Source of the DNA: Thermanaerothrix daxensis
Lineage (GTDB): Bacteria; Chloroflexota; Anaerolineae; Anaerolineales; Anaerolineaceae
Assembly (NCBI RefSeq): GCF_001306145.1
Contig: NZ_LGKO01000002.1
Location: forward strand, 1,240,001 to 1,304,000
Reading direction: 5' to 3'
DNA length: 64,000 bases
Position 1 is the stretch's first letter. Each line of letters opens with the position of its first letter. Of the stretch, positions 1-64,000 are shown piece by piece. The notes under the pieces were generated by a model that worked only from the letters and a program-made list of their open reading frames with translations, searched no databases and was not told the origin of the DNA. The position numbers and the translations under genes are program-made.

Positions 1-708
1 GGTGTTGGGATGGATTTGAAACGGGCATTGCGGCTTGTTTTCATGGGTTTATTTGCTTCTAATTTTTTACCCACTACCGTGGGGGGAGATGCAGTACGGT
101 TAGTAGGTGTGCTCCAGCATGAGATGAGTGCCAGTACGGGGGTGGCTTCTTTGGTCATGGACCGAGTTATTGGTTCGATTGGAATGGCCACACTATTACC
201 TTGGGGCATCCCAATGATATGGACTGGGATGGGGCATTTATTCTCATGGCAATGGATGGGGGTCGGGGTGGTTACTTATCTCTCGCAGATATTGCGGCGC
301 GGTTTCCAATTCTTAAGGGGGGTCTTAGAGACCGTTAGAATCTGGTTGAGGCATCCTCAAGGGATTGCTATGGCTCTTTTAGCAACCTATGGTCATATGG
401 GGTGCACTTTTTTGGCAGCGTGGATGCTTCTAAGTAGCATGGGACAGTCAATTTCATTGCTTGAGGTAGGCGCCTTGTGGAGCCTGGCCTATTTTATAAC
501 GTTAATCCCTATCTCTATTAACGGCTTGGGTTTACAGGAGCTTTCAATCACCTACTTGTACACTCATTTTGGGGGGGTGGAACCCCAAGCGGGTCTGGTT
601 TTGGCAACTTTAATGCGGTTGCTATATATGGTGGCCAGTCTGCCGGGGGCTTTTTTCCTGCCGGAATTAACAGAGGGGTTCAAGCCCCGAAAGGGTGAGA
701 GGGATTAA
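1..708 (+). CDS. Flippase-like / LPG-synthase TM family membrane protein, C-terminal part
   Basis: The frame is open to the left edge, so this is a 5'-truncated gene and the ATG at 10 need not be its start. The visible part holds several membrane segments and the block NFLPTTVGGDAVR, which is characteristic of the lysylphosphatidylglycerol-synthase TM / UPF0104 family (flippase-like domain, as in MprF and AglD). A late block, SINGLGLQELSITYLY, also fits that family. Members are inner-membrane proteins tied to lipid or glycolipid translocation; the substrate here cannot be read. The stop codon overlaps the stop of the converging minus-strand HD-GYP gene by 3 to 4 bases, so the two genes meet tail to tail with no terminator between them. 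Confidence 0.75.
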   Translation, partial: GVGMDLKRALRLVFMGLFASNFLPTTVGGDAVRLVGVLQHEMSASTGVASLVMDRVIGSIGMATLLPWGIPMIWTGMGHLFSWQWMGVGVVTYLSQILRRGFQFLRGVLETVRIWLRHPQGIAMALLATYGHMGCTFLAAWMLLSSMGQSISLLEVGALWSLAYFITLIPISINGLGLQELSITYLYTHFGGVEPQAGLVLATLMRLLYMVASLPGAFFLPELTEGFKPRKGERD

Positions 709-3035
709 ATATCCTCCTCTTCCAGACTATCAAGCAACTGCAGGAAATGTTCAACTACCTGAGGGTCAAAGTGGCTACCCGATTCTTCTCGCAAGTAAGC
801 GCGCACCTTTTCCTCCGGCCAGGCAGCCCGGTAAGGGCGGTCATGGCGTAGAGCATCCCAAACATCCACAATCGCGAAAATGCGTGCAGAAAGAGGAATC
901 TCTTCGCCTTTAAGACCAAAGGGATATCCCGTTCCGTCCCAACGCTCATGGTGGTAGGTGGGGATGGCAAGAGCGGGGCGCAGAAAAGCGATTGATTCGA
1001 GCATCTGGCGAGCAAACAGGGGATGTAAGCGCATAATTGCCGCTTCTTCTTCGCTAAGCGAACCCGTCTTGCGAAGAATGTGATCAGGGATTGCCATTTT
1101 TCCAATGTCATGGAGAATGGCACCTCGGCGGATATGCACCAAATCTTCCCCTGAAATTCCCATGGCCTGGGCGAGACGCACCGTCATCTCCGTAACTCGT
1201 CGGGTATGATTCTCGGTGCTTGAATCGCGCATTTCAAGGGCTAGAGACCAACCCAAAATCGTTTCGTCGTAGGCTTGAACGAGTTCTGCGTTTGTTCGTT
1301 TTAAGTCTTCAATTAAGCGGGCATTATCAATTGCAATTGCGGTGGTAGACACTAGTGACTCGAGGAACTCTTTCTGCTCGCTGCTGAGGGATAAGGGTTT
1401 ACGGTGGAATAATTCAAGAACTCCATGCAGGCGGCTGCGAGAAATGAGCGGAAGCCCATAATAGGCAACAAAACCTTCCTCCTCAAGAGGGATTGAATGA
1501 TGAATGGGAGTTTCACTATTTCGTAGATCAGGAATGAAGAGCGGAGTACCCCTCTTAGCAACCATTCCTGGCAAGGAATATTCCAACTGAAGGGGTGTGG
1601 TGCGAATGTTGAGCCCACGAAAGCCGTAACCCCCACCATAGCTCAGCCGACCGCTTTGTTCATGATATAACCAGATATCAACAGCGTCCAGATTGAGTCG
1701 GTGAATGACCTGGTCTAATAAGATATTCAGGGTAAAGCGCAGATCGAGGTTAGCATTGATGGCGGTTTCAATGGTGCGGAGAGCGCTCATCTGGTTAAGG
1801 CGCTTTTCTGTCTGTTCAGCCAGAATGACCCGCCTGAGCGTTACAGCGGTGATATCTGCTATGGCATTGACTAAACGAACCTCATTGAGGGAAAACGAAC
1901 GACTCCGTGCAACTGCGAGTGCTCCAAGTGTTTGTTCATGATCAATTAGAGGAATTGCAAGGAGGGATTGAACCGTTTGAGGAAGTGCCAGATCGGGGTC
2001 AAGGTCAGGGGTTACCTGATCCACTAATTGAACTTGTGCATTAGAAATAACCCAACCCAGAATCCCGCGTTCGGAAGACACACGTTTTCCGGCAAGGGTT
2101 TCAAAACATCCTAAGGCTTTTTCATAGGCTATTTCACCCGTGGATGGATTGTAACTGACCAGCGCTACTCCTTCGGCGTTTAAGTGGCGATTTAAGCGGG
2201 CGAGGATGATGGGATAAACCTCATACCGTGAGCGGGCACTTCGCAAAGCATGGCTCAGACTGGTAATGACTTCGAGTTCTTCTTCCCGTTGCTTAAGATC
2301 TGTAATATCACTGATGTAACCCTCAAGCGCTTGAAGGCGTCCAGAGGCATCAAAAATCCCTCTACCCTGTTCCCAAACCCAACGCACTCGCCCATCAGCA
2401 TTGCGGATACGGTAAACCAATTGATAAGGACGGCGTTGGTCTATCGCCTCCTGGACTTGTTCCCAGACCTGCTGACGATCTTCAGGTAAAATAATATCGG
2501 CAAATGAGCGTTTTTGATTGAGGATAAAATCTTCTGGGGGATAACCAGTAAGTGCATAGCACCCTTGACTGATGAATTCCATGCTCCATTTTGGGTCGTT
2601 CCTGCAACGGTAAGCAGCACCTGGTAAATTCGCCAAGAGAGTGCTCAAAGTGGCCTGGCTTTCCATCAGGGTTTCGGACGAAACAGGCTTTTCTGGGACA
2701 CTCTCAAATGTCAGCAATAGCATCTGCTCTTGAGCAGGTAGATCGAGCAAGGAGGCACGCAGGTGGATGTGCACTATGTTGCCATTTCGGTTCTTGAGAT
2801 TAATTTCAAAAGGATGAGGGAATGTGCTTGTTTTTTCCCACAAGGTTTGACGCAGAGCCTCTGTCTCTTCAGGCCAATAGGGTGCTGCCTTTTGCAAGAC
2901 TTCTTCTGCTGACCATCCAAAAAGGGCGGTTGCTTCTGTATTCCATGCTAAAACATTTCCATTCCGATCCTCTACGGAGGCGGCAATTGGTAATGCGTGT
3001 AAGATGGCCTCCAGATTGGGGTTGCGAGACGCCAT
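705..3035 (-). CDS. PAS-PAS-GAF-GAF-HD-GYP protein, probable c-di-GMP phosphodiesterase
   Basis: A cytoplasmic sensor-effector of about 776 residues with no obvious membrane segments. Order: PAS (about 10-110), PAS with PAC-like end (about 135-255), two GAF domains (about 265-415 and 425-575), then HD-GYP. The catalytic HD pair lies in HDIGK (H642, D643) and the GYP signature in HHERWDGTGYP near residue 700, so the metal and signature residues look intact. HD-GYP proteins hydrolyse cyclic di-GMP; the PAS and GAF domains should sense small ligands or redox state. An upstream TTG at 3083 would add 16 residues, but ATG 3035 has a well-placed AGGTGAG and is preferred. A diguanylate cyclase-type protein is encoded at 7304, so both halves of a c-di-GMP circuit are local. 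Confidence 0.9.
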   Translation of the reverse strand: MASRNPNLEAILHALPIAASVEDRNGNVLAWNTEATALFGWSAEEVLQKAAPYWPEETEALRQTLWEKTSTFPHPFEINLKNRNGNIVHIHLRASLLDLPAQEQMLLLTFESVPEKPVSSETLMESQATLSTLLANLPGAAYRCRNDPKWSMEFISQGCYALTGYPPEDFILNQKRSFADIILPEDRQQVWEQVQEAIDQRRPYQLVYRIRNADGRVRWVWEQGRGIFDASGRLQALEGYISDITDLKQREEELEVITSLSHALRSARSRYEVYPIILARLNRHLNAEGVALVSYNPSTGEIAYEKALGCFETLAGKRVSSERGILGWVISNAQVQLVDQVTPDLDPDLALPQTVQSLLAIPLIDHEQTLGALAVARSRSFSLNEVRLVNAIADITAVTLRRVILAEQTEKRLNQMSALRTIETAINANLDLRFTLNILLDQVIHRLNLDAVDIWLYHEQSGRLSYGGGYGFRGLNIRTTPLQLEYSLPGMVAKRGTPLFIPDLRNSETPIHHSIPLEEEGFVAYYGLPLISRSRLHGVLELFHRKPLSLSSEQKEFLESLVSTTAIAIDNARLIEDLKRTNAELVQAYDETILGWSLALEMRDSSTENHTRRVTEMTVRLAQAMGISGEDLVHIRRGAILHDIGKMAIPDHILRKTGSLSEEEAAIMRLHPLFARQMLESIAFLRPALAIPTYHHERWDGTGYPFGLKGEEIPLSARIFAIVDVWDALRHDRPYRAAWPEEKVRAYLREESGSHFDPQVVEHFLQLLDSLEEEDI

Positions 3036-3105
3036 GGTGGGCTCACCTGAAATTAGAAATTGGGGGATTGATTTGCTCCCCAAACCCCTCTGATGACATA
3101 TTCAT

Positions 3106-3134
3106 ATTCTATCCTTGTGTTTTTCAAAACGCAA
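3106..3134 (-). promoter_or_regulatory. Candidate sigma-70-type promoter of the HD-GYP gene
   Basis: On the minus strand TTGCGT (3129-3134) and TAGAAT (3106-3111) are separated by exactly 17 bases and lie about 70 bases before the preferred start codon. The -35 matches the consensus in only three positions, so this is a guess from spacing and the good -10. Confidence 0.35.
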
Positions 3135-3155
3135 AGCAATTTTAGGCTCTCATTC

Positions 3156-3164
3156 TGGTATAAT
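3156..3164 (+). promoter_or_regulatory. Candidate extended -10 promoter of the 3271-9763 signalling operon
   Basis: TGGTATAAT fits the extended -10 pattern TGn-TATAAT and lies in the divergent gap between the HD-GYP gene and the first gene of the plus-strand set. No convincing -35 is seen, as is usual for extended -10 promoters. Confidence 0.45.
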
Positions 3165-3270
3165 TTTGACTAGGCCAGTATACAATAGGGTTGGATTTTT
3201 AGATGATTGTTCATCAACTGATCATCGTCATAAAGAGGGTTTTGGGTGAAAGGAAAGAGCAGGTTTTTTA

Positions 3271-4179
3271 GTGATAAATGTGTTATTCTCCAGGGTAAAT
3301 CCTAAATGGAAAGAGGCGCGTAGGTTACAACCTGGGGATATTTTGCGGGAATCGCGCGCCTTGGTGGGGGCGATTGGGCTGGCGGTTTTGTGGGGGCTCA
3401 TCTTCTTGGCGTTTAATGATATAGGCGTACAGTGGAAAATTAGCATAGGAGTTCTGATCTTTTCGCCCTTTCTATTGCATTTTGGGTTGAAAGATTTGAT
3501 TGAGGAAGGAAGCCCAAACGTACAATTGCTTTCCGTAATTGTGATTTTGATTGCTTTGCTTTTAACTATTGCGGCGGTGCTTAGTTTTCCTCAACAGGGT
3601 TCTTTGAGCGTACTGGATTGGCGCTTTATGGGGATCGGGCTTATGCCCCTAGTGTCGGGATTGCTAATTTTTCGTGCAGGATGGGGGGCGCCTTCGAAAC
3701 TTCGCGCTTTGGGATACCAACCGCGTTTGTGGTTTGCTTATGCTATCGAAGGGGGACTAGCAGGTCTGGCACTTGGGGGGCACTTAATCTATGTATTGGG
3801 TTTTCTCCCTTTTAGTGGGTATTTGGGGGCTGATGCCTTAGGTATATGGAAAGTTATCTGGTGGGGAAGTGTGGTGGGAGCCCTTCTGTCGCCAGTTGAA
3901 GAACTTGCCATAAGAGGCAGAGCAATTGTGTTATTTAGAGATAGGGCGGGTTTTTCTAAAAATCGTATCTTGGTTTTAAGTGTTGCCCTGAGTTTTTTGG
4001 TATGGCTTCCTCTGACTTTCACGCTTTGGCCTGTGCCCGTGGCAGTAGTGTTTCTAGGATACCGCATGGTCCTAGCATTACTGAATACCTATGTGCGATT
4101 GCATGAGCGATCTTTAACTTTCGGAATCGCATCTAACCTTGGGTTTAGCCTGCTAGCAGGATGGGTATTGTTGGCTTGA
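3271..4179 (+). CDS. Polytopic membrane protein, degenerate CPBP (Abi/CAAX-protease-like)
   Basis: About 302 residues with seven to eight hydrophobic segments and a short charged N-terminus. GTG start; the ribosome-binding site is weak. PVEELAIRGRA near residue 210 matches motif 1 (EExxxR) of the CPBP intramembrane protease family. In the positions where family members carry the histidines of motifs 2 and 3, this protein has FLVWL and SLTFGIASN, with no histidine. It may therefore be a non-proteolytic relative, or the resemblance may be fortuitous. The stop overlaps the start region of the following histidine kinase, so the two are probably co-translated and the membrane protein may take part in signal input. 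Confidence 0.6.
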   Translation: MINVLFSRVNPKWKEARRLQPGDILRESRALVGAIGLAVLWGLIFLAFNDIGVQWKISIGVLIFSPFLLHFGLKDLIEEGSPNVQLLSVIVILIALLLTIAAVLSFPQQGSLSVLDWRFMGIGLMPLVSGLLIFRAGWGAPSKLRALGYQPRLWFAYAIEGGLAGLALGGHLIYVLGFLPFSGYLGADALGIWKVIWWGSVVGALLSPVEELAIRGRAIVLFRDRAGFSKNRILVLSVALSFLVWLPLTFTLWPVPVAVVFLGYRMVLALLNTYVRLHERSLTFGIASNLGFSLLAGWVLLA

Positions 4180-6605
4180 TGCGCAAAAATGTTTCCCGGG
4201 ATCCATTAAGATTAGGCTCTATGCGGGGGCATTGGGGAGAGGGACTTACTCTGCTCTCAATTTGTGCTGTTATGGCAGTGTTAATTCGCGGGGAAGTCAT
4301 TCCTGGAAGCCCCAATCAAGGTGCTTTGCTTTATTTTTCTCTCTTGCCGGTAATTTTAGTGGCTTTCTTTTACGGCACCTTACCGGCTTTATTTGTTGCC
4401 CTTTTTTTTGATACTGCCTTTGTGGTTCGTGCTGTGCAACTATACAGTGTAATGCCAGGTCCGATGCCAGCTGTGGAATTGGTAGGAATAACACTGGTCA
4501 TGGCGACCCTGGCGCTAGTGGTAGGAGATCTCGTGGAGGGGCTACGGGGACGCGCTGAATTGCAAACCGCCCTTGAGGCCAGCATGAGATTGATGGGACG
4601 AGCGCTGAACTGGCAAGATGTGTTAATTCTGATTTTCCAGTATGCTCAGAAGCAAGTTCCTGCCGAGGGTGGAGGATTCCTGGTCCGAAATCCGGTAAAC
4701 CGAGAATGGGAGATCGTGGGTTTCCCGGAGAGTGGTTATTGGAAGCGGGAATCCCTTTCTTTGAATTTACATTCTGACTCTCTGGCAAAATGGTTGCAGG
4801 AGCAACCCCATTCGGTCTATTTGAATGATTTGGATGTCCTGGAAGGCTTTTTGGAAGTTGAGAAGGATGTGAAGCCCTGCCCGGTTCACTCGCTATTAAG
4901 TGTTCCGCTAATGCGTTCGGATGGTGAGTTAATGGGGATCTTGGTTTTGCTGAACAAAGAGAGTGGTTATTTTGACCAAAGGGATGTCATGCGCCTGGAA
5001 ACTTTGACCGAATTGGGTGAAAGAGCCCTAGAACAGGCTGGGTGGCACACCATTACCGATCAGGCTTTAGAACAACGAGTGCGTCAGTTGGGAATTATAC
5101 AGAAAGCCTCGCAGCAGTTAAATGAGCTCTTGGATCCGCAGGCTATTGTGGAGGTCACACTTGAGGTCGCAATGACACTGAGTCAGGCAAAGGCGGGGCT
5201 CATCTTGCTCGAGGATGAGAGGTTTTTTTCTCAATTAGGAGAATCTCACAGATCGTTGGGGGTGAGTGAACGCCTTAGGCAGGTGCGTTCCATGTATTCT
5301 CCCCATCGTCAAACCAGACAACAGGCTAAATCGGCTCAACCTTTGTATTTTTTCCCTACTTCTAAGGGACAATTAGTGATTCCAATCCATAGGGGTAACA
5401 CTTTTTGGGGGGTTATCGTCCTTGAATCTGATGAAGAAAAAACTTTTGATCAGACTGCACGATGGGTAGTATCTCTTCTTGCCGACCATGCGGCAATTTC
5501 TTTGGAAAACGCACATCTTTTCAGAACCATTGAGAAAGAGAAACACCGTTTGAGCCTCATCGTCAATGGAATGACGGAAGGGTTAATCATAACAAATGAA
5601 TATGGGATCATTTTATCGGCAAATCCAGCCGCAAGCGCTCAGACCGGCTGGGACTCAAACTCTCTGGTGGGGCAATCAATTTACACGATTATAGATGGCG
5701 AGGATTTTGAGGCACGTGTTCGAGACGCGCTTCAGCATGTGTTGAAAGATCAACGTCCCGTGCTTTTAGAAAGCGTGACCTTGAGACATCCAAGTGGTAT
5801 GCGACGAGTAGCCTCCTTGAGTCTGGCGCCGTTGATCCAGTTAGAGGAGCGTAGCGTGGTGCTCATCATACGAGATATTACCGAGCGAGAGATGCTGACC
5901 CGGTTGCAAGACGACCTCATCTCTGCATTTTCCCACGAAATGCGTACTCCATTAACTAAGATTCGGTCAGTTGCAGAGCTCATCCTTTCGGGCATACGAG
6001 GAGACGATAACCTCGAGGACTACGAAAAGTACCTTGGTTTACTGGTCTCTGAAAGCGATCGTCTTGCGGATTTTTTGGACCATATATTGGATGTGTATGC
6101 TATGGAAGCCCAAGAGTATAAGGTTGAGTTGCGCCCCATGCCGGTGGACTATCTGATCTCAGATATTGTTGCTCACTGGCGTTTGATCAACCCGGAGCGG
6201 GAAATCCTTGTTGAGGGTGTTTCGGCACCGGTTTGGGTGCTGGCTGATGAACGCGCTCTCTCATCGATTTTGAATAATCTTCTCGAAAACGCAATCAAAT
6301 ACACACCTGAAGCAAGTCCGATCCGAATCGTGGTTGAACAAACCGAAAAAAAGTGGGCGCAAATCAGCGTTATTGATCAAGGGCCAGGCATCGCGGCAGA
6401 GCATCAACCTTATTTGTTCGATCGGTTTTATCGAGTTGATGGGGGAGATGCTCAAACGGTTTACGGTCATGGTGTGGGTTTGTATGTAGCCAAGATGCTT
6501 GTTGAAGCGATGCAGGGTACAATATGGGTAGAGAGCGAACCCGGCAAAGGAAGTTGTTTTGCTTTCACCCTTCCAATTGCCGAGGAGGTGAGCCATGAAC
6601 CCTAA
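4161..6605 (+). CDS. Membrane-bound GAF-GAF-PAS sensor histidine kinase
   Basis: Up to 814 residues. The first 120 residues contain about four membrane segments, followed by two GAF domains (about 130-290 and 310-455), a PAS domain (about 460-575) and a complete kinase core. The phospho-accepting residue is in FSHEMRTPL (H592 counted from ATG 4161); the N box (NNLLENAIKYTPE), G1 (DQGPGIA), F box (FDRFYRVD) and G2 (GHGVGL) are all present, so the kinase should be active. An in-frame ATG at 4179 overlaps the upstream stop as TGATG and is an equally good start. The gene runs 11 bases into the response regulator gene, its evident partner. Confidence 0.93.
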   Translation: MGIVGLMRKNVSRDPLRLGSMRGHWGEGLTLLSICAVMAVLIRGEVIPGSPNQGALLYFSLLPVILVAFFYGTLPALFVALFFDTAFVVRAVQLYSVMPGPMPAVELVGITLVMATLALVVGDLVEGLRGRAELQTALEASMRLMGRALNWQDVLILIFQYAQKQVPAEGGGFLVRNPVNREWEIVGFPESGYWKRESLSLNLHSDSLAKWLQEQPHSVYLNDLDVLEGFLEVEKDVKPCPVHSLLSVPLMRSDGELMGILVLLNKESGYFDQRDVMRLETLTELGERALEQAGWHTITDQALEQRVRQLGIIQKASQQLNELLDPQAIVEVTLEVAMTLSQAKAGLILLEDERFFSQLGESHRSLGVSERLRQVRSMYSPHRQTRQQAKSAQPLYFFPTSKGQLVIPIHRGNTFWGVIVLESDEEKTFDQTARWVVSLLADHAAISLENAHLFRTIEKEKHRLSLIVNGMTEGLIITNEYGIILSANPAASAQTGWDSNSLVGQSIYTIIDGEDFEARVRDALQHVLKDQRPVLLESVTLRHPSGMRRVASLSLAPLIQLEERSVVLIIRDITEREMLTRLQDDLISAFSHEMRTPLTKIRSVAELILSGIRGDDNLEDYEKYLGLLVSESDRLADFLDHILDVYAMEAQEYKVELRPMPVDYLISDIVAHWRLINPEREILVEGVSAPVWVLADERALSSILNNLLENAIKYTPEASPIRIVVEQTEKKWAQISVIDQGPGIAAEHQPYLFDRFYRVDGGDAQTVYGHGVGLYVAKMLVEAMQGTIWVESEPGKGSCFAFTLPIAEEVSHEP

Positions 6606-7293
6606 AATTCTGGTGGTTGATGACGATCCAACCCTTAATGAATTGGTGCGGCTTAATCTTGAGCGGAAGGGTTTTTCAGTATATTGCGCCGAGGATGGGG
6701 AAGAAGCGCTACGTCTGGCATATGAGACTCACCCCGATCTTGTTATTCTGGACATTATGATGCCCCGTGTGGATGGTTATGAGGTTTGTCGGCGCCTCCG
6801 TGCCCTTACCGATGTGCCGATTTTGTTTCTCACCGCTAAGAGCCGGGATACTGATGTTTTGCGGGGATTTGATGCAGGGGCGGATGATTATATGCGTAAA
6901 CCTTTCAGCCTGCGCGAACTGGAGGCTCGGGTTCAGGCTCTGCTAAAACGAAGCGGGCGTAAAGAGAGCTCACAGCAAACGGATGTCTTTGATGATGGTC
7001 ATTTGCGAATTGATCTGAATCTGCAGGCGGTTTATCGGGGTGGACGGCCCGTTCGGTTAACGCCTACAGAGTTTCGACTGTTAGCCTGTCTGGTAAAGGA
7101 GCGCGGGAAGGTGTTGACCCACGAAGAGCTATTGCGCAGAGTGTGGGGGGAAGGGTATGTGGACGCAGTACCCACTCTGTCCCTTTATATTCGATATTTA
7201 CGGGAAAAAATTGAAGACGACCCCGGGTGTCCTCAATACATACGCAATAAATGGGGAGTGGGTTATTGGTTCTCACGGCCTGGTGAGCAATGA
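6595..7293 (+). CDS. OmpR/PhoB-family response regulator
   Basis: 232 residues: receiver domain followed by a winged-helix DNA-binding domain. The acidic pocket is DDD near residues 9-11, the phosphorylation site is D53 (ILDIMMP), and the conserved Thr/Lys are T80 and K102. The C-terminal half carries the LTPTEFRLLACL start of an OmpR-type winged helix and ends with the YIRNKWGVGYWF wing. It overlaps the kinase gene by 11 bases, which with the ATGAAC start inside the kinase tail argues for translational coupling and a cognate pair. Targets are not visible; the downstream GGDEF gene is only 10 bases away and is probably in the same transcript. Confidence 0.95.
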   Translation: MNPKILVVDDDPTLNELVRLNLERKGFSVYCAEDGEEALRLAYETHPDLVILDIMMPRVDGYEVCRRLRALTDVPILFLTAKSRDTDVLRGFDAGADDYMRKPFSLRELEARVQALLKRSGRKESSQQTDVFDDGHLRIDLNLQAVYRGGRPVRLTPTEFRLLACLVKERGKVLTHEELLRRVWGEGYVDAVPTLSLYIRYLREKIEDDPGCPQYIRNKWGVGYWFSRPGEQ

Positions 7294-7303
7294 TTGAGGG
7301 GAA

Positions 7304-9763
7304 ATGATTCGTACTAACCCGGGGGGTGCAATGTCGGTAGATTTTGCTGCACTAGAGACTGCTATTCGGGATTTGGAGCAAAGTTATTTAGAAGCATGGT
7401 TATACAGCGAGGGGGGCTGCTGGAATAAACCCATATTGGTTGTAACACCTGATTGGCAGATTGTTTTTTCGACGCCGTGGGCGGAGCAATTTCTACAATC
7501 TGCAGGGTCCCCCCTGAGAAAGTACTTGCGGATTCTCAGCTGTGCCGAAATAGATCAGCCAGTAAACATATGCAACTTGAAACCACGTGACATGCCGTAT
7601 GAAATCCGTTTTCAGAACCTGTTTTGGCAGGGGAGACCGGGTTATTTACTTGAAATACGCTGTGCGCAAGATCTGGAAACCCAACAAGCCGCCTATCCTT
7701 TTACTACGCAGACGGTTCACTCGGTTAACTTTTTTCCGGCTTTGTTAAATTTGCCTGAAGAAGGCATCAACTTTTTGTTGGGCCAAGTGGGAGAGGTCCT
7801 GGGAGCCGACCGTGTATCTCTCTTTTCATTGTTCTCTCGAGAAGGACGTTTACTGATGCGCCGTCAGTACGGTTGGCAAGCGCAGGAAGTAGATATGGCA
7901 CATGACCTAGGTGCCTGGGGAAAAACGGGTCCCTTGGTGGCCCATGGGTTGGATTTGTGGGAAGACTCACTTAAGGGGGGTGAAATATCACAAGCTCATG
8001 TGCGCGATCTTCCGGCTCGACAGAGTGCGATCTTGCGTGCCTTAAATGTCCGTTCGTTAATGGTTGCGCCTGTGTTTGTGCGTGGGGACTGGTGGGGAAT
8101 ATTACAAGTTGATGATTGTCGTCAGGAACGGTTGTGGTCAAAAGAGGATATCTATTTTATGCGAGGGATCGCGGGGCTCTTGGGCGCCATGCTCTTGCGT
8201 CAAGAGGCCAATAAAACGGCTTCGGATCTATTGCGCCGTGAAATGGAGGCTCGTAAAAAGGCAACCACTCTGTTCGAGGCCTCATTGGAACTGAGTTCTG
8301 TTATGGATTGGGATGTAACATTGGATCGAACCCTAGGACTGCTGCATGAAATTATTCCCTTTGATATAGGTAGCATTGTATGGTTGGGGGGAGATAATTT
8401 GGTCGTGGTACGGATTTGGGAGGCCACGAAGGGATCCGGACGCATTCTACGTAATCCTCCATTGCCAGCACTCAAAATTGATAAAGCCAGTTTCTTTTTA
8501 CCTATTCTGAAAGAAGGGAAGCCGCTCATACTCCGGGATACCACTGCCGAACCCGGGTGGATTTCACCAGAGCTCAACCCCCGAGTGCGCTCATGGATGG
8601 GGGTGCCCATTTGTTTTGAGGACCAGGTAGTGGGTTTTCTTTCATTGGGATGCAATGAGCCATTGGTATACACCGAAGAACAATTGAGGTGGGTTCTTGC
8701 CTATGCTCGGGCGGCTGCACGTGTGTGGCAAAATGCGCGGTTGTTTGATGAGGTAGCCCAAGCACTGGTTGCCGAACAACGATTGAATGAAATCTCTCGG
8801 GTGATCAGCGGTACCTCGGATATGGGGAATATGTTGCAGGCTGTGTTGAGGCTGACTACGCAATTGGTGTCTGCTGATATGGGAACATTAAACCTGTATA
8901 ACCCAGAAGATGAGGTGCTAATCGTTGCCAATTCTTTCAACACGCCGCGTCCCCTATTTCAGACCCGGCTGACAAAGGGGCAGGGAGTGGCTTGGGAAGT
9001 CCTTTTAAGTAAGTCCTCGTTGATGTTGCGAGAGTATGCTGAGCATCCGCAGGCTTTAGCAGAGTGGGTGCAGATGGGCGCCCATGCGTATCTTGGGGTG
9101 CCGCTCATAGCAGGAGAAGAGGTGCTGGGGGTTATTAATTTATTCAAACTCTCTCCCCAGCGCACTTTTCAAGAGAGGGATCGTATCCTGGTGGAAATTG
9201 TAGGACGGCAGATCAGTGTGGCCATCCAAAATGTGCGTCGTTTTGAGCTGGCTCAACGACTGGCAACCCGCGACTCGTTGACGGGTCTCTATACCCGCCG
9301 CCATTTTTTTGAGATTGCGCGAATGGAATTCGAACGAAGTCGCCGCTATCAACGTCCAATCGCGATCATTCTTCTAGATGTGGATAATCTGAAACCCATT
9401 AATGACACCTATGGTCATCCGGTTGGAGATTTGGCTCTGCAAAAAGTTGCACAGGTTTGTTTGCGGTTGCTACGTCAAATGGATGTGGTGGGAAGGTATG
9501 GGGGTGACGAGTTTATCATCTTACTTCCTGAGGCTTCACGTGAACAAGCATTACAAATCGCCGAACGCCTTCGAGGTGCTGCTGAGGCGATTTCTCTCTC
9601 AACTGATGGAAAATCGGTTCCTATTTCGATTAGCCAGGGAGTAGCCGCCTTTGAAGGGGAGTATACCTCTCTGGAACGACTCGTGGAACTTGCTGATCGG
9701 GCTTTGAACCAGGCCAAACAAAAGGGTAAGAATCAGGTCATGCTTTGGAACCCTCTGGAATGA
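7304..9763 (+). CDS. Multi-GAF GGDEF protein, probable diguanylate cyclase
   Basis: About 819 residues without membrane segments. A poorly recognisable N-terminal region (1-135, possibly PAS-like) is followed by three GAF domains (about 140-295, 320-475, 500-645) and a GGDEF domain (about 655-815). The active site is intact (GGDEF at 733-737, preceded by RY) and an RxxD product-inhibition site (RQMD) lies five residues upstream, so activity and feedback inhibition by c-di-GMP are both expected. The conserved DSLTGLYTRRHF start of the domain is present. An alternative ATG at 7331 has a G-rich ribosome-binding site and would shorten the protein by nine residues. Third gene of the kinase/regulator set. 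Confidence 0.93.
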   Translation: MIRTNPGGAMSVDFAALETAIRDLEQSYLEAWLYSEGGCWNKPILVVTPDWQIVFSTPWAEQFLQSAGSPLRKYLRILSCAEIDQPVNICNLKPRDMPYEIRFQNLFWQGRPGYLLEIRCAQDLETQQAAYPFTTQTVHSVNFFPALLNLPEEGINFLLGQVGEVLGADRVSLFSLFSREGRLLMRRQYGWQAQEVDMAHDLGAWGKTGPLVAHGLDLWEDSLKGGEISQAHVRDLPARQSAILRALNVRSLMVAPVFVRGDWWGILQVDDCRQERLWSKEDIYFMRGIAGLLGAMLLRQEANKTASDLLRREMEARKKATTLFEASLELSSVMDWDVTLDRTLGLLHEIIPFDIGSIVWLGGDNLVVVRIWEATKGSGRILRNPPLPALKIDKASFFLPILKEGKPLILRDTTAEPGWISPELNPRVRSWMGVPICFEDQVVGFLSLGCNEPLVYTEEQLRWVLAYARAAARVWQNARLFDEVAQALVAEQRLNEISRVISGTSDMGNMLQAVLRLTTQLVSADMGTLNLYNPEDEVLIVANSFNTPRPLFQTRLTKGQGVAWEVLLSKSSLMLREYAEHPQALAEWVQMGAHAYLGVPLIAGEEVLGVINLFKLSPQRTFQERDRILVEIVGRQISVAIQNVRRFELAQRLATRDSLTGLYTRRHFFEIARMEFERSRRYQRPIAIILLDVDNLKPINDTYGHPVGDLALQKVAQVCLRLLRQMDVVGRYGGDEFIILLPEASREQALQIAERLRGAAEAISLSTDGKSVPISISQGVAAFEGEYTSLERLVELADRALNQAKQKGKNQVMLWNPLE

Positions 9764-9802
9764 ATAATCTGCAATCGAGGAACTGGGATAGGAGGAACAG
9801 TG

Positions 9803-10831
9803 GTGGAGATGAAGCCGTTAACAACCAGTGTCATTGGCAGTTATGCCTGGCCTTCGTGGTTTGTTTGGGCGGTGGAAGCAATTCGGCGCGGCGAGTTCGG
9901 TTCTCGGGACGTTGAGGAAACCCTTAATGATGCTGTAGATTGGGCATTACGTGAACAGGAAGAGGCGGGGGTGGATATCCCGACTGATGGCGAGATGCGG
10001 CGGCTGGGATTCTTCACTGCCGGCTTCTATGGGCGTTTAGAGGGAGTGCGGGAATTGGCACCGGAGCGACGTTTAGGCGTTCCGGGGCATGATCAACGGG
10101 AGCGGTACGAAGCCGTAGAGCCCCTTGTTGCTCCTGAGGGTCTAGGGATAGTGGCTGAATTTACTTACGCGTGTCAGCGAACCCAGAGGTTACTTAAGGT
10201 AACCTGTCCGGGACCCTTCACGCTGGCCGGGCGGATCTTGCCTGGGAAGGTGTATCACGACCGGGTGGACGTAGCCTATGCCTTAGCCGATATTATTAAT
10301 GCAGAATTGCGTGCTGTTGTTCAGGCAGGCGCAGAGTTCATACAGCTCGATGAACCCAGTATGGCGGTGCATGGGGGTGATTCCAAAGTGTTTCTAGATC
10401 TGCTCACGCGGACTCTGGATGGAATCCATGTGCGGAAAGGACTTCATCTTTGCTTCGGGAATTTCATGGGGCGCCCAGTTGCCCGCCGGCACTACAAGCC
10501 CATCTTTCCCAGCATTTTGGAGGCCAACGTGGATGAACTGGCGCTGGAATTTGCAAATCGGGAGATGGCGGAAGTGGAAATTGCCCGAGAAATAGCGATT
10601 GCGGGAAAAACGCTGGCGGCGGGAGTAGTGGATGTCAAAAACTATTATATTGAAACTCCTGAAGATATTGCTGAGCGCATTCGGACGCTATTGAAGTTTA
10701 TTCCACCTGAACGTTTGGTAATCGTCCCTGATTGTGGTTTCAGTCAAACGGCACGTTGGGCAGCCAAGGCTAAACTTCAGGCCATGGTTGCAGGAGCGCA
10801 CCTGGTGCGTCGTCAGTTGGGTTTCGTGTAG
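9803..10831 (+). CDS. MetE-core methyltransferase (cobalamin-independent methionine synthase C-terminal domain type)
   Basis: About 342 residues, equal to only the C-terminal catalytic half of classical MetE (about 750). The zinc ligands are recognisable: HxC in GLHLCFGN, a glutamate in ALEFANRE and the distal cysteine in VPDCGFSQT. TGxxGSY-like IGSYAWP at the N-terminus and QLDEPSMA also fit. Core MetE enzymes transfer a methyl group to homocysteine, but in many such short proteins the methyl donor is a corrinoid protein rather than a folate, so the exact donor is open. Two adjacent GTG codons (9800, 9803) and ATG 9809 follow GGAGGA; GTG 9803 has the best spacing. It stands alone between the signalling block and a protease. 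Confidence 0.82.
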   Translation: MEMKPLTTSVIGSYAWPSWFVWAVEAIRRGEFGSRDVEETLNDAVDWALREQEEAGVDIPTDGEMRRLGFFTAGFYGRLEGVRELAPERRLGVPGHDQRERYEAVEPLVAPEGLGIVAEFTYACQRTQRLLKVTCPGPFTLAGRILPGKVYHDRVDVAYALADIINAELRAVVQAGAEFIQLDEPSMAVHGGDSKVFLDLLTRTLDGIHVRKGLHLCFGNFMGRPVARRHYKPIFPSILEANVDELALEFANREMAEVEIAREIAIAGKTLAAGVVDVKNYYIETPEDIAERIRTLLKFIPPERLVIVPDCGFSQTARWAAKAKLQAMVAGAHLVRRQLGFV

Positions 10832-10906
10832 CCAGTATCTCGTCAGCACACAGGGATAGTCATCTCAATCATCATCCCTCATGCCAGTACGAGGTAAAAT
10901 TAGGTC

Positions 10907-12337
10907 ATGTTGCGCTATCCCTGGATGACTCTCCTTTTATTGGTAGTGCTTTTGTTTTCCTCAATTGCCTTTGTGGGCATGCCGCCGGGTGGGGTCGACA
11001 AAGGATCTTCGGGGACATCGTCATATGGTGAGAACATCGTCCCGGACGAGGTCCTGATTTCAGTAAAACCGGGCTACCTGCCCTCTATGCGTCTTCAGGA
11101 TCTCCGGCCTACTCATACGGGATTACCGGCCCTGGATCGGGTGAACAGGACTTTACAAGTCCAAAGCCTGGAACCGCTGATCCGGCCGGGAATAGGAGCA
11201 TTAGAGGGACAAGCCGCGAGTGGGGCTCTGGCGCGGGTTTTTCGCGTGAAATTGCCGCCAGGGACTGAGCTGGAAGGTGTACTGCGTTTCTACCGCCAGC
11301 AAGAATTCATCGAATATGCGGAGCCCAACCACGTGTATCGGGCTCTCGATTTTATCCCCAATGACCCAAATTGGAATAATCAATGGGCCTTACAAAAAGT
11401 CCAGATGCCCAAGGCTTGGGAAATTTCTCAGGGGCGATCTGAAGTAATCATTGCGGTCTTGGATACAGGTGTGGATTACACCCATCCGGACCTAGCCAGC
11501 AAGGTGATCCAGGACAAAGATTACGATTTTATCAACAACGATAATGATGCCATGGACGATCATGGTCACGGCACTCACGTGGCTGGGACTGCCGCGGCTG
11601 CCACAAATAATGGTATAGGAATAGCGGGGGTGTGTCCACAATGTCGGATTTTGCCAATAAAAGTACTTGATAGCCAAGGCTTCGGCTCGGATGCGACAGT
11701 GGCGCAAGGAATAAATTATGCTGTTAATCAAGGTGCGAAAATCATTAACCTAAGTCTGGGGGGGGCGTCCTGTTCTGAAACCCTTGCACAGGCAATCAAT
11801 GGCGCTTTTGAGAAAGGGGTCCTGATTGTTGCGGCTAGCGGCAACTCGGGGAAAAAGACCACCATGATGTACCCAGCGGCATCGCCTCGCGTGATTGCGG
11901 TTGGCGCCACTGACCAGAATGATGGGGAAACCACGTACTCCCAGCGCGGTCCGGGATTGGACGTGCTGGCACCGGGTGAGGGGATCGTTAGCACAGTTCC
12001 ATTGAATGGATATGGCTCCTTATCGGGGACCTCCATGGCAGCCCCTCACGTGACGGGGGTAGCAGGACTATTGTGGAGCCGAAACCCTGCTTGGCGCAAT
12101 ACCGAGGTGTGGTGGGCTTTGCGTTATACTGCCGACACGGCTTATTTGATGAGTATCACCAGCTTTCAGGATGCAAATTCCACCTTCTCGGTAGATCAGC
12201 CAACGGGGCCCTGGCAGTTATTCCTGCCGTTTATTGCGAAAAATTGGTGGCAGCCCGGGCGCCTGAATGCTTATCGGGCGCTACTGGTGAATAGCCCCGG
12301 CCAGGTGGAAGCACCGCTCGATGTTTGTTCGCCCTGA
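10907..12337 (+). CDS. Secreted subtilisin-like serine protease (S8 family)
   Basis: 476 residues. An N-terminal signal peptide (hydrophobic run about 7-25) is followed by a propeptide-like region beginning VPDEVLISVKPG and by the S8 domain. The triad is complete: D186 in VLDTGVD, H221 in HGHGTHVAG, S376 in GTSMAAPH, with the oxyanion asparagine in AASGNSG. Near the end of the catalytic domain, between YTADTA and GRLNAYRALL, an insertion of about 45 residues contains LFLPFIAKNWW, a tag-like motif also met in other exported proteins of this window. The protein ends soon after the domain. It converges on the CAP-domain gene, 13 bases away. Expected to act outside the membrane. Confidence 0.93.
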   Translation: MLRYPWMTLLLLVVLLFSSIAFVGMPPGGVDKGSSGTSSYGENIVPDEVLISVKPGYLPSMRLQDLRPTHTGLPALDRVNRTLQVQSLEPLIRPGIGALEGQAASGALARVFRVKLPPGTELEGVLRFYRQQEFIEYAEPNHVYRALDFIPNDPNWNNQWALQKVQMPKAWEISQGRSEVIIAVLDTGVDYTHPDLASKVIQDKDYDFINNDNDAMDDHGHGTHVAGTAAAATNNGIGIAGVCPQCRILPIKVLDSQGFGSDATVAQGINYAVNQGAKIINLSLGGASCSETLAQAINGAFEKGVLIVAASGNSGKKTTMMYPAASPRVIAVGATDQNDGETTYSQRGPGLDVLAPGEGIVSTVPLNGYGSLSGTSMAAPHVTGVAGLLWSRNPAWRNTEVWWALRYTADTAYLMSITSFQDANSTFSVDQPTGPWQLFLPFIAKNWWQPGRLNAYRALLVNSPGQVEAPLDVCSP

Positions 12338-12350
12338 GCCTTGGAACGGG

Positions 12351-13394
12351 CTAGGGTTCAACCATTGTCTGTGTCGGCGATTCACCCTCGGCTTCTACCT
12401 GTTGGGAGCCAACTTTTAAGGTTGGATTGACCGAGAAGCGCCAGGTATATGTCGAGATTTGTCCTTCGAGATCAACCTTTATGGAGACGGTATAAGTACC
12501 TGCTTGAAGTGGTGCCTGGGGGATGAGTACCACCGCATCCCGTGTATTCAAGATGTTGCGTCCTAAATTTTGCTGGCCAAGGTCAGGGTTGTAGTAAGTG
12601 CTTTCCGTGTAGACACAGTGGGGCAGGGAGTGAGTTTGATCATTGTAAAGGGCGCTCTCTAATACTTTGGGAGTCCGCTCACCGCTGCCGAACTGCATAA
12701 GGATTGGCAGCCCACTGGGAGCCGTAAACCCACATGAAGTGAGAGGGTTGGGAGACTCGCTGCCATTGTAACGATCAAGGGCTGTGGTTTGCCCATCGCT
12801 AGGCCAGAGGATGGGGTAGCGGATTGAAGACGCGGGTGTCGTTGTGCGTCCGCGTAGCACATCCAGGGTGGCGCCGGTCTTATAACTACCAATATTCTCA
12901 TGGTAAATCCCGAAGCCCGTACGTTCGAGGCGGGGGTCTAGAATGCCGAGTGCATGAAAAGGTCCCTGCATCCACAGATCAATGGCCTGGGTTTCAGAAA
13001 AAGCGAGCGATGTGCTAATTAGAACGTTACTATTACGACCTGCGATGTCTCCATCTGGGGAATACCACGGCTTTTGAGGATCCTCCTCATGGACAATAAT
13101 GTCGTTTTTAACCATATAGCGAGCGTGCTTCCAGGCTCCGTCACTCCAGACGGGTTCTTCTTGGAGGGGAGGTAGGTTGGCTTGAGCGCGGTATTGGTTC
13201 AAGTACTGCAGCCATGGTGGGGTGGGGGGATAACTAACGTTGGTAGGTGCGGGGCTTAAGATGATAGGCAGGTAAACCGGCGGCGGGCTCTGAGCCAGCA
13301 CTGTGGCTGGGTGAGGGCCTGGCACCAAGATAACAAGCAAGACAAAAAGAATGATCCCTATGAGATAGAGTCTGGCTCTGGAACGAAAGGGCAT
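12351..13394 (-). CDS. Secreted CAP/SCP-domain protein
   Basis: About 347 residues from ATG 13394, chosen because AAAGGGAGAA lies about ten bases before it and a TATAAT box lies about 40 bases before it; longer starts (TTG 13445, ATG 13433) would overlap that promoter. A signal peptide (hydrophobic run then ATVLAQ) is followed by PPPVYLPIILSPAPT, a Pro-rich linker holding a YLPII tag. The CAP domain begins at WLQYLNQYRAQANLPPL and includes WKHARYMVKND, the HEE block and FHALGILDPRLERTGFG. CAP proteins are extracellular; activities vary, so no specific function is claimed. The last 100 residues form a beta-rich domain ending with a possible Ig-like fold (GTYTVSIKVDLEGQISTYTWRFSV). Confidence 0.85.
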   Translation of the reverse strand: MPFRSRARLYLIGIILFVLLVILVPGPHPATVLAQSPPPVYLPIILSPAPTNVSYPPTPPWLQYLNQYRAQANLPPLQEEPVWSDGAWKHARYMVKNDIIVHEEDPQKPWYSPDGDIAGRNSNVLISTSLAFSETQAIDLWMQGPFHALGILDPRLERTGFGIYHENIGSYKTGATLDVLRGRTTTPASSIRYPILWPSDGQTTALDRYNGSESPNPLTSCGFTAPSGLPILMQFGSGERTPKVLESALYNDQTHSLPHCVYTESTYYNPDLGQQNLGRNILNTRDAVVLIPQAPLQAGTYTVSIKVDLEGQISTYTWRFSVNPTLKVGSQQVEAEGESPTQTMVEP

Positions 13395-13431
13395 CAAGCA
13401 GAAATTCTCCCTTTGGGGATGATGTAAGGAC

Positions 13432-13437
13432 ATTATA
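13432..13437 (-). promoter_or_regulatory. Candidate -10 box of the CAP-protein gene
   Basis: Minus-strand TATAAT about 38 bases upstream of ATG 13394. The -35 region (AATGTA at about 17 bases) is poor. The position favours the ATG 13394 start. Confidence 0.4.
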
Positions 13438-13530
13438 CCCTGCAATTTTTATCGTACATTCTGATCTAAAAGGAGTTTCAGAAAGTAATGGGTAGTGCGA
13501 AAAAGGGATGAGGATCTTGGAAAGTTTAAA

Positions 13531-13580
13531 TAAAAAAAGAGGCGCAAGCAAGGCTCATCCTACTTGAGTCGCTTGCGCCT
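13531..13580 (-). terminator. Rho-independent terminator of the DoxX-like gene
   Basis: AGGCGCAAGC (13540-13549) and GCTTGCGCCT (13571-13580) form a perfect 10-bp stem; on the minus strand it is followed by a run of seven T within CTCTTTTTTTA. It lies 24 bases past the stop of the minus-strand gene at 13604. Confidence 0.85.
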
Positions 13581-13603
13581 TTCAATACCCTACCAGATAA
13601 GAT

Positions 13604-13990
13604 CTAAAAGAGGCTATAGGGCCAGGGCTGGGGAATTGCCAGGAACATCAGCGAGGATCCCATTAGCGCCAGATTCTTCATGAAATTTACCATTTCCATG
13701 GTGCGCATCATGGGGTCTTGGATTTTCCAGAAGGCGTGCATGGTAAACGTAACAGGAATAAAAAATATCACCAGAGCCGCAACTCCCAAAGTGGGTTGAA
13801 AACCGGTAAGAAGGCTCAATCCCCCAATCAGTAAGAGCACGCCAGATCCCAGAACGGCAATATTGGGCGCAGGTATGCCTTTGGATTGCGCGTAGCCACT
13901 CAAGGCTTTTACCTGGAAGAAGTGGTTGCCTGCATTGAAGAGATAATACAAGCCAACAATCAGCCGACCGATAAGAAACGCTGTTTCCAT
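13604..13990 (-). CDS. DoxX-family membrane protein
   Basis: 128 residues, four predicted membrane segments. The opening RLIVGLYYLFNAGNHFFQV and the later GVLLLIGGLSLLTGFQPTLG fit the DoxX/DoxD-like family of small inner-membrane proteins; some members are linked to redox or oxidative-stress functions, but none can be assigned here. The start ATG has GGAGGT about eight bases upstream. The gene is divergent from the TetR regulator at 14171, sharing a 180-base gap with TGTTGA repeats, so it is the likely target of that regulator. Confidence 0.8.
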   Translation of the reverse strand: METAFLIGRLIVGLYYLFNAGNHFFQVKALSGYAQSKGIPAPNIAVLGSGVLLLIGGLSLLTGFQPTLGVAALVIFFIPVTFTMHAFWKIQDPMMRTMEMVNFMKNLALMGSSLMFLAIPQPWPYSLF

Positions 13991-14063
13991 GAACCTTTAC
14001 CTCCGCAAAATATTTATTTGAGTATGTTATTACGTAAATGTTTGTGGGCCTTTGAAACTACGT

Positions 14064-14069
14064 TATAAT
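14064..14069 (+). promoter_or_regulatory. Candidate -10 box in the DoxX/TetR divergent gap
   Basis: A perfect TATAAT on the plus strand about 100 bases before the TetR start. No good -35 is seen at 16-18 bases. If used, the TGTTGA repeats lie just downstream of the transcription start. Confidence 0.35.
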
Positions 14070-14088
14070 TGGCCCTATACACAATAAC

Positions 14089-14159
14089 TGTTGATTATTA
14101 AACTAATGTTGAATATCTTTGTCAATCGTCAGATTTTGGATTATGTTGAGTAATCAACA
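14089..14159. promoter_or_regulatory. TGTTGA repeats, candidate TetR operator
   Basis: TGTTGA occurs at 14089, 14107 and 14144. The last forms an inverted repeat TGTTGA-GTAA-TCAACA (14144-14159) ending just before the ribosome-binding site of the TetR gene. The palindrome sits where a self-repressing TetR protein would bind; the other two copies are 18 bases apart. Confidence 0.5.
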
Positions 14160-14170
14160 AGGAGCCAAAG

Positions 14171-14785
14171 ATGTTGTCTTTTCCAGACTCGACAAAGAAA
14201 GTGGATCCTCGGGTTATGCGTACCCGTAAGTGGATCCGCCAAGCGTTTTGGGAATTACTTGCAGAAAAGGGATTTCAGGCGATAACCGTTCAGGACATTA
14301 CAGCACGGGCCGGGATCAACCGGGCCACCTTTTATGCCCATTTTACGAGCAAGTATGACCTTCTGAGTTATGCGATACGCGAGACATTTCGCGAGGAACT
14401 GGAAGCAAGGGTATTAAGTGCTTGTCATTACAGTGCTGAGAATTTGCACACTCTTATGCTCACCGTGTGTGAGTTTGTTGAGAGGCGTGCTAGGAATTGC
14501 AAGAATGCTGATCAGCAGTTTCATGCATTAATAGAAAGTCAGATTCGAGAACAAATCCGTGAGCTAGTTCTGCATTGGTTGCGTGATAATAGTTCTCACT
14601 TAGTGGTTAAGAGCACCCCTGATCAAGTTGCTACAGTGGTCAGCTGGGCGATTTATGGTCTGGCCTACCAGCGTTATCAGATAAAACCCATTCCACCAGT
14701 AGAGACCTATGTAGCCAGCGCCTTTCCCCTCATAGCGGTGTTATTGGGTGAGAAAAGCGAGGATGTCTCTATCGCCTCCAACTGA
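14171..14785 (+). CDS. TetR-family transcriptional regulator
   Basis: 204 residues. The N-terminal helix-turn-helix is typical: TRKWIRQAFWELLAEKGFQ, then ITVQDITARAGINRATFYAHF and SKYDLL. The C-terminal ligand-binding region is all-helical and not assignable to a ligand class. Start ATG has AAGGAG seven bases upstream. It is divergent from the DoxX-like gene and converges on the ABC transporter operon; autoregulation and control of the DoxX gene are the natural inference, given the palindrome in between. Confidence 0.92.
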   Translation: MLSFPDSTKKVDPRVMRTRKWIRQAFWELLAEKGFQAITVQDITARAGINRATFYAHFTSKYDLLSYAIRETFREELEARVLSACHYSAENLHTLMLTVCEFVERRARNCKNADQQFHALIESQIREQIRELVLHWLRDNSSHLVVKSTPDQVATVVSWAIYGLAYQRYQIKPIPPVETYVASAFPLIAVLLGEKSEDVSIASN

Positions 14786-14859
14786 ATTCTCGGTTTTTGG
14801 AAGGATGGGCTTGCAGATAGTTGGATTGTAAATCAGGCAATCTTTTCAAAAGCAGAATT

Positions 14860-16173
14860 CTACATGGCCCGTTCAGGCACCGAAGCGGGTTCCAAAGTAA
14901 GCAGACCCCGGTTGTCATCGTAAGCGAGGAGCTCGGCGTAACGGCCCCAATCTATTAGAATATCTAGCTGACGTTCAGCCTCGTCAGGGGGGAACTCGAG
15001 TTCCAGGGCGGTACGCACCACTTCCCAATCCAGCGTATTTTCTTCAGCGCGCCTTAGCAAATTCAACAGCCACCGCATTAGAGGCAATCGGCGGATGCGT
15101 GTGGCAAAAATTTCCTTGCGCGCCAAAATACTGGCCTGGGCAAAAGTTTCGCCCAGTGGGGTCAGTTGAATATCACCCTTTTCAATGGTTGCGAAACCAA
15201 GCAACTCAGCGGTTTCAGTTAGGCGAAGGATGTGATCCGAATCCACGCCAAGATCTTCAGGAAGATGGAAAATGTCGGCTCGATAATTGGGTTGTTCGTT
15301 CAGATATTCCAGGAAACCGGCCAGGTCGTTAATGGTAATCTGGGGTAGGGCGCGGGTTCTGCCTGGTTCCCCAGGGGCTGAGCCCAGTTCGATAGGCTCT
15401 GGTTGGGTCTGGCCCGCCAGAAGCGCATAGACTTGATCCACCAGATCCTGGAATTCAGGAGACTTGCGCTGCCGTGGATGGAACAGGGCAATTGGCATTT
15501 CAGCTACGATACGACCGGGGTCTTTATCCATAATGATCAAACGGTCTGCCATTAGGATGGCCTCTTCAATGTTATGGGTCACCATTAAAATGGCGCGGGT
15601 GGGGATTTTGCCACTAAGCCAGAGCTCTAGAAGTTCACCGCGTAGACTCTCGGCACTGAGCACGTCTAGGGCAGAGAAAGGTTCATCCAGGCAAAGCAAT
15701 TCCGGTTCTACGGCCATAGCTCGAGCAAAGCCAACTTTTTGCCGCATCCCTCCCGATAGTTCACGCGGATAAGCGGTTTCAAATCCGTCCAGGCCCACCC
15801 GATCAATGAGATCCAGTGCGCGAGGTTTGCGTTCTTCAGCAGGCACACCGCGAGCGCGCAGAGCCAGTTCGACATTCTCCTGGACCGTTAGCCAGGGGAA
15901 GAGGGCAAAAGTCTGAAAGACGATGGTCGCATATGGGTTCACGCCTTCCAGAGGAATGCCCCGATAAAGCACCCGTCCCTCGGAGGGTCTCCGGAGGCCC
16001 GTGATGATGCGTAGGAGAGTGCTTTTGCCGCAACCCGAGGGCCCCAACAGAGCAACAAATTCGCCTTCGTTGATGGTTAGATTGACATCCTGGACCGCCA
16101 CAAATTGGCGTCGGCCGCTTGTGTAGAGTTGTTGAACATGGATGAGTTGGAGCAAAGGTTTTTGGTCGGTCAT
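14860..16173 (-). CDS. ABC transporter ATPase of the nitrate/sulfonate type with AAA-associated C-terminal domain
   Basis: 437 residues. The first 240 form an ABC ATPase: Walker A GPSGCGKST, signature LSGGMRQK, Walker B LLCLDEPFSALD, H-loop VTHN. Residues about 285-430 match the AAA-associated C-terminal domain found on a subset of NitT/TauT-like ATPases; it is helical and of unclear role. The gene follows the double permease by six bases on the same strand and is evidently its motor. No periplasmic or lipoprotein binding component is encoded nearby, so the transported substrate, probably a small anion or metal complex, cannot be named. Confidence 0.9.
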   Translation of the reverse strand: MTDQKPLLQLIHVQQLYTSGRRQFVAVQDVNLTINEGEFVALLGPSGCGKSTLLRIITGLRRPSEGRVLYRGIPLEGVNPYATIVFQTFALFPWLTVQENVELALRARGVPAEERKPRALDLIDRVGLDGFETAYPRELSGGMRQKVGFARAMAVEPELLCLDEPFSALDVLSAESLRGELLELWLSGKIPTRAILMVTHNIEEAILMADRLIIMDKDPGRIVAEMPIALFHPRQRKSPEFQDLVDQVYALLAGQTQPEPIELGSAPGEPGRTRALPQITINDLAGFLEYLNEQPNYRADIFHLPEDLGVDSDHILRLTETAELLGFATIEKGDIQLTPLGETFAQASILARKEIFATRIRRLPLMRWLLNLLRRAEENTLDWEVVRTALELEFPPDEAERQLDILIDWGRYAELLAYDDNRGLLTLEPASVPERAM

Positions 16174-16179
16174 GGTCTC

Positions 16180-17901
16180 TTACTCCATACGATATTTTTC
16201 TTCAGCGATGAGGTATAGCCGTCGCCACCACAAGCGGTTAATCAGGACAACGGTGAGCACCATGGACAGAGTGGCGGCCAGGAGTAGGGCATAATCTCCA
16301 TGGACCGTAGCCTGGGCGATCAGCGCTCCAATACCAACGGTTGAATGAGTCGCTCCACCAAAGGTAACGTATTCGGCAACAATGCTGGCGTTCCATGCTC
16401 CCCCACTGGCGGTAATGGCACCTGTCACCAGATAGGGGAAAATAGCCGGGAGAATGAGAGTGCGCCAGCGTTGCCAAGACGTCAGACGCAACAAGGCTGA
16501 GGTGAATTTTAGATCCTGAGGAATGGCTGAAGCACCAGCAATAATGTTGAAAAGCAGGTACCACTGTGTTCCCATGAGCATCAAGAGAATTGCGGCCAGA
16601 TTGAGTCCACCAGGAAGAGCAAGGAAGAAAAGCAAAATGACCGGGAAAATGGCCGTTGCGGGCACAGACGCGGCGATTTGAACAATGGGTTGAAGCAGCG
16701 TTGCCAGGCGCGGCTGTGTGCCAATTGCAACCCCAACCGGGATCGTCCAAACCAGGGCGATCAGCAATGCGATCAAGACGCGTATGAGAGTTGCGCCGAC
16801 TCCTATTCCAATGGCCAACCATTGATCTACTGGCAGGCTCAATAGCATCTGGCCGGTTCGAAATCCCCCGTAAAGCAGACCCCCGACCAAGAGAATTCCT
16901 AGCAAAATGGTGGGCGTGAATGGCTGAGCTACCTGGCCTTCATGATCACGCATTGGATAGCGGCGTACCATCCACAAATCAATACGCTCCGTGAGGGGGG
17001 AGAGTACGTGATCGTGGAACCAGTTGGTCAGCCGTGCACTGTTAAGCAGGTCAAAAAACCATGAGGTGGGTGGGTTGTCGCTTTCCACCATTTCCAGTTT
17101 GAAGCGGTCCGACCAGGCGAGGAGGGGACGCCAAATGAGTTGGTCCAGCACGACAATGGTCAGAATTAAAGTGATCAATCCCCAGAGGATTGCCTGCAAG
17201 TTGCCCTGGTTGGCTGCTTCTTGGAGGTAGGAGCCCAAACCCGGAAGGCGAAAATCGCGTTCACCAACGGTAAAAATTTCGGCGGCCATCAAAAAGAACC
17301 ATCCACCCGCCCAGCTCATCATACTATTCCAGATCAGGGTGATCATTCCAAAAGGCAATTCCAAAAAACGGAAACGCAGCCAGGTATTGAGTCGAAAGAT
17401 TTTGCTGGCTTCGTTAAGTTCCTTGGGGATGGTGGTCAAGGATTGGTACCAGCCGAAGGTCATGTTCCACACCTGACTGGTAAAGATTAGGACAATCGAA
17501 GCGAGTTCGGCTGCTAACGCTTCGGGTAAAATCGCGCTCAGGCTCAGCAAGACAACAGGGAGAAAGGATAAGATGGGAACGCTTTGCAAAACATCCAGCA
17601 ATGGCATCAGCAGGCGCTCTGCGCGTTTGTTGTAAGCGGCAGCGCGCCCATATAAAAGGGTAAAAAGGAGCGAAAGGGCGTAAGCAGCTGCCATTCGCCC
17701 TACTGAGAGCAGGGTGTACCAGGGAAGAGCGCCTGGTTCTAACGATATGGAAGGTCCCTTGACACTGGGGGGCGCCTTGACTGCGAGGACAACGCCAGCA
17801 TAGAGCAAGACGGCGATCAGAACTAGAACAATGGCATCTCCGAGAGTGAAGAGGCGTTCCTCACGCGGTTTAGGCAGGAGCAGGTCTCGAAGGTTTGCCA
17901 T
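16180..17901 (-). CDS. ABC transporter permease with two fused membrane domains
   Basis: 573 residues and about 12 membrane segments, made of two BPD-type permease halves (about 20-290 and 320-570). Each has the EAA-like loop contacting the ATPase (first half KELNEASKIFRLNTWLRFRFLELP, second half DLKFTSALLRLTSWQRWRTLILP, here quoted as regions, not full motifs). Thus one polypeptide supplies both membrane subunits. It is the promoter-proximal gene of the pair with the ATPase. AGGAGGTGG lies immediately before ATG 17901 and is the 3' arm of a strong hairpin, so translation is probably regulated by the leader. Confidence 0.88.
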   Translation of the reverse strand: MANLRDLLLPKPREERLFTLGDAIVLVLIAVLLYAGVVLAVKAPPSVKGPSISLEPGALPWYTLLSVGRMAAAYALSLLFTLLYGRAAAYNKRAERLLMPLLDVLQSVPILSFLPVVLLSLSAILPEALAAELASIVLIFTSQVWNMTFGWYQSLTTIPKELNEASKIFRLNTWLRFRFLELPFGMITLIWNSMMSWAGGWFFLMAAEIFTVGERDFRLPGLGSYLQEAANQGNLQAILWGLITLILTIVVLDQLIWRPLLAWSDRFKLEMVESDNPPTSWFFDLLNSARLTNWFHDHVLSPLTERIDLWMVRRYPMRDHEGQVAQPFTPTILLGILLVGGLLYGGFRTGQMLLSLPVDQWLAIGIGVGATLIRVLIALLIALVWTIPVGVAIGTQPRLATLLQPIVQIAASVPATAIFPVILLFFLALPGGLNLAAILLMLMGTQWYLLFNIIAGASAIPQDLKFTSALLRLTSWQRWRTLILPAIFPYLVTGAITASGGAWNASIVAEYVTFGGATHSTVGIGALIAQATVHGDYALLLAATLSMVLTVVLINRLWWRRLYLIAEEKYRME

Positions 17902-17902
17902 G

Positions 17903-17987
17903 CCACCTCCTGAAACGTGCGCCCCGCACGGGTTGAAGTGCGGGGCGTGAGGTGGCTAATAGAAAATGACCTCGCCCGGCTTCAACC
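17903..17987 (-). promoter_or_regulatory. Leader RNA with two mutually exclusive folds around the permease ribosome-binding site
   Basis: Reading the minus strand, segment 2 (CCACCTC, then CGCCCCGCAC) pairs with segment 3 (GTGCGGGGCG, then GAGGTGG), forming 7 + 10 bp that bury the AGGAGG site one base before ATG 17901. Segment 1 just upstream (GGTTGAAG, GGGCG, AGGT; plus-strand 17969-17987) is complementary to segment 2 (ACCT, CGCCC, CTTCAACC; plus-strand 17931-17953), giving about 17 bp that would free the ribosome-binding site. This is the architecture of a translational switch. No known riboswitch core was recognised. Confidence 0.6.
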
Positions 17988-18281
17988 GCTTATGTCATGC
18001 GGGAGCAGGGTGCAACTATGATAATCAGAATCTAGACCAACAATCTCGTCCATCTCTGGTTTCTCGAAGACGTTACAAATATAGCCCTAACCCTACCTAC
18101 TGTCAAGAAGTAATTATCGAAACTTTCCCTCCAAGAAACCCACCCTAACTCATGGGGAAGATGATAGAAAAATCTAGAAATCTCTTAAACTATACCCAAA
18201 AAGAGAAGAAATGCGTATAATTGCCCACAATTTAAGAAGTCCCCAATTTAATTCCCTTATAAATTATCTAAAGGAGCGGCA
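17988..18281. other. Divergent intergenic region between ABC permease and lysC
   Basis: About 290 bases beyond the structured leader. On the plus strand TATAAT at 18216-18221 is a plausible -10 for lysC (weak -35), and AAGGAG at 18271-18276 is its ribosome-binding site. No lysine riboswitch or T-box core was recognised. The left part probably holds the promoter and any ligand-binding part of the permease leader. Confidence 0.5.
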
Positions 18282-19709
18282 ATGTCAGTGAGCCAGCATT
18301 CCCGCAATCTATTGGTAATGAAATTTGGGGGTACTTCCGTTGGCGATGTGTTAGCGGTACAGCAAGTGGTGGATATTGTTCGCGAAGCACGTTCATCCTG
18401 GTCGTCGGTTGTGGTGGTTGCTTCGGCACTTGCCGGAGTAACGGAGGCACTCCTCTCTCAGGCTTTTAAGGTGGCACAGGGTGACGAAAGCGAGATAGAG
18501 GCCAATATAAACAACCTGCGTGCGCGGCACCAGGCGTTATTGGAAGCCTTTGTTGCTGAGGAAGAAAGACGTCGAGAAGCCCTGCAATCTATTGAATATC
18601 TATTGCAACGTCTTGCTTCCTTATGGCAGGCTATTGCCGTTTTGGGTGAGGCTACCCCGAGAGCCTTGGATGCTGTGGCAGGTATGGGGGAACGGATGAG
18701 TGTGCGCGTTCTAGCGGCAATTCTCAACGCGGTAGAGATACCCGCCCAAGCTGTGGATGCCACGGAGCTAATTGTCACCGACGCGCAATTTCAATCGGCT
18801 CATCCGGACATGGAAGCAACCCGGGTGAAAGTTGAGACGTTTCTGCGCCCTTTACTAGCTCTGGGTATGGTCCCGGTGGTAACCGGTTTTATTGGGGCAA
18901 CACCCGAGGGTATTCCTACCACTCTGGGACGAGGTGGGAGTGATTACTCAGCGGCAATCCTGGCTGCCGCTTTGCATGCCAATGAAGTGTGGATTTGGAC
19001 GGATGTAGATGGAGTGATGACAGCGGATCCTCGCCTTATCCCAGAGGCGCAGACCGTCCCACGATTGACTTACCGGGAAGTTGCTGAGCTTGCCTACTTT
19101 GGAGCAAAGGTTTTGCACCCGAAGACAATTCGTCCTATCATTGAAGCCGGAATTCGCTTGCGGGTTCTTAACACCTTTAACCCTTCACATCCTGGAAGTG
19201 AGATTGTTGGTGATGCGCCAATGATTCTTGATGGGGTGATTAAAGCGGTAACGGCCGTGCGCAATCAACGCTTGATCACAGTGGAAGGACGAGGTATGTT
19301 AGGGGTCCCTGGTGTTGCGGCTCGCACCTTTACCGCCGTCGCGCGGACAGGTACCAGCGTTCCCCTGATTAGCCAGGCTTCTTCGGAGCAGTCCATTTGC
19401 TTTGCGGTTCCGGCGGAAACGGCATCTCGGATTGTGACTGCCTTGGAGGAAGAATTTGCCAACGAAATCAAGCGCCGGGATATTGATCGCATTTGGGCCT
19501 CCGAGGAGGTGGTTATTCTCACCGTAGTCGGGAGTGGTATGCAGCACACACCAGGTGTGGCAGGGCGTGTTTTTGGAGCGCTGGGTGCTCAAGGGGTCAA
19601 TGTGATTGCTATTGCCCAGGGCTCTTCCGAAGTATCTATCAGTCTGGTAGTGAAGGCTGAGGATCTACAGGCAGGCCTGCGGGCTTTGCACAATTTGATA
19701 AAGATCTAA
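18282..19709 (+). CDS. lysC: Aspartate kinase
   Basis: 475 residues. Catalyses the ATP-dependent phosphorylation of aspartate, first step of the lysine, threonine and methionine pathway. The N-terminal MKFGGTSV motif, the GFIGATPEGIPTTLGRGG block with GGSDYSA, and WTDVDGVMTADPR are diagnostic. Two ACT domains occupy about residues 310-475, so allosteric feedback is expected; the length fits the monofunctional ThrA/LysC-type enzyme with no homoserine dehydrogenase. AAGGAG precedes the ATG by five bases. asd follows after 16 bases, forming an operon for the first two steps. Confidence 0.95.
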   Translation: MSVSQHSRNLLVMKFGGTSVGDVLAVQQVVDIVREARSSWSSVVVVASALAGVTEALLSQAFKVAQGDESEIEANINNLRARHQALLEAFVAEEERRREALQSIEYLLQRLASLWQAIAVLGEATPRALDAVAGMGERMSVRVLAAILNAVEIPAQAVDATELIVTDAQFQSAHPDMEATRVKVETFLRPLLALGMVPVVTGFIGATPEGIPTTLGRGGSDYSAAILAAALHANEVWIWTDVDGVMTADPRLIPEAQTVPRLTYREVAELAYFGAKVLHPKTIRPIIEAGIRLRVLNTFNPSHPGSEIVGDAPMILDGVIKAVTAVRNQRLITVEGRGMLGVPGVAARTFTAVARTGTSVPLISQASSEQSICFAVPAETASRIVTALEEEFANEIKRRDIDRIWASEEVVILTVVGSGMQHTPGVAGRVFGALGAQGVNVIAIAQGSSEVSISLVVKAEDLQAGLRALHNLIKI

Positions 19710-19725
19710 TGGCGGCAGGTGAATT

Positions 19726-20778
19726 ATGGAACCCATCCCGGTTGCTATCTTAGGTGCCACAGGTGTCGTAGGGCAGCGGTTTGTCCAACTCCTGGATGGT
19801 CATCCCTGGTTTCGGGTAACCACGCTATGTGCTTCAGATCGTTCGGTGGGTAAGACTTACCGAGAGGGATGTCGCTGGCTGTTGGATACCCCCATGCCGG
19901 CTTGGGCATCTACGATGATTTTACAGCCAACAACGGCTGAGGCTGTGAATGAACCGATAGCCTTCTCGGCGTTGCCGGCCGAAGTTGCTCTAGAGGTGGA
20001 GCCCCAACTGGCGCAGAAGGGCTGTGTGGTGTGTTCCAACGCCTCTGCTCATCGTATGGAAGAAGATGTCCCTTTGCTTCTGCCAGAGGTCAATGCCGAG
20101 CACGTGGAATTAATACACTGGCAAAGGGGACGACGAGGCTGGCGGGGGGCCATTGTGACGAACCCGAATTGCACCAGCACGGGCATGACGGTTGTCCTGA
20201 AGGCACTGGATCGGGTATTTGGCGTAAAACGGGCAATTGCGGTTTCCATGCAAGCGCTTTCTGGGGCCGGGTATCCGGGGGTGGCTTCTCTTGAAATTGT
20301 AGATAATGTAATCCCCTTCATCCGTGGTGAAGAAGAGAAAGTGGCCTGGGAACCGCGTAAGATGTTGGGTACTTTACAAAATGGCCAGGTCGTTTTACAC
20401 CCAATAGTGATCTCGGCGCAAACCAATCGGGTGGCCGTGTTGGATGGGCACATGGTTTGCTTGACAGTTGAGTGTGAGTCGCGACCCACGTTGGAAGAAA
20501 CGATCCATGTTCTTGAAACATATACGGTTCCCGAGTTCATTGCCGATTTACCCTCCACTCCACGACCCCCCATTCTGGTGCGTCTTGAGGAAGATCGCCC
20601 TCAGCCACGTTTAGATCGAATGTCCGGAAGAGGGATGAGCACCGTAGTGGGGCGTATTCGTGCTGATGAAGTGCTGGACTTAAAAATGGTGATATTATCT
20701 CATAATACGATTCGGGGCGCAGCGGGGGCCTCGATATACAACGCAGAATTGATTGTGCGGGCTGGTTGGCTAGCCTGA
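19726..20778 (+). CDS. asd: Aspartate-semialdehyde dehydrogenase
   Basis: 350 residues. Reduces aspartyl phosphate to aspartate semialdehyde with NADPH. The Rossmann motif GATGVVGQRF opens the protein; the catalytic cysteine is in TNPNCTSTG, the form seen in the archaeal/fungal-type ASADH subfamily rather than the classical Gram-negative one. The distal DRMSGRGMSTVVGRIR region matches the same subgroup. AGGTGA precedes ATG 19726. Preceded by lysC and followed after 10 bases by the DUF4914-like gene. Confidence 0.95.
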   Translation: MEPIPVAILGATGVVGQRFVQLLDGHPWFRVTTLCASDRSVGKTYREGCRWLLDTPMPAWASTMILQPTTAEAVNEPIAFSALPAEVALEVEPQLAQKGCVVCSNASAHRMEEDVPLLLPEVNAEHVELIHWQRGRRGWRGAIVTNPNCTSTGMTVVLKALDRVFGVKRAIAVSMQALSGAGYPGVASLEIVDNVIPFIRGEEEKVAWEPRKMLGTLQNGQVVLHPIVISAQTNRVAVLDGHMVCLTVECESRPTLEETIHVLETYTVPEFIADLPSTPRPPILVRLEEDRPQPRLDRMSGRGMSTVVGRIRADEVLDLKMVILSHNTIRGAAGASIYNAELIVRAGWLA

Positions 20779-20788
20779 GGAGGAGACC

Positions 20789-22711
20789 ATGAGTGAGGCG
20801 TTGGTGCAAGGTAAGAAATCGGGTGAAGCAATGACCCAAGAAGCATGCTGGCAGGTTTTTAACCCACCGCCGGAAGTTGCTGAGCTATTATCTGCGGCTC
20901 CCAGGGTTATCGTCGGGTCTTCAATCGAAATGCTGATTGATTTGGCCTGCGGTGGCCCCGAAAGCAATTACTACGAAGTTGCATACGAGGTACCGGGTAA
21001 GGGACGTTATGTCGAAGCCACGGTGGCACGGGTCCGAAATGGAGTAGTGGTTAATTACACTGAACCCTACATGCGTCGCCGCGATCCTGACTCACTGGTG
21101 GTAGGCGATGATCGTCCTACAGATCAGCCGCGCTTTAAAGAACGCTTTGGGCGAGAATTCGGCCCCATTCGGCAGGAAGCCTTAGCGTGGTTAAGATCCC
21201 AGGAACTGGCAGTTTTCGGTTTTATTGCCGGGCGACCTGGGATGGGGCCAGATGCACTGGCCATAGTGCCGGCGAATGCGGGTTTCTTTGCGCTGGCATT
21301 GGCGATGCTTCAAGGTATCATTCCGCCGGATCAATTACCGGAAGGTTTTAGACCCCGGGTGGTTGTGTTTGGTGTACCAACTTTCCGCCACATTTACTTT
21401 GGTGGCAAGCAGGTCGTGGTACATCATCGCGGAGATAAGGTATATGAGATTTTCTCGTTCAACTTATATCCGGGCCCAAGTGCGAAGAAAGGGATTTACG
21501 GAGTGCTAATTGAAAGTGGGGAGCGTGAGGGATGGGTGGCACCCCATTGCTCAACCGTTCAGGTGATCACTCCATACGATAATGTGTTGACTATCATGCA
21601 CGAAGGAGCAAGCGGGGGCGGTAAGAGCGAGATGCTCGAACAGGTTCATCGTGAGCCGGATGGCCGTTTGCTTTTGGGTGAAAACCTGGTAACAGGTGAG
21701 CGGCGCTATTTGCAGATTCCTCGCACTTGCGAACTCAATCCGGTGTGTGATGACATGGCGCTATGCCATCCCTCGATCCAACAACCTAACGGTAAACTGC
21801 GCTTGATAGACGCTGAACGCGCCTGGTTTGTGCGAGTTAATCACATTGACCGCTATGGAGTGGATCCTTACCTGGAGCGGTTGACAGCCCAACCCAGCAA
21901 ACCGCTGCTCTTTTTAAACATAGACGCTGTGCCCGGTAGTCGAGCCTTGATATGGGAACATATCCTTGATGCACCGGGGAAGCCCTGCCCCAATCCACGT
22001 GTGGTCGTGCCGCGTGAGATCATCCCCAATGTGGTGAACGAGGTCGTGGCGGTAGATGTGCGCTCCTTTGGTGTTCGCACGCCCCCTTGTACACGCGAGC
22101 GTCCTACTTATGGCATTATTGGCCTGTTTCATCTTCTCCCCCCCGCCCTGGCCTGGCTGTGGCGGCTGGTGGCGCCACGTGGGCACGATAATCCCAGTAT
22201 TGTAGATACTGAAGGGATGAGCAGTGAGGGTGTTGGTTCCTACTGGCCGTTTGCACCGGGGCGAAAAGTTGCTCAGGCCAACTTGCTTTTGGAACAAATT
22301 CTCAAGTACCCCCGTACACGACACGTATTAATCCCCAATCAGCACATTGGTGCCTGGCGGGTGGGATTTATGCCTCAATGGATTGCTCGTGAGTATCTGG
22401 CTCGGCGAGGGAGTGCACGCTTCCGTGGCGACCAAATCCGCCCAGCACGATGTGCCCTTTTAGGGTATGCTATGCATACCCTTCACGTGGAAGGCCAGCA
22501 AATTCCGCGCTGGTTCCTGCAGGTAGATACGCAACCGGAAGTAGGTGCTGAGGGATATGATCAAGGGGCAAAAATTCTTGAAGATTTCTTCCGCCGCTGC
22601 CTGCAAGATTTTCTTAAGCCCGACCTGGACCCGCTGGGTCGTCAGATTATTCAATGTTGCCTGGATGGTGGGGCGCTGGAAGATTATTTGCTATTGACCC
22701 CTATGGAATGA
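20789..22711 (+). CDS. DUF4914-like protein with HprK/PEPCK-style P-loop
   Basis: 640 residues, the usual length of the uncharacterised DUF4914 family, to which I assign it from memory of the family. The clear feature is a P-loop at residues 273-280 (GASGGGKS followed by E), closely resembling the GxSGxGKSE loop of HPr kinase and the related PEP-carboxykinase fold. Other conserved-looking blocks are HPSIQQPNGKLRLIDAERA, NIDAVPGSRALIWEHI and the C-terminal GFMPQWIAREYL. A nucleotide-dependent kinase or carboxykinase-like role is inferred, not shown. GAGGAGGAG gives an excellent start. It sits 10 bases after asd, an unexplained partner for aspartate metabolism. Confidence 0.72.
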   Translation: MSEALVQGKKSGEAMTQEACWQVFNPPPEVAELLSAAPRVIVGSSIEMLIDLACGGPESNYYEVAYEVPGKGRYVEATVARVRNGVVVNYTEPYMRRRDPDSLVVGDDRPTDQPRFKERFGREFGPIRQEALAWLRSQELAVFGFIAGRPGMGPDALAIVPANAGFFALALAMLQGIIPPDQLPEGFRPRVVVFGVPTFRHIYFGGKQVVVHHRGDKVYEIFSFNLYPGPSAKKGIYGVLIESGEREGWVAPHCSTVQVITPYDNVLTIMHEGASGGGKSEMLEQVHREPDGRLLLGENLVTGERRYLQIPRTCELNPVCDDMALCHPSIQQPNGKLRLIDAERAWFVRVNHIDRYGVDPYLERLTAQPSKPLLFLNIDAVPGSRALIWEHILDAPGKPCPNPRVVVPREIIPNVVNEVVAVDVRSFGVRTPPCTRERPTYGIIGLFHLLPPALAWLWRLVAPRGHDNPSIVDTEGMSSEGVGSYWPFAPGRKVAQANLLLEQILKYPRTRHVLIPNQHIGAWRVGFMPQWIAREYLARRGSARFRGDQIRPARCALLGYAMHTLHVEGQQIPRWFLQVDTQPEVGAEGYDQGAKILEDFFRRCLQDFLKPDLDPLGRQIIQCCLDGGALEDYLLLTPME

Positions 22712-22741
22712 AGCAGTGAGGTCAGGGGCCTAACAAAAGCG

Positions 22742-22777
22742 AACCTCCGGAATCTGCGCAAGTGGATTTCGGAGGTT
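22742..22777 (+). terminator. Hairpin after the DUF4914-like gene
   Basis: AACCTCCGGAATC and GATTTCGGAGGTT form a 13-bp stem with one G-U pair, 30 bases past the stop. The downstream T tract is short (TTTC), so it may be a weak intrinsic terminator. Confidence 0.6.
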
Positions 22778-22798
22778 TCATGTCAAGTGTCATGGGAA

Positions 22799-22812
22799 AG
22801 TTATTAACAACT
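22799..22812. promoter_or_regulatory. Near-palindrome upstream of phnD
   Basis: AGTTATTAACAACT is a 14-base near-palindrome in which only one symmetric pair of positions fails to match. It could be an operator for the phn operon; no match to a known Pho box was recognised. Confidence 0.25.
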
Positions 22813-22869
22813 TCATAAGATGGATTTTACATTCCTTATTCCAGGATAGTGGTAAACTCAATATAGATT

Positions 22870-22953
22870 GGGCAGTTCTTGGATCAGGATGGTTTGTTTG
22901 AGAGAGAAAACCTAAAAGTCCACTAACGTGAAGAGCTGCCCGTTTTCTTTCTA
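22870..22953 (+). promoter_or_regulatory. Structured leader with terminator-like stem before phnD
   Basis: GGGCAGTTCTT (22870-22880) pairs with AAGAGCTGCCC (22931-22941) over 11 bp with one wobble, enclosing 50 bases that hold two further nested pairings (GGAT/GTCC and GGTTT/AAACC). The outer stem is followed directly by GTTTTCTTTCT, as in an intrinsic terminator, and then by the phnD ribosome-binding site. It is either an attenuator with an embedded sensing element or the end of an upstream transcript. No known riboswitch core was recognised. Confidence 0.5.
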
Positions 22954-22983
22954 ATCCCCACAACTTTCTCATAAGGAGGTCTT

Positions 22984-24027
22984 ATGAAGGGAACGCGCTT
23001 TCTCCAATTTGTCCTAGGGGTTCTGGTTGTCCTGGCGATGGCTCTGACGGCTTGCCAGCCAGCGGCTACGCCAACCCCAGAACCTACACAGCCTCCCACT
23101 CAGGTGGAGATACCCACGACCCCGCCTCAGCCGACAGCAACTCCGGAGCCCACAGCAGTGCCGCTGGGCAGTCCTGAAAACCCGATTATTATGGCACTAG
23201 CACCTTCTGCCACGGCTCAGGAGTTGATCGCTAGCGGCGAAGCCATCGCGAAACAACTTTCTGATCTAACGGGTTACACCATCAAAACAACTGTCCCGAA
23301 CTCTTACGGGGCATTGGTGGAAGCCATGGGAGCGGGTAATGCCCATATTGGGTGGTTGCCACCATTTGCCTATGTAGTGGCCCATCAAAAAGGCTATGCC
23401 GATGTGGGGTTAATTACATTGCGCTTTGGTGCAGATCATTATGGGGCACAGTTCATTGCCCATGTGGATAGCGGCTTCACCCCGTACTTTGACCCCCAGA
23501 CCAACCAGAATACTGCCGATGCGGCGACCGCTCTGGCCCAATTTGAGGGTAAGAAGCCGTGCTGGACGGATCCTCTCTCATCTTCAGGGTATGTCATTCC
23601 AGTGGGCTTTTTAAACAAATATGGGATCAAGACCCAGGCAGCTGCGTTTGTCCAGGGACATCCCACAGTGGTACGGGCGCTCTATGCGAAGGGCATCTGC
23701 GATTTTGGAGCTACCTTCATTGATGCTCGCACATCATCAGCCCTGCAGAAGGATTTGCCGGACGTAATGGATAAAATCGTGGTGATTTGGCGCACAGATC
23801 CGGTTATCCCGAATGATAATGTTTCCTACGCCCCCACAGTACCCGAGGACATGCGGGCTAAACTCAATGAGGCCTTTTTGAAGATCGCAGAAACCGAAGA
23901 GGGCAAGGCAGCCCTGAAGGCGGTTTACCAGATCGAAGGGCTTAAGGTTGTGGATGATACATTCTACGATGAATTCCGGGTTTACCTTGAGGCTTCGGGG
24001 GTTGATGTTACCTCATTGGTGAAATAG
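22984..24027 (+). CDS. phnD: PhnD-type substrate-binding lipoprotein (phosphonate/phosphite/phosphate)
   Basis: 347 residues. Signal peptide with lipobox LTAC (cysteine at residue 24), then a Pro/Thr-rich linker of about 40 residues (PTPEPTQPPT...) that would hold the domain off the membrane. The binding domain starts at NPIIMALAPSATAQEL and matches PhnD: TDLTGYTIKTTVPNSYGALVEAMGAG-like region and IGWLPPFAYVVAHQKG. It captures the substrate for the PhnC/PhnE transporter that follows. AAGGAGG precedes ATG. The exact ligand (phosphonate, phosphite or phosphate) cannot be told. An intercistronic hairpin behind it probably lets it be made in excess over the other subunits. Confidence 0.92.
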   Translation: MKGTRFLQFVLGVLVVLAMALTACQPAATPTPEPTQPPTQVEIPTTPPQPTATPEPTAVPLGSPENPIIMALAPSATAQELIASGEAIAKQLSDLTGYTIKTTVPNSYGALVEAMGAGNAHIGWLPPFAYVVAHQKGYADVGLITLRFGADHYGAQFIAHVDSGFTPYFDPQTNQNTADAATALAQFEGKKPCWTDPLSSSGYVIPVGFLNKYGIKTQAAAFVQGHPTVVRALYAKGICDFGATFIDARTSSALQKDLPDVMDKIVVIWRTDPVIPNDNVSYAPTVPEDMRAKLNEAFLKIAETEEGKAALKAVYQIEGLKVVDDTFYDEFRVYLEASGVDVTSLVK

Positions 24028-24044
24028 GTGTGAAGAAAAGCTGG

Positions 24045-24079
24045 TAGGGGGTGGGAGAAATGAGTTCTCCTGCCCCCTA
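24045..24079 (+). terminator. Intercistronic hairpin between phnD and phnC
   Basis: TAGGGGGTGGGAGAA and TTCTCCTGCCCCCTA form a 15-bp stem (two wobble pairs) with a 5-base loop, without a T tract. Such elements commonly protect the mRNA end of, or attenuate beyond, the binding-protein gene. Confidence 0.6.
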
Positions 24080-24117
24080 ATTGTCGCCGTGGTCATTAAC
24101 CGAGCAGAGGAGTGCCT

Positions 24118-24879
24118 GTGTTGCGCGTTGAACACCTTACTAAGATTTATCCCAACGGAACCGTGGCGTTACGTGATGTGAGTTTTGAAGTGCCAGATGG
24201 GGAATTTTTGGTAGTTATCGGTCTCTCGGGATCAGGAAAATCCACGCTTCTTCGTTGTATAAATCGCCTGATCGAACCTACCTCTGGCAAAATTTATTGG
24301 AACGACATTGACATCACCAGTGCCTCACCGAGTGAAATCCGTCGAATCCGACGGCAAATCGGGATGATCTTTCAACAATTCAATTTGGTTAAGCGCTCCA
24401 GTGTGCTTACAAATGTTCTGAGCGGGCGCTTGGGATATGCGAATCCATGGTTATCGTTGCTAGGCGTGTGGCCGGTGGAAGACCGACAGAAAGCACTACG
24501 AGCCCTGGAACGCGTGGGTATTGCGGATAAGGCTTATCAGCGTGCAGATACTCTTTCGGGTGGCCAGCAACAACGGGTTGGGATTGCTCGTGCCCTGATG
24601 CAGGACCCACGCTTGTTACTGGCGGATGAGCCAGTAGCCAGTCTGGATCCTGTTCTCGCACATAGCATCTTACAATACCTTGAACAATTGAATAAGGAGG
24701 GGGTGACGGTCATTTGCAGTCTTCATTTTTTGGACCTTGTGCATCGTTACGCAACGCGGGTGATTGGACTAAAAGATGGGGTTAAGGTGTTTGAAGGATT
24801 GCCCGATGAGATTGATCGTACCCGTTTCAAGGAAATTTATGGGGAAGAGGCCCAGGAAGTCCGGGCTGCGAGTTTGTAA
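24118..24879 (+). CDS. phnC: PhnC-type ABC transporter ATPase
   Basis: About 253 residues. Walker A GLSGSGKST, Q-loop FQQFNLVKRSSVLTNVLSGRLG (typical of PhnC), signature LSGGQQQR, Walker B LLLADEPVASLD and the CSLHFLDL switch region mark this as the phosphonate-type import ATPase. GTG 24118 is preferred over GTG 24112 because AGAGGAG is five bases before it. The two phnE genes follow at once. Powers import together with the two PhnE permeases and PhnD. Confidence 0.93.
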   Translation: MLRVEHLTKIYPNGTVALRDVSFEVPDGEFLVVIGLSGSGKSTLLRCINRLIEPTSGKIYWNDIDITSASPSEIRRIRRQIGMIFQQFNLVKRSSVLTNVLSGRLGYANPWLSLLGVWPVEDRQKALRALERVGIADKAYQRADTLSGGQQQRVGIARALMQDPRLLLADEPVASLDPVLAHSILQYLEQLNKEGVTVICSLHFLDLVHRYATRVIGLKDGVKVFEGLPDEIDRTRFKEIYGEEAQEVRAASL

Positions 24880-24900
24880 TTTTTGCCTGTAAAGGAATTT

Positions 24901-26283
24901 ATGAACAAAGCCGAACGACAGCCTGCAAAGATTTTTGCTTTGCTCTCATTGATATTGCCGGGGCTTGGGCAAGCCCTGCAAAGAGATTGGAAGCGCGGTT
25001 TTAGCATTTTCCTGGCGATCGCTACGGCGATGGCCACCGTGGTATGGTATGGGAAGAGCGGTTGGTACATTGCGATTATCCTCCTGTGGTTGTGGAATGT
25101 TTGGGATGCTCTAAACATGCCTCGGGGTGCGCCGGTGGCTATTGCGGTTTTGCTGTGGCTAGGAATGGCTTACGGGATTGGCTGGCAGGTAACTCAAGTT
25201 AATCCGATGGCGTTATTTACGAATACTGAACGAGCACAATCTATTCTTCGTCCTATGCTGCAGCCGGATTTTTTTACCGCGCGCAAGGAGAAACATGAGG
25301 GCTGGGTAGAGATACAGGTCCCATGTTCTGCAACACCGCCCAAGGCCGAGAAAACCGTGGGGGATATTCATATTCGGGTGCAGCCGGACTGTGGAAACCT
25401 GAATGAAACCCTGATTGTAACTGCTGATGGATTGTGGCCAAACGAACCAACAGAGATTACTTGGATGACCCCAATTGGAGATGTGAAACTTTTGGGGCCA
25501 GGAAATAATCAGATGTTGGTGGTAGAAACTGATGATGAGGGGCATCTGAGCGCTGTGATTCAAGTGCCCGGGAGTGCCCTGGCAGCGGCGCCTGATCCTA
25601 CTCTGCCCTTGCCCCATCGCGTTTACCTTACCCAAACCCGTCCAATCGGAGGCATGACTCTCTCTACCAATGGGCAGTATGTGGTCAGGGGGATTTATGA
25701 GACCCTGGCGCTGGCACTCCTTTCTACCTTACTAGGGGCTATTCTGGCTATCCCCTTGGGATTCCTGGCAGCGCGAAACTTGATGAGCGGTCATCCAATT
25801 CTGATGGGGATATATGTGATCGTCCGCACAATATTGAATATTGTGCGCTCTATAGAATCCCTCATTTTAGCCATCATATTTGTGATCATTGTGGGGTTGG
25901 GCCCCTTCCCGGGGATGCTGGCGCTAGCCATTCATACGACAGCGGCCTTGGGCAAGCTCTATTCCGAGGTCATTGAGGCTATTGACCCCGGGCCGATAGA
26001 GGCCATCCGGGCCACTGGTGCTAATAATCTACAAGTCATTCGATACGCTGTTATTCCTCAGATTATTCCCCCGTTTACTGCGCTGACCATTTATCGCTGG
26101 GATATTAACGTGCGATCCTCCACGATCATTGGGTTTGTTGGCGGTGGTGGGATTGGCTTTTTCCTCTATCAGTGGATTCTGATTGGAGATTTCAGGGCTG
26201 TAAGTGCTTCGTTTATCGCAATTGCAGCCGTGGTGATGATTTTGGATTTCTTCAGCGCCAAACTACGCGAGCGATTAGTGTGA
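24901..26283 (+). CDS. phnE: PhnE-type permease 1 with N-terminal membrane domain and extracytoplasmic insert
   Basis: About 460 residues, against about 270 for ordinary PhnE. ATG 24901 is preferred (AAAGGA five bases upstream) over TTG 24883. Residues 1-100 form an extra module of about four membrane segments with the PGLGQ motif seen in TM2-like domains. Residues about 115-245 form a beta-rich extracytoplasmic domain with two cysteines (VPCS and PDCGN). The PhnE permease domain fills about 250-460, with the ATPase-contact loop near EVIEAIDPGPIEAIRATGA. The same two-cysteine domain recurs in the next gene. One base separates it from phnE2. Confidence 0.9.
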   Translation: MNKAERQPAKIFALLSLILPGLGQALQRDWKRGFSIFLAIATAMATVVWYGKSGWYIAIILLWLWNVWDALNMPRGAPVAIAVLLWLGMAYGIGWQVTQVNPMALFTNTERAQSILRPMLQPDFFTARKEKHEGWVEIQVPCSATPPKAEKTVGDIHIRVQPDCGNLNETLIVTADGLWPNEPTEITWMTPIGDVKLLGPGNNQMLVVETDDEGHLSAVIQVPGSALAAAPDPTLPLPHRVYLTQTRPIGGMTLSTNGQYVVRGIYETLALALLSTLLGAILAIPLGFLAARNLMSGHPILMGIYVIVRTILNIVRSIESLILAIIFVIIVGLGPFPGMLALAIHTTAALGKLYSEVIEAIDPGPIEAIRATGANNLQVIRYAVIPQIIPPFTALTIYRWDINVRSSTIIGFVGGGGIGFFLYQWILIGDFRAVSASFIAIAAVVMILDFFSAKLRERLV

Positions 26284-26284
26284 G

Positions 26285-27439
26285 ATGAAAAACACGGAGC
26301 ATTTGATACGATTGCGCCGAATATTCACCCAGGTAGTTGAGGCCATTGTGATTGGGCTGGCTCTCTATGCTAGCATACAGGTGACACAGCCGGATTTTGT
26401 TAAGTTAATTACTGCGGCGCCAAAAGCACGTCAGGTCTTGCGCGAACTTTTAGCGCCCGATCTGTTTACCCGCGAATCGGAAGTGGTTACGGTGGGAGTA
26501 GCCTTGCCAGTTCCTTGTGGGAGTGCTCCTGAAGATGAGGGCCGGGCGTCTGGTCCGAGATTAGAGGTAGAGCCTAAGTGTGCAGCGGAGCGCGAGACCG
26601 TTGTCGTACGCGGTGAGGAATTAGGTAAGGGGGTACAGGTGACCCTGCGTTGGCGCTTACCTGACGGAAACACTTTGGGCATTCAGCGTTTAGTAACTGA
26701 CGCAGAGGGAAATTTTGAGGTACGGGTGCAGGTACGTCCTATTGTTGCTACAAAAGGAGGTCAATCGGCGCGCATCGAGGCAGAAGTGACCCTACCAGGT
26801 GGACGGATAACTCCGTCGCAGACCCTGAGGGATGTGACCGATGCCATGTTTGTAACAATTTTTATGGCATTACTGGCCACTACGCTGGGGACACTTCTGG
26901 CCATTCCACTTAGTTTCCTGGCTGCATCCAATATCACGCGACGGGGCCGCGTGGGGGCTTTGGTGTACTATCTGGTGCGCACATTGTTAAATCTGATCCG
27001 GTCCTATGAGCCCCTGGTTATGGCAACCATTTTTGCGTTGATTGTGGGGTTTGGCAGTCCTTTTGCTGGCATTCTGGCTTTGGTGATTGTTACGACGGCC
27101 TCGCTGGGCAAGATGTTTTCGGAATCTATAGAGAGCATAGACCCAGGACCCATTGAGGCTATCACTGCCACAGGAGCGAACCGTGTTCAGGTCATTTTGT
27201 ATGGTGTAGTGCCCCAGATTTTGCCGGATTTTCTCTCATTTACCATATATCATTGGGATATTAATGTGCGTATCTCGACCATCATTGGTTTTGTGGGCGG
27301 TGGCGGTATTGGGGATTATCTCTCCAAGCGGATAAATGCATTTGAGTATAGCAAAGCCGGCACGGCTTTACTGGCAATCATCCTCGTGGTGTGGGCGTTA
27401 GATTTCTTGAGTGCGCAAATTCGCAAGAAACTTATTTAG
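26285..27439 (+). CDS. phnE: PhnE-type permease 2 with extracytoplasmic insert
   Basis: 384 residues. One N-terminal membrane segment (about 18-36), a beta-rich extracytoplasmic region (about 60-180) with VPCGS and EPKCA cysteines resembling that of permease 1, then the PhnE membrane domain with SIESIDPGPIEAITATGA. The two permeases are paralogues and should pair as a heterodimer with PhnC. This one lacks the extra PGLGQ membrane module. Its stop overlaps that of the converging hydrolase gene by 3 to 4 bases, so no terminator separates them. Confidence 0.9.
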   Translation: MKNTEHLIRLRRIFTQVVEAIVIGLALYASIQVTQPDFVKLITAAPKARQVLRELLAPDLFTRESEVVTVGVALPVPCGSAPEDEGRASGPRLEVEPKCAAERETVVVRGEELGKGVQVTLRWRLPDGNTLGIQRLVTDAEGNFEVRVQVRPIVATKGGQSARIEAEVTLPGGRITPSQTLRDVTDAMFVTIFMALLATTLGTLLAIPLSFLAASNITRRGRVGALVYYLVRTLLNLIRSYEPLVMATIFALIVGFGSPFAGILALVIVTTASLGKMFSESIESIDPGPIEAITATGANRVQVILYGVVPQILPDFLSFTIYHWDINVRISTIIGFVGGGGIGDYLSKRINAFEYSKAGTALLAIILVVWALDFLSAQIRKKLI

Positions 27440-28209
27440 TTCACATTTTGGTGGATAAACTCTAGAGTTTGCCGAGCGACCTGGTCGAAATCGCGATCAA
27501 TCATGACACAATGGCGAGAATTTTCCAACCATATCAGACGCTTTTGAGAAGAACCTAATGACCGGTAAAGGCTTTCGGCTCCTGCTGGGTCAATCGTTCG
27601 ATCCAGGCGCCCTTGGAAAATAAGCGTCGGCTGTGTGACGCGAGGGGCTTCCTGGCGTGCCAGTTGTTGCAGTTTCAAGAGTTGGGCAGCAGCGCGCAGA
27701 GGAACAACCCCATAACCCTGCCAGGGGTAGGGTTCTTCCTCTTGATCCTTGGTATAGGTCTTAGGAAAAATCTGGATAACCAACGAAAGCCATCGGGTGC
27801 GCCATAGGCCTGGTACATGGTAAGCGGGGGCATATAGCAGAAGTCCTCGCGACTCGGGGTATTGACGAGCCAGCAGCAGCGCTAATAGCCCTCCCATGGA
27901 TTCGCCACCAATGAAGACATGGTGACATGCGTGACGCAGGGATTGAAGAGTCGAAGCAGCGCTACTTAACCAATCCTTCCAGTGAGTGCGGTTGGTTTCG
28001 AAAGGATTAGTCCCATGTCCCGGGAGAAGTGGAGCAGCCACGGTAATTCCTTGTTGATGGAGGAAACGGGCGAGGGGCTGTACTTCTACGGTGGTTGCGG
28101 TGAACCCATGAATTAACAAAACCCCGATTTCCCCATTTCCAGGCCAAAAAAAGGACTTGCCATTCAAGTGGGGATTAATGACCCAGTGAGTTGTGGGGGA
28201 TAATTTCAT
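27436..28209 (-). CDS. Alpha/beta hydrolase, carboxylesterase/monoacylglycerol lipase type
   Basis: 257 residues. Oxyanion region LLIHGFTAT, nucleophile elbow GESMGG, acidic residue in GRLDRTID and histidine in SRHCVMID give a complete catalytic triad. Overall form resembles Est30-like carboxylesterases and serine aminopeptidase-type lipases. No signal peptide is seen, so a cytoplasmic esterase is expected. Its ATG overlaps the larA-like stop as ATGA, with no separate ribosome-binding site, so translation depends on the upstream gene. The natural substrate is unknown. Confidence 0.88.
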   Translation of the reverse strand: MKLSPTTHWVINPHLNGKSFFWPGNGEIGVLLIHGFTATTVEVQPLARFLHQQGITVAAPLLPGHGTNPFETNRTHWKDWLSSAASTLQSLRHACHHVFIGGESMGGLLALLLARQYPESRGLLLYAPAYHVPGLWRTRWLSLVIQIFPKTYTKDQEEEPYPWQGYGVVPLRAAAQLLKLQQLARQEAPRVTQPTLIFQGRLDRTIDPAGAESLYRSLGSSQKRLIWLENSRHCVMIDRDFDQVARQTLEFIHQNVN

Positions 28210-29474
28210 GTTGATCGGTTCAGGGGCAGGATGTGTGTGGCATAAGGTAGGAGGGCTATTTTAGGATTTGTACCTACTCTATTATAGGCGATTTCCAGGG
28301 CAGTCTCTAAATCAGGCGCGTAAGTAAGCAGGCATTTCTCGACCAGGGAGCGTGACATCTCTGAAACCAGGAGGATGGGATTACGTGCCACCTGGCGGGC
28401 AATTTGAAAGGCTTTGTGAGGACCAAGGCGAAAACCTGTTCGCTCAAATTTTTCCAACGCCTGCTGATAATTGGTTACATCCTCCAAAAAGGTTTCCAGT
28501 CCAGGGTGGCCACTGCCCTCGGGGCAGGCTGCACTCAGGATAACAACACCACCTGGGCGGGCAAACATCGTTGCATGGGTCAGAGCCTTTTGGGCTTGGT
28601 AGAGATTGATGTCTTTGGGATGTCCACCCGCCGAGGCAATTACCAGATCATAATCAGTGCGGGCATTAACCATGTAAACATCTTGTACAAGGGGAATCCC
28701 GGCTAGCATGACCTGATAAGGATCCCCTGCCAGGACATGAACAATCTGATGCGCTTCATCGAGGATGGTATTTAGAGCAAAGTGAAGCCCCATCATGCGA
28801 CCGATCTCCTCTACATCCTGGCGCATGGGATTATTAGCAAAGATCCCCGCCTGGGCATTGGGATCGGTAAGCATTTGGTGGTTACGGGTAATGGTTTCTA
28901 ACCCGGCCAGACCAATTGCGGCTGTTTTTGCCCCTCCCGAATACCCCATGAAGTGATGGGGTTCAATATTTCCAAGGGTAACTCGAAAGGCAGCGGAATA
29001 AAAAATGCGGTTGACGTAAACAGGAGTCCCGCGTGAGGTATATCCCAGGAAGTATAAGTTCTCAGCATCCGTAGCATTGTGATTCAGGATGCGATAACGT
29101 TGGAGGATCTCCCTTGGAATGAATTCTTGAAGGGAGGCGGGGTCAACGGGTTTGTGTGTACCAGTGGCGATAATCACCACAATATTTTCTGGCCTGATGC
29201 CGATTTGCTCCAGCACTTCTAGCAGAGGGGGTAATAAGATGTGAAGTGGAAGCGGACGAGTGGGATCGTTGATGGCAATGGCTACCGAATCGGGCCGAGG
29301 GATTTCCTTAAGGGGCGGATGTCCAATGGGATTGGCAATTGCCCGGTAAACGGCCTGGATAGGATCAGGATGAGGTGCCTGTTGACGTGGGAGGATCAGG
29401 TCTACATGGAGATGAGGCGGTAGCCTCAGAGTCAGAGAGGATTTTCCAAACGGGAGTTTCCACTGGGTGGACAT
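28206..29474 (-). CDS. LarA-family nickel-pincer racemase/epimerase homologue
   Basis: 422 residues, full length for LarA. Family motifs are present: NDPTRPLP, IATGTHKPV (conserved histidine), GNIEPHHFMGYSGGAK (histidines and the lysine that carries the nickel-pincer cofactor in lactate racemase) and ASAGGHPKDINLYQAQKAL. LarA itself racemises lactate, but the family includes other alpha-hydroxyacid racemases and epimerases, so a symbol is not assigned. No larB, larC or larE cofactor-synthesis genes are in the window. It overlaps the esterase gene by four bases; coupling of the two suggests a shared hydroxyacid or ester substrate, an inference only. Confidence 0.85.
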   Translation of the reverse strand: MSTQWKLPFGKSSLTLRLPPHLHVDLILPRQQAPHPDPIQAVYRAIANPIGHPPLKEIPRPDSVAIAINDPTRPLPLHILLPPLLEVLEQIGIRPENIVVIIATGTHKPVDPASLQEFIPREILQRYRILNHNATDAENLYFLGYTSRGTPVYVNRIFYSAAFRVTLGNIEPHHFMGYSGGAKTAAIGLAGLETITRNHQMLTDPNAQAGIFANNPMRQDVEEIGRMMGLHFALNTILDEAHQIVHVLAGDPYQVMLAGIPLVQDVYMVNARTDYDLVIASAGGHPKDINLYQAQKALTHATMFARPGGVVILSAACPEGSGHPGLETFLEDVTNYQQALEKFERTGFRLGPHKAFQIARQVARNPILLVSEMSRSLVEKCLLTYAPDLETALEIAYNRVGTNPKIALLPYATHILPLNRST

Positions 29475-29522
29475 ACGGGCTGTGATTGAGGAAAGGTAAC
29501 AGTAAAAATTTTATCATTGTTT

Positions 29523-30182
29523 TTAATTTAGGCGAGAGGCGTGGGCTTGCTTTGCTTCATTGAACATATGGAGGTGCCACAAAAGAGCGATCTCACGCCG
29601 ATAGAGGCGTTTCAATTTACTCAATAGATGGGCGCTAGTTTCGGCTTCGAGCAAGTCTTGTTTTTCGATCAAAGGGATCTGGAGTAGGGAAGCCGCAAAA
29701 TAAAGCAGGGGTAGCGAGTCATGGGGCAAAGTCAATTTTTCTAGGGGCAATGACTCGTTGGTAATCTCCTTAAGCACTCTCAAGTAAGCCGTGATCCATG
29801 GCCGCAGATGTTTTGCCTCTCGAGCAACACTCAGGGTTTGGGGTACTTCCATTGGGATGATCTCTACCTTCGCTTTTAAGAAGGGACCGCTGCGGTCTAA
29901 GGTCAAGATGCGAAACCGTTCTTCTCCAACAGCCAGGATGTTCATGCGGCCATCGGGAAGGTATTCGATCTGACCAATGTTTGCTACGCAACCGACGAGA
30001 TAGGGTTCAGGCAAAGGCCCTAACGCCTCAACTCCTCGTTTGATTAACGCGACTCCGAAAGATGAGTCGTGACGTAATGTCTCCTGAATCATTAGACGAT
30101 AGCGAGGCTCAAAGATGTGCAAGGGCAGAGGGGTCCCGGGAAATAGCACGGTATGTAATGGGAAAATGGATAATTCGCGCAT
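29523..30182 (-). CDS. Stand-alone LON substrate-binding-domain protein
   Basis: 219 residues matching only the N-terminal domain of Lon protease: LSIFPLHTVLFPGTPLPLHIFEPRYRLMI-type start, then FGVALI, VGCVANIGQIEYLPDGRMNILAVGEERFRI and a helical C-terminus. There is no ATPase or protease part, and no sign that either was lost nearby, so this is the known stand-alone form. Its function is not established. No Shine-Dalgarno is visible before ATG 30182, and a 12-bp hairpin lies 13 bases upstream. Confidence 0.88.
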   Translation of the reverse strand: MRELSIFPLHTVLFPGTPLPLHIFEPRYRLMIQETLRHDSSFGVALIKRGVEALGPLPEPYLVGCVANIGQIEYLPDGRMNILAVGEERFRILTLDRSGPFLKAKVEIIPMEVPQTLSVAREAKHLRPWITAYLRVLKEITNESLPLEKLTLPHDSLPLLYFAASLLQIPLIEKQDLLEAETSAHLLSKLKRLYRREIALLWHLHMFNEAKQAHASRLN

Positions 30183-30195
30183 TGATTAGATAATT

Positions 30196-30225
30196 TTAAG
30201 CCCCACATCCATTTGTGGGGCTTAA
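30196..30225 (-). terminator. Hairpin between mtnA and the LON-domain gene
   Basis: TTAAGCCCCACA and TGTGGGGCTTAA form a perfect 12-bp stem with a 6-base loop. It lies 46 bases beyond the mtnA stop and 14 bases before the LON-domain start. T-rich sequence is weak on both sides, so it is either a modest terminator or a leader structure. Confidence 0.55.
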
Positions 30226-30271
30226 TTTATAAGCATAACCCTGTTAGAACCGATTTTTTTCTTTTAGCCTT

Positions 30272-31354
30272 TCAGCGGTTAAGGGACCTGAATTTTTCGC
30301 GCCATTTCTTGGCCGTTTCAACCTGGTACGGAAGGCTCTGTTCGTAAGGCGGGTAGGCTATCCCGGCTTCGGTAATAATAGCGGTGATATATTGCGCGGG
30401 TGTTACATCAAAGGCAGGGTTGAAAGCGGGGGCTCCAACCGGAGCAATTGGATGGCCATCGAAAGCGACAATCTCTTCTTCGGAGCGTTCCTCTATCGGG
30501 ATTGCAGCGCCATTGGGGAGAGAAAGATCAATCGTGGAAGTTGGAGCGGCGACGTAAAATGGAACACCATGCGCATGGGCGGCCAATGCCAGATTATAGG
30601 TTCCAATTTTATTAGCGGTATCTCCATTGAGAGCCACCCGGTCGCATCCCACCACCACTGCATCTACTTTTCGAGTGCGCATCACAAATCCCGAAGCCCC
30701 ATCCACAATAATCTGGAAGGGTATCCCCAATTGCTGAAGTTCCCAGGCAGTGAGGCGTGCACCCTGTAACCGAGGACGGGTTTCATCCACGTAAACAAAG
30801 ACCTCATGCCCATGTTCATGGGCTGTGCGGATGATTCCTAGCGCGGTGCCGTAATCTACCGTGGCGAGGGCACCCGTGTTGCAGTGGTGAATAAAAGTGA
30901 CTTTGGGGGGAAGTAATGGCAACGCATTCAATCCGATCTGGCGGTTGGTTTGAACGTCTTCCTCGGCGATGGTATGTGCCTCGTTTAGGATGGTGTGAAA
31001 GATCTGGGTCGGGTCGTTGGTTGATAGTGCGTTGACAAGGCTCATGATGCGATCTACCGCCCAGGCCAGATTGACTGCTGTGGGTCGGGAGGCTTTCAAA
31101 AGGGTGGCGGCTTGTTCAAGGTGCCGGAGAAGATCTTCTACGGTTTTAGCCGGACTTTGCAAGGCAGCCAGCGCCATACCATATGCAGCGGTCGCGCCAA
31201 TCGCCGGCGCACCGCGCACGGTCATATTGCGAATGGCCTCGGCCACTTCTTCCACTCGGGTCAGGGTGATATAGCGAACTTCGTGGGGAAGCAGGCGCTG
31301 ATCGAGAAGCACCAGCGCATCATTGCGCCATTCCAGGGTTCGATAAGGAGCCAT
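30272..31354 (-). CDS. mtnA: S-methyl-5-thioribose-1-phosphate isomerase
   Basis: 360 residues, normal for MtnA. Converts methylthioribose 1-phosphate to methylthioribulose 1-phosphate in methionine salvage. Diagnostic blocks are MTVRGAPAIGATAAYG, HHCNTGALATVDYGTALG (catalytic cysteine), VVVGCDRVALNGDTANKIGTY (catalytic aspartate) and VAAPTSTIDLSLPNG. The related eIF2B-like and ribose-1,5-bisphosphate isomerases are less similar in these blocks. GAGGT precedes the ATG by about seven bases. No other salvage genes are in the window; the MetE-like gene is 20 kb away. Confidence 0.94.
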   Translation of the reverse strand: MAPYRTLEWRNDALVLLDQRLLPHEVRYITLTRVEEVAEAIRNMTVRGAPAIGATAAYGMALAALQSPAKTVEDLLRHLEQAATLLKASRPTAVNLAWAVDRIMSLVNALSTNDPTQIFHTILNEAHTIAEEDVQTNRQIGLNALPLLPPKVTFIHHCNTGALATVDYGTALGIIRTAHEHGHEVFVYVDETRPRLQGARLTAWELQQLGIPFQIIVDGASGFVMRTRKVDAVVVGCDRVALNGDTANKIGTYNLALAAHAHGVPFYVAAPTSTIDLSLPNGAAIPIEERSEEEIVAFDGHPIAPVGAPAFNPAFDVTPAQYITAIITEAGIAYPPYEQSLPYQVETAKKWREKFRSLNR

Positions 31355-31388
31355 GACGTAACCTCAACACTGGAAATTTGTGAGAGGA

Positions 31389-31394
31389 ATTATA
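31389..31394 (-). promoter_or_regulatory. Candidate -10 box of mtnA
   Basis: Minus-strand TATAAT 35 bases before the mtnA start codon. The -35 region is not clear. Confidence 0.45.
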
Positions 31395-31440
31395 GTCGAT
31401 TCTGCAAGAGGGAGCCTGGAAAATTTCTTCTTTGTTTCGC

Positions 31441-31596
31441 TTGACAACTTATCAGAGACCATGTAGGTTATAGTTGTATTGCAATTGTTAGGTCTCTCAT
31501 AACTTGTCTGTTACAACAGCGGGCACCTCAAGGGGGAACGAAAAAGGCCGCTTTCTGTTGTTCAGAAACCTATAAATTTTCAACAAGGAGGATTTT
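31441..31596 (+). promoter_or_regulatory. Promoter and leader of the exported-protein pair
   Basis: A perfect -35 hexamer TTGACA (31441-31446) is followed 18 bases later by TAGGTT, a partial -10; TATAGT lies a little further down. The leader is about 120 bases long and ends with AAGGAGG before the ATG at 31597. Nothing resembling a c-di-GMP riboswitch was recognised despite the local signalling genes. Confidence 0.35.
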
Positions 31597-32697
31597 ATGT
31601 GCAACAAGCGGTTCTGGTTGGGGTTGGTGCCCGTTTGGGTGGTGCTTGCTTTCTTGGGAGGCATCTTTGTACGTGCCAGGGCGGATGTGCATGCACAAAC
31701 GGAGTCGCCTGTGGCGTTCACATATCAAGGGCAGTTGCAGGAAAATGGAACACCAGCGGAAGGAAATTATGACTTGCGGTTTCGACTTTATAACGCGGAA
31801 GAAGGAGGAAACCCGCTAGGAGAGGTGGTGTATCAAAACGTCTCGGTCAGTCAGGGAAGATTTAGCGTCTTGCTTCCTTTTATGCCGGAGGTTCTGGAGG
31901 CTGAACCAGGGTATCTGGAAATTGCGGTCCGACCCGGTGGGAGTGAGGAAGAATTTACGCCACTTTCCCCACGGCAAGCGCTAACCCGGGTTCCTTTTGC
32001 CTGGCGGGCAGATCGGGCGCTTGTGGCGGCCCAGGCTGAAGCCGTGCCCTGGAGCGGTATCAGTGGTAAACCTGCGGGGCTTGAGGATGGGGATAACGAT
32101 ACGACGTACAGTGCGGGGAGCGGCCTGGTGCTTGACGATTCAACTTTTGCTCTAGATGGTGCCTATTTGGATGCGCAGTACTGGCGCCTTGGCGGTAACG
32201 CCCTGGGTTCGGAAAGCACGATGCTCGGGAGTACTGATAATCAGTCTTGGGGATTAATGGTCAATGGCGTGGAGGCCTTGTCATTAAGTAGTGCCGGAGA
32301 AGGGCAGGCAACGATTAAATTCACCCAAAATGCGGGTTCAGAAAAAGCCATCGAAATTGGTGAGCGCTATCGGGATAACGGTATCGTGGCGTGGGGGCAG
32401 GTTAATGGTAATGGCGAATTAATAAGCGGATTGGGGGTTGATTCGGTTTCGATCAACAGCGATAACTCCTTCCATGTGGTCTTAAATGTGGCAGCAGATG
32501 CCTCTTCGTTTTTGATGGTGACAGCCACCCCTGTTGTTGATGAGGCCTCTGGAATGCCCATATCTGGACTGACACTCGTAGTGAGTAAGGTTGATCTCAA
32601 AACGGACGGGAAACCCGAATTCGATGTTTTTATCATAGAGGAAGGAACCATTACCTCGGGTTTTTACGGTTTCAATTTCATCGTCACAGGGCGATAG
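31597..32697 (+). CDS. Exported beta-rich protein with fibre-like stalk segment
   Basis: 366 residues with a signal peptide (hydrophobic 7-26, cleavage near ARA or VHA). An N-terminal domain of about 110 residues (FTYQGQLQENGTPAEGNYDLRFRLYN, then LEIAVRPGGS) is of a type common on bacterial secreted surface proteins. It is followed by SGKPAGLEDGDNDTTYSAGSGLVLDDSTFALD, a stalk-like segment resembling those on tail-fibre and surface-fibre proteins, and by a C-terminal beta domain ending FNFIVTGR. No catalytic motif is seen. AAGGAGG gives a strong start. The small exported protein 13 bases downstream is presumably its partner. Confidence 0.75.
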   Translation: MCNKRFWLGLVPVWVVLAFLGGIFVRARADVHAQTESPVAFTYQGQLQENGTPAEGNYDLRFRLYNAEEGGNPLGEVVYQNVSVSQGRFSVLLPFMPEVLEAEPGYLEIAVRPGGSEEEFTPLSPRQALTRVPFAWRADRALVAAQAEAVPWSGISGKPAGLEDGDNDTTYSAGSGLVLDDSTFALDGAYLDAQYWRLGGNALGSESTMLGSTDNQSWGLMVNGVEALSLSSAGEGQATIKFTQNAGSEKAIEIGERYRDNGIVAWGQVNGNGELISGLGVDSVSINSDNSFHVVLNVAADASSFLMVTATPVVDEASGMPISGLTLVVSKVDLKTDGKPEFDVFIIEEGTITSGFYGFNFIVTGR

Positions 32698-32710
32698 AAG
32701 GAAGGTGAGA

Positions 32711-32995
32711 ATGTTCCCACGGCGATGGTTTAAGACCAGCGTGATCCTTGCCCTTCTGGTGCTGATATTGACCTTTCAGGGGGTTCAATCCGGAAACTCG
32801 GCCCTCGCTCTACAGGGACAGTGGGTAAGCGGAAGTGGTACCCCAGCCTCGGAAAAGTGGGCTCTGACTTTCACTACGGGCGAGCCGTTTGATCCCGTCC
32901 CTATGCAGGGAGAGCGTTACCGCTTTGAGAGTGGCATTCCCATTCAAACCTCTTGTCGAGGCTATGTGCTCTTTCTGCCTCTAGTGGGTCGCTAA
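32711..32995 (+). CDS. Small exported protein with C-terminal LFLPLVGR tag
   Basis: About 94 residues from ATG 32711 (AAGGTGA upstream; the in-frame GTG at 32705 sits on top of the ribosome-binding site). Signal peptide, then a single compact domain (QWVSGSGTPASEKWALTFTTGEPFDP to RYRFESGI) that resembles repeated Gly/Ser-rich beta domains of Chloroflexota secreted proteins, then YVLFLPLVGR as the final ten residues. No enzyme motif. Probably co-transcribed with the fibre-like gene before it, and followed by a terminator. Confidence 0.7.
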   Translation: MFPRRWFKTSVILALLVLILTFQGVQSGNSALALQGQWVSGSGTPASEKWALTFTTGEPFDPVPMQGERYRFESGIPIQTSCRGYVLFLPLVGR

Positions 32996-33027
32996 GTCGA
33001 AAGGCCCGTTTTCGGGCAATCTGGAGA

Positions 33028-33060
33028 AGCGCCGAGCGGTTCTCGGCGCTTTATGCTCTT
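33028..33060 (+). terminator. Terminator after the exported-protein pair
   Basis: AGCGCCGAG and CTCGGCGCT form a 9-bp GC-rich stem with a 5-base loop followed by TTATGCTCTT. A smaller hairpin GCCCG-TTTT-CGGGC lies just before it. Confidence 0.65.
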
Positions 33061-33376
33061 AAAGGGGTTTCTTAGAAAATTCAAAGAATTTCTATTTGGA
33101 TTCTAAGTAACCAGAGCGGTCAAATCCTTTACGATAAAGATGCGCTTTCGGAATATACAGATGTCTCGAAGCCGTAGGCTCACATAAATTTGTGGGATGC
33201 ATAAACGACGAAAAAGACCTGATAGGTAATTTAATTCTACAAAATACAAGGGGGATTTTTCTAAATCAAAAGGCGGTGTCTCTCCTTTGCGACAAGAAAT
33301 CTTATGTCGAAAGGGCGGAGCATGCCAGGACCATTGAGACGCTCTATTTCCCCTCTCAGGAGATTTGCTAAATTTG
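33061..33376 (+). other. Non-coding region ahead of the polysaccharide locus
   Basis: About 316 bases without a supportable gene. It holds a nested AT-rich inverted repeat near 33071-33107 (CTTAGAA...TTCTAAG around AGAAAATTC...GAATTTCT) and AGGAGA at 33358-33363. It should contain the promoter of the locus, but no convincing -35/-10 pair was found. Confidence 0.4.
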
Positions 33377-34249
33377 ATGAAGACGGCTACCGTACGTTTA
33401 CCGGAATCTCTCCCCTTGCCAGAAAACAGGGTGGAAGAGCATGTTCATATTGAACCTTATCATGGGCCAATCCCACTAAATTTGAAGGAATTCTGGCGCT
33501 ATCGGGAACTGCTTTACTTCCTGGTCTGGCGAGATATCAAAGTGCGCTATAAACAAACCCTGCTTGGAGCAGCCTGGGCCATTATTCAGCCTTTCTTCAC
33601 GATGGTGGTCTTCTCCATTTTTTTTGGGCGGATGGCTCAGATGGCATCTAATGGGTATCCCTATCCCATTTTTAGTTACACCGCCCTGCTTCCCTGGACG
33701 TATTTTTCCGGAGCGCTTTCGCTGGCTGCCAACAGCCTGGTGGGAAGCGGGGGCCTGATTACCAAAGTGTACTTTCCGCGGCTGATTGTGCCGGTCTCAA
33801 GCGTTCTTTCAGGGTTGGTGGACTTTGCTTTTGCCTTTCTGGTATTGATCGGGATGATGGTTTTCTATGGGTACGCGCCGACGGTTTATACCATTCTCTT
33901 GCCGTTATTCTTACTGCTGGCGTTAGTCACGGCGCTTGGGGTGGGGCTGTGGTTTGCGGCACTCAATGTGAAGTACCGTGATGTACGTTATCTAATCCCT
34001 TTTTTGACCCAATTCTGGCTGTTTGCGACCCCGGTAGTTTATCCGAGCAGTTTACTAGAACAGCCCTGGCGCACGCTTTATGGGCTGAATCCCATGGTTG
34101 GTGTGGTAGAGGGCTTCCGCTGGGCCCTATTGGGTGACCGTCCGCCAGAATTAATGATCCTGGTTTCGGCGATTGTCTCAATCCTATTGCTGATTAGCGG
34201 CATGTATTACTTCCGGCGCACTGAAGATACCTTTGCGGATTTGATATGA
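33377..34249 (+). CDS. wzm: ABC-2 polysaccharide export permease (Wzm type)
   Basis: About 290 residues with six membrane segments. The N-terminal FWRYRELLYFLVWRDIKVRYKQTLLGAAWAIIQP block is the signature of Wzm/TagG-type permeases that move finished undecaprenol-linked glycans across the inner membrane. NVKYRDVRYLIPFLTQFWLFATPVVYP and LNPMVGVVEGFRW also fit. ATG 33377 and the TTG codons at 33374 and 33365 are possible starts; AGGAGA is best placed for 33374 or 33377. It overlaps the Wzt ATPase by four bases (ATGA), marking an obligate pair. Confidence 0.92.
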   Translation: MKTATVRLPESLPLPENRVEEHVHIEPYHGPIPLNLKEFWRYRELLYFLVWRDIKVRYKQTLLGAAWAIIQPFFTMVVFSIFFGRMAQMASNGYPYPIFSYTALLPWTYFSGALSLAANSLVGSGGLITKVYFPRLIVPVSSVLSGLVDFAFAFLVLIGMMVFYGYAPTVYTILLPLFLLLALVTALGVGLWFAALNVKYRDVRYLIPFLTQFWLFATPVVYPSSLLEQPWRTLYGLNPMVGVVEGFRWALLGDRPPELMILVSAIVSILLLISGMYYFRRTEDTFADLI

Positions 34250-35616
34250 ACCCTTCTAAACCCCATCGCGAGATTTCCATCCGGGTTGAAAACCTGGGTA
34301 AACGCTATCAAATCGGGCAGGGAGCACAGCCTGCGTATCACACCCTGCGTGACCAGATTTCGACTCTGGTTACCCAACCGCTGCGTTGGATGGGTATCAG
34401 GGCAAAGGAGGATTTAGCGCCACGATATGATGAGAACGAGTTCCGTATCTGGGCATTACGCGGTGTTTCGTTTGAAGTACGCCAGGGGGAAGTAATTGGC
34501 ATTGTAGGGAGAAACGGTGCTGGTAAGAGTACTTTGCTCAAAATTCTGACCCGCATCACCATTCCCACCGAAGGGAGTGTGGATTTATGGGGCCGAGTGG
34601 GCTCGTTGTTGGAGGTGGGAACAGGCTTTCACAAGGAATTGACTGGCCGGGAAAATGTGTACCTCAATGGTGCGATCCTGGGGATGAAAAAAGGTGAAAT
34701 CGCCCGCAAGTTTGATGAAATCGTTACCTTTGCAGAGGTAGAGCGCTTTATCGACACGCCGGTCAAATATTATTCTAGCGGGATGGCCATGCGCCTGGCG
34801 TTTGCAGTGGCGGCGCATTTGGAACCGGAAATCTTACTGGTGGATGAGGTGCTGGCTGTTGGCGATGCGGCTTTTCAGAAAAAGTGCCTGGATAAGATGG
34901 AAGAAGTGGGGCGGGCAGGGCGCACCATTTTGTTTGTGTCTCATCACATGCCGGCCATTGTTCGTTTGTGTGAACGGGCTATCTGGTTACAGGACGGACA
35001 AATTTATCGTGAGGGACCCGCCTATCAGATCGTTAGCGAGTACCTTAGCGAGTCGTTGGGAACCACCCCCATTCGTGAGTGGCCAGACTTAATGAGCGCC
35101 CCCGGGGATGAGGTGGTGCGGTTACAAGCCATCCGGATCCGCAATGCGCAAGGTGAGATTACCGATACGTTTGATATCCGGGAGCCGGTTGGAATCGAAA
35201 TGGAATATGTGGTCCTGAAAGGTGGGTACGCCTTACATGCTGGCTTCAGCCTGCACAACGATGAAGGGCAGTGGTTGTTCGCCTCGCTAGATACCGACAT
35301 GGAATGGGATGCAAAACCCCGCCAACCAGGGCGCTATCGCAGTCTGGCCTGGATCCCCGGGAATTTTCTGGCTGAGGGGACCATGATGGTTGGGCCGTCC
35401 ATTCGCACGGAAGACCCTGAGATATTGCATCTCTATGAGCCGGAGACGGTGGCTTTTCAGGTCACCGAGCGCCCCGGCCTCGGACCGAGCAGTCGAATGG
35501 GATTTGTGGGGCATTTTCCGGGGGTTGTGCGTCCGTTTCTCAAGTGGGAAACCCATTTACTGGATCCCAATCCCTGGAATGGCCGCCCGGGGTTGCGGGT
35601 GGAGAATCTGCCATGA
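34246..35616 (+). CDS. wzt: ABC polysaccharide export ATPase with C-terminal glycan-binding domain (Wzt type)
   Basis: 456 residues. ATPase in about residues 1-260 with Walker A GRNGAGKST, the Wzt-type signature YSSGMAMRLAFA and Walker B EILLVDEVLAVGD. Residues about 285-440 form a beta-sandwich domain like the Wzt C-terminal domain, which recognises the chain-end modification of the glycan before export. Its presence implies that the glycan here carries a terminal cap, for which the Kdo and methyltransferase genes downstream are candidates. Translationally coupled at both ends. Confidence 0.92.
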   Translation: MNPSKPHREISIRVENLGKRYQIGQGAQPAYHTLRDQISTLVTQPLRWMGIRAKEDLAPRYDENEFRIWALRGVSFEVRQGEVIGIVGRNGAGKSTLLKILTRITIPTEGSVDLWGRVGSLLEVGTGFHKELTGRENVYLNGAILGMKKGEIARKFDEIVTFAEVERFIDTPVKYYSSGMAMRLAFAVAAHLEPEILLVDEVLAVGDAAFQKKCLDKMEEVGRAGRTILFVSHHMPAIVRLCERAIWLQDGQIYREGPAYQIVSEYLSESLGTTPIREWPDLMSAPGDEVVRLQAIRIRNAQGEITDTFDIREPVGIEMEYVVLKGGYALHAGFSLHNDEGQWLFASLDTDMEWDAKPRQPGRYRSLAWIPGNFLAEGTMMVGPSIRTEDPEILHLYEPETVAFQVTERPGLGPSSRMGFVGHFPGVVRPFLKWETHLLDPNPWNGRPGLRVENLP

Positions 35617-36590
35617 CCGCTGCATCGTCACCGTTGATTTCAATTGGGTTACCCGTTTACAACGGTGGGGCTTTTTTGGAACAGGCTGTGGACGCTATTC
35701 TGGCCCAAACCTGGGAGGATTTTGAACTCATTATTAGCGACAACGCCTCTACCGATGCTACCGAAGAAATTGCCCAGATGTACACCAAACGGGATCGGCG
35801 TGTGCGATACGTGCGCAATCCGGAGAATCGTGGGGCGGCGTTCAACTACAACCAGACGGTAGCCCTGGCGCGGGGTAAGTTCTTCAAATGGGCAGCGGCT
35901 GATGATTGGATAGCTCCCACCTTTTTAGAGACTTGCCTGAGTCCACTTCAAGCGGATGAGACGGTGATCCTGGTCTATCCTCATACTGTTATGGTGGATG
36001 CTTCTGGGCAGACCATTGAGATCTACCAGGATGAACTTCACTTGACGGAGGAGGATCCGGGCAGGCGGTTTGCCCATTTTCTGGCCCGTTTCCGTCGTAA
36101 AGACAAATGCAATGCGGTGTTTGGACTTATTCGGATGGTTGGACTGCGGCAAACGCGTCTGATTGATTGTTTTACCTCTTCAGACATCACGCTGTTGGGG
36201 GAACTGGCCTTGCTTGGGAAGATGGTGGAGATTCCAAAAGGGCTATTTTATCGGCGTGATCACCCGGGATCGAGCGTGCGGGCGCTTAAGCCGGCCGAGC
36301 GAACGGCCTGGTTTGACCCGTCACTAAAGGGAGCTCGCTCGTATGTTCAATGGCGACTGGGATGGGAGTTTATGCGTTCGCTGGTGCGTTTGCCGCTTTC
36401 GTTGAGGACGCGGTTAATCGGCATGTTAGAAGTGATGCGCTGGGGCTTATGGCGGCGCAGGCTGCTGGGCGCAGAGGCTCAAATCTGGATGTGGTATCAG
36501 GCACAACGGCTTCCTTCCCCGGTGTACGCGGGTTTACGTTCTCTCTGGCATTGGGCGCGAAATTCGGCGCATAAATCTCTGGAGTTGTAA
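35613..36590 (+). CDS. Glycosyltransferase family 2
   Basis: About 325 residues. ATG 35613 overlaps the wzt stop as ATGA and has GGTGGAG upstream; a longer frame from 35544 inside wzt is not needed. GT-A features: PLISIGLPVYNGGAFL start, ISDNASTD nucleotide-binding block, and AADDW as the DxD-type metal site. The C-terminal region is basic and amphipathic, suggesting membrane association. Donor and acceptor sugars cannot be read. Confidence 0.9.
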   Translation: MTAASSPLISIGLPVYNGGAFLEQAVDAILAQTWEDFELIISDNASTDATEEIAQMYTKRDRRVRYVRNPENRGAAFNYNQTVALARGKFFKWAAADDWIAPTFLETCLSPLQADETVILVYPHTVMVDASGQTIEIYQDELHLTEEDPGRRFAHFLARFRRKDKCNAVFGLIRMVGLRQTRLIDCFTSSDITLLGELALLGKMVEIPKGLFYRRDHPGSSVRALKPAERTAWFDPSLKGARSYVQWRLGWEFMRSLVRLPLSLRTRLIGMLEVMRWGLWRRRLLGAEAQIWMWYQAQRLPSPVYAGLRSLWHWARNSAHKSLEL

Positions 36591-36654
36591 AAGGTTTGCC
36601 ACACTGATTTGTGATCTTTTGAAAACTCGGGACTTAACTCATCAGGAGGAAAAC

Positions 36655-38952
36655 ATGAAAACAAGTAAGCAGTGGTTGGTTAGGGCAGGCTATGCACTGA
36701 TTCTGCTGAGTCTGGTGATGGGGGGAATGCTTTTTTCACCTCAGAACATTGTTTTTGCAGATACCAGCGGGCCTTCCATCAACGTGTGGTATGGCACTAC
36801 CCAGTATTTCGGAGATCCTGGGGTGCCGGGGCGTCAAATTTACATTTTGGGCAATGTAACCGACTCGGATGGGGTGAAGCTCTTACAGTATTCGCTAAAT
36901 GGCGGCCCATTTATTAATCTAAAAATTGGGCCCTATCCTGCGTCCCCAAATGGCCCACGCTTGCTCTATGGGACTGGGGATTTTGCAGTTGAACTGTTTG
37001 ATGGAGAACTTAAAGAAGGGGCAAATCGGCTTGATTTATATGCCAAAGATCATCTTGGATATTCTACGACCCAAATCGTCACCATTTTTTATACCCACAA
37101 CAAGAAGTGGCCTCTGCCTGCCAATATTGCCTGGAATCCTGATCCTTTAGTGTGGCAAAAGCAAGCCCAGGTGCTGACGGGTTTGTGGACGTTCAGCTCA
37201 AATGCAGTTCGTTCATTAGCAATGGGCTATGATCGGATGATCGCTATCGGGGATATGGGGTGGCGAGACTATGAGGTGCAAGTCAACATCACCATCCACG
37301 AGGTTGACGGTACCAATGGCTTTAACGCGCCCAGTTATGGGCCGGGAGTGGGGTTGTTACTGCGCTGGACCGGGCATACTGACGAGCCTTATACAGACGT
37401 TGGGGAACATTGTGATCAGCCCAAATGTGGTTATCTGCCGTACGGGGCCATTGGCTGGTTACGCTGGCAAGATTCCAGCGATCTTTCAGACGTGGACTTG
37501 CAATTGCTAATCAACAATCCCTTGCTCCCAAATTCGTCAGATTGGGCCGTTAATCAAGGGGATACTTTTACGTTCAAAATGCGAGTCGAGACGCTGAGCG
37601 ATGGTCGTCCGAAGTATTCGCTCAAAGTCTGGAAGAGCGATCAATCCGAACCTTCTAATTGGACATTAGAAGGTATAGGTCAAGCAGGCGATCCTATTTC
37701 GGGTTCGGTTGTCCTGTTGGCCCATCATGTGGACGCTACTTTTGGGAATGTCTCGGTGACGCCATTGAACCTTGATCTGCCTGAATCCACCGCTCAATCG
37801 GATGATTTCAATATGTGTGCTCTTGATACCACCCGATGGACAGTTGTCAACCCGGTTGGAGATGGCAGCCAGGGAATTGAAGAGCCCTTCACCGCTAATG
37901 CTCATCTTTCCTTTGTCCTACCCGGCGGAGTTGAGCACGATATGAATGCCCGTGATGCACTGGGAGGGAATCGAGCCGTTCGAGTGGTTCAGCCAATTAA
38001 TGACACCGATTTCATCTTTGAAGCGAAATTTGATAGTTCGGTACAATCCACGAGCACACTTCAACGGCCTCTCCAGGGTATGATGGTTGAGGAAAGCGCC
38101 ACCCCCGCCATGCGCTGGATCCGGGCAGATTTCTACAGTCAGGGCAACGGCACCCGTCTATATGTGGCAACCTATGAGGGGCCGCTGAATGTTCGGTCGG
38201 GTAGCCAGGAGGGAAAACTGGTGTGGTTTGATGCACCCGTGATCGAAGGAAATCCTGCTCCTTTGTACTTGCGTATGGAGCGATACGGGAGTCGCTGGCT
38301 TATTTCTATCAAAGGCCCTACGGATACTGATTGGCGCACAGTGGTAAATGTGCCTTTCCTGGTTCAAACCGCTCGGGTTGGGTTATATGCGGGAAATGCG
38401 TATGGTAGTAACTCTCCGGCTTTTACAGCCAAGGTGGATTACTTCCAGAACCTGGCCAGTCCAATCACAGCCGAGGATGCTGCACGGAACACCCTCGAGG
38501 TCAGCATCAATCCGCAAGGTGGGGGTACAGTCATCAAGGCGCCCGATAAGACGGAATATGCTTGCGGGGATACAGTTGGTCTGCTGGCAAGTGCCAACAC
38601 GGGTTACACCTTTGCAAACTGGAGCGGTGACCTGGTTGGGACATCTTCTTCTGGCACGGTGACCATGAATGGTCCCAAGGCCGTGACGGCTAATTTCAAT
38701 CCTATCCCTTACACCCTTACTGTCAACACAGTAGGGAACGGTGTGGTTACCAAGAGCCCTGATAAAACCACTTACACCTATGGAGAGATAGTGACATTGA
38801 CGGCTGTGCCCCAGGCGGGGTGGGGCTTTGCGGGTTGGAGTGGAGGCGCGAGCGGGACCGCAAATCCAGTTGCAATCACAATAACTGGAAACACCACCGT
38901 GACGGCCACCTTCTCAGTCAATCGAATTTTCATCCCACTCGTCCTGCGCTAA
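36655..38952 (+). CDS. Large exported protein with two InlB B-type repeats and C-terminal IFIPLVLR tag
   Basis: About 765 residues from ATG 36655 (AGGAGGA upstream). Signal peptide ends near VFADT. Residues about 30-130 look Ig-like; two related lectin/jelly-roll-like domains follow (about 150-370 and 390-610, each with a DVxLQLL- or VGLYAGNAY-like strand pattern). Two divergent InlB B-type repeats (GYTFANWSGD and GWGFAGWSGG cores) occupy about 620-755, and the protein ends RIFIPLVLR. An extracellular adhesive or glycan-binding role is inferred. It interrupts the glycan locus but is on the same strand; it may decorate or bind the product. Confidence 0.8.
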   Translation: MKTSKQWLVRAGYALILLSLVMGGMLFSPQNIVFADTSGPSINVWYGTTQYFGDPGVPGRQIYILGNVTDSDGVKLLQYSLNGGPFINLKIGPYPASPNGPRLLYGTGDFAVELFDGELKEGANRLDLYAKDHLGYSTTQIVTIFYTHNKKWPLPANIAWNPDPLVWQKQAQVLTGLWTFSSNAVRSLAMGYDRMIAIGDMGWRDYEVQVNITIHEVDGTNGFNAPSYGPGVGLLLRWTGHTDEPYTDVGEHCDQPKCGYLPYGAIGWLRWQDSSDLSDVDLQLLINNPLLPNSSDWAVNQGDTFTFKMRVETLSDGRPKYSLKVWKSDQSEPSNWTLEGIGQAGDPISGSVVLLAHHVDATFGNVSVTPLNLDLPESTAQSDDFNMCALDTTRWTVVNPVGDGSQGIEEPFTANAHLSFVLPGGVEHDMNARDALGGNRAVRVVQPINDTDFIFEAKFDSSVQSTSTLQRPLQGMMVEESATPAMRWIRADFYSQGNGTRLYVATYEGPLNVRSGSQEGKLVWFDAPVIEGNPAPLYLRMERYGSRWLISIKGPTDTDWRTVVNVPFLVQTARVGLYAGNAYGSNSPAFTAKVDYFQNLASPITAEDAARNTLEVSINPQGGGTVIKAPDKTEYACGDTVGLLASANTGYTFANWSGDLVGTSSSGTVTMNGPKAVTANFNPIPYTLTVNTVGNGVVTKSPDKTTYTYGEIVTLTAVPQAGWGFAGWSGGASGTANPVAITITGNTTVTATFSVNRIFIPLVLR

Positions 38953-38960
38953 ACGGTACT

Positions 38961-39001
38961 GCTTGAGGGTGAGGGATGGGAAAGATCCCTCACCCTCAAG
39001 C
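38961..39001 (+). terminator. Very strong hairpin after the exported repeat protein
   Basis: GCTTGAGGGTGAGGGAT and ATCCCTCACCCTCAAGC form a perfect 17-bp stem with a 7-base loop, nine bases after the stop codon. There is no T tract, so it may act as an mRNA stabiliser or a partial terminator. Confidence 0.65.
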
Positions 39002-39044
39002 CCTTCGATCTTGTAGTAGTAAACGCACGGAAAAGAGAGGCCCC

Positions 39045-40901
39045 ATGCCCGGATTGTTCGGTATATTGAACGAAGAAGCGCCCGTCCAAGCCTTTGACCT
39101 GCACAAAATGGCCCAATTATTAAAACCCGAGATCCAGGGTATTTCAGAAGTGTGGCTTGACGACACGGGCATCCTGGGGTGGGGGCGCGAGGTATTAGAG
39201 TATGTGCTTCCTCCGGGTCAGCCTATAACCGGGGAGGGCGAGATCTTTATTTTATTGGATGGTGAGATTGTAGAGTGCCGAGAGGCGGGGCAGGTCAATC
39301 GCTTTGTGCTTGATACCTATCGCCGCGGGGGCTGTGAGGCATTAGGGCATCTAAATGGAGGGGTGTGTGCAGGGATCTGGGAGCGCAGGCCTGGCCGTTT
39401 GACCCTTCTAACGGATTATCTCGGTTTACGGCCACTTTTCTACATCCATCAGCCGGGCCGATTGGCTTTTGCCAGTGAGATCAAGGCATTACTGGCTTTG
39501 AATTGGCTCAGACCTCAGATAAACGAAGAAGCTCTGGCCGAGTGGTTGGCTTTTGAGGTGGTGGATGGGGATCGTACGCTCTTTGAGGGGGTAAAGCGAC
39601 TGCCGCCGGGGGCGATGTTGGTTTGGGAGAAGGGGCAAATAACGGTTTGTCAATATGCCCAACCCTGTTATGTCGAAAACGGGAAGGGCTGGTCAGAATC
39701 CCGGTGGGTTGAGACGTTTATTGAGGGGTTACGACAAAGCCTCCAACGACGATTGGGATCCCCAGATGGTTTTGTTTTGCCCCTGAGTGGCGGATTGGAC
39801 TCTCGTTTTCTACTAGCCTTGCTTTACGCAGATCTGCGTCATCCATTGCCTTTAGTCACCTATGGAGGCAAAGGGAGTCGTGATGTCGAGCGCGCCAGGA
39901 AGATGGCGGAGATGACTCGATATCCCCATCAGGTCCTTTACCTGGAAAATGATTATCTGTCACACTTTGCCAGACCCTGCCTTGAGCGTACGGAAGGTTT
40001 TCTAAATATTATTGATTCCCACGGCTGGGTGCTTAATCGCCTTTCTTCGGTCTATAAGGTGCTGGTTTTGGGAAATGGCGCCGATCTTTTCCTAAACACG
40101 GCTGAATCGAGCTACCCACCGGAAATTAGGGCAATTTCTGATCCTTTTGACGCTTATTTTGCGTATATCAATGATTTGTTCAAGCTCAGCGAATGGAAAT
40201 ATTGGTTTACCCCAGGTTTTGTGAAGCGTTTTCTGGATTTACCCCGGCAACGCATTGAGGAGGAAATTGCTCACACTCCAGGTTCTACCTTGGCCTTGAG
40301 ACTGGATACCCATCGCCTTTTCTTCTATGAGGTTGATTACATTCTGCACGGACTTAATGTGATTCGTCCTCGTTTCGAATACACGGAACCTTATTTGGAT
40401 CGTGATCTAGTCGAGTTAATGCTTTCATTACCCCCCGATTTACGGAAAAAACGAAGGTTACAAAAATTGGCCTTAATGCGCCTTAGCCCGGAACTGGCAC
40501 GGGTCGAGGGTGGACCGCTTGCCCACCCGAGTGCTTTGGATCGGTGGTTGGATCGCTTTACCCGACGTTGGCGATGGGGACTCAGGCGCCTAAAGGTGAT
40601 TCAAGATGCCCACTTGGCCCTTCCGTCATCGACCTTTGCAGATGTCCATCAATTACTACGTTTAAAACCTAATCGTCAGTGGCTTGAGAAGATACTGCTC
40701 GGCTCGCGTTTTTTAGAGCGGGGATGGTTTCGCCCAGAGGCGGTACGCCAAGCGTTTTATGAACATATGCATGGACAGCACAACTACACACGCCAATTAG
40801 GGGCTATGGCAACGATAGAGATGTTGGTGCAACATTTTATTGAAGAGCAACCCGAGGGCTATCATGAGATAGCGATGGTAAAAGTGGGTGAGGAAGCGTA
40901 G
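39045..40901 (+). CDS. Asparagine-synthase-like protein lacking the glutaminase cysteine
   Basis: About 618 residues. ATG 39045 is preferred: GAGAGG precedes it, while the earlier ATG 38976 is buried in the 17-bp hairpin. The N-terminal class II glutamine-amidotransferase fold is recognisable (MPGLFGI, LTDYLGLRPLFY, ASEIKALL) but the invariant cysteine after Met is replaced by proline, so it should not hydrolyse glutamine. The C-terminal synthetase domain keeps the pyrophosphate loop SGGLDS (residues 248-253). Such proteins in glycan loci may amidate or otherwise activate carboxylates using another nitrogen source. The next gene starts directly after the stop. Confidence 0.85.
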   Translation: MPGLFGILNEEAPVQAFDLHKMAQLLKPEIQGISEVWLDDTGILGWGREVLEYVLPPGQPITGEGEIFILLDGEIVECREAGQVNRFVLDTYRRGGCEALGHLNGGVCAGIWERRPGRLTLLTDYLGLRPLFYIHQPGRLAFASEIKALLALNWLRPQINEEALAEWLAFEVVDGDRTLFEGVKRLPPGAMLVWEKGQITVCQYAQPCYVENGKGWSESRWVETFIEGLRQSLQRRLGSPDGFVLPLSGGLDSRFLLALLYADLRHPLPLVTYGGKGSRDVERARKMAEMTRYPHQVLYLENDYLSHFARPCLERTEGFLNIIDSHGWVLNRLSSVYKVLVLGNGADLFLNTAESSYPPEIRAISDPFDAYFAYINDLFKLSEWKYWFTPGFVKRFLDLPRQRIEEEIAHTPGSTLALRLDTHRLFFYEVDYILHGLNVIRPRFEYTEPYLDRDLVELMLSLPPDLRKKRRLQKLALMRLSPELARVEGGPLAHPSALDRWLDRFTRRWRWGLRRLKVIQDAHLALPSSTFADVHQLLRLKPNRQWLEKILLGSRFLERGWFRPEAVRQAFYEHMHGQHNYTRQLGAMATIEMLVQHFIEEQPEGYHEIAMVKVGEEA

Positions 40902-42053
40902 ATGGTTAGTGAGCCTTTGACAACAGGGATGCATAGATTGGAGATTGAGGGATGGGAACGGGCGCTGTTAGCCCCTTATCGTCTTACCTCGCTCATGCGA
41001 CACCGACTGGATAGATTTCTAAAGAATATTTTTACCCAGTGGATTCGACTGGCTTTTGACGCGCCTAACACCTGGTTTCGTGGGTTTTTCCTGGGGGCAA
41101 CGATGGCTTTATGGCGATGGAGCCACTTCTTTTTGCGTCAATTGGAATTAGATGTGTACTTAATGCAAGGGAAATCAACAATAGGGGAGGGGGGCATCCG
41201 AGTGGTTTATGTGGGGGATAAACTACGGTATCGGTATTTGATAAGCCGTTTATTTGTCAATGGGGAAGCAACTCAGGATGGGCATTGGCGTGTTCCATTC
41301 TGGCAACTTGCTGGGCTGGGTGAAGCGTTGGGGAGTCTCAGGGCCGATTTGGTGATCTTTGAGCTCCCTGAAGTTGTGCAAAAGGTTTACAAAGGGAAAA
41401 TTGATGCCGAATCGCCAGATAGTTTGCAAATGATCTTTGCTTTTCAGCCCGGTGAGGATGAGGAACAGATTGTGAGGCGCATGAAGTCCCAGAAAGAAGC
41501 TTTTCGGCGGTTTCGTAAGGCTGGCTATAGGATTGTAGAGGGGGATAGTGCCCGTGACTTCAATTTCTTTTATGAACGGATGCATGTCCCGTACATTAAG
41601 AGACGTCATGGAGGTTATGCGGATATCGGAAGCCCAGATGTCATGTATCAACTTTGCAAACAGGCGCGCTTGAGGTTTGTCTGTCTGCCGGATGGTACGC
41701 GGATTGCCGGAACCCTTTCCATGATGAGCAGGAAGGTCTATCACTGGCTGTTTATAGGGATTTTGGACGGAGATTGGAACCATGTAAGGAATGGGGCGGC
41801 GGGTTTTATGTATTACCAGGAAATCCTAAGCGCTTATCGGGAGGGGGCGAGACTGTTTGATGGCGGTGAAGCAATGCCATTCGAAGGGGATGGAGTTTTT
41901 CGGCATAAGCACTCATGGGGATTAGAACCCATTGAAAATCCCTGGCACACTAACCATTTGTTTTTCTGGACTCCCAATGGTTCCAAAGTGGCGCGACAGT
42001 GGCTGGTTACATATCGCCCTATAGCGAAAGTGCGTCCTGCCCATATCTGCTAG
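40902..42053 (+). CDS. FemAB/GNAT-like acyltransferase
   Basis: 383 residues. The second half (about 190-350) resembles the GNAT domain of FemAB-like or BioF2-like proteins: MKSQKEAFRRFRKAGYRI, FFYERMHVPYIKRRHGG, FVCLPDGTRIAGTLSMMS and GAAGFMYYQEILSAYREGARLFDGG are in family order. These transfer acyl or aminoacyl groups to cell-surface acceptors. The first 190 residues are less familiar and contain one hydrophobic stretch. It abuts the asparagine-synthase-like gene with no gap, so the two may make and attach one substituent. Confidence 0.72.
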   Translation: MVSEPLTTGMHRLEIEGWERALLAPYRLTSLMRHRLDRFLKNIFTQWIRLAFDAPNTWFRGFFLGATMALWRWSHFFLRQLELDVYLMQGKSTIGEGGIRVVYVGDKLRYRYLISRLFVNGEATQDGHWRVPFWQLAGLGEALGSLRADLVIFELPEVVQKVYKGKIDAESPDSLQMIFAFQPGEDEEQIVRRMKSQKEAFRRFRKAGYRIVEGDSARDFNFFYERMHVPYIKRRHGGYADIGSPDVMYQLCKQARLRFVCLPDGTRIAGTLSMMSRKVYHWLFIGILDGDWNHVRNGAAGFMYYQEILSAYREGARLFDGGEAMPFEGDGVFRHKHSWGLEPIENPWHTNHLFFWTPNGSKVARQWLVTYRPIAKVRPAHIC

Positions 42054-42293
42054 TTGTTTTTTAAGTCTAAGGCTCAGTCTACATGGGTGACGAAATTCCC
42101 TTTATTAGGCGGCTTGTGCATTTCTACTCCTGAGAGATAGTCATGGAACTCTAGTATATTGATTATCGGTGTGCCCAATAACTTGTCAGTCGTTTTGCAC
42201 TGGTTAGAGCGCATGCGTCCGACTCAAACCGTACCATCAGTGTATAAGTACTAATCTCTGCGTTTTTCCTGCTTTTTAGAAAAGGAGGCTGTG
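42054..42293 (+). other. Intergenic region before rfbF
   Basis: 240 bases without a gene. TATAAG at 42243-42248 could be a -10 of an internal promoter; no firm -35. AAAGGAGG (42281-42288) is the rfbF ribosome-binding site. This is the largest gap inside the glycan locus and a natural place for a second promoter. Confidence 0.35.
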
Positions 42294-43067
42294 ATGAAAG
42301 TTGCCATACTGGCAGGTGGTTTTGGTTCACGCCTGGCCGAAGAGACCGAAGTTCGTCCCAAACCCATGGTGGAAATTGGCGGACGCCCCATTCTTTGGCA
42401 CATTATGCGGTATTACTCGGCGTTTGGGTTTAATCATTTTGTGATTGCCCTAGGGTATAAGGGTGAAATGATCAAACGTTACTTTGCGGATTATTGCATG
42501 ACGACCACCAACATGACGGTTGATTTTCGCACGAATCAGATCATTCCCCATAATGGACCGAAGCCGGATTGGGTGGTGGAACTGGTAGATACGGGAATAA
42601 AAACCCAGACCGGGGGGCGCATTAAGCGCTTGGCGCCTTACCTGGGTGATGAAACTTTTATGCTTACCTGGGGAGATGGCCTTTCGGACGTCAACTTACA
42701 TGATCTATTAGCATTTCATCGTGCTCATGGAAGATTGGCTACTCTGACCGCGGTGCGACCTCCGGCTCGTTACGGATATATGCACTTCGATGGTGATCAG
42801 GTGGTGGAATTTATGGAAAAACCTCAGTTAATGGAAGGGTGGATTAATGGCGCTTTCTTCGTATTAGAACCCGGCATTTTTGATTACATAGATGGCGATG
42901 AGACCGTGTGGGAACGGGAACCCATGGAGCGTCTAGCTCGCGAAGGGCAACTAATGGCTTATAAACACACTTCGTTTTGGCAATGCATGGATACGTTGCG
43001 CGAAAAGTATTTGTTGGAAAATATCTGGCAATCCGGGCAGGCACCCTGGAAAGTGTGGGAGGACTAA
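42294..43067 (+). CDS. rfbF: Glucose-1-phosphate cytidylyltransferase
   Basis: About 257 residues. Makes CDP-glucose from CTP and glucose 1-phosphate, entry to CDP-3,6-dideoxy and branched sugars. The full family signature is visible: AILAGGFGSRLAEET, RPKPMVEIGGRPILWHIM, WVVELVDTG, RIKRLAPYLGDETFMLTWGDGLSDV and FWQCMDTLREK. ATG 42294 has AAAGGAGG at ideal spacing, so GTG 42291 is not used. An SDR gene starts one base after the stop. No CDP-glucose 4,6-dehydratase (rfbG) is in the window. Confidence 0.95.
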   Translation: MKVAILAGGFGSRLAEETEVRPKPMVEIGGRPILWHIMRYYSAFGFNHFVIALGYKGEMIKRYFADYCMTTTNMTVDFRTNQIIPHNGPKPDWVVELVDTGIKTQTGGRIKRLAPYLGDETFMLTWGDGLSDVNLHDLLAFHRAHGRLATLTAVRPPARYGYMHFDGDQVVEFMEKPQLMEGWINGAFFVLEPGIFDYIDGDETVWEREPMERLAREGQLMAYKHTSFWQCMDTLREKYLLENIWQSGQAPWKVWED

Positions 43068-43068
43068 G

Positions 43069-44121
43069 ATGCGCGTTTTGGTGACAGGACATCATGGATA
43101 TATTGGATCAGTGTTGGTGCCCATGCTCCTTGCGCGAGGTCATGAGGTGGTGGGGCTAGATAGTGATCTGTTCCTAGGCAGTCGCTTTGGTGACCAGCCA
43201 ATCATCGAAGTTCCGTCAATTCGAAAGGATATACGGGATGTAGAAGCCAACGATTTGGTGGGCTTTGATGCAATATTGCATCTGGCAGGACTCTCAAATG
43301 ATCCTTTGGGGGACTTAAATCCAGAACTGACTTATGACATTAATTACCGCGCCTCAGTGAGATTGGCGAACCTGGCTAAGGAAACAGGAGTCAGGCGATT
43401 TATTTTCTCCTCATCTTGCAGCAATTACGGGGCGGGGGGAGATGATTTCTTAACGGAAGAATCCCCTTTCAATCCTGTAACTCCTTATGGACGGTCTAAA
43501 GTCATGGTAGAGCAGGATGTGAGCCGATTAGCCGATGACGATTTTAGTCCGGTATTTTTGCGTAACGCGACAGCCTATGGGGTTTCACCGTTTTTACGTT
43601 TTGATCTGGTGCTAAATAACCTGGTTGCCTGGGCTGTTACCACCGGGCGGGTTTATCTCAAGAGCGATGGTACTCCCTGGCGTCCCATTGTCCATATTGA
43701 AGACATATCGCGTGCTTTTTGTGTGGTTTTAGAGGCCCCTGTGGAGAAAATCCATAACCAGGCCTTTAATGTTGGACGTACAGAAGAAAATTACCGCATT
43801 CGAGAATTAGCGGAAATCGTGGCACAAACGGTTCCCGGAACGCGCATTGAATATGCTCCTGACGCAGGCCCCGATAAACGCAATTATCGCGTGGATTGTT
43901 CGAAGATACAACGCGTCCTTCCCCAGTTTCAGCCTCGATGGGATGCCCGCCGCGGGGCGCAGGAACTCCTTGCAGCCTATCAGCAAGTGGGAATTCGGGT
44001 GGAGGATTTTGAAGGTCCCCGTTTCAAGCGTATCGCTCACTTAAAAGAGCTTCTAGCCCAAGGGAAAGTGGATGAAAATCTGCGTTGGGCAGCTCATGTT
44101 GAGTCTCCAATCGTGTTTTGA
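43069..44121 (+). CDS. NAD-dependent sugar-nucleotide epimerase/dehydratase (extended SDR)
   Basis: 350 residues. Rossmann motif GHHGYIGS, SSSCSNYG in place of the usual serine block, and the catalytic YGRSK (YxxxK). RPIVHIEDISRAF and FNVGRTEENYRI are typical of extended SDRs on sugar nucleotides. By position after rfbF it probably acts on a CDP-sugar, as epimerase, reductase or dehydratase; the sequence alone does not decide. Close relatives often accompany the C-methyltransferases that follow here. Confidence 0.88.
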   Translation: MRVLVTGHHGYIGSVLVPMLLARGHEVVGLDSDLFLGSRFGDQPIIEVPSIRKDIRDVEANDLVGFDAILHLAGLSNDPLGDLNPELTYDINYRASVRLANLAKETGVRRFIFSSSCSNYGAGGDDFLTEESPFNPVTPYGRSKVMVEQDVSRLADDDFSPVFLRNATAYGVSPFLRFDLVLNNLVAWAVTTGRVYLKSDGTPWRPIVHIEDISRAFCVVLEAPVEKIHNQAFNVGRTEENYRIRELAEIVAQTVPGTRIEYAPDAGPDKRNYRVDCSKIQRVLPQFQPRWDARRGAQELLAAYQQVGIRVEDFEGPRFKRIAHLKELLAQGKVDENLRWAAHVESPIVF

Positions 44122-44154
44122 ATTTCATAACTCAATAAAAAAAGGAAGTTTATT

Positions 44155-45426
44155 ATGTTATCTTCGCCAAACACTCTTAAGAGCGAGGCCTGGACCTCGT
44201 TGTTCAAAACCGAGGTGGCTTGCCGTTCTTGTGGTTCACCCCATTTACTTCCCATTATCAATTTTGGTGAGACCCCACTTGCCGATCGTTTGCTAAAACC
44301 AGATACACTGGACGAGCCCGAACCATTCGCACCCTTAAATCTGGTTTTTTGTCCGGTATGTGCCTTAGTGCAAATTGACGTGACCGTGGATCCGGAGGTC
44401 TTGTTTGCACGAGATTACCCCTATTTTTCATCGGTATCAGCGACTTTGTTACGGCATTCCCGTGAAAATGCGCTTGAATTGATTGAACGGCGTGGTCTCG
44501 GTGCGGATAGTCTGGTCGTGGAGCCTGCTAGTAATGATGGATATATGCTACGTAACTTTGTGGAAAAGGGAATTCCTGTGCTGGGGATTGATCCTGCACC
44601 AGGACCGGCAGAGGCAGCTTTGACAGCGGGTATTCCGACTTTGAACACTTTCTTTACCCTGACACTTGCTCAGCAATTGGCGAATGAAGGGAAACGGGCT
44701 GATGTATTGATCGCTAATAACGTTCTGGCTCACGTTGCTGATTTAAACGGCTTTGTGGAAGGTATTGCAATCGTATTGAAGGATGAAGGCATAGCAGTAA
44801 TGGAAATGCCTTATGTGGTGGACTTAATTACAAAGAACGAGTTTGACACCATTTATCATCAGCATTTATGTTACTTCTCGGTAACAGCCTTGGATCATCT
44901 TTTTAGGCGCCATGGGCTTTTTTTGAATGATGTGCGCCGCTTGGCAATACACGGCGGTTCATTGCGTCTTTATGTTGAAAAGCGCGAAAATGTGCAACCA
45001 TCTGTTCGATTACTGCTCGAGGAGGAGGCCGAGACTGCGGCTACGTATGAGTATTTTCAGGCTTTTGCCGAGCGAGTGGAATCCATTCGTTCTCGCTTAA
45101 CAGCGTTACTGAGGGAATTGAAAGGTGGAGGGAAGCGCATTGCAGGCTATGGAGCGGCTGCTAAAGCCACGACATTGCTCGCCTATTGCCAGATTGGGAA
45201 CGATTTGGTCGAATGGATAGCTGACCTGAATCCCTATAAGCATGGCCGGCTGATGGGGGGGAACCGCATTCCCATAGTTCCGCCCAATCAATTGGTGGAG
45301 GCATTGCCTGATTACGTGCTACTCCTGGTGTGGAATTTTGCAGAGGAGGTTCTGAACCAACAGGCAGAATACCGTCAACGAGGGGGAAAGTTTATCATTC
45401 CAATTCCTGATATTCGTATAGTTTAA
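44155..45426 (+). CDS. Sugar C-methyltransferase, TylC3/NovU-like
   Basis: 423 residues with the three-part layout of sugar C-methyltransferases: N-terminal zinc-binding domain (CRSCG and CPVCA), central SAM-binding Rossmann domain with [10 protein letters not shown], and a C-terminal domain with [15 protein letters not shown]. Such enzymes methylate C-3 of keto-deoxy sugar nucleotides to give branched sugars. [26 protein letters not shown] is a strong family block. AAAGGAAG precedes ATG. First of three related genes in a row. Confidence 0.88.
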
Positions 45427-45438
45427 GGAGTAATCCCC

Positions 45439-46683
45439 ATGAATCCTATTTCCCCTGCGCGCGCTACCACGGTGACCCGTTTAGGTACCCAAGAACTAAT
45501 TCATCAACCCTGTCCGGCTTGTGGTAGCAGCCCTTTGCGTGGTTTTTACGCAGTCCGAGGCGTGCCTGCCCACAGCGTTCTGCGTCTGGAGAGTCGGGAA
45601 GAAGCGCTGTCTTACCCCAGAGGGGATGTGCACCTTGCTTTTTGTTGGCAGTGTGGCTTTATCACCAATATAGCCTTTGATCCCAGCCTGAATGCGTATT
45701 CGCAACGTTATGAAGAAACCCAGGCTTTTTCTCCCACCTTCAATGCGTTTAATCGGCGTCTGGCGGAGTATTTGATCAATCGTTTTGACCTTCATGGTAA
45801 GACCATTTTGGAGATTGGTTGTGGAAAGGGGGATTTTCTGGCGCTTCTGTGTGAGTTGGGAGAAAATCGGGGCATTGGTTTTGATCCGGCCTTTATCCCT
45901 GAACGGGCACCAACGGTTAAGCGCGGTCAGGTAACCTATGTGGCGGATTTTTACTCCGAACATTATAGCGATATCGAAGCAGACTTTTATGTCTGCAAGA
46001 TGACCTTGGAACATATTCAACCGGTTGCAGATTTTGTAAATATGGTGCGCAAGGCAGTTGGTGAGCGCCATGATGCGGTCGTGTTTTTTCAAATTCCTGA
46101 AGCTACCCGTATTCTTCAGAAACTGGCTTTTTGGGATGTTTATTACGAGCACTGTTCCTACTTTACACCCGGGTCTTTGGGACGCCTATTTCGTCGTAGT
46201 GGATTCAATGTATTGGACTTGTGGGTGGACTTTGATGATCAGTATCTAATGATTGAAGCATTGCCTTGGGTTGGTGGGGCTCAAATGCCCCCCTTGCCTC
46301 AGGAGGATGATCTGAGCAGGCTTATCCCCTTGACTGCCTATTTTTCACAAACAGTACCCCAAGTGCTGCAGTATTGGCGAAATCGTCTACGGGAATACTA
46401 TCAGAACCAACAGCGGGTTGTGCTTTGGGGCGGAGGCTCCAAGGCTGTGGCTTTCCTGACAACTTTGGGTTTAGATAAAGAAATTGCATACGTGGTGGAC
46501 GTAAATCCATATAAGGAAAACACATTTATTGCAGGTAGTGGGCATTGGATTACTGCACCTGAACATCTACAAGTTGAGCCGCCCGATGTCGTTATCGTAA
46601 TGAATCCGGTTTACACAGGTGAGATTGAAGCAATGCTTGCTGCCCAAAATCTTAGACCTGTGCTTATACCGCTTAATGCTTGA
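45439..46683 (+). CDS. C-methyltransferase-like SAM-dependent methyltransferase
   Basis: 414 residues. Same layout as the gene before: zinc-binding start (CPACGSS, CWQCGF), SAM motif ILEIGCGKGDFL, and a C-terminal domain with LWGGGSKAVAFL. It is clearly closer to the following gene than to the preceding one (shared CELGENRGIGFDP-type and VYYEHCSYF-type blocks). Probably acts on an intermediate of the same CDP-sugar, or is a divergent duplicate with another acceptor. AAGGAG precedes ATG. Confidence 0.85.
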   Translation: MNPISPARATTVTRLGTQELIHQPCPACGSSPLRGFYAVRGVPAHSVLRLESREEALSYPRGDVHLAFCWQCGFITNIAFDPSLNAYSQRYEETQAFSPTFNAFNRRLAEYLINRFDLHGKTILEIGCGKGDFLALLCELGENRGIGFDPAFIPERAPTVKRGQVTYVADFYSEHYSDIEADFYVCKMTLEHIQPVADFVNMVRKAVGERHDAVVFFQIPEATRILQKLAFWDVYYEHCSYFTPGSLGRLFRRSGFNVLDLWVDFDDQYLMIEALPWVGGAQMPPLPQEDDLSRLIPLTAYFSQTVPQVLQYWRNRLREYYQNQQRVVLWGGGSKAVAFLTTLGLDKEIAYVVDVNPYKENTFIAGSGHWITAPEHLQVEPPDVVIVMNPVYTGEIEAMLAAQNLRPVLIPLNA

Positions 46684-46705
46684 CTTTTAGAAGGGAGGGT
46701 GATTT

Positions 46706-47908
46706 ATGGTTATTCATCGAGTGAGTGTGAAACCGCCTGCGCAATTACAATGCCCGGTGTGTGGGGGGGGCAAAATTGAGGCCTTTTTCGATATTAGCCA
46801 AGTGCCGGTTCATTGCAATCTTTTGTGGCCAAAGCGGGATGATGCTTTGAGCGCTCCGCGTGGCGAGATCAGGTTAGGGTTTTGTCATCAATGTGGACAT
46901 ATTTATAATCTGACATTTTCCCCCGACCTGATGCATTATTCGATTTGGTATGAAAACTCACTCCACTTCTCTTCTCGGTTTCAAAGTTACGCCCGGTCAA
47001 TCGCAGAACGGCTCATTGATCGCTATGATCTTCATAACAAGGAGATCATTGAAATTGGGAGCGGCAAAGGTGAATTCCTGGGGTTATTGTGCGAATTGGG
47101 TAACAATCGCGGAATCGGTTTTGATCCGGGTTATGTAGAGCCCGGTGGTTCCCCCACGATGCAGCAAGTTACTTTTATTCAGGACTACTACTCTGAGCAG
47201 TATGCGCGGTACCAAGCCGATTTGATTTGTTGTCGTCAAACCTTAGAGCACTTGTACCGCCCTGGTGAATTCGTGGCAATGCTGCGACGTAGCATCGGTG
47301 ATCGAAAGACGGTGGCTTTCTTTGAGGTCCCTAACGTGTTATTTATGCTGCGCGGCCTTTCCGTGTGGGATGTCATTTACGAGCATTATTCCTACTTCAG
47401 CGCTGGCTCGCTGGTGTACCTTTTTACTGCTAATGGTTTCGAAGTCCTTTCAATAGAGGACACTTACGAAGGTCAATACCTTACGTTGGAAGTAGAACCC
47501 AAAGCAGATAGTTCTTCGGCAAGGGCGGTTGAAGAGCGCGAGTTGACACAACTCTATGCTGATGTCAGTACTTTTCAAGAGCACTTTAAGAACAGGGTGA
47601 CTTATTGGCAGCAACAACTGGGCCATTATCAAGCAGAAGGCAAGCGTGTGGTGGTTTGGGGGGCGGGCTCCAAGGGGGTTACCTTTTTGAACGCATTGGG
47701 GGTGAAAAGCGAGATCGAGTATGTGGTGGATATCAACCCGCGAAAAACAGGGATGCATGTGGCGGGAACAGGGCAGAAAATTGTGGACCCCTCTTTTTTG
47801 AGAGCCTATCGCCCGGATGCGATTCTCATAATGAATCCTATTTACGAAAATGAGATCCGAGCACAAGCCCGCGCGCTGGATTTAGAAGCCGAGTTTCTGT
47901 TGGTTTAG
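46706..47908 (+). CDS. C-methyltransferase-like SAM-dependent methyltransferase, paralogue of the preceding gene
   Basis: 400 residues. Zinc-binding start (CPVCGGG, CHQCGH), SAM motif IIEIGSGKGEFL, and C-terminal WGAGSKGVTFL. The CELGNNRGIGFDPGY and VIYEHYSYFS blocks align directly with the gene at 45439, marking a tandem duplication that has since diverged. GAAGGGAGGG lies before ATG. The next gene is a glycosyltransferase 22 bases downstream. Confidence 0.85.
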   Translation: MVIHRVSVKPPAQLQCPVCGGGKIEAFFDISQVPVHCNLLWPKRDDALSAPRGEIRLGFCHQCGHIYNLTFSPDLMHYSIWYENSLHFSSRFQSYARSIAERLIDRYDLHNKEIIEIGSGKGEFLGLLCELGNNRGIGFDPGYVEPGGSPTMQQVTFIQDYYSEQYARYQADLICCRQTLEHLYRPGEFVAMLRRSIGDRKTVAFFEVPNVLFMLRGLSVWDVIYEHYSYFSAGSLVYLFTANGFEVLSIEDTYEGQYLTLEVEPKADSSSARAVEERELTQLYADVSTFQEHFKNRVTYWQQQLGHYQAEGKRVVVWGAGSKGVTFLNALGVKSEIEYVVDINPRKTGMHVAGTGQKIVDPSFLRAYRPDAILIMNPIYENEIRAQARALDLEAEFLLV

Positions 47909-47930
47909 AAAGGCATTGGGCATTTCTGCA

Positions 47931-49031
47931 ATGGATCTTTACTACGCAAATACTGAATATAAACCAGGAGACACGCGTGGGCGGAATGCCCATATTCGTC
48001 AGTTTGTTCGTCATGCCCTGGAATTAGGGCACACGATTTGGGTGGATGAGCCCGTAGAGGCGCATCCCAGATTGCGTGTCCTAGGGAAAGGGCGTTTAGA
48101 GCGTTGGTTTGCCCTAAAAGATATGGATGTCATCTACACACGATTGCAAGAGGCTCCTGTTATGAGCTGCCGTTATGCACTACCACCACGGAGGTGGTGG
48201 CTTAATGGTGCCCTCCATGTGTGGGAATTCAATACAGTGCCCGAGTTTCATTCCATAATGGGACGTTCAGAGCAGGTTATTAGGGATTCGATCGCCCAAT
48301 TTCAGATGTGGGGTCAAGGGTGTGATCTGGCTATTTGCGTTTCTGAAGCGTTATGCGACTATGTCCGAAACCAATTGGGCATTCGGAATGCCGTAGCCGT
48401 TCCGAATGGTTCAGATGCAAATCTTTTTCGCCCTGATCTGGAGCCAGCACTCCCTCGTGATGATGACTCTCTGAGGGTTGTGTGGGTTGGTAGTGCTGAT
48501 TTGTCCTGGCACCATTTCGGCTTGATGGTGGAGGCGGCCAGACACCTATGGGCTGTTGGACAAACGAGCATTGTTTTTCATGTGATTGGGCATTCTTTCC
48601 CCATTGATGAGACCCCTCCGAATGTCATTTACCATGGCCCCAAACCCTACGATGTGCTTCCATATTGGTTGGCTGGAATGGACGTTGGATTGGTTCTCTA
48701 CCGTCCGGGGGTAGCCGATTACAATTCGCCCTTAAAACTGTTTGACTATATGGCTAGCGGCTTGGCGATTATAGCCACCCCGCAACCACAAATTAGCCAC
48801 GTAATGCAACAAATGGGGGCTATGGATTTCCTGGTTCCATTTGATGATGCCGGTTATCTGGTAGAGCGCCTGCAATGGTTGGCCTCAGATCGAGACAAGC
48901 GGTTTCTTCTGGGGCGTGCGGCTCGTAACCTAGTGCTCGATTATTACAACTGGAACCGGGCTGTGAGGGACATCTTCTCTCACATTGAATCCCTCACCGA
49001 GAGGAGGGCTTCATATGCATTCAATCGCTGA
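47931..49031 (+). CDS. Glycosyltransferase, GT4-like
   Basis: About 366 residues. GT-B fold: N-terminal MDLYYANTEYKPGDTRGRN, central VPNGSDANLFRP, then VVWVGSADLSWHH, YHGPKPYDVLPYWLAGMDVGLVLYRPG and SPLKLFDYMASGLAII, the nucleotide-sugar-binding ExxxxG-like region being modified (PLKLFDYMASG). ATG 47931 gives the typical protein start; TTG 47916 has a closer AAGG and remains possible. Overlaps the next gene by 17 bases. Confidence 0.87.
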   Translation: MDLYYANTEYKPGDTRGRNAHIRQFVRHALELGHTIWVDEPVEAHPRLRVLGKGRLERWFALKDMDVIYTRLQEAPVMSCRYALPPRRWWLNGALHVWEFNTVPEFHSIMGRSEQVIRDSIAQFQMWGQGCDLAICVSEALCDYVRNQLGIRNAVAVPNGSDANLFRPDLEPALPRDDDSLRVVWVGSADLSWHHFGLMVEAARHLWAVGQTSIVFHVIGHSFPIDETPPNVIYHGPKPYDVLPYWLAGMDVGLVLYRPGVADYNSPLKLFDYMASGLAIIATPQPQISHVMQQMGAMDFLVPFDDAGYLVERLQWLASDRDKRFLLGRAARNLVLDYYNWNRAVRDIFSHIESLTERRASYAFNR

Positions 49032-50037
49032 ACTACCGCCTACACTACCAGATCGAAAGGGCTGGCCCTGGATACCGGAAGAGTCCCTGATTTTTCCTTC
49101 GCAAATGCCCGAGGGTCACAAATGGCCTCGAATTAGTGTTACTGTGCCGAGTTACAACCAGGGTAGGTTTTTGGAGGCCACTTTGCGCTCTTTATTGTTG
49201 CAAGGCTATCCCGACCTGGAGATTCACGTAATGGATGGAGGAAGTACCGATGAGACTCGCTGGGTGCTTGAAGAATATGCTCCTTGGCTCACTTCTTGGG
49301 AGAGCGAGCCTGATCGGGGCCAAAGCCATGCCATAAACAAAGGATGGGAGCGATCTACTGGCGAGTTGATTGCCTATTTGAATTCGGATGATTATTACCT
49401 GCCAGGGGCTTTGTATCGCGTAGCAATGGCTTGGAATTATCACCCATTCATTGCTGTCATAACCGGAGGTGTATGGGTGGTTAATGTAGAGGGGGAATTA
49501 TTCCAGAGTCGTCAACCATTTCTGCATGCCCGCTCTCCATTGGACCTCTCCCTACTAGACATCAGCGCATGGTATCTCCCTCAACAGAGCACTTTTTTTG
49601 TTCGCGAGTACCTGGATAAAGCGGGGCGATGGTTACGAGAAGATCTCCATTACACCATGGATAGGGAATTGATGTACCGTATCTGCCGATTGGGGCAGGT
49701 GATGGTTCTGGATCAACCCTTAGCGGCAGATCGGTTTCACGAATCCTCAAAGCGTGGTTCTCAGGCCCTTCGGATGTATCAGGAGGATGCCAAGGCTCTT
49801 TCCTACTGCAATTGGGGCGATGAACGGGCAAAAGCACGACGCAAGAAGGTTGCCCGCGCTCGTCGGGGGCAGGGGCATTGGTTAATGGGGTTACGGAGCC
49901 GCTCATTCTGGAGTGCTCTTTGGCACCAGGCGTGGGCAATTTACTACCGTCCCGCGTTCTTTTGGGGTACGCAGCTGGGAAAAACCCTATTAAGCGTGTG
50001 GCGCCTTTTAGGCTATCGGCTTCGGCCTAATAGATAA
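49015..50037 (+). CDS. Glycosyltransferase family 2
   Basis: About 340 residues. ATG 49015 is chosen for GAGGAGGG six bases upstream; the longer frame from 48985 is unlikely. GT-A features: ISVTVPSYNQGRFL, VMDGGSTDETR, EPDRGQSHAINKG and NSDDYYLPGAL (DxD-type site). The C-terminus has a hydrophobic segment near 300-325. Overlaps the preceding GT gene by 17 bases, so the two are coupled. A short gap with a T run separates it from kdsB. Confidence 0.9.
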   Translation: MHSIAELPPTLPDRKGWPWIPEESLIFPSQMPEGHKWPRISVTVPSYNQGRFLEATLRSLLLQGYPDLEIHVMDGGSTDETRWVLEEYAPWLTSWESEPDRGQSHAINKGWERSTGELIAYLNSDDYYLPGALYRVAMAWNYHPFIAVITGGVWVVNVEGELFQSRQPFLHARSPLDLSLLDISAWYLPQQSTFFVREYLDKAGRWLREDLHYTMDRELMYRICRLGQVMVLDQPLAADRFHESSKRGSQALRMYQEDAKALSYCNWGDERAKARRKKVARARRGQGHWLMGLRSRSFWSALWHQAWAIYYRPAFFWGTQLGKTLLSVWRLLGYRLRPNR

Positions 50038-50065
50038 AGTTTTTTCCTAACTAAAGGATTTTATT

Positions 50066-50815
50066 ATGAGCATATGTGCGGTAATACCAGCGCGGCTTAA
50101 TTCGAAGCGCCTTCCACAGAAAGTTTTAGCAACCATTGAGGGACAACCGATGCTCTGGCATGTTTGGCAACGTGTCATTCAATGCAATTTGATTGATCAA
50201 GTGATCGTTGCCACAGATTCAGAAGAAGTACTGCAAGTGGTGCGAGGATGGGGAGGGGAGGCCCGAATGACCTCGTCGGAGTGCCAGTCTGGGAGTGAGC
50301 GGGTGGCCTCATTGATCAAGGAATTCGAATCTGAGTTGATCATCAATGTGCAAGGAGATGAACCGCTTCTAGATACTCACCTTTTAGAGGCCTTGATCTT
50401 AACCTGGCGCTCCCTTCGATGTGACATTATTACACCGGTATTTCGGCTTCAGAGGGCAGCCGAGTTATGGAACCCTTCAATAGTGAAAGTAGCCCGATCC
50501 CATCAAGGACGTGCTCTGTATTTTTCGCGTCATCCTATTCCGTTTGTTAGGGATTTGCCGGCTGAGCGCTGGTTGGAAGCGGGACCTTTTTGGGGGCATG
50601 TAGGGGTCTATGGCTTTCGGCGGGATGTTCTGGAGGCTTATTCCTCTTTACCGGTTTCCCAACTTGAGCAGGCCGAAAAGTTAGAGCAATTGCGTTTTTT
50701 GGAAGCAGGTTACGAAATCTTCACCGTGGAAACTACTTACCATCCCTTTGCGGTTGATACCCCGGAAGATCTGGAACGTGTACGGCAGATTTTTGCCGAG
50801 GAGGGTCGCGGATGA
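50066..50815 (+). CDS. kdsB: 3-deoxy-manno-octulosonate cytidylyltransferase
   Basis: 249 residues, normal for KdsB. Activates Kdo with CTP to CMP-Kdo. Signature blocks: VIPARLNSKRLPQKVL, VATDSEEV, SGSERVA, IINVQGDEPLL, YFSRHPIPFVRD, GHVGVYGFRRD and EKLEQLRFLEAGY. AAAGGA precedes ATG 50066. It overlaps kdsD by four bases. CMP-Kdo is normally made for lipopolysaccharide or capsule of outer-membrane bacteria, so its presence is notable if the host is Chloroflexota. Confidence 0.95.
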   Translation: MSICAVIPARLNSKRLPQKVLATIEGQPMLWHVWQRVIQCNLIDQVIVATDSEEVLQVVRGWGGEARMTSSECQSGSERVASLIKEFESELIINVQGDEPLLDTHLLEALILTWRSLRCDIITPVFRLQRAAELWNPSIVKVARSHQGRALYFSRHPIPFVRDLPAERWLEAGPFWGHVGVYGFRRDVLEAYSSLPVSQLEQAEKLEQLRFLEAGYEIFTVETTYHPFAVDTPEDLERVRQIFAEEGRG

Positions 50816-51801
50816 TTCTGGCGGAAAAGCAAGTTGAATGGCTTGGAGTTGCCCAATCGGTCATGGAGATTGAAGCGCAGGCGATTGAGGCTGCTGCCAA
50901 ACATCTAGATGGGAATCTTACCCGTGCGGTTGAGATCATCCTGAGCCATTCTGGTAAGGTAGTTGTTAGTGGGATCGGAAAGTCAGGTCACGTGGCTCAG
51001 AAGATTGCTGCCACTTTGTGTAGCACGGGTACACCCGCAGTTTTTCTCCATGCCGCTGAGGCAGTTCACGGAGATTTGGGCGTTTATACACCGGGAGATC
51101 CAACAATTTTGGTTTCCAAGAGTGGCAGTAGTGAGGAACTGGTACGCCTGACTCCGATTTTACGGCAGTTCCGCTCGGCGCTGATCGCCATTGTCGGAAA
51201 TCTTGAATCTCATTTAGCCCATGTGGCAGATGTCGTATTGGATGCCCGAGTTCAGCGTGAGGCCGATCCGCTTGGTATTGTTCCCACCGCTAGCACGGTG
51301 GTTGCATTGGCTCTGGGAGATGCCCTGGCTGCGGCATTGATGGTGGCGCGACAATTTACTGAGCAGGACTTTGTGCGTTTTCATCCAGCCGGTCAACTGG
51401 GACGTAACTTGTATCTGCACGTGGGTGATGTTATGCACCGGTTACAAGAAATTGCCTGGGTGGAGCCGGAGACACCTTTGAGGGAAGTTGTGATCGCCAT
51501 GACCAGATTTCCACTTGGAGCAGCCTGTGTTTTGGATCAATTCAACCATCTAATCGGGCTGATTACAGATGGAGATGTGCGTCGGGCTTTACAGAAATTC
51601 GATGATATTCGCCCTCTGCGAGCCAAGGACGTGATGACGCCTAATCCGATTCGGGTAACTCCAGAAGTGACCTTAGGGCGGGCGGCAGAAATTATGGAAA
51701 ACCGGCCTTCCCAAATTTCCGTTTTACCGGTGGTAGACAACGAGAGTGGAACCTGCCTGGGGTTAATCCGTCTCCACGATATCTATCTAGGGGCGAGGTA
51801 A
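50812..51801 (+). CDS. kdsD: Arabinose-5-phosphate isomerase
   Basis: 329 residues. Interconverts ribulose 5-phosphate and arabinose 5-phosphate, the Kdo precursor. SIS domain (about 35-190) with SGIGKSGHVAQKIAATLCSTGTPA and VSKSGSSEEL, followed by two CBS domains (about 210-325; VMHRLQEIAWVEPETPL and VMTPNPIRVTPEVTL). The ADPLGIVPTASTV block is family-typical. Coupled to kdsB by an ATGA overlap and to kdsA by a three-base gap. Confidence 0.94.
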   Translation: MILAEKQVEWLGVAQSVMEIEAQAIEAAAKHLDGNLTRAVEIILSHSGKVVVSGIGKSGHVAQKIAATLCSTGTPAVFLHAAEAVHGDLGVYTPGDPTILVSKSGSSEELVRLTPILRQFRSALIAIVGNLESHLAHVADVVLDARVQREADPLGIVPTASTVVALALGDALAAALMVARQFTEQDFVRFHPAGQLGRNLYLHVGDVMHRLQEIAWVEPETPLREVVIAMTRFPLGAACVLDQFNHLIGLITDGDVRRALQKFDDIRPLRAKDVMTPNPIRVTPEVTLGRAAEIMENRPSQISVLPVVDNESGTCLGLIRLHDIYLGAR

Positions 51802-51804
51802 ACA

Positions 51805-52659
51805 ATGAGCCATCCTATGACTTTTCCAATTGAACAGCAGATTTGGATTGGGGGTGACCTTCCTCTGGTCATAGCCGGCCCGTGTGTGGTGGAGTCAGAA
51901 GCAATTGTGCTGGAGACAGCATGGGCTTTGAAGCAAGTCACATCTCAACTGGGGTTGCCTTTTGTTTTTAAGTCTTCTTACGATAAAGCTAATCGAACTT
52001 CACATCGGTCATTTCGCAGTATAGGCTTTAAGCCCGCTCTGCGTATTCTGGCTCGGGTGCGAGAAGAGGTGAGTGTACCAGTATTGACAGATGTTCACGA
52101 GACCAACCAGGTAGCGGAGGTGGCGGAGGTAGCAGATATCTTGCAAATCCCTGCATTTTTATGTCGCCAAACCGATTTGCTTCAAACGGTAGGCCAAAGC
52201 GGGCGTGTGGTCAATATCAAAAAAGGGCAATTCATGGCGCCGGAGGATATGAAATTTGCGGTTGAGAAAGTGACGGACACAGGAAATCAACGGGTTTTTC
52301 TAACCGAGCGTGGTAGCAGTTTCGGTTACCACAATCTAGTTGTTGATATGCGTTCGTTGGTGATTATGCGTCGTTTTGCTCCCGTGGTTTTTGACCTCAC
52401 TCATAGTGTTCAAATGCCGGGAGGGATGAATGGCCGTTCAGGAGGGCAACGCGAATTTGCTCCCTATCTGGCCCGGGCAGCCGCTGCGGTTGGAGTGGAT
52501 GGCTTCTTCATGGAAGCTCATCCTGATCCTGAACACGCCCTAAGCGATGGCCCCAACATGATCCCATTGAATGAGATGGAAACACTGTTGGAGAGTCTAC
52601 TGAAGGTTTGGCAAACGGCGCGCCCATATTGGGAGTCTGCGTTTGTTCCTTCGCACTAG
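51805..52659 (+). CDS. kdsA: 3-deoxy-8-phosphooctulonate synthase
   Basis: 284 residues. Condenses arabinose 5-phosphate with phosphoenolpyruvate to Kdo 8-phosphate. Signature blocks: [77 protein letters not shown]-type region and [18 protein letters not shown]. The kdsC phosphatase is not seen in the window. Follows kdsD by three bases. Confidence 0.95.
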
Positions 52660-52680
52660 TTTTATGGGAGTAACTTTCAT

Positions 52681-53943
52681 ATGCCCGATATCGTAGTTCT
52701 GGGAGCCCGTGGCTTTTTTCATCATGCTGAGCCCTTGCGCCAACATTTTGGTGAACGCATGATCATTGAGGCAGACTATAGTGTGGCTAAGGTGGCTGCC
52801 TATGACCCTGATTTGGTGATCACCTTTGAAGCAAGCAACCCGCAACGCGGCTTGGTGGTGGCAGAAATGGTCCGTCGCAATGTGGCTACGCTTCTCGTTA
52901 TGGACGGCATTCAGGAATGGCGGAACACTTGGTCTAGGACTCAGGGAAGCCAGAAACGTCCTCTCAATCAGCCAGTTTTAACCCATAAAGTGGCTTGTCT
53001 GGGACGTTTAGATGCTCGCTTATATGAATCCTGGGGGAACGTGGGAAAATGCGAAATTGTTGGAGCGCCACGATTGGATGACTTGATCGTTCAGCACTAT
53101 CCAATGCGTACCCAACCCATTGAGGGTCGTCCCATGCGATTGCTGGTCATGACGGCCAGGACGCCCGGGTTTACACCCGCCGAGCGAGCGCTCACCCTTC
53201 AGTCACTCAAGGATCTGCGAGATTATCTGAATCTGCGCAAGGATATTGAGGTGGTTTGGCGGCTGTCGAAAGGTCTTCACATTGAATTGAAGGTCAAAAA
53301 TACGTTTACGTCTGCCACGGGAGAGGAATTACATCAATTACTCCCTCAGATGGATGCGGTAATTACCACGCCCTCAACGGCACAACTTGAGGCCATGTTG
53401 GTCGGGTTACCTGTAGCGTTGTTGAATTATCATCTGGTCCCGGTATATACTCCTGCGGCTTGGGAGATTAAGTGCCCATCTCATATTGCACCTGTGCTTG
53501 AAGATTTGCGCAATCCACCGCTTGAGCGCATGCTTTATCAGGATTTTTGCCTGCATGATGCACTTGAGTGCCATACCCCAGCGTTACCCCGCCTGATTAC
53601 TCTCATTGAGAGCATGATCCGGATTAAGCGCGAGCATGAGCGTAATGGGATTCCGCTCTCCTTTCCACCTCGAATTCTGGATGCGCCCGAATCTTTTGTG
53701 GCCTGGCCAAGTGAAGCCTTTGACCTGGAACGGTTATACCCTGATCATCCGGTGTTTCGCAATCGAGATGTGATGTTTCTACAATCTGAGCTGGATGCTG
53801 CATTAATTACGATCGAGCAACTTAAGGATCAAGTTAATACGCTGACACGGCGTCTTCACCGAATTCCCGGATACACCCTTTTGAGCCACCTGGCATTAAG
53901 TCTGCAAAGGCGTTTCCATTGGGGCGGACATTATCAGGTGTGA
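52681..53943 (+). CDS. Putative GT-B glycosyltransferase with C-terminal coiled coil, directly after kdsA
   Basis: 420 residues, not firmly recognised. An N-terminal Rossmann-like half (PDIVVLGARGFFHHAEPLR, LLVMDGIQEWRN, VGAPRLDDLI) and a second half with DAVITTPSTAQLEAMLVGLPVALLNY resemble GT-B transferases or CDP-glycerol/surface-carbohydrate transferases. Residues about 370-400 form a short coiled coil (LDAALITIEQLKDQVNTL) followed by a basic tail. Because it follows kdsB-kdsD-kdsA by 21 bases, a Kdo transferase is the most attractive hypothesis, but no Kdo-transferase motif was recognised. Confidence 0.65.
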   Translation: MPDIVVLGARGFFHHAEPLRQHFGERMIIEADYSVAKVAAYDPDLVITFEASNPQRGLVVAEMVRRNVATLLVMDGIQEWRNTWSRTQGSQKRPLNQPVLTHKVACLGRLDARLYESWGNVGKCEIVGAPRLDDLIVQHYPMRTQPIEGRPMRLLVMTARTPGFTPAERALTLQSLKDLRDYLNLRKDIEVVWRLSKGLHIELKVKNTFTSATGEELHQLLPQMDAVITTPSTAQLEAMLVGLPVALLNYHLVPVYTPAAWEIKCPSHIAPVLEDLRNPPLERMLYQDFCLHDALECHTPALPRLITLIESMIRIKREHERNGIPLSFPPRILDAPESFVAWPSEAFDLERLYPDHPVFRNRDVMFLQSELDAALITIEQLKDQVNTLTRRLHRIPGYTLLSHLALSLQRRFHWGGHYQV

Positions 53944-53944
53944 T

Positions 53945-55087
53945 GTGCGAATTCTGTTTGCCCATTATCGTCCGGACATTGTTAGTGGAGCGGAATATGC
54001 ATTGGCAGACACCATTAAGAGGCTTGATCAGAACTTTCGGGTTTCTATGCTTGTACCGGGTCAGGGACGTCTTGAAAAGACCTATCGAGAGATGGGGTTT
54101 GAAGTTTGGGTTTATCCTATCTCAACGCCGCGCCGTCTTTTGCCGGGCTGGCACACACTCCAATCCTGGTGGCTAGCGCAAAGGTTTACCCAACAAGGCA
54201 TTCGATTGGTTGTCTGCAACACCTTTGCGGCAACCAGCCGGGTAATGACGGCGGCAAAATGGGCAAGATTGCCGATGGTGATCATTGTGCGGGATTATTT
54301 GCGCGATATTTCGCTTCACCGGAAGGTTCTTCAAAAGGCAAATGTGTTAGTGGCCATTTCAAAAGATATTGCCAATCATATTCGGCCAATGGCAGATGGA
54401 TTGCCAATCCATGTGATCTATGATCCTATAGATGCTGAGGCGTGGCTGGCTCGTGTGCAAGCACATCGTGCGTCGGGGATGCGTCACCTGACAGTATCAA
54501 CGGATGTGCCGGTTGTTGGGTGGGTAGGACGATTGACACCCTATAAGCAACCTGAGGTATTTATCCGTGCCATACCCTTTGTCCTGGAACAAATTCCTCG
54601 TGCGCAGTTTGTGATTGCTGGAAGTGCCCAGCCCCTCGAGCGTGATTATGAGAAGGGCCTTCATGCTCTGGCTGAAAAATTGGGAGTGCAAAACCAACTT
54701 CAATTTCTTGGGCAGCGGGCCGATGTGGCAGAGCTGATGAGCGAAATGACCGTCTTTTGTCTGACTTCGCAGCGCGAGCCATTGGGGCGAGTGGTCCTTG
54801 AGGCTCAGTTAGCGGGCTGTGCAGTGGTTGTTCCTGATGTGGGTGGGGCAGCCGAGTTAGTTGAGGATGGGGTCACTGGGCTCAAGTTCCACTCGATGGG
54901 CGAACTAGCGGCAGAAAATTTGGCTGCTAGAATCGTTGAGCTCCTAAGAGACCCTGCTAAATCCAGATGCTTGGGCGAAGCGGCACGTCAAAACGTGCAA
55001 AACCACTTTGCTCGGCCAGATGCAATGGCTCCCCTTTCTCAGTTGTTCTGGACCCTGCTTGAACAATTCCCGTTGGATCGCGATTAA
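53945..55087 (+). CDS. Glycosyltransferase, GT4 family
   Basis: 380 residues from GTG 53945, two bases after the previous stop. GT-B features: RILFAHYRPDIVSGAEYALADTI start, VISYDP-like HVIYDPIDAEAW, VVGWVGRLTPYKQPEVFIRA, FLGQRADVAELM and SQREPLGRVVLEAQLAGCAVVV (the E-x7-E nucleotide-sugar site). A stop/start overlap TAATG couples it to the next GT4 gene. Confidence 0.92.
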   Translation: MRILFAHYRPDIVSGAEYALADTIKRLDQNFRVSMLVPGQGRLEKTYREMGFEVWVYPISTPRRLLPGWHTLQSWWLAQRFTQQGIRLVVCNTFAATSRVMTAAKWARLPMVIIVRDYLRDISLHRKVLQKANVLVAISKDIANHIRPMADGLPIHVIYDPIDAEAWLARVQAHRASGMRHLTVSTDVPVVGWVGRLTPYKQPEVFIRAIPFVLEQIPRAQFVIAGSAQPLERDYEKGLHALAEKLGVQNQLQFLGQRADVAELMSEMTVFCLTSQREPLGRVVLEAQLAGCAVVVPDVGGAAELVEDGVTGLKFHSMGELAAENLAARIVELLRDPAKSRCLGEAARQNVQNHFARPDAMAPLSQLFWTLLEQFPLDRD

Positions 55088-56232
55088 TGAATAGTCTCCA
55101 ACATGTTGCGATTGTATATCGGTTGGATCGGCCAGGAGGAGTACAATCGGTAGCTTTTGCCCTTATGCGTGGGCTGAATCAACGTGGTATTCGTCCAACC
55201 GTGCTTTGGGATGTACCCCCGAATCCGCAATTGTTGGAACGGCAGCGGTGCCAGGCCGATTTTGAGGCCATTCGGTTTGCAATTCCTACTCCTTGGATAG
55301 ATCACCTTCCTAATACATTGCGCTATGTTGCCTGGATTTTTAATACGATGCGCTACGATGGAATGAAACATCGTTACCAATTTGCCTATATCTTTCACAA
55401 TGGTTTTCTTTTACCGGCCAATATGCCACATGTAAGGTACTTGAGCGGTCCTCCCCTATTGCCTCAACTTGAGAATCCCCCTAGGGGAATGAGAGGCTTC
55501 CCTGCACGTCTTTTTCAAGCGGGGTATCGGCATATTCTGGCGAGACGATGGCCGGCCTATGAATTTCACCGGCAGGACAATTATGTCATAAATTCCCATT
55601 ACACGGCTCAGCTGTTCTATGAGGCTCATGGGGTGAGGTTGCCGGTTGTTTATCCCCCAATTGATCTACATGGACGCAGTTATGTGCGCGGAGATTGGTC
55701 GCAACGAGATTCGGTGGTTTTCTTTTCTCGCATTGTGGATTACAAACGACCTGAGATGATTTTGCGGTTGGCAAAGACATATCCAAAGTGGCGTTATTTG
55801 ATCATGGGAGGGGTGCCACCCCACAGGCGTCCTTATTTGCGCGCTCTAATGTCTCAGGCGCGGGAGATGGGAGTTGCACAAAATGTGACCTTTCTCCCGA
55901 ACCCCTCAGATCTTCAGGTGCGGGAGGTCCTGGCGCGCACGCGGTTTTATGTTTTCCCGGCAGTTAATGAGCATTTTGGCATGACAACGGTAGAAGCGAT
56001 AGCCTCGGGGACTATTCCATTTGTCCATGACTCAGGGGGGCAACGCGAAATTGTACCTATGGATCATTTGCGTTTTTCCGATGAAACCTTTCTGGAACGC
56101 TTTGGACAGATTGAATCAATGCCCGAAGAAACCTTGGAGGATTTGCGGGAGGGTATGAGAGAGTATATCAATCAGTTTTCTGAAGAGGTTTCAGTCGGGA
56201 AACTGTTGGCTTACATGGATGCCATGGGATAG
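55087..56232 (+). CDS. Glycosyltransferase, GT4-like
   Basis: 381 residues, beginning on the last base of the previous stop codon. VYRLDRPGGVQSVAFALMRGLN at the N-terminus, NYVINSHYTAQLFYEAHG, VVFFSRIVDYKRPEMILRLAKTYP, NVTFLPNPSDLQVREVLARTRF and NEHFGMTTVEAIASGTIPFV (donor-binding E-x7-E) define a GT4-type enzyme, near the ALG11/ALG2-like groups. Sugar specificity unknown. Confidence 0.9.
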   Translation: MNSLQHVAIVYRLDRPGGVQSVAFALMRGLNQRGIRPTVLWDVPPNPQLLERQRCQADFEAIRFAIPTPWIDHLPNTLRYVAWIFNTMRYDGMKHRYQFAYIFHNGFLLPANMPHVRYLSGPPLLPQLENPPRGMRGFPARLFQAGYRHILARRWPAYEFHRQDNYVINSHYTAQLFYEAHGVRLPVVYPPIDLHGRSYVRGDWSQRDSVVFFSRIVDYKRPEMILRLAKTYPKWRYLIMGGVPPHRRPYLRALMSQAREMGVAQNVTFLPNPSDLQVREVLARTRFYVFPAVNEHFGMTTVEAIASGTIPFVHDSGGQREIVPMDHLRFSDETFLERFGQIESMPEETLEDLREGMREYINQFSEEVSVGKLLAYMDAMG

Positions 56233-56243
56233 GGGTAATAAGA

Positions 56244-57089
56244 TTGAGTGGAAAGTTGATTCTCTTTTGGGATTTTGATGCCGAATGGGGAGCGGAGCGG
56301 TCTCGCTCAGGAGGAGGGCCAAAAGCATGGGGACCGTTGGAATTCCGTTGCACTGAGCGATTGCTGAAAATCTTAGATCGTTTTTCTGTAAAGGTTTGCT
56401 TCGCGGTGGTCGGTGCGGTTGCCCTTCCCGGAAATCGTCCATATCATGATCCTGGCTTGATTCGGGAAATTGCAGCCCAGGGACACGAAGTGGCTAGCCA
56501 TGCTATGCACCATGAGTGGTTACCTGGTGTGGGGAGGACAGATCTGCGCCGCGTAATTCGCCAGAGCAAAGAAGCCTTGGAAACCTGTATTATGCAACCC
56601 GTGACAACGTTTGCTCCCACCTATAATCAGCCGTTTGACTTTTGGGAACGAGGCTCAATCAGTCTCTCGGAACGTCGTGAAGTCCCCAGGGATCGCGTGG
56701 ACTTGGGCTTCTTGTGCAAGATTCTGCGTGAGGAGGGGTTTACCTTTTGTCGGGTTGCCTATAAACCGATTGGTGAAAGGCTGGGCATTCGTCTTGGACG
56801 GTCCGAAAATTTCATGCCCAGGGTTGAAAGGATTCGAGGAGTTGTGACATTGCGCGTCAATGCCTTTGGCTTTCGTCAAGACACAACACGTCTTATGGAT
56901 GACGCGGTGGCCAAGAATGGTTATGTGGTTTGTTTTGCTCACCCTCATGCTTTAGAGGGTAATGGCCCGCAAAGTGAGAACTACTTAATACCCTTCCTGG
57001 AGCATGTGCAGGGGTTGGTAAGTTCAGAAAACCTGGAGGTTCTTTTACCTCGAGAGATCGCCAAAGAACATTACAGCAGAGGTTTTTAA
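56244..57089 (+). CDS. Polysaccharide deacetylase (NodB homology)
   Basis: 281 residues with TTG start at 56244 (AGGGG eight bases upstream). NodB-domain features: FWDFDAEWG as metal motif 1, ASHAMHHEW carrying the HxxxH-like metal ligands, and PTYNQPFDFW as the arginine/proline block equivalent. It lacks a signal peptide, so it acts in the cytoplasm, probably deacetylating a sugar residue of a lipid-linked intermediate. Embedded among glycosyltransferase genes with short gaps on both sides. Confidence 0.85.
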   Translation: MSGKLILFWDFDAEWGAERSRSGGGPKAWGPLEFRCTERLLKILDRFSVKVCFAVVGAVALPGNRPYHDPGLIREIAAQGHEVASHAMHHEWLPGVGRTDLRRVIRQSKEALETCIMQPVTTFAPTYNQPFDFWERGSISLSERREVPRDRVDLGFLCKILREEGFTFCRVAYKPIGERLGIRLGRSENFMPRVERIRGVVTLRVNAFGFRQDTTRLMDDAVAKNGYVVCFAHPHALEGNGPQSENYLIPFLEHVQGLVSSENLEVLLPREIAKEHYSRGF

Positions 57090-57093
57090 GGTG

Positions 57094-58269
57094 ATGCGCC
57101 TATGCATTATTTCCTTCAAAGAGTGTTGGGTGAACTCGAAAGGCCAGTGGTATTCCAACGGGGGATTTCCTCTTCAGATTAGGTCATTGGCCTCATTATT
57201 CGATGAGACCACTTTGATGGTTACCAAAAGCGAGGGCGGAAGCGGGGGAATCGAATTACCCGCGGGCCTCAAGGTTGTGGTTCTTCCAACCCCGAAAGGC
57301 GAGGGAAAAGGAAGAAAACTATATGTCTTAAGGCATGCTCTGGATTACTTTTCAAGGATGTGGCGCGATATCCGGCAAGCCGACGTGATTTATATCCCTC
57401 TACCGGGAGATTTGCCATTTCTGGGAATGGGAATGGCTGTTGCCCTCCGCAAGCACCTTGTTGTGCGATATGGGGGATCTTGGGAGGTTAATGATCAGGC
57501 CACAACGGCAACACGATTTATGCGTTGGGCGATGCGCATTCTGGCAGGAGGGCGAAATTTGATGCTTGCAACTGGTATGGGAGAAGATCCTCCTGCACCA
57601 CGGATGCACTGGCTATTTACGACGGCACTAACCCGTGAGGAACTGGAAACCATTTCGCCAAATCTTGAACGTCATTTGAATTCCCCGCCACGCCTGGGGT
57701 TTATCGGACGGCTTTCGCCTGAAAAAGGTTTGCCTGTGTTACTAGAGGCTTTGCAAGGAATGCGCGAAGAGGAATTTCATCCGATACCGCGTTTGGTATT
57801 GATCGGTGATGGCCCGCAGCGTGATGGGCTTAAAAGACTGGTAGAGTCTATGGGGATGCAGGAACAAGTTGAATTCACGGGGCAATTGGATCGAAAGGCT
57901 CTTTCCCATCAATTATTAACGATGGACGTGGCAGTACAACCCTCCCTGACCGAGGGTTTGAGCAAAGCCTGGTTGGATGCAATGGCCCATGGCTTGCCGG
58001 TGGTCAGCAGCAACGTCGGTATGGCAAAGCGAGTGATTGGGTGTAACGGAGAGCGGGGTTGGTTAGTTGAACCCGGCGACCCGGGCGCTCTGAAAACCAA
58101 ACTAAAAGAAATACTCTCTACCCCTCTTCCCTGGCCAGAGATTCGTAAGCGTTGCCGCCAATTTGTGGAGAGTCTTACATTAGAAGCCTGGGCAGAGCAA
58201 ATTGCCCAGTTATGTGTTGGTCAGTGGGGATGTTCTTATGTGGATGGTAAATTACAATGGGCGAAATGA
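57094..58269 (+). CDS. Glycosyltransferase, GT4 family
   Basis: About 391 residues (GTG 57091 or ATG 57094). An N-terminal domain with DVIYIPLPGDLPFLGMGMAVALRK and RYGGSWEVND, then LGFIGRLSPEKGLPVLLEAL, LVLIGDGPQRDGLKRL, VEFTGQLDRKAL and PSLTEGLSKAWLDAMAHGLPVV (donor site). Overlaps the following polymerase/ligase-like gene by 13 bases. Confidence 0.92.
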   Translation: MRLCIISFKECWVNSKGQWYSNGGFPLQIRSLASLFDETTLMVTKSEGGSGGIELPAGLKVVVLPTPKGEGKGRKLYVLRHALDYFSRMWRDIRQADVIYIPLPGDLPFLGMGMAVALRKHLVVRYGGSWEVNDQATTATRFMRWAMRILAGGRNLMLATGMGEDPPAPRMHWLFTTALTREELETISPNLERHLNSPPRLGFIGRLSPEKGLPVLLEALQGMREEEFHPIPRLVLIGDGPQRDGLKRLVESMGMQEQVEFTGQLDRKALSHQLLTMDVAVQPSLTEGLSKAWLDAMAHGLPVVSSNVGMAKRVIGCNGERGWLVEPGDPGALKTKLKEILSTPLPWPEIRKRCRQFVESLTLEAWAEQIAQLCVGQWGCSYVDGKLQWAK

Positions 58270-59672
58270 TGACGGTTAGTCGGCGAACAAAAAGCCTGCG
58301 TGCTTTACATAGATTATCTCAGACCGAAGAGAATCCCGAGATCATTATTAAGAACATAAGCCGCATGCTTATTGTTGTAATTCTGATCACCTGGGGCTTC
58401 AGTTTTATTGGAGGTTATTCGAATTCTGTAATCGTGCTCAATGTCCTTGGCCTGCTTTTGGCAATTGTGGGAATGCGCTATCCGGCGATTGGTGTGCTTG
58501 GGGTGGGATTACTGTGTACCCTGGATCCCCTGACTCGTAACCTTTTGCTAAGCGGAGGATTATGGCGGTGGAACACTTTGAATTATTGGTTGGTCATCGT
58601 TATTTTATTGAATCTCCGTCTGTTGTTACGCTTGAATGACCCAAACTCACGATGGCTAATGGCTTTCTGGGGAATTATGGCGCTGATGCTGCCTCTCAGC
58701 GTTTACGTCAGTGATGGGTTGCAAGATCTTCTTAACGTTGGGGCTACTTTGGGAATTCTGATTTACTTTGTGAAGGCCTCTCGAAACCCTCAGGTTTACT
58801 ACTGGCAGGGTATTGTCAACGGAGTAGTGGGTGTACTGGGGGGGCTGGCTTTTTATCTGCAACTTGGCAATCTCCCCTATATCAATCCCAACTCATGGGC
58901 TGCATTTCCGATGACGGCTCTTTTCAGTATTGCGTTAGCTTTACCCAGCGCCAAAGATATTAAGTATGGGCGACTCATTTTGCTCTCCCTGGCTGCGGTG
59001 AATGTGATTTGGGTCTTTCTTACCGGGAGTCGCGGCAGTCTTTTGACTGCTATGGTTGTGGTGGTGTGTTACCTGATGATTTTGCGGAGCATTTCATGGA
59101 CAACCCTGTTCCTGATTGCGGGAAGCATAGCCGCATTTTGGGCTTTCAACCTCTTATGGGAACGGGAAGCTTACGCCTTAAGTCGTATTCAGCGACTCTT
59201 TGATCCTACCTACACAATTGCTGAGCGAACCAGTGGGCGCTCTGATATTGCTGCAACCGGTCTAAAAATTTTCCAGGAACGTCCCTTTGGAATTGGTACG
59301 GGATCTTTTCGGGCTGGTGCAATTCTTTTGAATATTCAAGGGGGGGCAGCGCGACCAGCGCATTCTGGATGGATTAAGACCCTGGCAGAAAACGGGGTCC
59401 AGGGAATTTTAATCATGGTCTTCATGGTGGGATCTTTTTTAGTAGTGGGTTGGCAACGCCGTGATAAAAATTGTTTTGCAATAGGCTTTTTGGTGACGAC
59501 GGTGTTAGCGGTTTCATTTGTTTCCAAAGAGTTTCAAGGAAAGGATTTATGGTATTTGGTAGCAGGGGCCATTCCTTTGTTGAATCCTCAGCATACTGAA
59601 AACTATCTGAATGAGCCCATCATGAGATCCTCTAGACGCAGGGTTCGGAGCAAAGAAGCGGGGATTAAATGA
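58257..59672 (+). CDS. O-antigen ligase/polymerase-like membrane protein
   Basis: 471 residues with about 11-12 membrane segments. The segment VFLTGSRGSLLTAMVVVVCYL and the later periplasmic loop with GRSDIAATGLKIFQERPFGIGTGSFRAG and AHSGWIKTLAENGVQGIL match the Wzy_C/WaaL (O-antigen ligase) family, including the conserved arginines and histidine. It would either polymerise repeat units or ligate the glycan outside the membrane. A short basic N-terminus precedes the first segment. ATG 58257, 58266 and 58269 are all possible starts; the ATGA at 58266 overlaps the upstream stop. Confidence 0.87.
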   Translation: MGEMMTVSRRTKSLRALHRLSQTEENPEIIIKNISRMLIVVILITWGFSFIGGYSNSVIVLNVLGLLLAIVGMRYPAIGVLGVGLLCTLDPLTRNLLLSGGLWRWNTLNYWLVIVILLNLRLLLRLNDPNSRWLMAFWGIMALMLPLSVYVSDGLQDLLNVGATLGILIYFVKASRNPQVYYWQGIVNGVVGVLGGLAFYLQLGNLPYINPNSWAAFPMTALFSIALALPSAKDIKYGRLILLSLAAVNVIWVFLTGSRGSLLTAMVVVVCYLMILRSISWTTLFLIAGSIAAFWAFNLLWEREAYALSRIQRLFDPTYTIAERTSGRSDIAATGLKIFQERPFGIGTGSFRAGAILLNIQGGAARPAHSGWIKTLAENGVQGILIMVFMVGSFLVVGWQRRDKNCFAIGFLVTTVLAVSFVSKEFQGKDLWYLVAGAIPLLNPQHTENYLNEPIMRSSRRRVRSKEAGIK

Positions 59673-60838
59673 CAAGGGATCAATGGGATTCCCACGTCAT
59701 TAATAATAAAAAATTGCGCATAGCCATTATCGCTGGAACCCTCGGATATGGAGGAGCAGAAAAACAACTCATATACCTGGCTAGGGCTCTTCGAAACACT
59801 GGTTTCGAGGTGCGGGTTTACTGCCTGACCAGCGGAGAACCTTACGAGGCCGTGTTGAGGAAAGAGGGCATTGTTCCCATATGGTTTGGGCAATTTAAGC
59901 ACCCTTTATCCCGGGTTTTGAAGTTGGTAGATTTGCTCCGTGAATTTAAGCCCCATTTTCTTCACTCCACTCATTTCTACACTAACCTCTATGCGGCTCT
60001 CGCTTCTTGGTTTGTGGGGGGAATTGCCATTGGCAGTCTGCGAAGCGATTTGGATTACGAATTGAATGCCAATGGCTTTTGGGGACCGTGGTTGTTGCGG
60101 TTACCGCATGCGCTTTTAGCCAACTCGCACCTAGCTCGTCAGCGAGTGATTGCCTATGGCCTGCCCTCAAGCAAGGTGCTTTTGTTGCCCAATGTGATTG
60201 ATTTGGGCGCTTACGATCGTCAAGCCTCGCAACCTTTTCCCTACCGCTTACCAGAGGGTCGCATTTGGGTGGTCACTGTCTGCCGATTGATTGATGCTAA
60301 ACGTTTAGACCGCTTTTTACGTATCCTTTCACGAGCACGAGAACAGATGCCCGAGATTGGAGGGGTGATTGCCGGCGAAGGACCTTTACGACAATTTCTT
60401 GAAGAGCAGGCAAAAGCCATGGGGCTTTCTCCGGATGGAGTGAAATTTCTTGGCCATTGTGAAAATGTGCCTGCACTATTATCCCGGATGGATGTATTTG
60501 CGTTAACCTCTGATCACGAAGGATTTCCTAACGGGATACTTGAAGCAATGGCGGGTGCGCTACCTGTGATTGCCACCCCGGCAGGTGATGCCGCTCGAAT
60601 TGTGCGAGACGGAATAAGCGGGTTTATTGTGTCAACGGAGGACGAAAGCGCTTTTGTTGAGCGATTACTTCATTTGGCTCGGCATCCTCTCTTACGTCGC
60701 ACCATGGGGGGAATTGGGCGTCAAATGGTGGCTCAATCGTATAGCCATGTAAGTCTGGGGCAGACTGTGGAACAACTTTACTATCAGATTGCCAGTGCAC
60801 TAGATCGTTCTGTGATTACTTCTCTGATCAAGCCATAG
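59669..60838 (+). CDS. Glycosyltransferase, GT4 family
   Basis: 389 residues, ATGA overlap with the ligase-like gene. IAIIAGTLGYGGAEKQLIYLARAL is the classical GT4 N-terminus; LLPNVIDLGAYD, VVTVCRLIDAKRLDRFLRIL, KFLGHCENVPALLSRMDVF and SDHEGFPNGILEAMAGALPVIAT (donor site) follow. Both Rossmann halves are complete. Donor and acceptor unknown. Confidence 0.93.
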   Translation: MTRDQWDSHVINNKKLRIAIIAGTLGYGGAEKQLIYLARALRNTGFEVRVYCLTSGEPYEAVLRKEGIVPIWFGQFKHPLSRVLKLVDLLREFKPHFLHSTHFYTNLYAALASWFVGGIAIGSLRSDLDYELNANGFWGPWLLRLPHALLANSHLARQRVIAYGLPSSKVLLLPNVIDLGAYDRQASQPFPYRLPEGRIWVVTVCRLIDAKRLDRFLRILSRAREQMPEIGGVIAGEGPLRQFLEEQAKAMGLSPDGVKFLGHCENVPALLSRMDVFALTSDHEGFPNGILEAMAGALPVIATPAGDAARIVRDGISGFIVSTEDESAFVERLLHLARHPLLRRTMGGIGRQMVAQSYSHVSLGQTVEQLYYQIASALDRSVITSLIKP

Positions 60839-60866
60839 CCTTAATTTTTTGGGGAAAACAAACCTG

Positions 60867-61904
60867 ATGCATGAATATCCTCGATTGGGGTTTGTAGGAC
60901 CTATGCTGGGCGTGAACCCAGGGTGGGTTACCAGCCAGGGGGAAATCCTAGCAAACCTTTTTGCTAAAGCCGGTTATCCAGTTACTCTCACCTCGAGGCG
61001 AGTTAATCGCCTGGAACGTCTTCTGGATACGATTGCTACTATGGGAACCTGGCAGGACTCAGTGGATGTCATTCTTATTATGGTTTTCTCTGGGATGGGC
61101 TTTGCTGTTGCTGATGTTGCTAGCCTGATAGGGCAGAGGTTAAGAAAACCGGTGATATTATGGCTGCATGGAGGCGCATTGCCTCAGTTTAGCCAACGTT
61201 TCCCTCGATGGGTTAACCGGGTAATGAGGCGAGGGTGCGCAATTGTTTCGCCCTCACCTTATCTAGCCCATCATTTTGAGAGAATGGAATTCCCCGTTCG
61301 CGTTATCCCAAATGTCCTCGATCTAAATGATTATCCCTTTATGAGACGAGCAGGGTGCTTGCCCCGGTTAATCTGGATGCGCACTTTTGAGGATACTTAC
61401 AACCCGGAACTGGCAGTGGAGGTTGTGGAACGGCTTAGGTTTCGATGGCCAGACGTGGTTCTGACGATGGGGGGGCAGGATCGGGGCTGGCTGGGAGTGG
61501 TAAAAAAGCGAATTCAGATTTTGGGTCTCCAAAGCCAGGTTCACCTGATAGGTTTCATGGATAAGGCCACCAAGCAGAAAGAGTTTCAACGACATGATAT
61601 CTACCTGAGTACGACACGGGTAGACAACACACCGGTAAGTGTCGTAGAAGCGGCTGCTTTCGGCCTGCCCATTGTAGCAACTTCTGTGGGAGGAATCCCA
61701 TACATGCTCCAGGATGGCGAGACGGCTTTATTAGTGCAGGATGATGATCCTGAAGCAATGGCAAGCGCTGTAGAACGGCTCTTGATTGATCCATTGTTGT
61801 CCACCCGCCTTTCAGTAAAGGGGCGAAGTATGGCTGAAACTTATGATTGGAAGTGCGTGCGCCAGGATTGGGAGCGCCTGTTTAAAGACCTGGGCTTGTT
61901 TTGA
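60867..61904 (+). CDS. Glycosyltransferase, GT4 family
   Basis: About 345 residues; ATG 60867 preferred to TTG 60849. FVGPMLGVNPGWVTSQGEILANLF start, WLHGGALPQFSQRF, VIPNVLDLNDYPF, LIWMRTFEDTYNPELAVEV (the usual VGRL strand is altered to WMRTF), HLIGFMDKATKQKEFQRHDIYLSTTRVDNTPVSVVEAAAFGLPIV (region with donor site). Typical of a subgroup seen in surface-glycan loci. Confidence 0.9.
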   Translation: MHEYPRLGFVGPMLGVNPGWVTSQGEILANLFAKAGYPVTLTSRRVNRLERLLDTIATMGTWQDSVDVILIMVFSGMGFAVADVASLIGQRLRKPVILWLHGGALPQFSQRFPRWVNRVMRRGCAIVSPSPYLAHHFERMEFPVRVIPNVLDLNDYPFMRRAGCLPRLIWMRTFEDTYNPELAVEVVERLRFRWPDVVLTMGGQDRGWLGVVKKRIQILGLQSQVHLIGFMDKATKQKEFQRHDIYLSTTRVDNTPVSVVEAAAFGLPIVATSVGGIPYMLQDGETALLVQDDDPEAMASAVERLLIDPLLSTRLSVKGRSMAETYDWKCVRQDWERLFKDLGLF

Positions 61905-61963
61905 GTCTCTGAGTTGGAAAATATCCATTGATTTGCGTGAGTGACGGTCCTGAGGTCGAATTC

Positions 61964-63373
61964 ATGGACAAAATATCCCTATATCACAGACTCCCCTATC
62001 CTGGCAAGGTGCTTGTTGCTAGCCTCCATGGATATCGTTTACGCGCTCAACGTTATGGGCGGTTTTCTGAGCGTTTAGTTGATGAGGCTCTAGAACGTGA
62101 TCGTTGGTCACGAGAGCAATGGCAAGCCTGGCAAGAAACCCGCCTAAGTGAAATGCTAGAGGTAGCGGCGAAGCAAGTCCCTTACTACCGTGAGCATTGG
62201 GAGAGGCGACGGAGGCAGGGGGATAATGCTTCATGGAGCTATTTGGAAAACTGGCCCGTTCTCAAGAAGGATCCAATTCGTCAAAATCCCAAGGCGTTTG
62301 TTGCGGATGGGGCAAATCTTCAATCCCTGATTGAGGAGCATACCAGTGGAACTACCGGGACACCCCTGACGTTGTGGCGCAATTTGGAAACCGAGCGTCA
62401 ATGGTATGCCCTCTATGAGGCGCGCGTACGACGCTGGAATGGATTCTCATACCGCGATCGCTGGGCTATCCTGGGAGCACAGCCTATAGTACCGGCTGCA
62501 CAACGACGTCCACCGTTTTGGGTGTGGAATGCAGGGTTAAATCAACTCTACCTTTCTGCCATTCACCTGAGCGAAGATTTCATTCCCTTCTACATTGAGG
62601 CACTTTGGAAGCATCGGGTCCGTTACTTGTTGGGTTATCCCTTTGCATTGGCGATACTCGTTCGCTTGGCGGAGAAGCATGCGCTGGATTTGCCTGTGTT
62701 GGAAGCCGTTATCACAAATTCAGAAATTTTACTTCCCGAAGTGAGGGAAATTCTTTCCCGAGGCTTTAAGTGCCGAGTGATTGATACGTATGGGATGTCA
62801 GAGACAGTTGCAGCAGCCAGCGAATGTCGGTCGGGTCGGATGCATGTTTGGCCAGATGCAGGAGTGGTTGAAATTTTGAAAGATGAAGAGGACAAACCAG
62901 CGGGAAGAAACGAAACGGGACGACTGGTTCTAACAGGATTGTTAAATCCGGTGATGCCTCTAGTCCGGTATGAAATTGGGGATCGAGGGTGCTGGGCGCT
63001 AGAGCCCGCTATCTGTGAGTGTGGAAGGCAAATGCCGGTGCTGGCTCAAATCAGCGGACGTCTGGATGATGTGCTATTATCGCCGGATGGTCGGCGCATT
63101 GATGCTGTCATTGCAGTTGTTTTTAAAGCAGATCTCCCCATTCGGGAAGCCCAGGTTATTCAAACTGCATTGGATCATTTGGAAATACGAGTTGTTCCTG
63201 AACCGGGATTTTCGGATAGCGATGTTAGTACTCTGGTTTCGCGTGTGAAGAAGATCACCGGTGACTCAATGCATGTGGAAGTTACCAGGGTGGGTTCTAT
63301 CCCACGAGGTCCGAACGGGAAATTTAGATTCGTCATTTCTATGTTGAATACACCTACCCCACTTTCGCTTTAG
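61964..63373 (+). CDS. CapK/PaaK-like adenylate-forming enzyme
   Basis: About 469 residues from ATG 61964, which has GAGGT seven bases upstream; TTG 61928 is less likely. The adenylate-forming P-loop-like motif EHTSGTTGTPLTLW, TYGMSETVAAASE and ISGRLDDVLLSPDGRRI place it in the phenylacetate-CoA-ligase-like (CapK) branch of the ANL superfamily. CapK-type proteins are frequent in capsule loci and are thought to activate a carboxylic acid for attachment to the glycan. Four cysteines near residues 350-360 (CECGRQ) recall the metal-binding loop of that branch. Confidence 0.87.
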   Translation: MDKISLYHRLPYPGKVLVASLHGYRLRAQRYGRFSERLVDEALERDRWSREQWQAWQETRLSEMLEVAAKQVPYYREHWERRRRQGDNASWSYLENWPVLKKDPIRQNPKAFVADGANLQSLIEEHTSGTTGTPLTLWRNLETERQWYALYEARVRRWNGFSYRDRWAILGAQPIVPAAQRRPPFWVWNAGLNQLYLSAIHLSEDFIPFYIEALWKHRVRYLLGYPFALAILVRLAEKHALDLPVLEAVITNSEILLPEVREILSRGFKCRVIDTYGMSETVAAASECRSGRMHVWPDAGVVEILKDEEDKPAGRNETGRLVLTGLLNPVMPLVRYEIGDRGCWALEPAICECGRQMPVLAQISGRLDDVLLSPDGRRIDAVIAVVFKADLPIREAQVIQTALDHLEIRVVPEPGFSDSDVSTLVSRVKKITGDSMHVEVTRVGSIPRGPNGKFRFVISMLNTPTPLSL

Positions 63374-63392
63374 ATCGGAATTGAAGACACAT

Positions 63393-64000
63393 ATGAAAGC
63401 CCAAGATTGCCCCTTTGTATCCATTGTGATGCCTGTACGAAACGAAGGACCCTATATCCAGCGTAGTTTGGGGGCCGTTCTGGATCAAGACTATCCCCAG
63501 GAATGCGTTGAAATTCTCGTCGTAGATGGGATGTCTGAGGATGGTACGCGTGAATTTATTCTTGAACAGCAGAAAATCCATCCTCACGTGCGCTTGCTTG
63601 AAAATCCCGGCAAGATTGTACCCAAAGGGCTAAATATTGCTATCGCCAATGCCAAGGGAGAGATATTCATTCGGGTAGATGGGCATTGTGTCATTGCCAA
63701 AGATTATGTTCGCCGTTGTGTAGAGGCATTGCAGCATGAACGGGTCGCTGGTGTGGGGGGGCCAATGGAGACCATTGGAGAAACGCCAGTAGCCCAAAGC
63801 ATCGCTTTGGCAATGTCCTCACCATTTGGTGTGGGGAATTCGGCTTTTCGTATCCGGGTAAATAAGCGTCGTTATGTGGATACGGTTCCTTTTCCGGCCT
63901 ATCGAATGAGCACGCTTCAGGAAGCCGGGCCGTTCGATGAAACTCTGGTGAGAAATCAGGACGATGAGTACAACTACCGTCTTCGCGCAATGGGGGGAAA
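63393..64000 (+). CDS. Glycosyltransferase family 2, N-terminal part (runs off the window)
   Basis: 202 codons are visible from ATG 63393 to the edge with no stop. VSIVMPVRNEGPYIQRSL, VDGMSEDGTREFI, VPKGLNIAIANAKGEIFIRVDGHC (DxH-type metal site) and YRLRAMGG fit ExoA-like succinoglycan-type glycosyltransferases. It is 19 bases after the CapK-like gene. Completeness and C-terminal membrane segments cannot be judged. Confidence 0.88.
   Translation, partial: MKAQDCPFVSIVMPVRNEGPYIQRSLGAVLDQDYPQECVEILVVDGMSEDGTREFILEQQKIHPHVRLLENPGKIVPKGLNIAIANAKGEIFIRVDGHCVIAKDYVRRCVEALQHERVAGVGGPMETIGETPVAQSIALAMSSPFGVGNSAFRIRVNKRRYVDTVPFPAYRMSTLQEAGPFDETLVRNQDDEYNYRLRAMGG

Follow-up and report, generated by a model that had tools for sequence, protein, structure and literature searches.

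An RNA element upstream of a duplicated ABC permease gene in Thermanaerothrix daxensis is most likely a translated leader of the magnesium type, which would also point to the substrate of the transporter, and not an aptamer. Judged from sequence comparison, the element probably works as a leader-peptide attenuator of the MgtL/MgtQ kind, in which a ribosome on an acidic leader peptide would govern access to the ribosome-binding site (RBS), low Mg2+ would be the signal, and the transporter would import that ion. The stretch of DNA analyzed, of 64,000 nucleotides, is referred to below as the window; all features lie on its minus strand.

Organization of the leader

The controlled gene (16180 to 17901) encodes a duplicated permease with two BPD_transp_1 stretches by domain match, which we take to be a member of COG4986. 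The second gene of the unit (14860 to 16173) encodes an ABC ATPase that matches the AAA_assoc_C domain at its C-terminus. The Shine-Dalgarno (SD) sequence of the permease gene, AGGAGG (17906 to 17911), lies 4 bases 5' of the start codon (17901). A promoter scan predicts a sigma-70-like promoter, TTGACA-17-TATATT (11/12, 18106 to 18078), with its -35 hexamer at 18101 to 18106 and its -10 hexamer at 18078 to 18083, and a similar layout is seen by eye upstream of relatives. From this position, transcription would be expected to start near 18071. The preliminary description of this region, which left out both the predicted promoter and the leader open reading frame (ORF), had named a transcription start downstream of 17970 as the case against its proposal; because the predicted promoter sits upstream of segment 1, that segment should be present in the RNA.

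Three segments make up the element, and the middle one has two partners, as had been described. Segment 1 (GGTTGAAGCCGGGCGAGGT, 17969 to 17987) is the partner of segment 2 that frees the RBS. Segment 2 (17930 to 17956) consists of an SD-complementary arm (17956 to 17949), the 5' arm of a GC hairpin (17947 to 17938), and the hairpin loop (17937 to 17930), while segment 3 (17902 to 17929) contains the 3' arm of the hairpin (17929 to 17920) and the SD arm (17909 to 17902). Fold 2:3 comprises the 10-bp hairpin (17947-17938/17929-17920) and 8 further bp (17956-17949/17909-17902), burying AGGAGG, and fold 1:2 is a helix of about 18 bp with a duplex energy of -25.7 kcal/mol, in line with the earlier proposal that one fold hides the RBS and the other releases it.

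When the minus strand was folded, as had been suggested, the RNA from 18000 to 17890 was more stable than all 200 of 200 shuffled sequences (z of -3.15). Dinucleotide shuffles reached the energy of 2:3 in 0/2000 cases, that of 1:2 in 211/2000, and both in 0/2000. In the window sequence alone, then, only 2:3 is clearly beyond chance and the 1:2 half is unremarkable, as so many shuffles match its energy, and the case for the 1:2 helix therefore comes from the comparative test described below. The 2:3 fold is also much the more stable of the two (-57.9 versus -42.6 kcal/mol), and equilibrium folding computes an RBS exposure of 0.43 whether or not a ribosome occupies the leader. For these two reasons, any switching would need to be kinetic.

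Several relatives carry a T-rich sequence 3' of the hairpin, and transcription termination may contribute, besides RBS hiding, in some of them; the scan of the window listed no terminator at the GC hairpin. One relative (L051) has an additional large hairpin (GCCTGCCCTCCCGCAGGTT ... AACCTGCGGGAGGG) inserted 3' of the element and ahead of the start codon; the SD-arm pairing is retained.

Relatives and covariation

A permease homologue with an E value of 1e-100 or better is encoded by 92 of the 396 class genomes searched. From 301 named loci, we retrieved the best 80. Trained on 15 sequences, a covariance model locates the element in 16 of these best 80 loci, 13 of which are represented in the model itself; one more locus (L033), missed by the model, was counted as element bearing by eye. 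The permeases of element-bearing loci all begin with an M-(G/A/E)-type N-terminus at the same position. Across the order, 22 of 400 genomes have a model match: by our own count, 19 before the permease, 1 (G051) before a PRC/MgtE_N/CBS gene, 1 (G784) before a chorismate-mutase-like gene, and 1 (G748) unexplained.

A few loci depart from this picture. Three (L036, L153, and L154) encode a permease of the same N-terminal type and lack the element; their upstream DNA resembles the end of another gene. In two anammox bacteria (L042 and L080, from Jettenia and Brocadia), an Anaerolineales-type permease is preceded by a decayed or altered leader, an occurrence for which gene transfer or a binning error is a possible explanation. 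The match in G748 (L188, G748:C295:1698-1781) is weak, with no permease found in its locus, and is perhaps an ordinary terminator.

Covariation was assessed by exchanging helix partners between species in 20,000 permutations. For the whole 1:2 pairing (n = 18), the sequences' own partners gave -22.5 kcal/mol versus -18.0 kcal/mol for permuted ones, a value reached in 0/20,000 permutations. The SD arm pairing was likewise matched in 0/20,000 permutations (n = 15 and n = 18), as were the hairpin arms (n = 15). A control pairing of segment 1 with the SD end (1:3) gave no signal (13,191/20,000; n = 18). The automatic hairpin finder was wrong for L038, L080, L042, and L165, three of which entered the first permutation run. 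For the n = 15 runs, the hairpins of L080 and L042 were placed by hand; for n = 18, L175, L181, L183, L200, L201, and L202 were hand-placed too, and 5/18 hairpins were by hand. L165 and the near-duplicates L003, L038, L084, and L159 were left out of both.

In the first alignment, 80.1% of cells were paired versus 75.0% in shuffles (0/500), and 26 cells were changed on both sides versus 14.3 in shuffles (0/500). Pairs with two-sided change numbered 11/18 (33/500 shuffles), and the number of further pair types was not above that of shuffles (343/500). Lack of covariation in either helix had been set down in advance as evidence against a switch; with 1:2 and the SD arm pairing each covarying as described, the two competing helices are genuine.

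The strongest covarying block joins the hairpin loop to the end of the leader (own partners, -10.6 kcal/mol; permuted, -7.1 kcal/mol; 0/20,000; n = 15). This result, together with loops of 6 to 12 nucleotides (wrong picks aside) that might admit such a structure, would fit a standing pseudoknot between the loop and the upstream strand, formed with the GC hairpin and holding the element OFF until opened by a ribosome. We consider this clearly unlikely, as the window and 14 further sequences show complementarity that continues past the loop into the hairpin's 5' arm, where covariation is again present but weaker: the remainder of segment 1 paired with this arm gave 55/20,000, with all of segment 2 minus the loop 121/20,000, and with the SD-complementary arm alone 1538/20,000 (all n = 15). 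A pure loop pseudoknot had been our first reading and was set back once the complementarity was seen to run into the hairpin arm.

A probable acidic leader peptide

The leader ORF of the window (17982 to 18053; 23 codons, MDEIVGLDSDYHSCTLLPHDISG) starts at ATG 18053, with no clear Shine-Dalgarno sequence, and ends within segment 1 at a TGA codon (17984 to 17982). With leader ORFs assigned by position and some of the 20 upstream regions nearly identical, such an ORF of 15 to 28 codons is found in 19 of the 20, that of the window among them; the exception is L042. Comparison of seven close pairs gives 42 changed codons, 19 of them synonymous, compared with 2/38 and 7/37 in the other frames, a fraction of 0.45 versus 0.26 in simulations (8/5000 as high; by count, 39/5000); two of the pairs share L037, and three (L037/L051, L054/L060, and L034/L089) were cut where their frames part. 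Between L052 and L159, the sole inner insertion is located at the stop codon or beyond it. The substitution pattern indicates that the leader ORF is under coding constraint.

In all rows with a leader except L089, for which the automatic pick fell at nucleotides 27 to 35, the helix strand falls within leader nucleotides 39 to 77, which places it in the final third of the ORF or shortly after its stop codon. Given the usual footprint of a ribosome, one standing at the leader stop codon would cover this strand or the adjoining stretch of segment 1; for L037 and L051, such a ribosome would have the loop-pairing strand just behind it.

Moreover, the leaders are rich in acidic residues. Asp and Glu account for 25% of residues 2 to 13 in 20 leaders versus 4% in 4578 control ORFs (0/20,000 sets), which are mostly noncoding frames, so that true proteins would be expected to differ less from the leaders; Lys and Arg account for 3% versus 15%. 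Two acidic residues at most one residue apart occur in 14/20 leaders (5.5% of controls), leaving 6/20 without, and either DP/PD or an acidic pair is present in 19/20. The permease leaders are not enriched in proline (9% versus 8% in controls). The leader of L054 has zero acidic residues; L165, with none in residues 2 to 13, and L042 are not part of the composition count.

In attenuators of the trp/ilv type, the position of a ribosome on a leader ORF picks one of two helices, and such devices classically have the layout seen here, with the leader ORF running into segment 1. The element might thus sense a scarce charged tRNA (e.g., Asp, His, or Ser), in the manner of trp and his, for a transporter that carries a related nutrient. 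Such attenuators may well exist in the same order, as suggested by a model-positive locus (L185, G784:C109:21787-21906) where the Phe/Tyr codon-rich leader MLNLSVYYRYFYFYGSQNLAAVGGV and a terminator-like hairpin precede a gene that by eye is chorismate-mutase-like; this Anaerolineales locus has the appearance of a classic Phe/Tyr attenuator. Unlike trp/ilv-type leaders, the leader described here lacks a run of one amino acid's codons, and neither such a run nor repeated regulatory codons are common to the leader peptides of homologues; Asp is absent from the leader of L054, and His is absent from those of L033, L046, and L050. The same motif is also found before MgtE_N/CBS genes, as are acidic leaders before mgtE. 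We therefore regard tRNA sensing as very unlikely.

The preliminary description took the competing helices for the mark of a riboswitch or protein-controlled leader while recognizing no known aptamer. The second part agrees with our result that no Rfam family reaches its gathering threshold in the window, where a sensitive scan of 17880 to 18120 gave two far subthreshold matches. A riboswitch, for its part, was not supported: no conserved unpaired core is seen in the alignment, and segment 1 is, in most relatives, the end of the leader ORF or lies shortly beyond it. A riboswitch aptamer was therefore set aside. That the RNA is a true riboswitch or is bound by a protein, with the ORF being accidental, would account for the competing helices and the folding z of -3.15, but it is most improbable in light of the Rfam and alignment results, the coding signal, and the retention of the ORF in relatives. 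Because there is no Rfam match and no conserved unpaired core, and because segment 1 coincides in most relatives with the end of the leader ORF or the region just past it, the translating ribosome is more likely to be the sensor than is a ligand-binding RNA or protein.

Proposed mechanism and comparison with known systems

We propose that a ribosome reaching the leader stop codon would cover segment 1 wholly or partly, so that 2:3 could form and hide the RBS (OFF). At low Mg2+, ribosomes would drop off at the early acidic codons and leave segment 1 free; 1:2 could then form before segment 3 is made, keeping the RBS open (ON). The ON state would be kinetic rather than an equilibrium state.

Two enterobacterial leaders provide the closest parallels. 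For mgtQ and mgtL, three reports describe how acidic or proline codons destabilize translating ribosomes and so decide between alternative folds (PMC8092293, PMC11282234, PMC11552253); for mgtL, this destabilization is described at low Mg2+ (PMC11282234, PMC11552253). First, the mgtQ upstream ORF of Salmonella mgtCBRU is a short ORF with acidic residues that overlaps region 1 of alternative stem-loops, as here, and, as we propose here, one fold hides the RBS of an Mg2+ transporter gene in a case of translational control (PMC8092293). That ORF has 8 codons and lies between two genes, and its RNA has four regions, with 3:4 being the hiding stem (PMC8092293). The element described here differs in having 15 to 28 codons, its own predicted promoter, and three segments, and in belonging to another phylum and transporter class; the likeness is one of layout, and no common origin is claimed.

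Second, mgtL of mgtA resembles the leaders described here in having an early acidic/proline motif (EPDP in mgtL), and, like our proposal, has full translation leading to OFF and ribosome drop-off at low Mg2+ leading to ON, whereas its outcome is Rho-dependent termination instead of the RBS hiding proposed here, with a terminator-like hairpin in several relatives (PMC11282234 and PMC11552253). A third system, the M-box riboswitch (RF00380), stands before permease homologues of Enterococcus gilvus and Tsukamurella and is absent from the window.

Magnesium as the probable signal

The idea in the preliminary description that the signal of the RNA might reveal the substrate gains support; the related leaders before magnesium transporter genes and the gene context suggest magnesium. 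Among 55 plasmid records with a permease homologue, 13 loci, picked for their spread of organisms, were inspected, and an Mg2+ RNA lies upstream of the homologue in 3 of these 13. The homologue of Enterococcus gilvus (32% identity) lies behind an M-box (132.5 bits), as does that of Tsukamurella (42% identity; 108.1 bits), with mgtC in between; that of Escherichia albertii (33% identity) lies 0.6 kb behind an mgtC leader RNA (RF02887, L273:2636-2749; 65.7 bits), with a small ORF between them. No Mg2+ RNA family was found at the 10 other plasmid homologues of the 13 or at 17/17 and 18/18 other loci. A transcriptome study of Bifidobacterium breve places an M-box before a COG4986 permease (PMC5746004), the sole report found to link COG4986 to an Mg2+ RNA.

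Genomic neighborhoods point the same way. The permease lies at most 2.5 kb from MgtE in 4 of 20 genomes present in both match lists (G169, G119, G185, and G252), three of which were reinspected. Within 3 kb, MgtE, MgtE_N, or Nramp flanks 6 of the best 80 of 301 named permease loci, ranging from MgtE, MgtE_N, and Nramp together (L092) to a weak partial match alone (L111). Acidic leaders similar to those of the permease occur before mgtE and MgtE_N/CBS genes. From this context, low Mg2+, or possibly low levels of another divalent cation, would be the signal, and the transporter would import the ion. As CorA is present in 25/25 genomes tested, the ABC transporter would not be the sole route for Mg2+.

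The ion could possibly be Mn2+ or another divalent metal. VIT-family and FetB genes neighbor some homologues and would suit Mn or Fe, and Nramp genes stand beside homologues (L092, L162, and Mycolicibacterium). In addition, an Nramp relative from A. capsulatum with an MgtE-like partner is reported to rescue Mn2+ uptake and to be probably an Mn2+ carrier (PMC4072509). The same attenuator would then respond to Mn2+ (or Fe2+/Co2+), and its DxDH peptide might bind the ion in the exit tunnel. Against this stand the M-box and mgtC leader upstream of homologues and the full MgtE adjoining the permease. Compared by eye with what we take to be the canonical Nramp motif, moreover, the L215 Nramp protein reads ADNDAGG in TM1 and lacks Met in its TM6 motif. 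Changes of Asn to Gly and Met to Ala are reported for an Mg2+-carrying relative (PMC8806188), which, set beside the L215 protein, also counts against Mn2+. All told, a manganese-type signal seems unlikely, and magnesium remains the preferred reading.

The neighborhoods of ten loci, of which nine carry the permease element, show no constant partner besides the permease and ATPase, and no constant binding protein was found in the loci inspected. An anion substrate, as the family label would have it, was considered and rejected; ModA-like and amino-acid-type binding proteins stand beside two relatives and agree with nothing else. In one locus (L193:1888-3593), CrcB and DUF190-CBS genes lie immediately upstream of the element and permease.

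The same leader before other genes

The leader pattern M-D-4x-L-D-x-D-H was searched for in 400 genomes of the order. Of five matches, two precede the duplicated permease and three (G051, G683, and G701) precede PRC-barrel/MgtE_N/CBS genes; a reversed-pattern control in the same 400 genomes gave none among the matches listed. In G701, an Nramp gene directly follows the PRC/MgtE_N/CBS gene, and in G051 and G683, a CorA gene adjoins that locus. The strict pattern found only the known G188 in 204 genomes of the class, where the reversed control gave 3 matches.

Nine MgtE_N loci from 24 chosen genomes were inspected, the three above among them; one more (L206) has a possible acidic leader, MDDQSSNPDLPN..., and two (L207 and L213) have none. 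Of the four mgtE-type loci in this set, three, whose genes were confirmed as MgtE, have acidic leaders of a DPD type (MAQESAVDPDLDPDS..., MPNESTVNADLDPDS..., and MNTDSPDLDSSK...), and L213 is the fourth. Computed for five of these six leaders before MgtE_N/CBS and mgtE genes (all but L212), the 1:2 pairing potential is -13.9 to -20.6 kcal/mol, values that come without a control. Among 29 mgtE loci listed at class level, an acidic candidate occurs in few (L224, L225, and L229, which share one peptide, and L241). MgtE_N is absent from 16/16 genomes bearing the permease element, which is not counted as evidence because other genomes of the order also lack MgtE.

Implications

Our literature search found no description of an acidic leader-peptide attenuator in Anaerolineales. 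Tentatively, and with slightly less than even confidence, we posit that COG4986-like duplicated-permease ABC transporters constitute a further class of Mg2+ importers, for which Mg2+ control has been gained at least three times via unrelated RNAs: the M-box (Bacillota and Actinomycetota), the mgtC-type leader of Escherichia albertii, and the acidic-leader attenuator of Anaerolineales, the last of which would have arisen independently of MgtL/MgtQ and would sense Mg2+ by ribosome destabilization.

If true, this proposal would assign a substrate to a widespread orphan family of ABC transporters. It would also add an ABC-type importer to the known routes for Mg2+; the word "ABC" has 0 occurrences in the main text of review PMC9276622. 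Finally, ribosome destabilization on acidic leaders would be an Mg2+ sensor outside the enterobacteria as well.
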